Positions 1 to 37,508 of a stretch of DNA of 37,508 bases are shown one piece after another. Source of the DNA: Eubacteriales Family XIII. Incertae Sedis bacterium (GTDB lineage: Bacteria > Bacillota > Clostridia > Peptostreptococcales > Anaerovoracaceae). Positions within the stretch are counted from its first letter, which is position 1. Each line of letters opens with the position of its first letter. The notes below the pieces were generated by a model that had not been told where the DNA came from, ran no database searches, and was given only the letters and a program-made list of their open reading frames with translations. The DNA lies in contig JAIRPE010000071.1 in assembly GCA_031257175.1 (NCBI GenBank), forward strand, positions 1-37,508, written 5' to 3'. Position numbers and translations under genes: made by a program.

Positions 1-123
1 TTCGCGGCAGTCCCCATGTTTCTGTACAACGGCGAGCGGGGGAAAGTGGGCAAGTATTTCTTTTACTTGTTCTACCCGACGCATATCTATTTGCTCTATA
101 TCATCGCGTATTTGGTGAAATGA
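1..123 (+). CDS. TraX-like membrane protein, C-terminal fragment
   Basis: Only the last 40 codons are inside the window; the reading frame is open from base 1 and ends at TGA 121-123. The visible part has the pattern LYNGERGK followed by KYFFYLFYPTHIYLLYIIAYL, a membrane segment around a Tyr-Pro-x-His turn. This is typical of the C-terminus of TraX-family proteins, integral membrane proteins related to acyltransferases and first described for F-pilin N-acetylation; chromosomal copies in Firmicutes have no established role. The gene converges on the TetR gene, with about 56 bp between the stop codons. The assignment rests on this short tail, so the family is likely but the substrate is unknown. 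Confidence 0.6.
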   Translation, partial: FAAVPMFLYNGERGKVGKYFFYLFYPTHIYLLYIIAYLVK

Positions 124-179
124 TCATACTTGGGGAACAAGTCGAGGCGAGGGCCGCAGCGAATCGCCCCCTCGCCCCT

Positions 180-800
180 TCAGGCCCCAAAATACCCCTC
201 AAAAGGAGACTCCTGGCATTTTCTGTGTTCCTGCTTAACCTCGAACAGGCTTTCCAGCATGTATCGCAGCGTGTATTCCAAATCAAAGGCTCCCTTTCTC
301 ATGCACCATGTCATGGAAACGGAACGCAGCAGGTTTTGGGCTATGAAAAACAGGGTGGGCGCGTCTATGGCGCTCTGGAACTCCCCCGACGCCTTGCCTC
401 TCTCGATGATTCCCACCTGCAGGCGCGCGAACTCGGGGCGGTCGCGCATGGGCATCAGCCTGTCGTTGCCGCTGGAGATGCGCTGCATGAAAATCTTCTT
501 CATCAGGTTGATGCCCTGTTTTTGGACGAACTCCATCAGCCTCCTGTTGAAGCGCCAATACTGCTCCATGCAGGACTCCGCGCCGAGGATGTCCGTTATC
601 TCCTCAGGTGAGAGCGCGTCGAGGTTCTCGTTGCAATGGAGCAGCTCGTCCTTCGACTTAAAATAATAGTAGAAAGTGTGCTTGTTCACGTCGCAGGCCT
701 CGCAGATGTCGTTCACCGTGACCTCGTCAAATGAACGTTCTCTGAACAAGCGCAACGCGGTCTCGCGCAAGTAGCGTTTTGTCGGTTTCTCGTACAGCAT
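180..800 (-). CDS. TetR/AcrR family transcriptional regulator
   Basis: A 206-residue protein of normal length for the family. Residues about 8-55 form the TetR DNA-binding domain, with the helix-turn-helix around TVNDICEACDVNKHTFYYYF followed by KSKDELL. The rest is an all-helical ligand-binding domain too divergent to assign a ligand. ATG is at 798-800 with an AAGAGG-like ribosome site upstream. The gene is divergent from the two-ABC exporter operon starting at 976. In this arrangement TetR proteins usually repress both themselves and the neighbouring pump until a pump substrate binds. That role is inferred from the layout and from the overlapping divergent promoters at 908-948. The inducer is unknown. 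Confidence 0.9.
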   Translation of the reverse strand: MLYEKPTKRYLRETALRLFRERSFDEVTVNDICEACDVNKHTFYYYFKSKDELLHCNENLDALSPEEITDILGAESCMEQYWRFNRRLMEFVQKQGINLMKKIFMQRISSGNDRLMPMRDRPEFARLQVGIIERGKASGEFQSAIDAPTLFFIAQNLLRSVSMTWCMRKGAFDLEYTLRYMLESLFEVKQEHRKCQESPFEGYFGA

Positions 801-907
801 GCAGCGTCACATCCTCTTGAACTTGGCCTCCCAGCGGCGGGCGGGCGCCGTTTCGCGTCCCGCGGCGGGCCGCCCTGTCCCCTGGTGGCCAGAATTATTA
901 TGAAATT

Positions 908-936
908 ATTATAACACGCTTGACAAGTTTATGCAA
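908..936 (-). promoter_or_regulatory. Predicted promoter of the TetR gene
   Basis: On the minus strand, TTGCAT (931-936) and TATAAT (908-913) are separated by exactly 17 bp. The promoter overlaps the oppositely directed exporter promoter, so the two cannot be occupied fully at once. A 9-bp direct repeat AATTATTAT (893-901 and 904-912, an 11-bp period) lies over and just downstream of the -10 box and is a candidate regulator site. Confidence 0.7.
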
Positions 937-948
937 CCGCAGTATAAT
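920..948 (+). promoter_or_regulatory. Predicted promoter of the ABC exporter operon
   Basis: A perfect consensus sigma-A promoter: TTGACA (920-925), 17-bp spacer, TATAAT (943-948), 27 bp before the ATG at 976. Its -35 box sits between the -10 and -35 boxes of the divergent TetR promoter. Such a strong core promoter ahead of an efflux operon is best explained by tight repression by the neighbouring TetR protein. Confidence 0.85.
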
Positions 949-975
949 AAAAACTGTTGTGAGTAGGGGGGCTGT

Positions 976-2781
976 ATGCTTAGATTATACAGACAAATCG
1001 AGCCGTTCATCGGCGCGTTGGCATTGGCGGTGGCGCTGCTTTACGGCCAGGCCATGTGCGACCTGGCGTTGCCTGACTACATGGCCGACATCGTGAACAA
1101 GGGGATTATGCGCGGCGACTCGCCTTTTATCGTCAGGACGGGCCTCGTCATGTTGCTCGTGTCCCTGCTGGGCGCGGCCTGCAGCATATCCGTGGGCTTC
1201 ATCAGCGCGCGGGTGGCCGCCGGCCTGGGCAGGCGCCTCAGGAAGGACGTCTTCGGCAAGGTCGTGGGCTTCTCTAACGCCGAGTTCGACAAATTCACCA
1301 CTTCTTCCCTCATAACCAGGACTACCAACGATATCACCCAGATACAGATGATGCTGGTGTTCGTGATACGCCTGCTGTTCTACGCGCCCATCATCGGCGT
1401 GGGCGGCATACTGCACGCCATAGCCACCGACGCGGGCATGTCCTGGATCATCATTCTGGCCATCGGCGTCATACTGGTTCTCATCGTCGTGGTTTTGTTC
1501 GTCGCCATGCCGAAATTCAAGATTGTCCAGACATTGGTGGACAAGCTCAACCGGGTGGTGAGGGAGAATCTGGACGGGATGCCCGTGGTCAGGGCGTTCA
1601 GCACCCAAGCCTTCGAGGAAAAGCGCTTCGACGCGGTGAACGCGGAATTGACGGGGGTGAACCTCTTCATCAACAGGCTGATGTCCATCATGATGCCCAC
1701 CATGATGGTGGTCATGAACCTGGTCACCGTGCTGATCATATGGGTCGGCTCTAACCAGGTCTCCTCGTTTCGCATGGACGTGGGGAGCATGATGGCCTAC
1801 ATGCAGTACGTCATGCAGGTGATGATGGCTTTCCTCATGATGTCCATGATGTTCATATTGCTGCCCAGGGCCTCCGTGTCGGCCAACCGCATAGCCGACG
1901 TGCTGGAGGCCGACGCCACCGTCACGGACCGCGTCCCCTCCCCTCTCCCCGCGAAACGCGGGGTTTCGGCTTGGCGCGGGAGGAAGAAGGCGACGGCGGT
2001 AGGGGACGCGGCGCCGCCGCGCATGGAGCCCGGCCAGGAAGGGCGGCTGGAGTTCGACGACGTCTCCTTCGCCTACCCCGACGCCGAGGAGAACGTGCTT
2101 TATCGGGTGAGCTTCACGGCCATGCCCGGCACGACTACCGCCATTATAGGCTCCACGGGCAGCGGCAAGTCCACCGTCATAAACCTCATCCCCAGGTTCT
2201 ATGACGTGAGCGGCGGGCGCATATTGCTCAACGGCGTGGACGTGCGCGAGCTGGGCCTGAAGGAACTGCGTTCCCAACTGGGCTACGTGCCCCAGAAGAG
2301 CGTGCTTTTCACGGGCACCATCAGGAGCAACATCGCCTTTTCGGGCGCGGACGCCTCGGATGAGGATTTGTGGCTGGCGGCGGACATCTCCCAGGCCAGG
2401 GAGTTCATCGACGCGAAGCCCGATGGGCTGGACACGGAGGTGGCCCAGGGCGGCACCAACGTTTCAGGCGGCCAGCGGCAACGCCTCTCCATAGCCAGGG
2501 CGCTGGCCAGGAAGCCGCAGTTCTACCTCTTCGACGACAGCTTCTCCGCGCTGGACTTCAAGACGGACGCGGCTCTCAGGGCGGCGTTGCGCAGGGAGAC
2601 GGGGGACAGCACCGTTATATTGGTGACTCAGAGGGTGAACACGGCCATGGCCGCGGAGCGGATAATAGTGCTTGACAACGGCAGGATAGTGGGGAACGGC
2701 TCCCACCGCGAGCTGCTGGAAGGCTGTGATATTTACAAGGAAATCGCCTATTCCCAGCTTAGCAAGGAGGATTTGGCATGA
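976..2781 (+). CDS. ABC exporter half-transporter with degenerate ATP site
   Basis: A 601-residue type IV ABC exporter subunit with six N-terminal membrane helices (about residues 15-310) and a C-terminal nucleotide-binding domain. Walker A is GSTGSGKST near residue 393. The signature is intact (VSGGQ, 496-500), but Walker B ends in Asp-Asp (D520-D521) where the catalytic Glu is expected, and the switch His is Gln (Q552 in VTQRVNT). This is the hallmark of the non-catalytic half of heterodimeric exporters such as TM287/288, BmrCD or EfrCD. A basic, low-complexity linker (about 320-352) between the two domains is longer than usual. The stop overlaps the start of the next gene by 4 bp, so the two are translationally coupled. 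Likely role: drug or peptide/lipid efflux; the substrate is not readable from sequence. Confidence 0.93.
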   Translation: MLRLYRQIEPFIGALALAVALLYGQAMCDLALPDYMADIVNKGIMRGDSPFIVRTGLVMLLVSLLGAACSISVGFISARVAAGLGRRLRKDVFGKVVGFSNAEFDKFTTSSLITRTTNDITQIQMMLVFVIRLLFYAPIIGVGGILHAIATDAGMSWIIILAIGVILVLIVVVLFVAMPKFKIVQTLVDKLNRVVRENLDGMPVVRAFSTQAFEEKRFDAVNAELTGVNLFINRLMSIMMPTMMVVMNLVTVLIIWVGSNQVSSFRMDVGSMMAYMQYVMQVMMAFLMMSMMFILLPRASVSANRIADVLEADATVTDRVPSPLPAKRGVSAWRGRKKATAVGDAAPPRMEPGQEGRLEFDDVSFAYPDAEENVLYRVSFTAMPGTTTAIIGSTGSGKSTVINLIPRFYDVSGGRILLNGVDVRELGLKELRSQLGYVPQKSVLFTGTIRSNIAFSGADASDEDLWLAADISQAREFIDAKPDGLDTEVAQGGTNVSGGQRQRLSIARALARKPQFYLFDDSFSALDFKTDAALRAALRRETGDSTVILVTQRVNTAMAAERIIVLDNGRIVGNGSHRELLEGCDIYKEIAYSQLSKEDLA

Positions 2782-4736
2782 GCGGAAACGAAAGCGGCAA
2801 TGAGAATGCGGCGCGGAACGGAGCGTCGGGCGGCTCCCCTCCCCCCTCAGGCCCGGCTCCCTCGGGGCCTCCCCCTTCCGGCGGCGGGCGGCGAAGGGCG
2901 GGAGGGCCCGGAGGCTTCGGCGGGGGGCCTCCCGGCATGGCCATGCCCGGCCAGAAGTCCAAGGATTTCAAGGGCACCATGCTCAACCTGCTCCGCTATG
3001 TGGCCGAGTACAGGGTCAGGATAGCCGTCGTCATAATGTTCGCCGTCGGCTCCACCGTTTTCGGCATCGTGGGGCCCAGGATACTGGGGAACGTGACCAC
3101 GAAGCTATTCGAGGGCATGTTGGCCTATTTCGCCGGCACGGGGCTGCTGACGGACTTCAAGTATATCGCCGAGCGCCTGCTGCTGCTGGTGGGGCTTTAC
3201 CTCACGTCGGTGCTGTTCTCCTACGTGCAGGCCATCGTCATGTCGGGCGTGTCCATGGGCATAACCTATCGGTTCCGCAAGGACATATCGGAGAAGATGA
3301 ACCGCCTGCCCCTCAGCTATTATGACAAGCAGAGCCACGGCGAGGTGCTGTCCCGCATAACCAACGACGTAGACACCATAAGCAACACCCTGAACCAGAG
3401 CCTGACCCAAATCATCACCTCCGTGACCATGGTGCTGGGGATAATAGTGATGATGTTGAGCATAAGCTGGCTCATGACCCTGGTGTCGCTGATGGTGCTG
3501 CCCCTGTCCTCATTGATGATAATGGCGGTGGTGAAGCGCTCCCAGAAGCATTTCCGCAGGCAGCAGGAGTATCTCGGCCACCTGAACGGCCACGTGGAGG
3601 AGACTTACACGGGCCACAACCTGGTTCAGGTCTTTAACCGCGAGGAGGACGTGACCAAGACCTTCAGCTCCTACAATGAGGAGCTTTACAAATCGGCCTG
3701 GAAATCCCAGTTCCTCTCCGGGCTGATGATGCCCCTTATGGGCTTCGTGGGGAATCTGGGATACGTGGTGGTCTGCCTGCTGGGCGGCTATCTGGCCGTC
3801 AAAAGCACGCTGAAGGTGGGCGACATCCAGGCGTTCATCCAGTACACCCGAAGCTTCATGCAGCCTCTGAGCCAAATTGCCAATATATCCAATATATTGC
3901 AGTCAACGGCCGCCGCCGCGGAGCGGGTGTTCGAGTTCCTGGACGAGGACGAGGAACCTGAGGAGTCGTCGGAGCCTGTGGATCGCGCCTCCATCCAGGG
4001 GCATGTCCGCTTCGAGCATGTGAAGTTCGGCTACAACCCCGACAAAATCATCATCCACGACTTCTCGACCTTGGTGGAGCCCGGGAAGAGGGTGGCCATC
4101 GTGGGCCCCACAGGCGCGGGGAAAACCACTATAGTCAAGCTGCTTATGCGTTTCTACGACCTGAACGGCGGCGCCATATACGTGGACGGCCACAATATAG
4201 CCAACCTGAGGCGCGGGGATTTGCGCGGGCTGTTCGGCATGGTGCTACAGGACGCGTGGCTTTATAACGCCTCTATAATGGAAAACATCCGCTACGGCAA
4301 TTTCGACAAGAGCGACGAGGACGTGGTGAAGGCGGCCAAGGCCGCCAGGTGCGACGAGTTCATCAGGCAACTGGCGGGCGGCTACGATATGATCATCAAT
4401 GAGGAAGCGGGGAACATATCCCAGGGGCAGAAGCAGTTGCTGACCATCGCCCGCACCTTCCTGGCCGACCCGCCCGTGCTGATATTGGACGAGGCCACCA
4501 GCTCCGTGGACACGCGGACGGAGGTGCTGGTCCAGCAGGCCATGGGGCGGCTTTTGCGCGGGCGCACCAGCTTCATCATAGCCCACCGCCTCTCCACTAT
4601 CAGGGACGCGGACGTCATATTGGTGATGAAGGACGGCGACATTATCGAGCAAGGCTCGCACGACGAGCTGCTGGCCGCGAAGGGCTTCTACGCGGATTTG
4701 TACATGAGCCAGTTCGAGAACAGGGGCGACGAGTAG
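2778..4736 (+). CDS. ABC exporter half-transporter with catalytic ATPase site
   Basis: A 652-residue partner of the preceding half-transporter. An unusual Gly/Pro-rich tail of about 55 residues precedes the membrane domain; such tails are seen in this clostridial subfamily. The nucleotide-binding domain has Walker A GPTGAGKTT (443-451), full Walker B with catalytic Glu (D571-E572, LILDEATSSVD) and the switch His (H603, AHRLST). Its signature motif is degenerate (ISQGQ, 547-551). Together with the first subunit this gives one complete ATP site (this Walker A/B plus the other VSGGQ) and one degenerate site, as expected for a heterodimeric exporter. The start ATG overlaps the upstream stop as ATGA. 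It exports an unknown substrate across the cytoplasmic membrane. Confidence 0.94.
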   Translation: MSGNESGNENAARNGASGGSPPPSGPAPSGPPPSGGGRRRAGGPGGFGGGPPGMAMPGQKSKDFKGTMLNLLRYVAEYRVRIAVVIMFAVGSTVFGIVGPRILGNVTTKLFEGMLAYFAGTGLLTDFKYIAERLLLLVGLYLTSVLFSYVQAIVMSGVSMGITYRFRKDISEKMNRLPLSYYDKQSHGEVLSRITNDVDTISNTLNQSLTQIITSVTMVLGIIVMMLSISWLMTLVSLMVLPLSSLMIMAVVKRSQKHFRRQQEYLGHLNGHVEETYTGHNLVQVFNREEDVTKTFSSYNEELYKSAWKSQFLSGLMMPLMGFVGNLGYVVVCLLGGYLAVKSTLKVGDIQAFIQYTRSFMQPLSQIANISNILQSTAAAAERVFEFLDEDEEPEESSEPVDRASIQGHVRFEHVKFGYNPDKIIIHDFSTLVEPGKRVAIVGPTGAGKTTIVKLLMRFYDLNGGAIYVDGHNIANLRRGDLRGLFGMVLQDAWLYNASIMENIRYGNFDKSDEDVVKAAKAARCDEFIRQLAGGYDMIINEEAGNISQGQKQLLTIARTFLADPPVLILDEATSSVDTRTEVLVQQAMGRLLRGRTSFIIAHRLSTIRDADVILVMKDGDIIEQGSHDELLAAKGFYADLYMSQFENRGDE

Positions 4737-4746
4737 AATGAGGGCG

Positions 4747-4844
4747 TGACGCCTGACGCCTGACGCCTGACGCGGAACGGGGCACGGCGGCGGGCGATAA
4801 GGGCGCCGGGCGGTTTGATTGGCTATTGGCGATTGGCGATTGCA
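4747..4844. repeat. Two 7-bp tandem repeat tracts
   Basis: Just downstream of the exporter genes lie nearly four units of TGACGCC (4747-4773) and four near-perfect units of GATTGGC (4817-4844, second unit TATTGGC). Both have a 7-bp period and lie in the 140-bp gap before the adaptor gene, so copy-number changes would alter the spacing inside the operon without touching a reading frame. Confidence 0.8.
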
Positions 4845-4876
4845 AATTGATGTTATCGGTAAAAGGAGAGTTGATT

Positions 4877-6682
4877 ATGGGTGGCGAAGGTAATAAGGAG
4901 AATTTAAAGGAAAAGAAGCGGGGCGGCCTCAGAAGGGTTTTGCTGCCCGTCCTGTTGGTTTTGGTTCTGGCGGGCTGCGGGACGGCCTATTTCCTTTACA
5001 GCCAAAGCGTCGGCTATTTCGTCACCGACAACGCCAGGGTGACGGCTAAAATGTACAATATCGGGCCTGTGAAGTCGGGGCCCATCATCGAGTGGAACGT
5101 GGCGGCCGGGGACTACGTGCGCAAGGACCAGATACTGGGCGCCCAGGACGTGCTGCCGTACATCACCTCCCCCGTCGAGGGGCTGGTGGTGAAGAACGAC
5201 GCGGCGGTGGGGCAGAGCGTCAACGTCGGCGCGCAGCTGGCGGTGGTGGCCGACGTGGCGGACATGTATATCGGCGTGAATATAGAGGAGACGGACATAG
5301 CCGGCATACGCGTGGGGCAGGAGGCCGAGGTGAGCATCGACGCCTATTCGGGCAAGAAGTTTCGGGGCCTGGTGACGGAAATCGACCGCTCCACCCAGAC
5401 GTATTTCAGCAACTCCTTCAGCCTCAGCACCAGCGGCACCTACACTAAAGTCACCCAGCTTGTGCCCGTGAAGGTGTATATCGCCGACCCGCCTGACTCG
5501 CTGGCTTTCGGCATGAACGCCACGGTCAGGATAAATCTGAAGGGCGGCAGGGTTTTGGCGGGCGACAAGGGCGCCCTCCCGCTGGTGGCGGCGTTCAAGG
5601 CGGGGGGCGAGAACAGCAAGACGACCTACACGGGCAGTCTGGAAGCCTCCGACATGATAAGGGTGTCCCCCGACGTCACGGGCAGGGTGGACGCGGTGCA
5701 TGTCAAGATGGGCGGCCACGTGAAGGAAGGGGACGTGCTGTTCACTCTGGACAGCGCCGACGCGGAGCTGCAGCTCAACCAGGCGAAGGCGGCCTACCAG
5801 GTGGCCCAGGTGGCTTTCGCCAACAGCCGCGCCCAACGCAGCGACGGCGCCTCCGTCATACCCGCCCAGGTCGCCCGCGACGACGCCCAGAGGGCTTATG
5901 ACAGGGAGAAGGAGCTTTATGACGAGGGCGCGTCCTCCAAGAACGCCTTGGACGCGGCCAGATCCAGGCTGGAGACGGCCGAAGCCCAACTCTCGGCGGC
6001 GCGGACCCAATCCGACTCAGGCGTGGATTCCACGGCGGCCCAGCTGGACAGCGCGAAGGCGGCTGTGGACATCGCCGCCAGAAGGCTGGAAAACTGCGTG
6101 GTGAGGGCGCCCATGGAGGGGGAGGCGTTGAGCGTCTCAGTCAGCGTGGGGGACATGGCTTCGCCCCAGTCCGCGGCGCTGGTTCTGATAAACACCGCGA
6201 AGATGAAGCTGCGGGTGTCGGTCACGGAGAGCCGCATAAGCCAGGTGAAAGCGGACATGCCCGTGGATTTGTACCTGCCCTCGCTGGGGGTGAGCCTGGC
6301 GGGCTGCAAGGTGTCCAGGGTGGCGCCGGGGGTGAACCCCGCCACCGGGCTTTTCGACGTGGAAATCGAGATAGACAACGGGGACGGGCTGGCTGAGGCC
6401 GGCATGGCCGCGGAGGCGCGGATGTTCGGCGGTTCGACCGCGGACGGGACGTCTATTCCGAGCCAGGTGATATTCGTGGACGGCGGGGACTACGTGTACG
6501 TGGTGGAGCCTGTTTCGGGGGAAGAACGGACGGGGGTTCTGCGCAAGCGGCCGATAAAGGCGGAGACGTCAAGCGGGGGCGCGGCCAGAACCAGGGACGT
6601 GGCGGCGGGGGAGCTGCTGGCTTTGCCTCAGGGGGCGGTTTTTGAGGACGGGATGGCGGTCAGGTACGTGCTGGTGAAGTAG
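4877..6682 (+). CDS. Tandem HlyD-type efflux adaptor (membrane-fusion protein)
   Basis: I place the start at ATG 4877, behind AAAAGGAGAG (4861-4870). An in-frame ATG at 4826 lies inside the repeat tract and has no ribosome site. The 601-residue product has one N-terminal membrane anchor (about 20-42). Then come two adaptor modules in one chain. The first (about 45-235) has a lipoyl-like half-motif and beta barrel without a long hairpin, resembling minimal EmrA/YibH-like adaptors. The second (about 250-600) has a full lipoyl domain split by an Ala-rich coiled-coil hairpin (about 300-410) and a MacA-like barrel. It probably extends the ABC exporter pair outside the membrane. A single module is the norm, so the duplication is notable. 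A hairpin terminator follows. Confidence 0.88.
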   Translation: MGGEGNKENLKEKKRGGLRRVLLPVLLVLVLAGCGTAYFLYSQSVGYFVTDNARVTAKMYNIGPVKSGPIIEWNVAAGDYVRKDQILGAQDVLPYITSPVEGLVVKNDAAVGQSVNVGAQLAVVADVADMYIGVNIEETDIAGIRVGQEAEVSIDAYSGKKFRGLVTEIDRSTQTYFSNSFSLSTSGTYTKVTQLVPVKVYIADPPDSLAFGMNATVRINLKGGRVLAGDKGALPLVAAFKAGGENSKTTYTGSLEASDMIRVSPDVTGRVDAVHVKMGGHVKEGDVLFTLDSADAELQLNQAKAAYQVAQVAFANSRAQRSDGASVIPAQVARDDAQRAYDREKELYDEGASSKNALDAARSRLETAEAQLSAARTQSDSGVDSTAAQLDSAKAAVDIAARRLENCVVRAPMEGEALSVSVSVGDMASPQSAALVLINTAKMKLRVSVTESRISQVKADMPVDLYLPSLGVSLAGCKVSRVAPGVNPATGLFDVEIEIDNGDGLAEAGMAAEARMFGGSTADGTSIPSQVIFVDGGDYVYVVEPVSGEERTGVLRKRPIKAETSSGGAARTRDVAAGELLALPQGAVFEDGMAVRYVLVK

Positions 6683-6704
6683 GGCGGGGACGGGATACTC
6701 CGTG

Positions 6705-6740
6705 CAGAAGCCGTGGGGGCGAACGCCCTCACGGCTTCTG
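6705..6740 (+). terminator. Terminator hairpin after the efflux operon
   Basis: A 15-bp stem (arms CAGAAGCCGTGGGGG and CCCTCACGGCTTCTG, one G-T pair) closes a 6-nt loop 22 bp after the adaptor stop and is followed by ATCTCTTTA, a modest T tract. It marks the likely end of the exporter operon. Confidence 0.7.
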
Positions 6741-6991
6741 ATCTCTTTAGTCCCTGCGTGGACGGACGACAACGCGAACGAGCAGGAAAGCCATGGGGCT
6801 CCGTTATAAAAAAATGCGGCGCGCCTTAAAAAAATGCCGTAAAATATCTTGCAAAACTTGGATATTGAGCCTATAATTGATATATCGTTTTGCGCTTGCC
6901 CGTTTAGCTTTTGCGTAAGATCCCGTTCTATTGCGAAAAGTCGTTCTAGCTCTCAACCATTTTAAGCGTGTGAAACGAAAGGAGAAGGGAA
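6741..6991 (+). promoter_or_regulatory. Intergenic leader and promoter of the GH43 gene
   Basis: The 308-bp gap before the GH43 gene holds the terminator above, two direct repeats of TAAAAAAATGC near 6808 and 6833, and a promoter: TTGCAA (6849-6854), 17 bp, TATAAT (6872-6877). The predicted untranslated leader is about 105 nt and ends in a strong ribosome site (AAAGGAGAAGGG). I recognise no riboswitch in it. Confidence 0.7.
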
Positions 6992-9900
6992 ATGTCTAAA
7001 AGAAAGCTCTTGTCGGCTTTTGCCGTAGCGGCCATCTGCGGAGGGCTGTTGCCAGGGTTTCCTAGCCCCGTAACGACAGCGCTGGCTGCCGACGAACCGT
7101 TCATCCAGCCGAACAACCCTATCGTCAAGTCCATATTCACTGCGGATCCTGAGGCGCATTCCTGGCCAACCAATCCAAACAAACTGTATATCTACCCGTC
7201 CCACGACCCATATCCATACGCCGGTTGCAACAATATGGATATGTACCATGTGTATTCGACAGAAAATATGGTGGACTTTGTTGACGAGGGGGAGATCGCG
7301 CGCCGTTCCGATCTTAACGGCCTTTCTTGGATCACCCCGTCAACGAACGCCTCGAGCTTCATGTGGGCGCCCGACGCGGCCTACAGGGACGGCTGGTATT
7401 ATTTCTACTTTCCTGTCCCTCGCAACGTAGGCAGTTGGGGTTCAACATGGGAAACGGGCGTGCTGAGAAGCAGGTACCCCGACAGAGGCTTCGAGCAGAT
7501 CCCGGCGGACGCGGTGAACTCCAACCCTGGCAAACCTTGGCTAGGCTTTATAAGGGATTCAGGGGCGACCGACGGGTACAACAATATGTATGACGTCTGC
7601 GTCCGCGTATACGACGGGCAGGCGTACATTTACAACGGCGCCGCCCAAACCCTGTGGCAGGGCAAGCTCAAAGACGACATGGTGACTCTCGACGGCAAAC
7701 TGCAGCTCGTGTCCACGGATCAAACAAGCGTAGCCAACGCCAATGGCGATCCTGCCGCCTACAGAAGACTGACGAACTATCATGAAGGGCCGTCCTCTTT
7801 CAGAAGGAAAGGGCCCGACGGCAATTGGATTTACTATCTGATCTATCCGGGCGGCGCGGGCTCATACAACGGCCTCAGCGGCGACAGCTTTTATTATGCC
7901 AAGGCTGACAGCCCGTTGGGCCCCTGGGGCAATGCTCAGATTTTCTTTAACCCCACAGGCTGCGACACGTCTCACGGATCGATTTTCGAATTCAAGGGCA
8001 AATGGTATTGGGCGTACCATACCCGTGATCTTTCGGGTATCGGAGAGCAGAGATCCGTTTGCATAGACGAGGTTAAGTTCAACGAGGACGGCACCATCCA
8101 AAGATTCAGCAAGACTTTTGACAGCGTCCCTCAGGACGGCCCTGATTACGTGAGGCCCACAGGCGTTAATTTGAGCGCCGCGCAAGCCGTTCTCGGCGGA
8201 ACCGGCACACGTCCCGTTCTTAGCAACGACGCGGCGGCAGGGAACGACGGCGCCGTGCTCACCGGTTGCGGAGCTAACAACACCACCATCACCTTTAACA
8301 ACGTGGACGGCGGGACAGGCAACCGAGCGAGACTGGTGTTCCATTACTCGACGACCGCCGACGTGCCTAAACTTAATTTGTTCATAAACGGCATGGATTA
8401 CAAATCCGTCAATTTCCCGAAAACCGGCGGGGATTCGTTCTATTCGGAAGTTGAATTTTCCACCAGAAAACTCAACCCTGGCACGACGAACACCATCGAG
8501 CTGCGAGGGTACAACGTGGCCACCAGACTTAACCTCAATTATGTTGAGGTCATACTGTTTGACGACTCCACGCCGCCTCCGGGATACTTTGCATTGAATG
8601 TCACCCAGGCCACGGGCGGCACGGCTTCCGCCAAATGGAACTTGCAGGACGCGGGCGCGAGCCTGAGCGTGGCAGCCGGTTCGAAGGTGACTTTGTCTTA
8701 CGATGAAGGCACGGGTGAGTTCGACGGATGGGATGTAGTGAAGCCTGCAGGATTGGCTGTCACCGAAAACACCTTCTACATGCCCTACGGCGAGGTGGAG
8801 ATCAAGCCGATCTTCAACAATGAAGGCAACGCCCGCAGACCCATCATAACTGCGCAGCCCGAGGACGTCACGCTGATACAGGGGAATAACGCCCTGCTTT
8901 CAGCGGAGGCGATCATCAAAGACGCGGGAACCCTGAGCTACCAGTGGTACGTCAACACTACCGACTCAACCGTAGGCGGCTTGCCCGTCAGCGGCGCGAG
9001 CGGCGCGTCATACGCCCTGCCCACGGAAACCGTAGGCACTTTGTACTATTATGTCGTCATTACAAACACGAACGCGTCCGCCACGGGGCCCAACAAGACG
9101 GCGACAGCGACGAGCCGCGTCGCCGCCGTGAGGGTTGACGCGCCCCCCAGCAAGGAATGCGACCTGATCGGCGCGAACGCGCCGTTCAAGATCGTCGGTT
9201 CGGAAGTCACGGCGCTCGTGTCCAACCATACGACCAGCATAAACCTGACCGACGCGTTCCAAGTCAGCGACGCCGCGAAATGGGTTCTGTACAGCAACCC
9301 GGGATACACGACGGAAGTCTCGAAGGTCGTGAGCCCGTTGCTGTCCGGGGACAACGTCAGATACATCAGGGTCACTGCGGAAGACAACGTGACGACGAAG
9401 GACTACACCATAACCATCACCCGCAAAACCGACGTCATAGGAAGATTCAAGACTCCTCCCCCTCTGAACGGCACGCTTAACCCATCAGAATGGGGCGATA
9501 AAGTCTTTACCCTCGCCAATGGCGCGGAAGGCGTCGCTCTGACGCAATTCAACCCGACCGCAGGGTATCCTCCGGCCGACTTTTCAGCGGACGTTTATCT
9601 GGGTTATGACGCGAGCAACGTCTACCTAGGGTTGATTGTCAACGACCCTCTTTGGATAGCGGCACGATCCGGCTCTAATCTTTGGCAAGGTTGCGGCGTT
9701 CAGCTTAACCTTTGGAGCGGAAGGACAGGCGCCAGATCCGAATACGGCTTTGGCCTGACCGCCTCGGGCCCCGCCCACTGGCAATGGGCCAATGGCACAG
9801 GCACCACCAGTCTGCCGACCGGCTACAATAACTATGACATTAAGCGGATCGAGGGTACCGACACATTCATCTACACTATAGCCGTTCCGCTCAACTCATT

Positions 9901-10336
9901 CAGGCAGAACGCGGCAGCGAACCCGTTGTCCGAAGGCAGTGATCTGTGGTTCTCCATTTCCTACAACTATCCGAGCGCAAGCAATATGATATGCGCTTTT
10001 GACATGGGATTCCACAGCAAAAACTTGAACGACGCCCGTTCGCTCACACTGGGTTCCGCCATAGAGCCGAACTCCATACTGAATGCCTACGTCGTCGGCG
10101 GCGCTGTTGCCGACGTCACGGTACGCGCGGCTTCTCCCGATGATTCGCTTTTGTTGCTCGCCGCCTATGACAAAGCCGGCGCATTGATAAGCGCCAAGGC
10201 GTTTGAACCGACCCGCTCGGGCAAACAGGACATAAATGCCAACTTCGATTTCGGCGACGCCGCTACGATCAAAGCGTTCCTGTGGAATAAAAAAATGGCG
10301 CCCTTGACCGCAGCGAAAGAGATACGCGTCCCATAA
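6992..10336 (+). CDS. Secreted GH43-type glycoside hydrolase, multidomain
   Basis: A 1114-residue exported protein with a Sec signal peptide (cleavage near ALAAD, about residue 33). The catalytic five-bladed propeller (about 40-385) has the GH43 pattern: Asp base in TADPEA (D52), YPSHD, WAPDAAY, an Asp in MYDVCVRVYDG (D201) and the acid Glu in HEGPSS (E265). GH43 enzymes cleave arabinan or xylan side chains; the exact substrate is unclear. Then follow a CBM6/35-like sandwich (about 390-530), a bacterial-repeat domain (531-610), an Ig-like domain (615-715), a cadherin-like beta domain (723-812), a CBM9-like domain (815-1025) and a C-terminal domain with LLAAYDKAGAL that is also found at the end of the protein encoded at 14987-17638. 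G+C and codon use look lower than in the flanking genes, suggesting different ancestry. Confidence 0.85.
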   Translation: MSKRKLLSAFAVAAICGGLLPGFPSPVTTALAADEPFIQPNNPIVKSIFTADPEAHSWPTNPNKLYIYPSHDPYPYAGCNNMDMYHVYSTENMVDFVDEGEIARRSDLNGLSWITPSTNASSFMWAPDAAYRDGWYYFYFPVPRNVGSWGSTWETGVLRSRYPDRGFEQIPADAVNSNPGKPWLGFIRDSGATDGYNNMYDVCVRVYDGQAYIYNGAAQTLWQGKLKDDMVTLDGKLQLVSTDQTSVANANGDPAAYRRLTNYHEGPSSFRRKGPDGNWIYYLIYPGGAGSYNGLSGDSFYYAKADSPLGPWGNAQIFFNPTGCDTSHGSIFEFKGKWYWAYHTRDLSGIGEQRSVCIDEVKFNEDGTIQRFSKTFDSVPQDGPDYVRPTGVNLSAAQAVLGGTGTRPVLSNDAAAGNDGAVLTGCGANNTTITFNNVDGGTGNRARLVFHYSTTADVPKLNLFINGMDYKSVNFPKTGGDSFYSEVEFSTRKLNPGTTNTIELRGYNVATRLNLNYVEVILFDDSTPPPGYFALNVTQATGGTASAKWNLQDAGASLSVAAGSKVTLSYDEGTGEFDGWDVVKPAGLAVTENTFYMPYGEVEIKPIFNNEGNARRPIITAQPEDVTLIQGNNALLSAEAIIKDAGTLSYQWYVNTTDSTVGGLPVSGASGASYALPTETVGTLYYYVVITNTNASATGPNKTATATSRVAAVRVDAPPSKECDLIGANAPFKIVGSEVTALVSNHTTSINLTDAFQVSDAAKWVLYSNPGYTTEVSKVVSPLLSGDNVRYIRVTAEDNVTTKDYTITITRKTDVIGRFKTPPPLNGTLNPSEWGDKVFTLANGAEGVALTQFNPTAGYPPADFSADVYLGYDASNVYLGLIVNDPLWIAARSGSNLWQGCGVQLNLWSGRTGARSEYGFGLTASGPAHWQWANGTGTTSLPTGYNNYDIKRIEGTDTFIYTIAVPLNSFRQNAAANPLSEGSDLWFSISYNYPSASNMICAFDMGFHSKNLNDARSLTLGSAIEPNSILNAYVVGGAVADVTVRAASPDDSLLLLAAYDKAGALISAKAFEPTRSGKQDINANFDFGDAATIKAFLWNKKMAPLTAAKEIRVP

Positions 10337-10373
10337 AAGCCCAAGAGCCAAAAACGGGCGACATGAAACTACG

Positions 10374-10407
10374 AGGAGAGCCAGGCGACCTGGCTCTCCT
10401 TTGCTTC
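10374..10407 (+). terminator. Strong rho-independent terminator after the GH43 gene
   Basis: A perfect 12-bp stem (AGGAGAGCCAGG / CCTGGCTCTCCT, 10374-10385 and 10389-10400) with a 3-nt loop is followed by TTTGCTT. It separates the GH43 gene from the radical SAM gene. Confidence 0.85.
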
Positions 10408-10440
10408 GGCTAATGCGGCGGCACGACGTTGCTTACCGCT

Positions 10441-10517
10441 ATTGCTCCACCGACTAAATGTTGCGCTGAAACCGCTTCAGCGAGGATTTTTTCTGTCGGA
10501 CAAGGCGGCGGAGCAAT
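10441..10517. repeat. Element B, copy 1 (MITE-like)
   Basis: A 77-bp element with imperfect 12-bp terminal inverted repeats (ATTGCTCCACCG / CGGCGGAGCAAT). A 33-bp stretch at one end (10441-10473) recurs in inverted orientation at 20887-20919 with one mismatch, and a related full-length copy lies at 17729-17810. It has no coding capacity worth defending. Confidence 0.75.
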
Positions 10518-10535
10518 AAAATCAAAATTCTGCTG

Positions 10536-10582
10536 TTTCCGCGCGGAAAGCGCTTGGCGTCCGTCCCATATGGATATACAAT
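10536..10582 (+). promoter_or_regulatory. Palindrome and predicted promoter of the SCIFF maturase gene
   Basis: A perfect 14-bp palindrome TTTCCGCGCGGAAA (10536-10549) lies just upstream of TTGGCG (10554-10559), 17 bp, TACAAT (10577-10582). The core TTCCGCGCGG recurs downstream near 10597-10606. The pair of sites flanking the promoter could bind a regulator; this is inference. Confidence 0.5.
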
Positions 10583-10638
10583 ATAGTATGAGGCTGTTCC
10601 GCGCGGTTAGCGGGGCACACGCATGAAAGGCAGGTACT

Positions 10639-12048
10639 ATGATTCATTGTTACAGGTTCAAGGGGATAAACATAGTGTTGGACATAGACAGCGGCGCCGT
10701 ACACTTAGTAAGTGACGCTGTCTATGATATCTTGGAATCACGTGGCCGATACGCGTCAGACGCGGAATTCGCGGACGCGTTGGATTCTTTGCCGACAGGC
10801 ACGGGTTTCGGCCATTTGGAAAGCAGATATGGCAAGGAACTCCTGCAAGAAGCCGCATCTGAGATAAAGACGCTTATAACAGACGGAACCCTGTTCAGCG
10901 ACGACGCTCATGTCACGACGGGCATGTTAGGAAAAAGAGGGGCCGTGATCAAGGCTATGTGTCTGCACGCTGCGCATGACTGCAACATGTCGTGCGAGTA
11001 TTGCTTTGCCGGAAAGGGCTCCTTCACGGGCGAAAAATCTTTGCTCGACGTCGGTACGGGGAAAAGAGCGATTGACTTTTTGTTGCGCCACTCCAGTGGC
11101 AGGAAAAATCTTGAAGTGGATTTTTTTGGCGGAGAGCCATTAATGAATTTTGACACGATCAAAGCTATCGTCACATATGGGCGGGAAGAGGAACGGAAGC
11201 ACGGCAAGAACATCCGCTTTACTGTAACTACCAACGGCCTGTTGCTGGACGAGGCTAAGGAAGCGTTCATTAACGAAAACATGGACAACGTCATACTCAG
11301 CATTGACGGCAGGCCGGAGATCAACGACGCAGCCAGAAAAACCGTAGGAGGGCAAGGAACTTACGGCCACATAATCAAAAACTTCAACAGATTCAGAGAA
11401 CGACGCAAGGGCAACTATTTCCTGCGCGGCACGTTTACCAATAATAATTTGGATTTTTCCGATGACGTGAAGCATTTGGTTGACTTGGGATTTCATGCCG
11501 TGTCGGTGGAACCTGTCGTCGCCGATGAGACAAAGGCTTATGCATTGAAGCCCGATGACATCCCACGTATAAAGGATGAATATGACAGATTGGCGGATTT
11601 GTGCGTTAGCTATGCCGAAGCGGGCAAACCGTTCGTTTTTTTTCACTTCAACATCGATCTTGAACAAGGGCCTTGCGTAATAAAACGCGTTTCAGGCTGC
11701 GGCGCGGGCACGGAGTATGTGGCCGTCGCCCCCGACGGCGATATTTACCCCTGCCATCAGTTCGTGGGTGAGGAACAGTTCCGTTTAGGGAACGTCAACG
11801 ACGCTGTTTTCGAGAACCGTCTATATGACATGTTCAACGGCGCGCATATGATGAACAAACCCGAATGCGGGGCCTGTTGGGCAAAATATTATTGCGGCGG
11901 CGGCTGTCACGCCAACGCCTGGCACATTAACCAGGATATCCTGAAGCCCTACGCCCTAGGTTGCGAGATGGAGAGAAAACGCGTCGAGTGCGCTATAGGG
12001 ATTAAGGCCATGTTGTTTCTGCGTCGCAGCGGCGAGAACGGCTTATAA
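10639..12048 (+). CDS. scfB: SCIFF-type thioether-forming radical SAM peptide maturase
   Basis: A 469-residue radical SAM/SPASM protein. Residues 1-90 form the N-terminal peptide-recognition region (MIHCYRFKGINIVLDIDSG, RRE-like). The radical SAM cluster motif is in HDCNMSCEYCFAGKG near residue 115, followed by EVDFFGGEPLMNF. The C-terminal SPASM region has CGAGTEYVAVAPDGDIYPCHQF and CGACWAKYYCGGGC, giving auxiliary Fe-S ligands. This arrangement matches CteB/ScfB, which makes Cys-to-Thr thioether bridges in the SCIFF (six Cys in forty-five) peptide found across Clostridia. Normally a short scfA gene lies just upstream. I see none in 10337-10638 or 12049-12136 in any frame. Ribosome site AAAGGCAGG; a terminator follows. 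G+C looks lower than in neighbours. Confidence 0.92.
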   Translation: MIHCYRFKGINIVLDIDSGAVHLVSDAVYDILESRGRYASDAEFADALDSLPTGTGFGHLESRYGKELLQEAASEIKTLITDGTLFSDDAHVTTGMLGKRGAVIKAMCLHAAHDCNMSCEYCFAGKGSFTGEKSLLDVGTGKRAIDFLLRHSSGRKNLEVDFFGGEPLMNFDTIKAIVTYGREEERKHGKNIRFTVTTNGLLLDEAKEAFINENMDNVILSIDGRPEINDAARKTVGGQGTYGHIIKNFNRFRERRKGNYFLRGTFTNNNLDFSDDVKHLVDLGFHAVSVEPVVADETKAYALKPDDIPRIKDEYDRLADLCVSYAEAGKPFVFFHFNIDLEQGPCVIKRVSGCGAGTEYVAVAPDGDIYPCHQFVGEEQFRLGNVNDAVFENRLYDMFNGAHMMNKPECGACWAKYYCGGGCHANAWHINQDILKPYALGCEMERKRVECAIGIKAMLFLRRSGENGL

Positions 12049-12083
12049 ACAGGGAAGGGCGGCCAATTAGGACCACCCTTCTT

Positions 12084-12105
12084 CTGCCGTTTTAGGGCAG
12101 TTTTT
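12084..12105 (+). terminator. Terminator after scfB
   Basis: A 5-bp stem CTGCC/GGCAG (12084-12088 and 12096-12100) is followed directly by TTTTT. Just upstream, 12052-12083 can form a second stem (GAAGGGTGG-type on the minus strand) that may serve the convergent M28 gene. Confidence 0.65.
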
Positions 12106-12136
12106 CCATATCCGCGCACTGCCCGCCGCATCGCCG

Positions 12137-14902
12137 TCAGCTAACAGTGACTGTTATCGCGCTGACCAATCCGCTCCCGTCCGTGCTTTTAAGTCCTATG
12201 ACGGCGTTCCCGAGCCTACGCGGGGTTATAACGCCGTCGCTCGTGATCGTAACCACGCCCTTGTTGCTGCTGTCAAGCGTGTAATATTCGCCATCCACGT
12301 TGAATTGCAACTGGTACGCCTCGCCCAAACGCAGATAAAGCCGCACAGGCGACACAATCCTCGCCTGGGACATAAGTATCCTCTCAGACGCCAAAGCCCC
12401 GCTCAGGGAAACGTGGTAGTAATCCCCCGCCACCCAGTCCGCCGGGGAGGCGAAGGTGAAGCTCAGGTTGCCGCTCGCGTCCGCGGAGGGCGTGGCGAAA
12501 ACGTCATACTCCGCGGCCGAAGGCGCCGCGCCGTAGCCCCCGTAAAGCTTAAACACCTGGTTCGGCGCGTAGCCTGATCCCGTCACCGCCACCGTCCGCG
12601 TGGCTTTGTCGGGCTTGATGCTGAAACCGGGCGTCCCCGTGGCGAAGGCCGCGTAGGCGTTCTCCACCGCCTCGTCGGTGAGCGCCCTGACCCTCGCGGC
12701 GTACTCCTCCTCCAAGAGCAGGTATTCCTCCGAAGGGGCGTTCAAAAGCGCCACGTTCGGCGTGTTGGCGGGGGTGGAGTTCGGGTAGCTCAGGGGGTAG
12801 GAGCTTAAAGACTTCACCGCCTGCTCGTACCAGGCGCCCCACTCCCTCAGCACCCGCAGCTCGTTCGTCAGCTCCGTCGCCAGGCTCTTGCCGTTGGCGT
12901 CGGCGTAAATCCTGTGGTGCGCCGTGTTCTCCCGCTCCAGGGCGAAGCGCGCCTCGGCCGCCCTGTAGACCACGTCCATCAGCGACGCGCCGTTGTCGGG
13001 CTTCTCGTCCGTGACGTTGGCCGCCGTGTAGGCGGTGGCGAAGGTGACGATGTCCACGTTCCTCATCTCCCTGGCGCTGGCCATGGCCAACGTGTCCACG
13101 GAGGAATGGTAGGTGTAGTCCGTGAAATGCCACGTCAGGAGCGCGGGTATCTTGTAGCCCAGGAAGGTCGAGTGGTCGCTGCCTCCCTCATAGGGGCAGA
13201 CCTCCACGCGGAAGCCGTCGTCAACGGAGTCGATGACTTCCTGCGTCACCGCCATGTACAGGTCGTTCAGGAAATGCCCCGTCCTGAAATAATTCTGGCT
13301 GACGGCACCTGATGAGCCCCACAGCGTGTCAGAGTCGGGCAGCCTCACGAAGGAGCCGGAGGCGTTCTTGTACGTGCTGTCATAATACGGGGCCTGTCCG
13401 GGCAGCCTGTCCAGGGTATAGCCGTTGGCCACGGAGGGGTCGGGCGTCTTTTCTATGCGCATGACGCCGCCCGTTTTGGACGGATCTTCGCCCACCATGT
13501 CCATGTCCAGCGCCAGCTTCAGCTTCTTTATCTCCGTGCCGTGGAACTTGTTCCATACCGTGCCCATGTTCATCTCGTCCCCCCAGAGGAAGGTGATGGT
13601 GCGCTCGGGCCTGGCTATCTTGCCCTCGTCGATCATCTTCTTCACGCGGACGGCCATCTCCAGCATGGCGGCCACCCCCGTGGCGTTGTCGTTGCAGCCC
13701 GGCTCCTGCACGTGGGCGCAAATCAGTATCCTCTCGTCAGGCTTGGACGCGCCCTTGATTTCGGCGATTCCCACCGCCTGGCCCTTGCCGCCCTGCGCCG
13801 CGTCGTTCATGGGGTAAATCCGCCCCACGCTGACGCTTTTCACCAGGACGGGCGTCTCGGCGCCGTTTATCAGCTCTATGAGCGCGGCTTTCTGGTTCCT
13901 GGAAAGCTGCCACTCCACGATAGGCTTGCCCGCCGTCATGGCCGCCAACGCCCTGTTCGTGCCCGTGCCGCTGGCGTATCTGGCGGAATCCATGAACTGC
14001 ATCTCCCCGTCGATGACCGGGGTATTGTAGTCATTGAGGGAATTGGCGGACATAACCGCCACCGCGCCCACCTTTTGGGCGTAGGTGAAGGTGGAGCTGA
14101 GGCTGGAGTCCGACACCAGCACGCCGCCCGCCAATTGGGCCTCATCCGCCGCCGTGGGGTAGCGGCTGCTGCGCTGGTTAGGCGACGACCCCGAGATAGT
14201 CCCAACGTAGAAAGCCCTTCCCGTCAGCCCCTGGGCGTCCTGGGGCTTAGTCCCCGCCGGGTCGGTGAAGCAAGTCTGCCAGGCCAGATGCGTGCGCTTG
14301 CCCAGCTTGGCCTCCTCGCCGTTCAGGACGTTTATCCTGTTTCCGTTCTCATCCTTTTTTGTTATCCAGGCCCACATGTCGTCAATGCTCTTGACGCCGT
14401 AGAGGTTGTCGTAGTAGTCGATGTAGGTTTCGGTAGTGGGGTTGAAGGAGGCGGTCTCCACGTTTATTTTCCCCACCAGCGCCTCCGAGCCGGCGGGAGC
14501 CTGGACGACCTCCAGCTTCGCGTATTCCGGCGCCCAGACATTGCTGGACACGGACGTGTCGTACATCGTCCACGCGTAGTCGCCGTCGGCGCTGCCGCTG
14601 GCGTCGGTAGTCCCGGCGTCTTTATACCCCGCGGACAGCAGCTGCCGATGGACGAAATCTTCGATAATGCGGTTCTGCCACGTGCCTCCCGTGGTTCTCC
14701 AGCCCATGAACACGAAGGACAGGTAATCGAAGGCGTTCTCGCCGTCGATGTTCTCTCCCAGGGCTTTGACCGCCTGGCTTATGGGCGCGGAAACGCCGCT
14801 CCCCGCCGAACCCCCGCCGCCCTCCTGGGCGAAGGAGCCTATGCCCCCGCCCGCGGTCAGGGCGACGCAAAGCAAAACTGCGGTAATTTTTCTCTTTAAC
14901 AT
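12137..14902 (-). CDS. Secreted M28-family metallopeptidase with C-terminal Ig-like domains
   Basis: A 921-residue exported protein with a Sec signal peptide (residues 1-26, cleavage after SFA). A long N-terminal part (about 45-390, including a PA-like insert) leads into the M28 zinc peptidase core: H397 and D405 in AHVQEPGCNDNATG, E443 in FLWGDEMNMG, an Asp near 467 in LDMDMVGED, and H577 in GGSDHSTF. The position before E443, usually Glu as general base, is Asp here. After a helical region come an Ig-like domain (about 765-850) and a Big_2-like domain (about 855-920). It likely removes N-terminal amino acids from peptides outside the cell. It lies 84 bp after the C39-like gene on the same strand with a good ribosome site (AAGGAGGG). 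The last stretch of the gene looks lower in G+C than the rest. Confidence 0.87.
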   Translation of the reverse strand: MLKRKITAVLLCVALTAGGGIGSFAQEGGGGSAGSGVSAPISQAVKALGENIDGENAFDYLSFVFMGWRTTGGTWQNRIIEDFVHRQLLSAGYKDAGTTDASGSADGDYAWTMYDTSVSSNVWAPEYAKLEVVQAPAGSEALVGKINVETASFNPTTETYIDYYDNLYGVKSIDDMWAWITKKDENGNRINVLNGEEAKLGKRTHLAWQTCFTDPAGTKPQDAQGLTGRAFYVGTISGSSPNQRSSRYPTAADEAQLAGGVLVSDSSLSSTFTYAQKVGAVAVMSANSLNDYNTPVIDGEMQFMDSARYASGTGTNRALAAMTAGKPIVEWQLSRNQKAALIELINGAETPVLVKSVSVGRIYPMNDAAQGGKGQAVGIAEIKGASKPDERILICAHVQEPGCNDNATGVAAMLEMAVRVKKMIDEGKIARPERTITFLWGDEMNMGTVWNKFHGTEIKKLKLALDMDMVGEDPSKTGGVMRIEKTPDPSVANGYTLDRLPGQAPYYDSTYKNASGSFVRLPDSDTLWGSSGAVSQNYFRTGHFLNDLYMAVTQEVIDSVDDGFRVEVCPYEGGSDHSTFLGYKIPALLTWHFTDYTYHSSVDTLAMASAREMRNVDIVTFATAYTAANVTDEKPDNGASLMDVVYRAAEARFALERENTAHHRIYADANGKSLATELTNELRVLREWGAWYEQAVKSLSSYPLSYPNSTPANTPNVALLNAPSEEYLLLEEEYAARVRALTDEAVENAYAAFATGTPGFSIKPDKATRTVAVTGSGYAPNQVFKLYGGYGAAPSAAEYDVFATPSADASGNLSFTFASPADWVAGDYYHVSLSGALASERILMSQARIVSPVRLYLRLGEAYQLQFNVDGEYYTLDSSNKGVVTITSDGVITPRRLGNAVIGLKSTDGSGLVSAITVTVS

Positions 14903-14986
14903 AACAATCCCTCCTTAAATTCCATCAATTAGGACGACGGGCGCCGCCGCGCGGCCTTGCGAGCCCCTAGGCGGCCCCGCCCGCGG

Positions 14987-17638
14987 TCATCCCGCGTCCA
15001 CGGCGGCGGCTTTCTGCCAGGAGCGCGTCTCATAGGCCGCCGCCAATGGGGCGTAGGTGTCGGCGTCCCAGGCGAACACCCTCAGGACGCCCCCGTCCCC
15101 CAATGGCGACAGATCAGGCTCAAAGACGGCGCGGTACGTCCCCGCGCCTGAAACCGAGACGTTTCGGACGTCCAGAGAGTTAAGGGCGCCCCGCTTGTCG
15201 TACACGGCCATTATAAGATTCACGCTCCTGTCGGCGGCGTCGCCTTCGTCAGCTTTCAGAACCGCTTCCGCCAGGCGCCCGTCCGTCTTAGCCCTCAGCT
15301 CGTAGCCCGACGCCTTTGGGTACAGTATCACATACGAGAAATATCCATGCTCGGGGTCGGTGGAATTGCCCCAGTCGTAGGCCAGCCTGTACCATGACTG
15401 CACCACGTAGCCGTCCTGGTTGTGGTCGTTCACGTCCGCAGGGTCCGCCATTATCAGCACGTCGTCATGGACGGCCTCCGTGCCCATGTCGTCGTAGCCT
15501 ATGACGGTCTGCCAATGCCCGCCGTTCTCATGCCAATAAACCATGACGGGGACGCCCGCTTCCGTCAGGCGGGCGAAGAAATTGGCGTAGCTTTCCAGGT
15601 ATTCCCCTTTGTACATCACCCCGAAGGAGTCCCCCGGATACATCCACAGGTTGTCGTCGGTGGTGACATAGCCCCAACTGTCCCCAGACAGCCGGTTCAC
15701 GCCGTCAATCATCCGTTTCATCTCGTTCAGGGAGGTCCCCAGAGACGCGCTGCCTTGCGCCTTCCCGCGCATTTCCGCCAAGTCGATCTCCGTGAGGCCG
15801 CCTGCGGCGCCGTAATAGTTCAGCGCGGCCAGCAACGCGGCGGGGCCGTCCGTGTAGTCAGTGGCCTGTTGGAGCGACTGGTAGCCCTCCAGCAGGCGCA
15901 GGCCGTTTATGTCCCCGCTTTTGAGGTTGTAGAAGTCCAGGTTCTTGTAGTAGGGGGAGCGATCCGCGTCGCCCTTGCCGAAGCGCTCCGCCCCGCCGGG
16001 GCCGCTGAGGCCGTCAGGGCCTATTTTGATCAGCCCCTTGTAGGGGGAGCCTTCTTCCTCGTTCCAGGCTTTTATCTGGGCCGCCAGCCTGGCCTTGTAG
16101 GCCGCGTCCCCCGCCGCGCCCGCTCCTATGGGCGGCGCGGGCTTGACGGCGGCGTTGGAGCCGTCCTTGCCCAGCAGCTTCGCCCCCACGCCTGGGACGG
16201 GGACGTATTCCTTGCTGAAATCATGCCCCTTGGGCCAGGCCGCCGTGAACACGAAATTGGTGAAATTCCTGTCGAACCTGACGCTCCAGTCGTTTATGAG
16301 GCGTTCGTAGGATTGTATGACATAACCGTCCTGCAGGTGGTCTGAGTCGTCGTAAGGGTCGGCCATTATCAGCACGTCGTCGCTTATGTCAGGCGTGCCC
16401 ATGTCGTCATAGCCTATGGCCACCTGATAATGCCCCGCCCAGTTCTGGGAGCCTATTATCACGGGGACTCCGTGCCTGATATACCAGGGGATGGCTTCAA
16501 AGAGGGTCATTTCCGTCCCGGCGCCGTCGTCCAGCGCGCCGCCCGTCACGTCCAAATCCGTCACGGCGGGGTCGCGGACGACGGCGGGGCTGGCGGAGCG
16601 CAGGCTGTAGGCCGACACGTACTCCCAGTCCTGGCCGTACTCCGCGTTCAGGCCCTCAAACACGTTGTTCAGCTCCTGTTGGCTGGTCGCCCTGCCCCAC
16701 TCGCGCCCCGGACCGCGAAGCTTGGACAAATCCTGCTCGTTAAGGGTGTAGGCGCCCCGAGAGGACTGCCCTTCCCTGCGCCCGAACCAGTTCACCGCCG
16801 TGAGGGCCGAAGCCAGGCCGCAGGAATAGCCCGCCGCCTGCTGTATCGTCTCGTAGCGGTGCAATATGTCCAGGGAGCCTGTTTCGCTCCCGTATATGTC
16901 GTAATAGCTGTTCTGGGACACGTAGGGCGACCGTTCCACGTCATAGGCGAAATCCATGACCGCGCCCTCCAAGACGTCCTGGTGGAAGGGGTAGCCCGCC
17001 CTGCCGTAGTCGTATGAGCCTGCCCTGCCCAGCATTTCCCTGTACAATCTGGCGCCGTAGGGGATCACGCCCGGCCTCTTGACCTCGGCCACCACGGGGA
17101 CTGACACGAAGCGCCCGCCGTTGCCCCCCTCGACACCCGAGGGCTTCAAATCCAGCGTCAGGTGGCCGATGGCCTTGGGCGCGTAGGGATGGGCGTCGAA
17201 ATCGATGAAGGGCTTTCCTTCAAACAGCAGGCCGCCGCCCGCCACGCCGTCGAAGCGGAACCCCAGCTCTATTTTGCTCGGCGCGACGAGTTGGACGCCC
17301 GTCAGGCTCAACCCCTCAGGGAGCCCGCTCAGGTCGAAGTCCTCCAGGCCCACGCCGGGCGCGAAGGCCGCCCCTGACAGAACGGCCGCGGTGGTCAGCG
17401 TCTCCGCCGTCCCCTGCTTAAACAGCAGATAACCGTCGTTCTCGTTCTCAAAACCGAAGCCGTAATAAACTCCCGGCTCATTTTGGTCGGCAGGGACGTA
17501 TATGCCGTAATCCCTGCGCTGGCCGCCCACTTCCTCGTTTTGGGCGAAAGCGGCGCCCTGAGCCGCGACGAGCAACGCCGCCGCCGTCAGAAACGCGGCG
17601 CCCTTCTTCAGACCGTCAACAAATCTTTTTTCAGCCAT
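14987..17638 (-). CDS. Secreted tandem papain-like (C39-like) protein, second domain inactive
   Basis: An 883-residue protein with a signal peptide (residues 1-32, AAFAQ). After a beta-rich region (about 40-190) come two homologous C39-like cysteine peptidase domains. Domain 1 (about 225-470) has Cys273 in GYSCGLASALTAVNWFG, His403 in AGHYQVAIGYDDMG, and an Asp in the following MADP. Domain 2 (about 570-775) matches it segment by segment (TDGPAALLAALNYYG, GGHWQTVIGYDDMG, MADP) and keeps His708, but the Cys is Asp597, so it cannot be a cysteine peptidase. The C-terminal domain (about 780-870) has LIMAVYDKRGAL and ends RVFAWDADTYAPL, similar to the end of the GH43 protein. It probably cleaves or binds peptides outside the cell. 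First gene of a two-gene unit with the M28 peptidase. Confidence 0.85.
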   Translation of the reverse strand: MAEKRFVDGLKKGAAFLTAAALLVAAQGAAFAQNEEVGGQRRDYGIYVPADQNEPGVYYGFGFENENDGYLLFKQGTAETLTTAAVLSGAAFAPGVGLEDFDLSGLPEGLSLTGVQLVAPSKIELGFRFDGVAGGGLLFEGKPFIDFDAHPYAPKAIGHLTLDLKPSGVEGGNGGRFVSVPVVAEVKRPGVIPYGARLYREMLGRAGSYDYGRAGYPFHQDVLEGAVMDFAYDVERSPYVSQNSYYDIYGSETGSLDILHRYETIQQAAGYSCGLASALTAVNWFGRREGQSSRGAYTLNEQDLSKLRGPGREWGRATSQQELNNVFEGLNAEYGQDWEYVSAYSLRSASPAVVRDPAVTDLDVTGGALDDGAGTEMTLFEAIPWYIRHGVPVIIGSQNWAGHYQVAIGYDDMGTPDISDDVLIMADPYDDSDHLQDGYVIQSYERLINDWSVRFDRNFTNFVFTAAWPKGHDFSKEYVPVPGVGAKLLGKDGSNAAVKPAPPIGAGAAGDAAYKARLAAQIKAWNEEEGSPYKGLIKIGPDGLSGPGGAERFGKGDADRSPYYKNLDFYNLKSGDINGLRLLEGYQSLQQATDYTDGPAALLAALNYYGAAGGLTEIDLAEMRGKAQGSASLGTSLNEMKRMIDGVNRLSGDSWGYVTTDDNLWMYPGDSFGVMYKGEYLESYANFFARLTEAGVPVMVYWHENGGHWQTVIGYDDMGTEAVHDDVLIMADPADVNDHNQDGYVVQSWYRLAYDWGNSTDPEHGYFSYVILYPKASGYELRAKTDGRLAEAVLKADEGDAADRSVNLIMAVYDKRGALNSLDVRNVSVSGAGTYRAVFEPDLSPLGDGGVLRVFAWDADTYAPLAAAYETRSWQKAAAVDAG

Positions 17639-17728
17639 TTACTTTTCCTTTCCTGTAAAAGGGGCTTCCCGACCCCCCCAAGACGGACACGGCGGCCACG
17701 ACGCGAAACCGCCGACAAATCGTGTTAT

Positions 17729-17810
17729 ATTGCCCCGCCGACTGAACATTGCGCGTTCGCCGGTCTTTTTTTCGCCGCGCTTCAGCGCAACATCTAGTCG
17801 TTGGAGCAAT
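17729..17810. repeat. Element B, copy 2 (MITE-like)
   Basis: An 82-bp element with terminal inverted repeats of 15 bp (ATTGCCCCGCCGACT / AGTCGTTGGAGCAAT, three mismatches). The interior carries TTCAGCGCAACAT, shared with the copies at 10441 and 20887. It abuts element A copy 1, sharing AAT. Confidence 0.75.
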
Positions 17811-17946
17811 ACTCATCCTCTTTTAATTTCCGCCCAAAATTATTGGGCAGGCGTCGGAGGACAGCATCTACTGTTCCGCTTCAAAGCAGCATTTTAAACG
17901 CGGATTGGTATTAAGTGCGGACTGGCTTTAAATGCGGATTAGTATT
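17809..17946 (-). repeat. Element A, copy 1 (two-hairpin repeat), sense to the C39-like gene
   Basis: On the minus strand it has the element A plan: an arm pair around AATCCGC ... GCGGA-like, then a stem CTGCCCAAT / TTGGGCGG, then an A-rich tail and GGATGAGTAT. It is more divergent than the other copies and has an extra left arm (AATACTAATCCGC, near 17934-17946). It lies between the predicted C39-like promoter and the gene, so it should be transcribed in the leader. Confidence 0.75.
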
Positions 17947-17954
17947 TAGATAAC

Positions 17955-17983
17955 ATCATATACTAAAATTTCCTTTTCGGCAA
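17955..17983 (-). promoter_or_regulatory. Predicted promoter of the C39-like/M28 unit
   Basis: On the minus strand TTGCCG (17978-17983), 17 bp, TATGAT (17955-17960). The transcript would start about 310 nt before the C39-like ATG and would carry elements A1 and B2 in its leader. Confidence 0.65.
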
Positions 17984-18108
17984 GAGTGTTTTTTTGAGAT
18001 TTCGTTAGGCGATCCAAGGGAACGGGCTGTTTGTCGGCGAAGGGCGAAATATCCGCGAAAAGCACGATAAGGGAATTTTCGCGCCAAATCGCGCAATCGC
18101 GGAGTGGA

Positions 18109-18140
18109 CAGGGCGCCCCTCCGTGGGGAGGGGCGCCCTG
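18109..18140. repeat. Perfect 14-bp GC-rich hairpin
   Basis: CAGGGCGCCCCTCC and its exact complement are separated by 4 nt. No T tract follows on either strand, so it is not a standard terminator. It may insulate the two divergent units or be a protein site. Confidence 0.7.
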
Positions 18141-18177
18141 GGCGGTACGGTAGGAAAACAGCGGTCAATACTTGTTG

Positions 18178-18228
18178 CGTTTGTCAATACTTTTTTATCG
18201 AAAATCGATAAAAAAGTATTGACAAACG
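18178..18228. promoter_or_regulatory. Perfect 24-bp inverted repeat, probable operator
   Basis: Arms 18178-18201 and 18205-18228 (starting CGTTTGTCAATACTTTTTTA) are exactly complementary around a 3-nt centre. The right arm contains the -35 box TTGACA of the DUF2975 promoter. A further half-site GTCAATACTT lies just upstream at about 18164-18173. A long symmetric site across a -35 box is typical of a repressor operator; the XRE protein encoded at 18880 is the obvious candidate ligand, but this is inferred. Confidence 0.8.
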
Positions 18229-18247
18229 ATATCAAACACGCTATCCT
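18219..18247 (+). promoter_or_regulatory. Predicted promoter of the DUF2975-XRE-DUF4173 operon
   Basis: TTGACA (18219-18224), 17-bp spacer, TATCCT (18242-18247). The leader would be about 115 nt to the ATG at 18370, which has GAAAGGAC as ribosome site. Confidence 0.8.
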
Positions 18248-18369
18248 ATTACTAACAGGGCGAGCGGCCCCGCCGCTCGCCTCCCCCGCTTCCGCCGGCG
18301 GCCGCCGACGGGCATCGGGCAAGGGCATTTTAAACGCGTGTTGATTATGGTATCAGAAAGGACTGTCTT

Positions 18370-18867
18370 ATGAAGTGGGATTCAAAAAAGTCGGTGATTT
18401 TGTCGCTGGCCTGCAATAGGGCCGTCATGGTTTTGGCGGTGGCCGCCGCCGCGGCTTTGCTGTGGCCGCCCGGCCGCTCGGCTTTCGTGGCGTCTCTTAT
18501 GGAGACGGGCTCGCGCGGGCGCCTGCCTCCCCTCGACATGCCGGCCGTGGCCGTCGCCGTTCCCGCCATCGCCCTTGCCTGCGTCGCGGCGGCTCTGTTC
18601 GCGCTGTGGCTCTTGGACAGGCTGCTGAGGAACATCAGGGGCGGCGAAGTGTTTGTCAGGGGGAACGTGGCGGCTCTTAGGGGGATATCCTGGTGCTGCT
18701 TCGCCGAGGCCGCCCTGCTGGCGCTGGCCGCCTTCCTGTCCTCCGTGTTTTTCCTGTTTTGCCTGCTTGCGCTCATGGCGGGGTTCGTCGGGATTATCCT
18801 CAGGGTGGTGAAGAACGTTATCGAGGCGGCTGTTCTCCTTAAAGAAGAGAACGACCTGACCATTTAG
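18370..18867 (+). CDS. DUF2975 family four-helix membrane protein
   Basis: A 165-residue integral membrane protein with four hydrophobic segments (about 15-33, 57-78, 98-118, 119-140) and short charged loops (DRLLRNIRGGEVFVRGN between segments 2 and 3). That loop, with GEVF and a following N, is characteristic of DUF2975 proteins. The family has no proven function but is repeatedly found next to a small XRE regulator, as here, where the XRE gene starts 12 bp downstream. The pair may sense or respond to something at the membrane; that is inference from the conserved pairing. Confidence 0.8.
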   Translation: MKWDSKKSVILSLACNRAVMVLAVAAAAALLWPPGRSAFVASLMETGSRGRLPPLDMPAVAVAVPAIALACVAAALFALWLLDRLLRNIRGGEVFVRGNVAALRGISWCCFAEAALLALAAFLSSVFFLFCLLALMAGFVGIILRVVKNVIEAAVLLKEENDLTI

Positions 18868-18879
18868 GAAGGAGGGGGC

Positions 18880-19086
18880 ATGTCTATAATAGTGAATCTG
18901 GACGTGATGCTGGCCAAACGCAAGCTCCCCGCCGGAGAATTGGCCGAGAGGGTGGGCATAACCGCGGCCAATCTGTCCGTCCTTAAGAACAACAAAGCCA
19001 AGGCGATACGGTTCTCCACCCTGGAGGCGATATGCAGGGTTTTGGACTGCCAGCCGGGAGACCTATTGGAGTACAAAGAAGATTGA
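18880..19086 (+). CDS. Small XRE-family DNA-binding protein
   Basis: A 68-residue single-domain helix-turn-helix protein of the Cro/YozG type. The DNA-binding core is LAKRKLPAGELAERVGITA, followed by NLSVLKNNKAKAIRFSTLEAICRVLDCQPGDLLEY, a typical XRE end. It has no sensor domain. Ribosome site GGAGGGGG is directly upstream. Small XRE proteins paired with DUF2975 commonly autoregulate their operon, and the perfect 24-bp inverted repeat over the promoter at 18178-18228 is a suitable target; direct evidence is lacking. Confidence 0.92.
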   Translation: MSIIVNLDVMLAKRKLPAGELAERVGITAANLSVLKNNKAKAIRFSTLEAICRVLDCQPGDLLEYKED

Positions 19087-19190
19087 CCGCCTGAGCGCGG
19101 GGCGGCGGGCGGACGCCTCGGCGCGGCGGGACGCGGGCCCGCGTCGGGCGGTCCGAATCGTGGAATTACGTGAGATTTCAGGGAGGGAAT

Positions 19191-20870
19191 ATGGAACAGC
19201 ACATGAACGGCGCGGCGCGGACGCCCGCCATAAGCATTGACGGCATGCCGCCGCAGTTTCTCAAGAAAAAAGAGCTCTTCGAGTTCACGAGGGCGGACAG
19301 GACGCTCACGCCCTTGGCGGCCCTGTGCGGGTTTTTGTTTTGGGAATGGCTTGCGAAGCCCGGCGCCTCCTTGGGCGTGTTCGCCTTCACCGTCGCGCTG
19401 GCGGCTTCGGCGCTGTGCTATTTCCGTATGCGCGGCATAAGGCAAAGCGGCAAGAGCCTGGCGGCGCTGGGCCTGGTGGCGGCGCTCGCCCTGCACTTCC
19501 TCATTTTCGACGACAGCCCCGTCCGCCTTCTCGTGCTGCCCTTCCTGTCCGCCGCGTACCTCTACTGGGTCGCCGTCTCCGCAGGGGCCAGGATTAAGGA
19601 CAGGGTTTCGGAATACATAGTTTTCGATTTGGTGAACCAAACCTTTATAGCGCCCATGGCCAGCCTGCCGATTTTTTTCAAGAGCGCGGCGGCGGCCTTC
19701 GTCGGCAAGAAGCGCGGCAAGAGCGTGGGCCTCGGGCTTTTGGGGCTGTTGCTCTGCCTCCCCCTGGCCTTGGCGGTGGCGTCGCTGCTGAGGGGGGCCG
19801 ACTACTCTTTCATGCGGCTTTGGGACAATATGCTTGAGGCGGCTGACATGGATCGCGTCAGAACCTATGTCCTTGAGTTCTTCTTGGGGATACCCGTGGC
19901 GGCCTATCTGTTCGGGTCGCTGTTCTGCGCCGCCGGCAAGCGGGGGCGGGGCTCGGCGTCGGAGGAAGGAGTGGCGCGCGGCCTGGCGCGGGCGAAGATT
20001 TTCCCCGCCGCGCTGGCATACGCGCCGCTGGCCTTGCTCAACGCGCTGTACCTGCTGTTTTTCGTCGCTTTGGGCGGCTACCTCTTCTCGGCCATGTCGG
20101 GCTCGCTCCCACAAGACCTGACCTACGCGGAATACGCGCGCAGGGGCTTTTTCGAGCTTTGCCAGGTAGCCACCATAAACCTGTGCCTGACCGCGGGGGC
20201 CTACCTGCTGCTGAAGCGCGAGGCGAAGCCTCCCCTCCCCCTGCGCGTCCTAGTGGGCTCCATGTCCGCGTTCACCGTCCTGCTGGTGGTGACGGCGTTG
20301 AGCAAGATGCTGCTGTACATTTCTTCGTATGGCTTGACGCGTCTGAGGATATACACCACCTTCTTCATGGTCTGGCTGCTTCTGCTGTTCCTTCTGATAT
20401 TGCTGTGGCACGTGAGGCCCTTCGCGCTGGCCGGGCCCGTGACCCTGCTGGCCGTCCTGTGCGCCCTCGTGCTGGCTTTCGGCAATTCCGACGGGCTTAT
20501 CGCCAAGTACAATCTGGAGCAATACGAGGCGGGGCGTCTGGCAGACGTGGACTACGTTACCCTGGCGCGGCTGTCGGACGGGGCGGCGCCCTATGTGCGC
20601 GCCGCCTATGACAGGCAATCCGACGGCCTGGCGAAGGCCAATCTGCGCGCGGTCATGATGATGCTGGGGCGGCACGTCTACGACTCGGAATGGCGTTTTG
20701 AGTACAGGGACGGCGTTATAGCGGACACGAGGGCGCCTTGGGGGACGCGTGACTCGGGCGCGGGCGGCGGGCCGGCGCCTGAGGGCGCGGGCGTTCAGAA
20801 AAACGCGTCCCAGTTCCAAAGATGGAATTTGCAGAGTTTTTGGGCGGACGGGCTGCGCGGCGGTATGTGA
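19191..20870 (+). CDS. DUF4173/DUF4153-like polytopic membrane protein
   Basis: I use ATG 19191 because GGGAGGGAAT is directly upstream; an in-frame ATG at 19170 lacks a ribosome site. The 559-residue protein has about ten to twelve hydrophobic segments, a cytosolic basic loop (KKRGKS, about residue 175) and a C-terminal soluble tail. Near the end, YNLEQYEAGRLADVDYVTLARLSDGAAPYV is the diagnostic DUF4173 pattern. The function is unknown. It follows the XRE gene by 104 bp on the same strand and probably belongs to its operon. Paralogues of this family often accompany DUF2975 or two-component genes in Clostridia. Confidence 0.8.
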   Translation: MEQHMNGAARTPAISIDGMPPQFLKKKELFEFTRADRTLTPLAALCGFLFWEWLAKPGASLGVFAFTVALAASALCYFRMRGIRQSGKSLAALGLVAALALHFLIFDDSPVRLLVLPFLSAAYLYWVAVSAGARIKDRVSEYIVFDLVNQTFIAPMASLPIFFKSAAAAFVGKKRGKSVGLGLLGLLLCLPLALAVASLLRGADYSFMRLWDNMLEAADMDRVRTYVLEFFLGIPVAAYLFGSLFCAAGKRGRGSASEEGVARGLARAKIFPAALAYAPLALLNALYLLFFVALGGYLFSAMSGSLPQDLTYAEYARRGFFELCQVATINLCLTAGAYLLLKREAKPPLPLRVLVGSMSAFTVLLVVTALSKMLLYISSYGLTRLRIYTTFFMVWLLLLFLLILLWHVRPFALAGPVTLLAVLCALVLAFGNSDGLIAKYNLEQYEAGRLADVDYVTLARLSDGAAPYVRAAYDRQSDGLAKANLRAVMMMLGRHVYDSEWRFEYRDGVIADTRAPWGTRDSGAGGGPAPEGAGVQKNASQFQRWNLQSFWADGLRGGM

Positions 20871-21280
20871 GCGCGGTTGGTGGCGTGGTTTCAGCGCGAC
20901 ATTTAGTCGGTGGAGCAATAGCTAATCTCAGGTCGGGAGAAACCCGTTAAAACCGCTGGAAGGGGGGCCGCGCGTTTTAACGGGGTCGCCAGGCGGCTCG
21001 GCGGGTCGGCGAGTCGGGTTAGCTATTGCTAACCGATCTTTAAAAAAAATACCTTCCTGCCGAACGCCCCGCCTGCGGGTTCCGCAGACGCGACCTGAGT
21101 TAACTTTTACTATTATAACCCATGGCAACGGGAAAAGCAATGGGCGCCTCTTAAAATTCCGAGGCTCGGGAAGATTTTCGAGGCGGGCGCCCATGCCCGC
21201 CACTGAATATAGCGCCCGTTTGCGGCGCGGGCCCCGCGACGGTCGCGGATGTGGGGATGGATCGCGGCGAGCCCTTCCCG
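20871..21280. other. 410-bp convergent intergenic region, gene-free
   Basis: No credible gene is seen. It holds a 33-bp element B fragment (20887-20919), nested inverted repeats (20914-21030) and a further 9-bp inverted pair CTCAGGTCG / CGACCTGAG (near 20927 and 21092). Nothing else is recognised in the remaining 180 bp. Confidence 0.7.
20887..21030. repeat. Element B, partial copy 3, with nested inverted repeats
   Basis: 20887-20919 matches the reverse complement of 10441-10473 at 32 of 33 positions. The end of this segment (AGCAATAGCTAA, 20914-20925) is exactly complementary to 21019-21030. Inside lies an 11-bp perfect pair (CCCGTTAAAAC at 20943-20953 and its complement at 20974-20984). 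The whole 144 bp folds as nested hairpins and may be a composite or rearranged element. Confidence 0.7.
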
Positions 21281-21898
21281 TCAGCCTTCTTGTTTTTGGC
21301 AGATGAGGCAACATGCCTTGCCCGCGAGCGTCGCCCGTTCGGAGACCGCGAAGCCCGCCGCCTCGCCCGCTTCGACCAGGCGTTCCGTCGGGCGCTTGGC
21401 ATAGCCCCGCCTCGCGACGGGTAGCGTGTCCAGAAAGTCTTTGGCATAGAAGGCGTTGACGAAGAGGCCGCCGGGCTTCAGCACGCGAAACGCCTCCGCG
21501 AACCCTTCGCCCAAGTCGGGCCAGAAATACACCGTGTTGACCGTGTACGCCTTGTCGAAGAAGCCGTCGGGGAAACCTGTCCGCGACGCGTCTCCCAGCG
21601 ACAAGGCCACCCTGCCCTCACGAATGTGCCGACGGCAGCTCCTGCCCGCTACGCGAAGCATGTCCTCGGATACATCGACGCCGTAGAATCGGCTGCCGTG
21701 GTTTCCCGCGAGGCGACGGAGCAGATATCCGTTCCCAAAGCCTATGTCCAGCACGGCGTCGCCGTCCCGCAAGCCTAGCGCGGACTCCGTCTCCCGATAT
21801 TGGCGGTCGTTCTGGCGGCTCGCGACGAACATCACGAGCCTGCCCCCGACGCCCGCCGGCTTGTGGAGCTGCCCGCCCACGTACCTCATCAGGCCCAT
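21281..21898 (-). CDS. Class I SAM-dependent methyltransferase
   Basis: A 205-residue protein with the Rossmann methyltransferase core. Motif I is VLDIGFGNGYLLRRLA (about 49-64), the acidic end of beta 2 is in FYGVDVSEDML (about 73-83), motif III is around ALSLGDASRTGFPDGFFDKAY, and LKPGGLF follows motif V. The N-terminus (MGLMRYVGGQLHKPAG) and Cys-rich end (KACCLICQKQ) resemble small UbiE-like clostridial enzymes of unknown substrate. It starts 14 bp after the DUF1801 stop with ribosome site GGGAGGG, so the two genes are probably co-transcribed. Confidence 0.9.
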   Translation of the reverse strand: MGLMRYVGGQLHKPAGVGGRLVMFVASRQNDRQYRETESALGLRDGDAVLDIGFGNGYLLRRLAGNHGSRFYGVDVSEDMLRVAGRSCRRHIREGRVALSLGDASRTGFPDGFFDKAYTVNTVYFWPDLGEGFAEAFRVLKPGGLFVNAFYAKDFLDTLPVARRGYAKRPTERLVEAGEAAGFAVSERATLAGKACCLICQKQEG

Positions 21899-21912
21899 GC
21901 GCCCTCCCCCGC

Positions 21913-22320
21913 TTACCTCCCGTTATGCTTGCCGCACCAGACGGCGATTTCGGTTATCAGCTCGAGAGGCAGAGGCTCTTTGTGCAAGAACCTTACGCCG
22001 CCCTTGGTGGCGTGATAGCCTTTCAGCTTGTCGGCAAAGACGGCCGTGGCCTCGCCGCCCGGGAACAGGCCTATCCATTTGGCGAAAGCCGCGAAGTGGA
22101 TAAGGTTCCTGCCTTGCCAAAACGTCGGCATTCGGTAGCTGATTTTCTCACCTGCGTCGGGGAGCGCCTTTTTTATGGCATGGTAGACCTCCCACAGGCG
22201 CGGGCGGACGTCCTCGGCCTGCCCCTCTATATATTCGCCGATAGTCTCCGCGCCGCTGTCGCAAAAGTGGTGCGGCGGCTCATAGTCGAACTCGCGGTCG
22301 CATTTTGGGCATTTCCACAT
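21913..22320 (-). CDS. DUF1801 family protein with N-terminal zinc ribbon
   Basis: A 135-residue protein. Residues 1-20 form a zinc-ribbon-like start (CPKCDREFDYEPPHHFC). Residues 25-130 are a DUF1801/YdhG-like domain with the typical KKALPDAGEKISYRMPTFWQGRNLIHFAAFAKWIGLFP pattern and KGGVRF near the end. The family has a small alpha/beta fold related to the frataxin-like YdhG proteins; no enzyme activity is established. The Cys-His start is an addition found in some clostridial members. The ribosome site AGGAGG (22334-22339, minus strand) coincides with the end of element A copy 2. Confidence 0.85.
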   Translation of the reverse strand: MWKCPKCDREFDYEPPHHFCDSGAETIGEYIEGQAEDVRPRLWEVYHAIKKALPDAGEKISYRMPTFWQGRNLIHFAAFAKWIGLFPGGEATAVFADKLKGYHATKGGVRFLHKEPLPLELITEIAVWCGKHNGR

Positions 22321-22338
22321 AGTAACGCCTAAGCCTCC

Positions 22339-22446
22339 TAATACCTATCCTTGCTTGTCGCTCCGCCCAAAACTAATCGGGCGGGCGTCGGAGGATAGTA
22401 TATGCCAATCCGCTCCAAGGCGACATTTCAGATGCGGATTAGTATT
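22339..22446 (-). repeat. Element A, copy 2, sense to the DUF1801 gene
   Basis: On the minus strand: AATACTAATCCGC, loop, GCGGATTGG, then GACGCCCGCCCGAT with a matching GGGCGG arm, and GGATAGGTATTA at the end. The element ends at the first base of the DUF1801 Shine-Dalgarno sequence. Its other end abuts ATTGCTCCACC (22443-22453), the terminal motif of element B, giving the same A/B junction as at 17809. Confidence 0.85.
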
Positions 22447-22488
22447 GCTCCACCTGCTTCGCCTTTCGCCAGTTCGGAAGGGGCGGGC

Positions 22489-23958
22489 TCAGTCTCCCCA
22501 CGCCAGCTCGGCTATGGCCTCCGCGTAGAGACCTATCAGCAAAAACAGCCTCGCCTCTTCAGCAACCCCGCCCTCTTCGAGGGGCGCGGCCCCGTCACCG
22601 GTGCGGCGGGGGCCGAAGGCCACGCGGATTCCCGCCTCGGGGGCCAAGAAAGCGCTGCGGGATATGACGGGCGGTCTTTCCGTCTCCCCCGTGAGCCTGG
22701 CGTAAACCGCCGCCAGCCTGCCGCAGAGCGCCGCGTCGGACGCGCCGTCGGGGTCGGGAGGCCGCGCGTCGGCTTCGGACGCGCCGATCTGCAAGGCGGG
22801 CTCCCCGCCAGTCATGCCGCGAACGGTCACGGGCGGCAGACAGGAAATTTTAATCAGTCCCATGTCATTTTTTTCCAGCGAAGGCAGTATGGCCTCGTAC
22901 ACTTGCTCCTTGCCCACGGACACGGGGCAGTATGCGGCGACGGTAAGGTTCACCGCCTTGTCGTCCCCGTTTATCATGGCGGGATTCAGGCGCAGGCTCC
23001 CCGAAGCCTCGTCGGAGAAGCCGCAGCCCAGACTCTCGCCGCCCGTTTCAAAGCCGATCCGCTCATTGTAGAAATCCAAAAACTCCTGGACGCCCTCCGA
23101 CCCGAAATGCAGGGAGGACAGGAAATCCATCAGCACGGATATGGCGTTAAGCCCTTCCTCAGGTCTGGAGCCGTGGGCCGACGCGCCGCGGGCGCTTATC
23201 TCCAGGCTCTTGCCCAGCCCCTTCACGCGCAGTTCGCGCCCCGTCTCGCTTCTGTAAGCGGCGGCCTTCTCTTTTATGGCTTCGTAGCCCTCCCCCCTGA
23301 CCACCGCCCTGGCGAAGTCCGGGACGGCGTCGGGCGCCTCCCCCCCGCTCAGGCTCCGCAGCGCCAGCCCCTTAGGCCCCGCCTTCGCCAGCTTTTTGGC
23401 CAGGCCGAACACCAGGCGCCCCATGGCGCCGCAGGAAGCGGGGAAATCCCCGTCCAGGGAGAATCCCACGTCGGGCGCCCTGAAACGCCGAAGGTAGCGG
23501 GCCAGGCCGTCTCCGCCCCGCTCCCCGTCCAGCCCCAGTATGAGCCGAACCTTCTTTTCGGGCGCGAAGCCCGCGCCCGACAGCGCCTTCATGGCGTAGT
23601 AACAAGCTACGGCGGGGCCTCTGCCCCTCGCCGCGCCTGCGGGCCGCGCGTCCAGACGGCCCAGCATCCCCAGAACCTCTTCCGACGTGCCCACGACCTC
23701 CCCGTCCCCGTCGTAGACCAGCCCGCCGAACTCGACATGCCCGCCGTGCCCCTCGACGTCGTCCGCGTCGAAGCCGTCGGCCGCGGCAAGCTTCATCATA
23801 TAATCAAAAGCGGCCTTGGCGCCCTCGCTGAAGGGAGGCTCCCCCTCCCCTCCCGAGGCGGCGCCGTCCATGGCGGCGATCTCCCCCAGGGCGCGCGCCG
23901 CCTCGCTTTTAACCCCTTCTATGGCCGCCGCCAGCTTTTCTCTGTCTATTCCCGCCAT
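22489..23958 (-). CDS. Degenerate PepV-like (M20 family) protein, probably not a dipeptidase
   Basis: A 489-residue open frame that aligns along its length with Sapep/PepV dipeptidases: GEPPFSEGAKAAFDYM, EVLGMLGRLDARP, GPAVACYYAMKAL, KVRLILGLDGERG, GFSLDGDFP and SAHGSRPEEGLNAI (His262). PepV enzymes bind two metal ions through HLD, DDKGP, DEES, PDAEFP and a C-terminal His. Here the first His is Arg101 (RLD), the DDKGP segment with its bridging Asp is deleted (ARGRGP remains), DEES reads DGER (D144-R147), and the C-terminal GGTYAR/His region reads SRSAFLAPE. Most metal ligands are gone, yet there is no stop or frameshift, so the protein is probably kept for a non-catalytic role. It lies 15 bp after capA, without a clear ribosome site, and is likely coupled to it. 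Confidence 0.8.
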   Translation of the reverse strand: MAGIDREKLAAAIEGVKSEAARALGEIAAMDGAASGGEGEPPFSEGAKAAFDYMMKLAAADGFDADDVEGHGGHVEFGGLVYDGDGEVVGTSEEVLGMLGRLDARPAGAARGRGPAVACYYAMKALSGAGFAPEKKVRLILGLDGERGGDGLARYLRRFRAPDVGFSLDGDFPASCGAMGRLVFGLAKKLAKAGPKGLALRSLSGGEAPDAVPDFARAVVRGEGYEAIKEKAAAYRSETGRELRVKGLGKSLEISARGASAHGSRPEEGLNAISVLMDFLSSLHFGSEGVQEFLDFYNERIGFETGGESLGCGFSDEASGSLRLNPAMINGDDKAVNLTVAAYCPVSVGKEQVYEAILPSLEKNDMGLIKISCLPPVTVRGMTGGEPALQIGASEADARPPDPDGASDAALCGRLAAVYARLTGETERPPVISRSAFLAPEAGIRVAFGPRRTGDGAAPLEEGGVAEEARLFLLIGLYAEAIAELAWGD

Positions 23959-23973
23959 TCAACACCATCAAAA

Positions 23974-25248
23974 TTATTGCTCTTTATAAATCTGCCCGTC
24001 GCCAAAGAGGCCCACGCAATATTCCAGCGCCTGCCGCGCCCTCTCCCCGTGCCCTGACTCCAGCAGGGAGGGGTTGTTCATGAAATCCCCCGTCAGCGGG
24101 ATGATATGGTACACGTTCTTCCTGCCGTCATTGTACTTGTCCACCCAGGTGGGCAGCGCCTTCGTGTCCAGGGAGAGCAACTTGCGGCTGTCGGGCATGA
24201 GCTTCAGATCGGCCAGCACCATCATGCCCTGCTCCGTGTAACGGCTGCCCGTGGTCTCCGTCCTCTGGTTGGAGATGAAATTCCCCATGGAGTAGTAGAC
24301 GGGCACCTTGCGCCCGTTCGCTTCCAGCGTCTCCATGCCTTGCAGGACGTGGGGGTGGGACGCCACGATGAGGTCGGCCCCCGCCTGGGCGATTCTGGCG
24401 GCTATCTGCCTCTGATTGTCGTCGGGGCTCCTGTGGTACTCGTTGCCCCAATGAAAATAGCAGACCACGAAGTCCGCGCCCGACGCCCGCGCCGCGCCCA
24501 CGGCGCCCTCCACGGCCGCCATGTCCGCCTCCAGCGTCTCGAACCCGAAGGAATTCACCATAGGCTCTATTTCCGCCTTCACGGGGATGCCGTTAAGGGT
24601 GCGCGTCCCGTTGTAGCGCGGCGACTCGTAGGTGTAGGAAACCAGGCCCACGTTTATGGCGCCGGCGCTCAGGAGCATGTAGTTAGGCTCGCCCTCCAAC
24701 TGGGAGCCGACGTTTTTCAGTCCTGCGGCGCGAAGGGTCTCAATGGTGCGCGTCAAGCCCGTCGCGCCCTTGTCCATCATGTGGTTGTTGGAGGTGAACA
24801 CGGCGTCGAAGCCCGCGTCCAGAAGGGCGTCCGCCAGGCTGTCCGGGGAAGAGAAGCTGGGGTAGCCCCTGTACGGGCTTCCTCCCAGGGTAGTCTCCAG
24901 ATTGCACAGGGCCAGGTCGGCCGACTCGATGTACGGCTTCACGAAGGAGTAGTTGTTCCTGAAATCATAATCCTTGGTCGTGTTGTCGAATTGGGCCAAC
25001 AACTGCGGCTCATGCACCATCACGTCGCCCGCGAACAGAAGGCGGGCGGACGTCGGCTCCGCCGCGTGGGAATCTTCCAGCGCCGCAACCGTTATCGCGG
25101 GGGGCGTGAGCGAGAGCGAGTCCGCGCCCTGCGCGCCGCCCGTCTCTCCCCCGCCTCCCGCGCAAGCGGAAAACAGCGGGGCCAGCAGGGCAAAACTCGC
25201 CGCAAGCATGGCGCCCGCCGCTATTTTTCTGAGGTAATCGTTTTTCAT
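23974..25248 (-). CDS. CapA-family lipoprotein (poly-gamma-glutamate synthesis type)
   Basis: A 424-residue protein with a lipoprotein signal: hydrophobic stretch and lipobox ending FSAC with Cys29, then a Gly-rich linker. The PGA_cap metallophosphatase-like domain (about 65-380) carries LLFAGDVMVHEP, LCNLETTLGG, FTSNNHMMDKG, YFHWGNEY and ASHPHVLQGME, the metal-binding motifs of the calcineurin-like fold found in CapA. CapA is needed for poly-gamma-glutamate capsule export in Bacillus, but most clostridial relatives act in unknown envelope processes. No capBC genes are nearby. The gene starts 23 bp after the NifU-like stop and precedes the degenerate PepV-like gene. Confidence 0.9.
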   Translation of the reverse strand: MKNDYLRKIAAGAMLAASFALLAPLFSACAGGGGETGGAQGADSLSLTPPAITVAALEDSHAAEPTSARLLFAGDVMVHEPQLLAQFDNTTKDYDFRNNYSFVKPYIESADLALCNLETTLGGSPYRGYPSFSSPDSLADALLDAGFDAVFTSNNHMMDKGATGLTRTIETLRAAGLKNVGSQLEGEPNYMLLSAGAINVGLVSYTYESPRYNGTRTLNGIPVKAEIEPMVNSFGFETLEADMAAVEGAVGAARASGADFVVCYFHWGNEYHRSPDDNQRQIAARIAQAGADLIVASHPHVLQGMETLEANGRKVPVYYSMGNFISNQRTETTGSRYTEQGMMVLADLKLMPDSRKLLSLDTKALPTWVDKYNDGRKNVYHIIPLTGDFMNNPSLLESGHGERARQALEYCVGLFGDGQIYKEQ

Positions 25249-25271
25249 CTGCCTCTATCTCTGTGACGCGC

Positions 25272-25496
25272 CTAATTCACTGACTCAACGGATTTAATGT
25301 CGGGATATTTCTCCTTCAGCAGCTTCTCTATGCCGTTCTTCACGGTCATCTGGGAATAGGGGCAACCCGCGCAGTGCCCCTGGAGCCTGACCCTCACCAC
25401 GTTGTCCTCCGTCATCTCCACGAACTCCACGTCGCCGCCGTCGCGCTGCAGCATGGGCCTGATGCCCTCCAAAGCTTCCTTGACTTGCAATTCCAT
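25272..25496 (-). CDS. NifU-like Fe-S scaffold domain protein
   Basis: A 74-residue protein consisting only of the NifU C-terminal domain. It has the conserved RPMLQRDGGDVEFVE stretch and the cluster-binding motif CAGCPYSQMTVKNGIE (CxxC, about residues 42-45). Such single-domain proteins bind and pass on a [4Fe-4S] or [2Fe-2S] cluster. Fe-S clients in the window are the POR subunits and the SCIFF maturase, but no direct link is shown. Ribosome site AAAGGAGA is 7 nt upstream. It heads a minus-strand unit with capA and the PepV-like gene. Confidence 0.93.
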   Translation of the reverse strand: MELQVKEALEGIRPMLQRDGGDVEFVEMTEDNVVRVRLQGHCAGCPYSQMTVKNGIEKLLKEKYPDIKSVESVN

Positions 25497-25645
25497 TATA
25501 AAATCTCCTTTACTGTTGGGGAGGGCCGCAGGCCGCCCTAAGGGGCCCGCGGGCGCCTCCGCGAATTATTGTTCTTGTTTTTTCCGACGCATATTAATTA
25601 TATCATAGTATTTGGCGGCGCAATCATAAAATTTCGCTTAACCCC

Positions 25646-25675
25646 TTGAAGCCGCCCATTGGTTTTGTATATAAT
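25646..25675 (+). promoter_or_regulatory. Predicted promoter of the por operon
   Basis: TTGAAG (25646-25651), 18 bp, TATAAT (25670-25675). The start of transcription would fall at or just before element A copy 3, so the element would form the 5' end of the por mRNA, about 195 nt long before the ATG. Confidence 0.65.
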
Positions 25676-25680
25676 TGAAT

Positions 25681-25788
25681 GTAACGCTAATCCGCGTTCA
25701 AAATGTCACCTTGAAGCGGGTTGATTGGATACTGTCTTTCGCCGTCCGCCCAATAGTTTTGGCGGGTGTTAAAAAAGATAAGTATAAT
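25681..25788 (+). repeat. Element A, copy 3, sense to porG
   Basis: CTAATCCGCG ... GAAGCGGGTTG forms the first arm pair, GTCCGCCCAAT / TTTTGGCGGGT the second stem, followed by TTAAAAAAGATAAGTATAAT. More divergent than copies 4 and 5 but aligned end to end with them. Confidence 0.85.
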
Positions 25789-25879
25789 GCATGGAACGTA
25801 TGCCATCCCCCAGGAGGGGGCTTCTTAAAACCTCCGCAAGAAAGGAGCGGCGGCGCGGGCGCGCCTCCCCGAAACAAAC

Positions 25880-26449
25880 ATGATTGAGATTCGTTGGCAC
25901 GGCAGAGGCGGCCAGGGAGCGAAAACCGCCGCCTTGCTCTTGGCGGACGTGGCCTTCGCCACGGGGATGCACGTCCAAGGGTTCCCCGAGTACGGCCCCG
26001 AGCGCATGGGGGCCCCGATTACGGCCTACAACAGGCTGGACGCGAAGCCTATACGCGTCCATTCAAACATTTACTCCCCTGATTTCGTGGTGGTCGTGGA
26101 CGAGAGCCTGGTGGAGACCGTGGACGTGGCCGCCGGCATCAAAAAGAACGGCGCCATCATCATAAACACCGGGAAGGAGCCTTCTAAGGTCAGGAAAATA
26201 TTCGCGAAATTCCCAGGTGACATATACGCCATCGACGCGCGGGACATATCCCAGCGGACTGTCGGGAAGAACCTACCGAACACCCCCCTTCTGGCGGCGG
26301 TCGTCAGGGTCTGCGGCGTCATGTCGGAACAGGAGTTCATCGGCAATATGGAAGAGTCGTTCAAACACAAATTCGCGGCCAAGCCCGAGGTCATCGAGGG
26401 CAACATGGCCGCCATCCGCGAGGCATGGAAGGGGGCGGTGCGCGTATGA
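25880..26449 (+). CDS. porG: 2-oxoacid:ferredoxin oxidoreductase, gamma subunit
   Basis: A 189-residue protein that is a complete gamma subunit of the four-subunit type: IRWHGRGGQGAKTAALLLADVAF at the start, FPEYGPERMGAP, and a domain ending with LAAVVRVCGVMS. The gamma domain binds CoA-dependent acyl transfer partners and completes the thiamine-diphosphate enzyme. The N-terminus fits the ATG at 25880, but no ribosome site is at the usual distance; AAAGGAG lies 32 nt upstream with a GC-rich near-palindrome between, which may bring it closer or restrain initiation. First gene of porG-porD-porA-porB; the stop overlaps the porD start (ATGA). Pyruvate is the likeliest substrate but related enzymes use other 2-oxoacids. 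Confidence 0.93.
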   Translation: MIEIRWHGRGGQGAKTAALLLADVAFATGMHVQGFPEYGPERMGAPITAYNRLDAKPIRVHSNIYSPDFVVVVDESLVETVDVAAGIKKNGAIIINTGKEPSKVRKIFAKFPGDIYAIDARDISQRTVGKNLPNTPLLAAVVRVCGVMSEQEFIGNMEESFKHKFAAKPEVIEGNMAAIREAWKGAVRV

Positions 26450-26769
26450 GCGGGAAAAACCTCATGGAAAAGATAACCCCCGCTTCCGGCTGGCGGGAGC
26501 TTACCGTCGGGGCGGCCGTCTACGGCGAGGGGAATTCCGTGTTCTTCAACACGGGGGAGTGGCGCTCCGAAGACCCCGCCTGGTACGCGGACAAATGCAG
26601 GCATTGCCTGCTCTGCTTCCCCGTCTGCCCCGACAGCTCCATACCCGTCGTCGGGGGCAAACGGCGCGACTTCGATTTCGGCCATTGCAAGGGCTGCGGC
26701 ATATGCGCCAAGGTCTGCCCCTTCGGCGCCATCTCCATGAGCGCCGCGGAAAAGGAGGCGGCGAAATGA
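26446..26769 (+). CDS. porD: 2-oxoacid:ferredoxin oxidoreductase, delta (ferredoxin) subunit
   Basis: A 107-residue protein with two [4Fe-4S] motifs: CRHCLLCFPVCP (about residues 50-61) and CKGCGICAKVCP (about 83-94). It passes electrons from the thiamine-diphosphate site to external ferredoxin. I take ATG 26446, which overlaps the porG stop as ATGA; an in-frame ATG seven codons earlier would lie inside porG. The stop in turn overlaps the porA start by the same 4 bp. Length and motif spacing are normal for PorD/VorD-type subunits. Confidence 0.95.
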   Translation: MSGKNLMEKITPASGWRELTVGAAVYGEGNSVFFNTGEWRSEDPAWYADKCRHCLLCFPVCPDSSIPVVGGKRRDFDFGHCKGCGICAKVCPFGAISMSAAEKEAAK

Positions 26770-27944
26770 GCAGACGCGACAGGATGTCAGGCAACGAGGC
26801 GGTCGCCACGGCCATCAGGCAAATCGGGCCCGACGTGATAGCGGCCTTCCCCATCACTCCTTCCACGGAGATACCCCAATACATATCCTCATACAAGTCC
26901 GACGGGCTTATCGACACGGAGTTCGTGGCCGTCGAGTCCGAACACAGCGCCATGTCGGCCTGCATAGGCGCCAGCGCGGCGGGCGTCAGGGCGATGACCG
27001 CGACCAGCTCGGCAGGCATGGCCCTGATGTACGAGCTGCTGTACGTGGCCGCCTCCGACAGGCTCCCCATAGTGATGGCCGCCGTGAACAGGGCTCTCAC
27101 GGGGCCGATCAACATAAACGCCGACCACTCGGACTCCATGGGCGCGCGCGACTCGGGCTGGATACAGCTCTACAGCGAGAACGCCCAGGAGGCCTACGAC
27201 AATATGCTCATGGCGCACCGCATAGCTGAACATCCCGACGTGCTGCTGCCGCTGATGGTGTGCCAGGACGGTTTCATCACCAGCCACGCGGTGGAAAACA
27301 TCGTCATCGAGGACGACGAGCTGGTCAAATCCTTCGTAGGCGAGTACAGGCCCGAGAAGTACCTGCTGAACCCCCGGGAGTCCCTGGGCGTGGGCCCGTA
27401 CAGCGTGTCCGCCTTTTACATGGAAATCAAAAGGCAGCAGTTCGAGGCCATGAGCAAGGCGCGGGCGGTGGTCGCCGCAGTCAGCGCGGAGTTCTCCGCG
27501 TTGACGGGGCGCGAGTACGGCATGTTGGAGAAATACAGGATGGACGACGCGGATTTGGCCGTCCTGCTTATGAGTTCCTCCGCAGGCACGGGCAAGGACG
27601 CGGTGGACAGGCTCAGAGAAAAAGGCGTGAAAGCGGGGCTGGTGAAGCTCAGAGTGTTCCGCCCCTTCCCCGAGGACGACTTGGTCGAGGCGCTCAAGGA
27701 CGTGAAGGCGCTGGGCATAATGGACAAGAGCGACGGGTTCTCGGGCTGCGGGGGGCCGCTGGGCGCGGAGACCCGCTCGGCGCTGTACGGCAGGGCCGAC
27801 GGCGTGAAAACCGTGAATTACGTCTACGGGCTGGGCGGACGCGACGCGCGGGTGGAGGATTTCGAGGCGCTGTTCGAGGAATTGGGGCGCCTGAGGGACG
27901 GCGAGAGCCTGCCGCGCTGCAGACACCACGGAATGCGGGAGTGA
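26766..27944 (+). CDS. porA: 2-oxoacid:ferredoxin oxidoreductase, alpha subunit
   Basis: A 392-residue alpha subunit beginning MSGNEAVATAIRQIGPDVIAAFPITPSTEI, the conserved start of the pyrimidine-binding domain. It continues with EFVAVESEHSAMSACIGASAAGVRAMTATSSAGMALMYE, then the transketolase C-like domain II (about 250-360, KVKALGIMDKSDGFSG region). The Ile-Thr-Pro-Ser-Thr segment and the ESEHSAMS helix contact substrate and thiamine diphosphate. Start ATG 26766 overlaps the porD stop. The frame is open much further upstream, but that part lies inside porG and porD. It follows the archaeal/Thermotoga-type gene order gamma-delta-alpha-beta rather than the fused clostridial PFOR. Confidence 0.95.
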   Translation: MSRRDRMSGNEAVATAIRQIGPDVIAAFPITPSTEIPQYISSYKSDGLIDTEFVAVESEHSAMSACIGASAAGVRAMTATSSAGMALMYELLYVAASDRLPIVMAAVNRALTGPININADHSDSMGARDSGWIQLYSENAQEAYDNMLMAHRIAEHPDVLLPLMVCQDGFITSHAVENIVIEDDELVKSFVGEYRPEKYLLNPRESLGVGPYSVSAFYMEIKRQQFEAMSKARAVVAAVSAEFSALTGREYGMLEKYRMDDADLAVLLMSSSAGTGKDAVDRLREKGVKAGLVKLRVFRPFPEDDLVEALKDVKALGIMDKSDGFSGCGGPLGAETRSALYGRADGVKTVNYVYGLGGRDARVEDFEALFEELGRLRDGESLPRCRHHGMRE

Positions 27945-27955
27945 GGTGACTATAT

Positions 27956-28900
27956 ATGATTTACAACGCCTATAGCTTGAAAGAGGCCGCGAGCCGGCCA
28001 GAACGCTTCGTCCAGGGGCACAGGATGTGCGCGGGCTGCGGCGCCACGGTGGCGGTGAGGGCCGTCATGAGGGCGTTGCGCCCCGAGGACAGGGCAGTGG
28101 TGACAGTGGCCACCAGTTGCCTGGAAGTTTCTTCCTGTAACTACCCTTACACCTCCTGGAACGACTCCTTCCTCCACACCGCCTTCGAGAACGCGGCGGC
28201 TTCGGCCAGCGGGGTGGAGGCCGCCTACACGGCGCTGAAGAAAAAAGGCAGGCTCGAAGAGACCTACAAATTCATCGCCTTCGGCGGCGACGGCGGCACC
28301 TACGACATCGGGTTCCAGTCCCTCTCAGGCGCGATGGAGCGCGGCACGGACATGGTCTACGTCTGCTACGACAACGAGGCCTATATGAACACGGGCATAC
28401 AGCGTTCCTCCTCAACCCCCGCCTACGCGGACACCACCACCTCCGCCGTCGGCTCAAAGTCCGACGGCAAGCCGCAGTACAAGAAGGACTTGACGAAAAT
28501 CATGGCGGCCCACCACATCCCTTACGTGGCGCAGTCAACCTTCATCGGCAATTTCAAGGACCTGCATCAGAAAGCCGAGACGGCCATATACACGGAGGGC
28601 CCCGCTTTCCTGAACGTTCTGGCGCCCTGCCCGAGAGGCTGGCGCTACAGCACGGCGGATTTGATGGACATATGCAAGCTGGCGGTTGACACCTGCGTCT
28701 GGCCGCTGTTTGAGGTGACGGACGGCGAGTGGGTTCTGAACTACGAGCCGAAAAAGAAGCTGCCGGTGACCGAGTACCTGAAAACCCAGGGGCGTTTCAA
28801 GCATTTGTTCGAGAACGGCAACGAGCATTTGCTCGAGCGCGTCCAGGACGACGTGGACAGGCGCTGGGAGGAATTGAAGAATCTCTGCGATATGTCGTAG
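27956..28900 (+). CDS. porB: 2-oxoacid:ferredoxin oxidoreductase, beta subunit
   Basis: A 314-residue beta subunit that binds thiamine diphosphate and the proximal [4Fe-4S] cluster. The N-terminal GHRMCAGCGATVAVR has the CxxC pair; further cluster Cys are in TSCLEVSSCNYPYTSW and in LAPCPRGW. The thiamine motif is FGGDGGTYDIGFQSLSGA followed by YDNEAYMNTGIQRSSSTP. The SSSTP and AYMNTG(I/V)QRS segments are characteristic of PorB-type (pyruvate) enzymes, which supports pyruvate as substrate. It lies 11 bp after porA. Two tandem copies of element A follow. Confidence 0.95.
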   Translation: MIYNAYSLKEAASRPERFVQGHRMCAGCGATVAVRAVMRALRPEDRAVVTVATSCLEVSSCNYPYTSWNDSFLHTAFENAAASASGVEAAYTALKKKGRLEETYKFIAFGGDGGTYDIGFQSLSGAMERGTDMVYVCYDNEAYMNTGIQRSSSTPAYADTTTSAVGSKSDGKPQYKKDLTKIMAAHHIPYVAQSTFIGNFKDLHQKAETAIYTEGPAFLNVLAPCPRGWRYSTADLMDICKLAVDTCVWPLFEVTDGEWVLNYEPKKKLPVTEYLKTQGRFKHLFENGNEHLLERVQDDVDRRWEELKNLCDMS

Positions 28901-28929
28901 GAGCGGCACGGCCGCGCCGCGACGGGACT

Positions 28930-29037
28930 AGCGCTAACCCGCATTCAAAGTGTTCCCTTGGAGCGGATTAGTAAATACTATCTTCCGACGTCCGCCCAAT
29001 GATTTTGGGCGGAATTTAAATAAGAGATAGGTATAAT
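28930..29037 (+). repeat. Element A, copy 4
   Basis: CTAACCCGC / GCGGATTAG arms around a 20-nt loop, then CCGCCCAAT / TTGGGCGG around a 5-nt loop, an A+T-rich tail and GATAGGTATAAT. The right end shares ATAAT with the left end of copy 5, giving a tandem pair between porB and the ABM gene. Confidence 0.9.
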
Positions 29038-29140
29038 ACTAATCCGCATACAAAATGTTACCTTGGAGCGGATTAGTAAATACTATCTTCCGACGCCCGC
29101 CCAATGATTTTGGGCGGAATTTAAAAAAGGATAGGTATAA
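29033..29140 (+). repeat. Element A, copy 5, adjoining the ABM ribosome site
   Basis: The best-preserved copy, used as reference: ATAATACTAATCC at the left end and GGATAGGTATAA at the right end (10 of 13 positions complementary with the full end of copy 4), with the two internal hairpins. The Shine-Dalgarno sequence AAGGAGGT of the ABM gene begins at the very end of the element. Confidence 0.92.
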
Positions 29141-29151
29141 GGAGGTGCAGT

Positions 29152-29436
29152 ATGATAGTGATTGTCGCGAAAAGCCAAGTGAAGCCGGAATGCGTGGAGG
29201 CCTTCAAAGAGACGGCGAAGCCGCTGGTCGAGGGCAGCCGCGCGGAAGAGGGCAATATTTTTTACGACCTCTATGAGGACGGGAATGATCCATGCGCGTT
29301 GGTTTTTATCGAGAAATGGAGGGACGAGGCCGCGATAAAGGCCCACAACGCCTCAGACCATTTCACCAAGACCGTGCCGAAGCTGGCGCCCTTAAGGGTG
29401 GGGGCGGCCGAGATCAGGCATTATAGGCAGTTGTGA
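29152..29436 (+). CDS. ABM-domain (putative quinol) monooxygenase
   Basis: A 94-residue ferredoxin-like fold protein of the antibiotic biosynthesis monooxygenase family, close to the YgiN type. Diagnostic segments are KPECVEAFKETAKPLVEGSRAEEGNIFYDLYED, then FIEKWRDEAAIKAHNASDHF. YgiN-like members act on quinols without metal or cofactor, as dimers, but the substrate here is unknown. The start is fixed by a near-perfect Shine-Dalgarno sequence (AAGGAGGT) that abuts element A copy 5. It follows porB by 251 bp and may either be read through from the por operon or depend on the element. A terminator with a T tract follows. Confidence 0.9.
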   Translation: MIVIVAKSQVKPECVEAFKETAKPLVEGSRAEEGNIFYDLYEDGNDPCALVFIEKWRDEAAIKAHNASDHFTKTVPKLAPLRVGAAEIRHYRQL

Positions 29437-29449
29437 GGTTAGTGATGGG

Positions 29450-29496
29450 GGAGCGAAAAGTCCGTAAAGCTTAAGCTTGGCGCGCCGCTCCTTTTT
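29450..29496 (+). terminator. Terminator between the ABM and LCP genes
   Basis: A GGAGCG / CGCTCC stem (29450-29455 and 29486-29491) encloses a 30-nt loop that includes the palindrome AAGCTTAAGCTT and is followed by TTTTT. It ends the ABM transcript; the convergent LCP stop is at 29505. Confidence 0.6.
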
Positions 29497-29504
29497 ATCT
29501 TCGC

Positions 29505-30827
29505 CTAACTCCCCACCGCCCCGCCGGATATCGCCCCGCCGGAGACCGCCTTCTCGGGATGGTAGATCACGTCCACCAGCTCCTCCGTCGCCGCCTTGTC
29601 CTGTATCCAGTAAGACAGCCCGTCCTTCGTCCTGCCCTCCCCCGGCAACGTGTGCCCGTGGATGTTCGCCGTGTCGAAGCCCTTCAGCCTGGCCGCCAGC
29701 TTCAGCGCCGTGCTGAGGGTCATGTCCGACTCCATGTTTTCCATGACGGCGGTCACCACCTTGGGGAGATTCAGGCCCAACGACTTCTTTATCGCCGCTT
29801 TCACGAAATCCTGCTGCGCCTGTATCCTGCCTATATCCTGGTTCGGGTATCCCCCGCCGTCGTTGTTCTTCCGAAAGCGCAAGAACTTCATGGCGTCCTC
29901 GCCGTTCAGCACGTAGTCGCCCTTTTTGAAGTGGATGTGCAGGGGAGGCTTGTCGTAGGCGTCGTCGTAATTCATGTCTATCGATATATGCACGGGCACT
30001 CCGTTCAGCGCGTCAACGGCCTTCGCCACGCCCGCGTACTTCACCACGGCGTAGTAGTGGATAGGTATCCCGCCCAGGACGTCGCTGACCGCCTTGGCCG
30101 TCCCCGCGGCCCCTTCCTTGCCGTACACCGCGTTCAGCTTGCGCTGGGCGGCGTTCTTGGCCGAGGGCCTGTCATAGTACGTGTCCCTCGGCACGGATAT
30201 GACGTCCACTCTCTGGTCGTCCATGTCGTAGCTGCCCAGCATGATAGTGTCAGTAAGCCCGCCGTTGACGCCCAAAATCAGGAAATTCAGCCGTTCCGCG
30301 TCCGTGTATGCCTCATAATTAGGGTCCTCGGGGCTCACGGAGCCCGTCCTTATGTCGTCAGGCAGCACGTCGCTGCCGCCGATGACAGGGCTTTCCATCA
30401 GCCGCGCCACGGCGAACTGCACGGGGACCAGCAAAAGCAGAAGCACGGCGAAGCCGACCAGGAAGGTCTTGAGGAACCCCCATCTGCCAGGGCCTCCGCC
30501 GCCCCCCGGGCCGCCGTTTTTTTTGGCGCCTGAGCCTTGTTTCCCCGTTTTGGAAGGGCTTGCGGCGGCTACGGGAGCCCCGTTCCCTTCAGACGCCTTA
30601 CGCCCTTTGCCTGCCGGCGCCGCGCCCGTCCCGCGCGGACGGCCTCCCTCCGCGAGGGACGCGCCGTAATCCTTGACTTTCAGGCGGATGACCTTCGACC
30701 CGTCCTTCTCCGTCAAAATATCGGGGGCGGCGGCGCCCTCGTCCCCGTAGTAATAAAGCTCCGCCAGCTCCTCCTCGTAGCCGCGCCCCTGCAATTCCCT
30801 GCCGCGCGGCGACCGCCTGGATCTCAT
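29505..30827 (-). CDS. LCP family (LytR-CpsA-Psr) cell-wall polymer transferase
   Basis: A 440-residue single-pass membrane protein. The cytosolic part (about 1-115) is basic and low in complexity, rich in Gly, Pro and Lys. One membrane helix lies at about 118-140 (FLKTFLVGFAVLLLLLVPVQ). The extracytoplasmic LCP domain (about 170-420) has FLILGVNGGLTDTIMLGSYD, VDVISVPRDTYY with the polyprenyl-phosphate-binding Arg, and FLRFRKNNDGGGYPNQDIGRIQAQQDF. LCP proteins move glycopolymers from lipid carriers onto peptidoglycan. Polysaccharide genes (capD-like, O-antigen-ligase-like) lie a few kilobases away. The long cytosolic tail is more extended than in typical LCP proteins. Confidence 0.93.
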   Translation of the reverse strand: MRSRRSPRGRELQGRGYEEELAELYYYGDEGAAAPDILTEKDGSKVIRLKVKDYGASLAEGGRPRGTGAAPAGKGRKASEGNGAPVAAASPSKTGKQGSGAKKNGGPGGGGGPGRWGFLKTFLVGFAVLLLLLVPVQFAVARLMESPVIGGSDVLPDDIRTGSVSPEDPNYEAYTDAERLNFLILGVNGGLTDTIMLGSYDMDDQRVDVISVPRDTYYDRPSAKNAAQRKLNAVYGKEGAAGTAKAVSDVLGGIPIHYYAVVKYAGVAKAVDALNGVPVHISIDMNYDDAYDKPPLHIHFKKGDYVLNGEDAMKFLRFRKNNDGGGYPNQDIGRIQAQQDFVKAAIKKSLGLNLPKVVTAVMENMESDMTLSTALKLAARLKGFDTANIHGHTLPGEGRTKDGLSYWIQDKAATEELVDVIYHPEKAVSGGAISGGAVGS

Positions 30828-30862
30828 AGTCCTGCACCTCTGAATTCAAGCAGGGACTTCTG

Positions 30863-30891
30863 AAAACCCCCGCGCCCCTCCTGACGGGGGC
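30863..30891 (-). terminator. Possible terminator after hbd
   Basis: On the minus strand a CCCCCG / CGGGGG stem with a 12-nt loop is followed by TTTT, about 60 bp beyond the hbd stop and before the LCP start. It is GC-rich with a short T tract, so it may only partly terminate. Confidence 0.45.
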
Positions 30892-30949
30892 TCCCCCGCC
30901 AAGGCGCGCGGAAGCTTCCGAAGCCCCCGCGTCCTGACCTGCCTGTATA

Positions 30950-31792
30950 CTAATACTTGAAGAAACCTTCGCCCGTCTTTCTTCCCAGCTTGCCACCCCT
31001 GACCATCTTGCGCAGCATCGCGTGGGGCCTGTACTTGTCGTCGCCGAACTCCCCGTGCAGCACCTCCATTATGGCCAGGCAGACGTCCAAACCTATCAAA
31101 TCGCCCAGCGCCAAAGGCCCTATTGGGTGGTTCGCGCCCAGCTTCATGGCCTCGTCGATGTTCGCGGCCGTGGCCACGCCGTCGGCCAATATCCCGATGG
31201 CTTCGTTAATCATCGGTATCAGCACCCTGTTCACCACGAATCCGGGCGCCTCCTCCACTTCCACCGGGGTCTTGCCGATGCTGGCGGTCAACTCCAGTAT
31301 GGCGGCCTTCGTCTCTTCGGACGTGGCCAGGCCCTTGATGATCTCGATGAGCTTCATCATAGGCACGGGGTTGAAGAAATGCATTCCGATAATCTTGTCG
31401 GGGCGCTTGGTCGCCGACGCTATCTCCGTTATGGAGAGGGACGACGTGTTGGTGGCGAAAATCGTGTCCGGCTTGCACAGCGCGTCCAATTCCGCGAACA
31501 GCGCCTTTTTAGACTCCATATCCTCCGTGGCCGCCTCTATTATCAAATCCGCGTCCGCGACGATGCTGATGTCCGTGGAGCCCTTAATCCTGCCTAAGGC
31601 CGCGTCCTTGTCCGCGACGCTGATTTTCTCCTTGGCCGCCAATTTCTCCAGATTTTTCGTCACGGCCGCGATGCCGCCGCTGACGGAGGTCTCGCGCCTG
31701 GCCCTGAGAACCACCTCGTACCCGTTCTGCGCCAGCACCTGTATGATGCCGGCTCCCATCGTGCCTGTGCCCAACACTCCGATTTTTTTCAT
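30950..31792 (-). CDS. hbd: 3-hydroxybutyryl-CoA dehydrogenase
   Basis: A 280-residue protein aligning end to end with clostridial Hbd, which reduces acetoacetyl-CoA to (S)-3-hydroxybutyryl-CoA in the butyrate pathway. The dinucleotide fold begins [12 protein letters not shown]; the catalytic His is in [14 protein letters not shown], with the NTSSLSITE segment before it, and [17 protein letters not shown] and [10 protein letters not shown] at the end. The end of beta strand 2 reads VVLRARRE where NADH-dependent enzymes have VVLRDIKD: the acidic residue is Ala31 and two Arg follow, suggesting a preference for NADPH. Other butyrate genes (crt, bcd, etf) are not adjacent. Ribosome site GGAGG. 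Confidence 0.95.
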
Positions 31793-31987
31793 GATAATCC
31801 TCCATTCACTTTCGGGAGCCTCAAAAGCCGCCGCGACCCTATCGGCGGGACCCCCGTCCGACGGCTCGCGCCTGCTTTTGGAACGCTCCTTTATTTAATC
31901 CTATAATGGCAAGAATGAATTTTGCTTCCAAAAGAACCCTTGCCTGCCTGAACCTACTGCAATGCCGCCTTCCATGGGCAACCCGCG

Positions 31988-33232
31988 TCAGCCGCGGGCC
32001 TCCGCCAGCACGCGCTTCATCTCCTTCTTGTACTGCTCCACGCCCGGTTGGTCGAAGGGGTTCACGCCCATCAGCTTCCCTGTGAAGGCGCAAGCCAACT
32101 CGAAAAAGTAAACCATCTCACCAAAAGTATAAGGGCTATTGTCCGGAATGTCAACCTTTATTATAGGAATCCCCGCGCCTCTGTGGGCGGAAACCACCCC
32201 CTCCAGGGCCGCCCTGTTCACCTCGTTCATGCTCATGCCCGCCAAAAGGGGGTCTGCCCCCTCGGGGACCCGCAGGTCCCCTTCAGGCTTCTTGAGGTCC
32301 AGAACCGTCTCGAAAAAGATTTGATTGCCCTCCTGGAGGAATTGGCCCATGGAATGCAAATCCGTGCTGAACGACAGCCCTGCGGGGAACAGCCCCTTGC
32401 CGTCCTTGCCCTCGCTCTCGCCGTACAGCTGTTTCATCCACTCGGTGAAAAAAAACAGCGACGGCTCATACTGCTCCAGAACCTCCACCAGCTTGCCCGC
32501 GTCCATCAGCGCCTTGCGCGTCCCCGCCAGCTCCGCCGCCGCCCGCCGCAAGTCCTCCTTCATGGCCCTCCGCGCGCCGTCCAGAACCTGGCCCACGTCC
32601 ACTCCCGCCGCCGCCATGGGCAACAGGCCCACCGGCGTCAGGACGGAATAACGGCCCCCTATGTTCGGAGGTATCACGAAACTCTCATAGCCCTCCCTGC
32701 CGACCTCGGCCCGAAGCGCGCCTGAACTGGGGTCTGTCACGGCGTAAACGCGCCCCGCCGCCGCCGCGCCGTATTTTTTGTAAAGCGCGTCCTTCAGGAC
32801 CGCGAAGGCTATGTTCGGCTCCGTGGTGGTTCCCGACTTGGACACCACGCATAGGCTGAAATCCTTGCCCTTGAGCCGCTCCAGCAATTGGGCGTGGTAC
32901 GTGCCGCTTATGTTCTGCCCCGCGAACAGAATCTCAGGCCCCTCGCCGCCGCCCCGGCCCAGGAACTCCAGCGCCGCCCTGGCGCCTAAATAGGAGCCGC
33001 CTATGCCGATCACCGCCAGGGCTTCGCTCTCGCCCCTAATTTTCTCGGCGGCCTTGAGAACCCGCTCCGTCTCTCCGCCGTCATGCCTCTGCCGCTCTGG
33101 CAGCGTGGCCCAGCCCGTGAAGTCCTCCGCCCCTGAAACGAGGCCCTCATAGACGCCCGCGAGCCTCTCCAGAACCTCTTCCCCCGCCTTGGGGCACCCC
33201 AACGGCTCGATTTTCAAAATCCTCTCTTCCAT
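31988..33232 (-). CDS. pgi: Glucose-6-phosphate isomerase
   Basis: A 414-residue protein of the clostridial/bacillus type, slightly shorter than the usual 440-450. It has AVIGIGGSYLGARAALEF, VVSKSGTTTEPNIAFA (sugar-phosphate-binding), NIGGRYSVLTPVGLLPMAAAGVD, the active-site Glu in MGQFLQEGNQIFFE, a His in GVVSAHRGAGIPII and the C-terminal Lys in FDQPGVEQYKKEM. It interconverts glucose-6- and fructose-6-phosphate. It starts 43 bp after the capD-like gene on the same strand with ribosome site GGGAGG, and may supply sugar phosphate for envelope polysaccharide as well as glycolysis. Confidence 0.95.
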   Translation of the reverse strand: MEERILKIEPLGCPKAGEEVLERLAGVYEGLVSGAEDFTGWATLPERQRHDGGETERVLKAAEKIRGESEALAVIGIGGSYLGARAALEFLGRGGGEGPEILFAGQNISGTYHAQLLERLKGKDFSLCVVSKSGTTTEPNIAFAVLKDALYKKYGAAAAGRVYAVTDPSSGALRAEVGREGYESFVIPPNIGGRYSVLTPVGLLPMAAAGVDVGQVLDGARRAMKEDLRRAAAELAGTRKALMDAGKLVEVLEQYEPSLFFFTEWMKQLYGESEGKDGKGLFPAGLSFSTDLHSMGQFLQEGNQIFFETVLDLKKPEGDLRVPEGADPLLAGMSMNEVNRAALEGVVSAHRGAGIPIIKVDIPDNSPYTFGEMVYFFELACAFTGKLMGVNPFDQPGVEQYKKEMKRVLAEARG

Positions 33233-33275
33233 GTTCCTCCCTTTCCCGTACCGCGCGCCTCCTGCCTCACGCGCC

Positions 33276-35234
33276 TCACTCCTCGTCGCCTATCAGCACC
33301 CCGCGCGTCTCGGGGCGCCGCCGCTTTATGACGTAAGCCGGCGCCATGCGCCGCAGCCATTCCTTCGCCTCCCCGTCGGTCATGGCCGCCACCTCCCCGT
33401 AGATGATCTCCTCCAGCGTCCTCCCCCCGTTCAGCGCTTTACTCAAATCCTCCGAAGGCGGCAGGGGCTTGCCCACGAAAATCTTCTCGTGCCTGGTGGC
33501 CTTAGCCTCCTCCCCGTCCAGCGCCAATTCCTCGTGCAGCTTCTCCCCTGGCCGCAATTGCGTTATCTTTATCTCGATGTCCTCATGGGGCGCGTAGCCC
33601 GACAGTCTTATCAGGTTCTCGGCCAGATCCATTATCCTTATCTGCTCCCCCATGTCCAAGATGAAAATCTCCCCGCCTTCGGCCAGCGCCCCGGCCTGGA
33701 TGACCAGCTGCACCGCCTCGGGTATGGTCATGAAATAGCGCGTGATGTCAGGGTGCGTCACCGTGACGGGCCCCCCGTTCTCTATCTGCTTGCGGAACAG
33801 CGGGATCACGCTGCCGTTGCTTCCCAGCACATTGCCGAAACGCACCACGGCGTAGTGGGTGTTGCGGGCCGTCCTGCACTTCTCCTGGACTATCATCTCC
33901 GCGACCCGCTTGGTGGCGCCCATGACGTTGGTGGGGTTCACGGCCTTGTCCGTCGAAATCATGACGAATTTGTCCACGGCGTGTTCCTCGGCCAAGTCCA
34001 CCATATTGGCCGTGCCCAGGACATTGTTCACTATGGCCTCCCTGGGGTTTAGCTCCATCAGCGGGACGTGCTTGTGGGCGGCGGCGTGGAACACCACATG
34101 GGGCTTGTACTTCGCCATCGTCTCCCTCATGCGCCCTTTGCTGCGCACCGAGCCTATCACCGCCTCGAATTCCAATGCGGGGAATTTGAAGCTCATCTCG
34201 TTCGACAGGTCGAACACGGAATTCTCGTAAATGTCCACGGCGATGAGCCTTCTGGGCCTGAACCTGGCTATCTGCCTGCACAATTCGGACCCGATGGAAC
34301 CGCCGCCGCCCGTGACCATCACGATGCGCCCTTCCAGATAGCCGCTTATCTCCCTCAGGTTCACGCGCACCGGCTCCCTGCCCAGCAAATCCTCTATATC
34401 CACGTCCCTGAGCTTGTTTATGCTCACTTTCTCGTTTATCAAATCCCCCAGGCCCGGCAATATCCTCAGCTTGCACTTGGTTTTTTTGCACTCGTTGACG
34501 ATCTCCTGGATGACCTTCTTGGAGGCGGACGGTATGGCTATGATAATCTCGTCCACCCCGTACCTTCTGGCGGCCTGCCTTATGTTGCCCCTGCCGCCCG
34601 CGATCTTCACGCCGACGATGCGCTTGCCGCGCTTGTACGGCGCGTCGTCCATGGCCACGACCACCCGTTTCCCATGCTCCGGGTGGCTCTTGATTTCTTT
34701 TATCATGGAAGCTCCGGCGTCGCCCGCGCCGAACACCATGACCTTGGCCCTGGCTCCCTCGTCGCCCAGCCTGGCCTCAAGCCCCAGCCTGGACTTGGCG
34801 CTGATCAGCCCCGCGAAATGGAACCCTTCCAGCCGCACTCCCCTTATCGCCCTGTAAATCAGCCTGGAACCGCCGATCAGGAAAACGTCCACCACGTAGG
34901 TCATGAACACTATCGACCTGGGCATGGACTGCTGGGACAGGCCCAGGAACGTGACGTTGGCGAACACGCCCACCGCCATGGCCGCCAGTATCCTGGCGAT
35001 TTCCTCCGCGCCGGCATAGCGCCACAGGCTGTTGTACAGGCCGAAAGCCACGAAAACGGCCACCTTGATAAGGCTGAGCGCCAGCATGTTGTCGCCGTAG
35101 GCGCTGAACCAATCCAAGAACGACTCGGAGTCCGCGTTGAAGTCGAACCGAGCCAAATATGAAAAAATATAAGAAACATTGACCGCCAGGGCGTCAACCG
35201 CCAGCAGTATCGCCACTCTCGCGTATCTTGTCAT
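33276..35234 (-). CDS. FlaA1/CapD-type membrane-bound nucleotide-sugar 4,6-dehydratase
   Basis: I take ATG 35234, directly behind GGAGGG, rather than an in-frame ATG 51 bp upstream that has no ribosome site and would precede the predicted transcription start. The 652-residue protein has four membrane helices (about 1-125), a CoA-binding-like Rossmann domain (about 150-280, VMVFGAGDAGASMIKEI) and a C-terminal SDR dehydratase domain (about 300-620, IVMVTGGGGSIGSELCRQI, HAAAHKHVPLME, STDKAVNPTNVMGATKR). The last motif, with Met in place of the SDR Tyr, is normal for long-chain UDP-GlcNAc 4,6-dehydratases. These start the synthesis of UDP-sugars such as bacillosamine or FucNAc for glycans. Confidence 0.93.
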   Translation of the reverse strand: MTRYARVAILLAVDALAVNVSYIFSYLARFDFNADSESFLDWFSAYGDNMLALSLIKVAVFVAFGLYNSLWRYAGAEEIARILAAMAVGVFANVTFLGLSQQSMPRSIVFMTYVVDVFLIGGSRLIYRAIRGVRLEGFHFAGLISAKSRLGLEARLGDEGARAKVMVFGAGDAGASMIKEIKSHPEHGKRVVVAMDDAPYKRGKRIVGVKIAGGRGNIRQAARRYGVDEIIIAIPSASKKVIQEIVNECKKTKCKLRILPGLGDLINEKVSINKLRDVDIEDLLGREPVRVNLREISGYLEGRIVMVTGGGGSIGSELCRQIARFRPRRLIAVDIYENSVFDLSNEMSFKFPALEFEAVIGSVRSKGRMRETMAKYKPHVVFHAAAHKHVPLMELNPREAIVNNVLGTANMVDLAEEHAVDKFVMISTDKAVNPTNVMGATKRVAEMIVQEKCRTARNTHYAVVRFGNVLGSNGSVIPLFRKQIENGGPVTVTHPDITRYFMTIPEAVQLVIQAGALAEGGEIFILDMGEQIRIMDLAENLIRLSGYAPHEDIEIKITQLRPGEKLHEELALDGEEAKATRHEKIFVGKPLPPSEDLSKALNGGRTLEEIIYGEVAAMTDGEAKEWLRRMAPAYVIKRRRPETRGVLIGDEE

Positions 35235-35256
35235 TTTTCCCTCCGCCACAAGTAAT

Positions 35257-35285
35257 ATTTTACAACTTCTGGGGCGTAAACGCAA
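35257..35285 (-). promoter_or_regulatory. Predicted promoter of the capD-pgi unit
   Basis: On the minus strand TTGCGT (35280-35285), 17 bp, TAAAAT (35257-35262), about 22 bp before the ATG at 35234. Confidence 0.6.
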
Positions 35286-35293
35286 TGTTTTGC

Positions 35294-35322
35294 TTGAATA
35301 GCGAATCGATATAACTTATAAT
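35294..35322 (+). promoter_or_regulatory. Predicted promoter of the polymerase gene
   Basis: TTGAAT (35294-35299), 17 bp, TATAAT (35317-35322). The leader would be about 180 nt and contains a hairpin at about 35442-35484 with an 8-bp perfect stem (CTCGCGTT / AACGCGAG). Only 8 bp separate this -35 box from that of the divergent capD promoter. Confidence 0.7.
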
Positions 35323-35511
35323 ATTATAATGACTGACAACAGAATTATTTCGCAGTATGAGCCCTGCGTCAAGGCCCTGCCGACGCGGTTTGCACGGGGA
35401 GCGTTTTGCTGATGCTGAAACGATCTGGAATATCAGGAGTCACGGTCTCGCGTTCTTCTAGGCTCCGAAACGCGAGGAAAGACCCGCGCCGCAGCGGGAT
35501 TAGGATGGGAA

Positions 35512-37508
35512 ATGGCTAAAATCAGGAACAAAAACAGGGGCGCCGCCGACAGGAGGAACGATTTCTCCGCTTCCGCCGCGCCTGACAGCGCCTCCGACGG
35601 GCACGCGTGGCGGATGAGCTTCGCGCCCACCATAGACACGCCCGTCGTAGGGTTTCAGCTTTTGCCCGCCGTCGTGTTCGCCGCCGTGGTCATACTCTTC
35701 GTCCATATGCACAGATACACGCGGAACATGGGGGAGTTTTACTGGAGCGGCGGCAACAACTCCATAGTGGACTTTTTCAGCTACACCAAGGTGGTCTGGA
35801 TAGTCATCTGCGCCTCCCTGGCCCTGCTGATGCTGCTGTATCGGCTGGTCACCCAGTCCCTCGCCATAAAAAGCAGCGTCCTGTACTACCCCATGGCGGT
35901 TTACATGCTGTTCGTACTTCTTTCATTCGCTTTCTCCTCGCAGAAGTTTTACGCCTGGTACGGCTGGAACGACAGGTTCGAAGGCACCCTCACGATCATT
36001 TGCTACATGGTCATGCTGTTTTATTTTATAAATTCCATAAATTCCGAAATAAACGTAAAATGGATTATATACCCTGTCGCCGCCTCATCCGGCCTGCTCT
36101 CCCTGCTGGGACTGAGCCAATTCCTGAACCACGATTTCTTCCGCACCGCCCTGGGCCAGAAGCTGCTCGTGCCCAGCGTCCTGGACGGGACTAAGTATTG
36201 GGAGAAGATAGACGAGGCGGCGGCCCGCGGGGAGCAGTTGCTGAACTTCACCTTCAAGAACAGGGAAATATACCAGACCGTGTACAACATCAACTACGTG
36301 TCGTTTTACCTGACGTTGCTGATACCCCTCTTCGGGATGCTGTTCATCAGGGAAAAAAGGCCCGTCGCCAAGACCATATGGGGCGCGCTTATGGTTCTCA
36401 TCCTCATCAACCTCATAGGCTCCGCGTCCTCCGGCGGCGTCCTGGGCATGTTTTTCGTGGTGCTCATGGCCATAGCGGTTCTCAACAAGCGGCTGCTGAA
36501 ATGGTGGAAGCCCGTCTCCGTCCTGCTGTGCCTGACCGTCTTGGTCGCGGCGGGCACCCACGTCTACATGAGCAAATACACGGGCAGGAGTTGGATGGAC
36601 GAGATCGGCGGCGCCGTCTCAGGCGCCCTGCGCCACAGCAACGCGGCGGCGGTGCCCGCCACCCCCGCGTCGAGCGCGTCGGCGGGAGATGAGGCAAGCC
36701 TGGCGAAGCCCCGTCTGGATTATTTCATAAACGACGGCTTCGACATCATATTCAGCGTCAACGGCAACCGCGCCACCATCACCACCAGCGCGGAAGACCC
36801 CTCCGCGTTCACCCTGAGGGACGACGCGGGCGCGGAGATACCGCTGGAGGAGGCGCAGATACAGTTCGACAAGACGGAAGGCGCCGCGCCGAATCCCGGT
36901 TTCCTGGCCAAAGACCCCAGGTTCAGCACCATACAGCTCATACCGGCGAACTCCGCCAACGAGGACAGCGGGGCGGAGAGTTTCAATTACTGCATATTCA
37001 AGCTTGCGGACGAGGACTCCATGAACTGGCCCTTCGCGATATTGGACAACGGCCGGTACAAGGGCACGTACTACCACAACCAGCTTGGCAATTTCGTCAA
37101 GCTTACGGACGTGCCGTCCTTCGGCTGGGAAAACAACCCCGCCTTCGGCAGCGGGCGCGGCTACATATGGTCGCGAACCCTGCCCATGCTGTCCCAGACC
37201 CTGTTCGTGGGCCACGGCGCGGACACATACTGCATTTACTACCCGCAGAACGACTACGTGGGCAAGTACAACTCGTCCTGGAACATCAACACCATAGTTG
37301 ACAAGCCGCACAACATGTATCTGGCGGCTGGCGTGGGCACGGGCGTCATATCCGTGCTGGCGTTGCTGGCCTTGTTCGTGCTTTATTTCATACAGAGCGT
37401 CAGGATTTACTGGAGGGAGGAATATGAGGATTTCACCTCCGTGGTCGGCGCGGGCACGTTCTTCGGCGTGTTCGGGTTCGCCGTCTCCGGCTTCGTGGAT
37501 GACAGCAC
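35512..37508 (+). CDS. O-antigen-ligase/polymerase-like membrane protein, 3' end cut off
   Basis: An open frame of 665 codons runs off the window end. It starts at ATG 35512 (AGGA about 7 nt upstream). The product has a basic cytosolic start, then about ten hydrophobic segments up to residue 355, an extracytoplasmic region of about 240 residues (about 357-598, with FSVNGNRATITTSAEDPS and a WSRTLPMLSQTLFVGHGADTY stretch), then KPHNMYLAAGVGTGVISVLALLALFVLYF. The Pro-His-Asn-x-x-Leu motif before a membrane helix is typical of the Wzy/WaaL (PF04932-like) domain, which joins lipid-linked glycans. The large loop before this motif is longer than usual. Divergent from the capD-like gene, so probably in the same surface-glycan pathway. 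Confidence 0.85.
   Translation, partial: MAKIRNKNRGAADRRNDFSASAAPDSASDGHAWRMSFAPTIDTPVVGFQLLPAVVFAAVVILFVHMHRYTRNMGEFYWSGGNNSIVDFFSYTKVVWIVICASLALLMLLYRLVTQSLAIKSSVLYYPMAVYMLFVLLSFAFSSQKFYAWYGWNDRFEGTLTIICYMVMLFYFINSINSEINVKWIIYPVAASSGLLSLLGLSQFLNHDFFRTALGQKLLVPSVLDGTKYWEKIDEAAARGEQLLNFTFKNREIYQTVYNINYVSFYLTLLIPLFGMLFIREKRPVAKTIWGALMVLILINLIGSASSGGVLGMFFVVLMAIAVLNKRLLKWWKPVSVLLCLTVLVAAGTHVYMSKYTGRSWMDEIGGAVSGALRHSNAAAVPATPASSASAGDEASLAKPRLDYFINDGFDIIFSVNGNRATITTSAEDPSAFTLRDDAGAEIPLEEAQIQFDKTEGAAPNPGFLAKDPRFSTIQLIPANSANEDSGAESFNYCIFKLADEDSMNWPFAILDNGRYKGTYYHNQLGNFVKLTDVPSFGWENNPAFGSGRGYIWSRTLPMLSQTLFVGHGADTYCIYYPQNDYVGKYNSSWNINTIVDKPHNMYLAAGVGTGVISVLALLALFVLYFIQSVRIYWREEYEDFTSVVGAGTFFGVFGFAVSGFVDDS

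Follow-up and report, generated by a model that had tools for sequence, protein, structure and literature searches.

A SCIFF maturase gene parted from its precursor gene in a Family XIII genome, one of the recurrent scfA-scfB splits of Clostridia

The SCIFF systems are a known RiPP pair in which a six-cysteine precursor peptide, ScfA, is matured by a radical SAM/SPASM enzyme, ScfB, and among those described are CteA/CteB of Clostridium thermocellum and Tte1186a of Caldanaerobacter subterraneus. In the SCIFF thioether the fourth Cys is reported as the donor, with acceptor Thr positions two and five residues later (PMC8326336), unlike the link made by PapB, which is reported to join Cys to Asp/Glu (PMC9413430). 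The window discussed here, meaning the whole stretch of 37,508 nucleotides that was analysed, carries an scfB with no scfA beside it, and the original prediction offered two readings: either scfA was displaced by a rearrangement, or the enzyme has taken on another substrate. I put a probability of roughly 0.85 on this being an ordinary scfB whose partner scfA lies elsewhere in the genome, on contig C106, an ancestral adjacent pair having been broken by rearrangement and now acting in trans. The features on which the discussion turns are these:

6992 to 10336, + strand: upstream neighbour, a secreted GH43-domain protein (Pfam PF04616; context only)
10373 to 10400, + strand: palindrome 3' of the GH43 gene, a probable terminator hairpin with few T behind it (-27.8 kcal/mol, z = -4.42)
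10440 to 10516, no strand: MITE-like repeat with inverted ends TATTGCTCC...GGAGCAATA, ~120 bp ahead of scfB (dozens of genome copies)
10554 to 10582, + strand: predicted sigma-70-like promoter TTGGCG-17-TACAAT just 5' of scfB (consensus match only; 1 found, shuffles mean 0.3)
10639 to 12048, + strand: scfB, SCIFF thioether maturase (radical SAM/SPASM), 469 aa (TIGR03974 at 618 bits and full-length alignment with CteB 5WGG)
12137 to 14902, - strand: downstream neighbour, a secreted M28 peptidase (Pfam PF04389; context only)

The best NCBIfam match of the window ScfB is TIGR03974, the SCIFF maturase equivalog, full-length (residues 2-457 on profile positions 1-450 of 451) and above its curated cut-off of 425 bits, and the closest solved structure found with phmmer is CteB 5WGG, aligned over residues 1-458 (E 3.4e-152). 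The radical SAM CxxxCxxC motif reads CNMSCEYC (C115/C119/C122) and the C-terminal, auxiliary-cluster cysteines align with those of 5WGG; the original claim of a CteB/ScfB over the whole length was right, coordinates included. The window gene is the sole TIGR03974 match in this incomplete draft MAG (138 contigs, 88% complete); a second scfB copy with scfA beside it, as the original prediction had envisaged, was looked for, and only the one was found. The surroundings were also correctly described, since the gap upstream of scfB (10340-10638) does contain a strong palindrome and a MITE-like repeat, and the neighbours are indeed secreted hydrolases, namely the GH43 protein and M28/C39-like peptidases. 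A six-frame regular expression, a home-made scfA HMM and TIGR03973 all came back empty in the window, in agreement with the predicted lack of a short Cys-rich, SCIFF-like peptide by scfB, and TIGR03973 finds no SCIFF precursor anywhere on the window contig, its sole genome match being on another. The MITE-like element of ~75 bp is matched at ~40 other places in the genome, in many of them with a 3' part that differs and is longer, and partial copies stand near 17781-17811 and 20887-20922 of the window. With dozens of copies in the genome, the repeat does not point specifically to a break; it was considered as the cause of the split and rejected, none of the copies being at scfA.

The search of the whole draft genome with TIGR03973, which the original prediction had proposed, returns a single match over the cut-off of 50 bits, an intact scfA at C106:12912-13037 (74.6 bits). 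The gene spans ~12909-13052 and encodes a SCIFF peptide of 48 residues, MKHVKTIAKPVLKDTKGKGCGECQTSCQSACKTSCTVANQECESIKRR, which has kept all six Cys and the CQSACKTSCT core, retains the fourth Cys together with both acceptor Thr positions, and has its leader motif, TIAKP, in common with L086, L087 and G024. It stands 72 bases from the end of C106 (13,109 bases), with a flavodoxin-like gene and a TerC gene nearby; a sigma-70-like site upstream, TTGCCA-17-TATAAT, is a consensus match only, and the hairpin 3' of scfA is no stronger than shuffles (z = -0.92). In tetranucleotide composition C106 correlates with the window at r = 0.93, compared with 0.88-0.90 for 13-kb window pieces among themselves and 0.78 at most for the other genomes compared, and copies of the ~75-bp repeat occur on both contigs and are absent from every tested locus of other genomes.

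Variant SCIFF peptides were also seen. Those of L034, L053, L058 and L151 (in G016, G032, G025 and G036), with the sequence CGECQTSCQSASKTSCS-ANQ-CEQ, have Ser in place of the fourth Cys, the reported donor, and Ser for the later Thr; the scfB that they adjoin is high-scoring in L034, L053 and L058 and truncated at the end of the contig in G036, and such peptides are a natural test of which Cys gets modified. A degenerate SCIFF, CGECQVSCQSAVKTSSAVANQKCEN, has lost two Cys at L118:2476-2652, directly ahead of a TIGR03974 maturase of 637 bits, and G130:C161:6831-7082 holds two SCIFF matches within one frame.

The two closest ScfB in the named genome collection, 63% identical, belong to Clostridiales Family XIII MAGs (JAITPU010000001, L086; JAISED010000028, L087), and since both have scfA directly upstream of scfB, the pair was split in the window lineage. 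The tree places the window ScfB beside L087 (support 91/67) in a well supported set of five rows with L086, G006 and G024 (98/92), the sister pairs within it being only weakly supported; G006 is a linked pair and G024 a split one, so the window split and that of G024 are most simply separate events. The suggested comparison of synteny bore out the linked pair in L086 and L087 and failed for the flanking genes: neither the window nor C106 has anything adjacent in common with the relatives' scfAB loci except scfA/scfB, which puts the history of the break beyond reconstruction. With an intact scfA on C106 and the nearest relatives keeping the pair together, displacement of scfA by a rearrangement is the supported half of the original alternative. 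An adjacent scfA-scfB pair, as in these relatives, would thus be the ancestral state and would have been broken in the window lineage; ScfB would now be made from its own transcription unit, the two genes probably having independent promoters, and would most likely meet the 48-residue peptide in trans, its N-terminal domain being predicted to bind the ScfA leader and its radical SAM and auxiliary 4Fe-4S clusters presumably installing the Cys-to-Thr (ranthipeptide) thioether.

How unusual would such a split be? The original prediction had scfA nearly always preceding scfB in Clostridia, which is overstated. Both genes were found, at the thresholds used, in 48 of 61 genomes of the family and order, and by coordinates 43 of these pairs are adjacent and 5 apart (G000, G024, G039, G050 and G056); in G036, tallied as lacking scfB, an scfB fragment cut by the contig end adjoins scfA. 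A class-wide sample of 146 genomes has scfA in 130 and scfB in 128, and scfA is present in every one of the 128 scfB genomes, with 107 pairs adjacent (distance from model end to model end: median 103, maximum 386 bp; a linked gap of ~460 bp occurs in G060) and 21 (about 16%) not, these 21 including the window genome itself, which was not randomly drawn. A retained trans pair predicts scfA in every scfB genome, and 128/128 despite 21 non-adjacent pairs fits. To have scfA directly upstream is usual, not defining, and the window genome lacks this arrangement. Contig ends explain one of the 21 cases (G114); the cases fall in ten sample families (f1, f4, f13, f19, f26, f27, f33, f43, f47 and f51), of which f43 is the contig-end case and to which G056 adds f10, their independence being judged on a tree within the order only. 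The two genes are 84 kb apart on a single contig in G039, 61 kb in G188 and 674 kb in G144, one genus having them 61-84 kb apart in this manner, and in G024 and G056 both genes of the split pair lie deep inside contigs. The window case is a fresh example of a known RiPP pair coming apart, a recurrent and largely ordinary event; a lone scfB is no evidence for a new substrate, and proximity-based genome mining, for which within 500 bp is an example threshold (PMC5300114), would overlook roughly one SCIFF pair in six among the genomes sampled.

Several further loci deserve mention. Maturases from Lachnospiraceae, Oscillospiraceae, Mahella and others that pass the TIGR03974 cut-off and form a supported group (L123, L124, L126-L133 and L136) have no SCIFF in the flanks examined, with scfA elsewhere or another substrate; G083:C11:55149-56474 is a second, unlinked scfB in addition to a linked pair; scfA stands at G134:C17 (L230) and G075:C178 (L231) with scfB not detected, that of G075 in the usual Sec locus described below; and the scfB of G189 and of G030 each have one in-frame stop (TAA and TAG, respectively).

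An assembly or binning artefact would mean that scfA and scfB are truly adjacent and only look apart, through a misjoin at the repeat or through a foreign contig, and the genome is indeed a draft MAG with scfA at a contig end and a many-copy repeat 120 bp upstream of scfB; a misjoin at that repeat is conceivable because linked genes can be up to 386 bp apart in the class sample and ~460 bp in G060. I nevertheless consider an artefact unlikely, given that the bases after scfA up to the end of C106 contain no copy of the ~75-bp repeat, where a graph break should have left part of it, that a genome-specific repeat and the tetranucleotide signature are common to both contigs, and that the relatives G024 and G056 are split deep inside contigs and G039, G188 and G144 on single ones.

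It is more improbable still that the window enzyme has switched substrate, off SCIFF, while a second, unseen scfB serves scfA. Only one scfB is found, its score is 618 bits with TIGR03974 and 506 with NF040492 (cut-off 855), the tree puts it among linked ScfB of the same family, the window holds no other SCIFF-pattern peptide, and the class-wide co-occurrence favours a trans pair, all of which weighs more than the distant precursor, the adjoining secreted hydrolases and the thought that a second scfB could be missing at 88% completeness or could lie past the end of C106, the draft being incomplete and scfA so near the contig end. The other-substrate half of the original alternative finds no support, the canonical substrate being there, the enzyme scoring at equivalog level and no other Cys-rich peptide of SCIFF type being near. 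That scfB was acquired horizontally from another clade, and independently of scfA, I find scarcely credible: the genes flanking scfB are not in common with the relatives' scfAB loci, as transfer would allow, but the tree already disfavours it by nesting ScfB beside L087 within the Family XIII group, and ScfA has the same TIAKP leader motif as L086, L087 and G024.

The rearranged pair of the window genome can also be set against the locus in which the two genes usually stand within the taxonomic order, which runs ruvA-ruvB-queA-tgt-yajC-scfA-scfB-(gamma carbonic anhydrase)-secD-secF-recJ-relA, secF being taken from a doubled secD/secF cluster. In G061 (L203), G101 (L211), G115 (L215), G144 (L219) and G155 (L221) scfB is elsewhere and the lone scfA, flanked by yajC and secD, stays in the ruvAB-queA-tgt-Sec-recJ-relA locus, with partial versions in G067, G074, G081, G107 and G162. 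In G039 and G188 scfA remains with ruvAB-queA-tgt-yajC, and since in G039 scfB remains with recJ-relA, 84 kb off in the same orientation, the locus itself was there cut between scfA and scfB; in the window lineage both genes are outside it. In families f1 and f10 an Orn/Lys/Arg decarboxylase gene recurs beside scfAB or a lone scfA (L143, L149, L168, L170, L175, L187 and L199), and a preference of lone scfB for the mreB neighbourhood (G024, G056) was dropped, there being two cases only. The strict co-retention of split pairs, among which scfA often keeps its place in the Sec locus, supports a conserved core SCIFF function in Clostridia, and the split pairs themselves are natural cases for testing trans maturation. 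It is a doubtful idea that SCIFF is under selection within a housekeeping Sec/tRNA-modification locus rather than a biosynthetic operon, scfA being locked beside yajC/secDF and scfB repeatedly free to move; if true, one might speculate that the core SCIFF role is tied to the export of proteins or to the cell envelope, not to an accessory metabolite. Among the best-ranked literature results from a partial library, no description of SCIFF together with secD or yajC was found.

Where, then, does this pair stand among known systems? The ScfB-related orphan maturase NF040492 ('not_ScfB') is a related radical SAM/SPASM sequence, and was rejected as the identity of the window ScfB on score, 505.6 bits being far under the cut-off of 855 and TIGR03974 scoring higher. 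The PapB-type ranthipeptide maturase (NF047865) is likewise a radical SAM/SPASM thioether maturase, to which the window ScfB scores 277 bits, below the cut-off of 340. With the scfA/scfB systems of Clostridium thermocellum and Caldanaerobacter subterraneus the window ScfB has its maturase family in common over the full length, and the scfA of the genome belongs to the same six-Cys precursor family as theirs; the difference is one of arrangement, the genes of the CteA/CteB-type systems being side by side and the precursor and maturase of the window genome being on different contigs.
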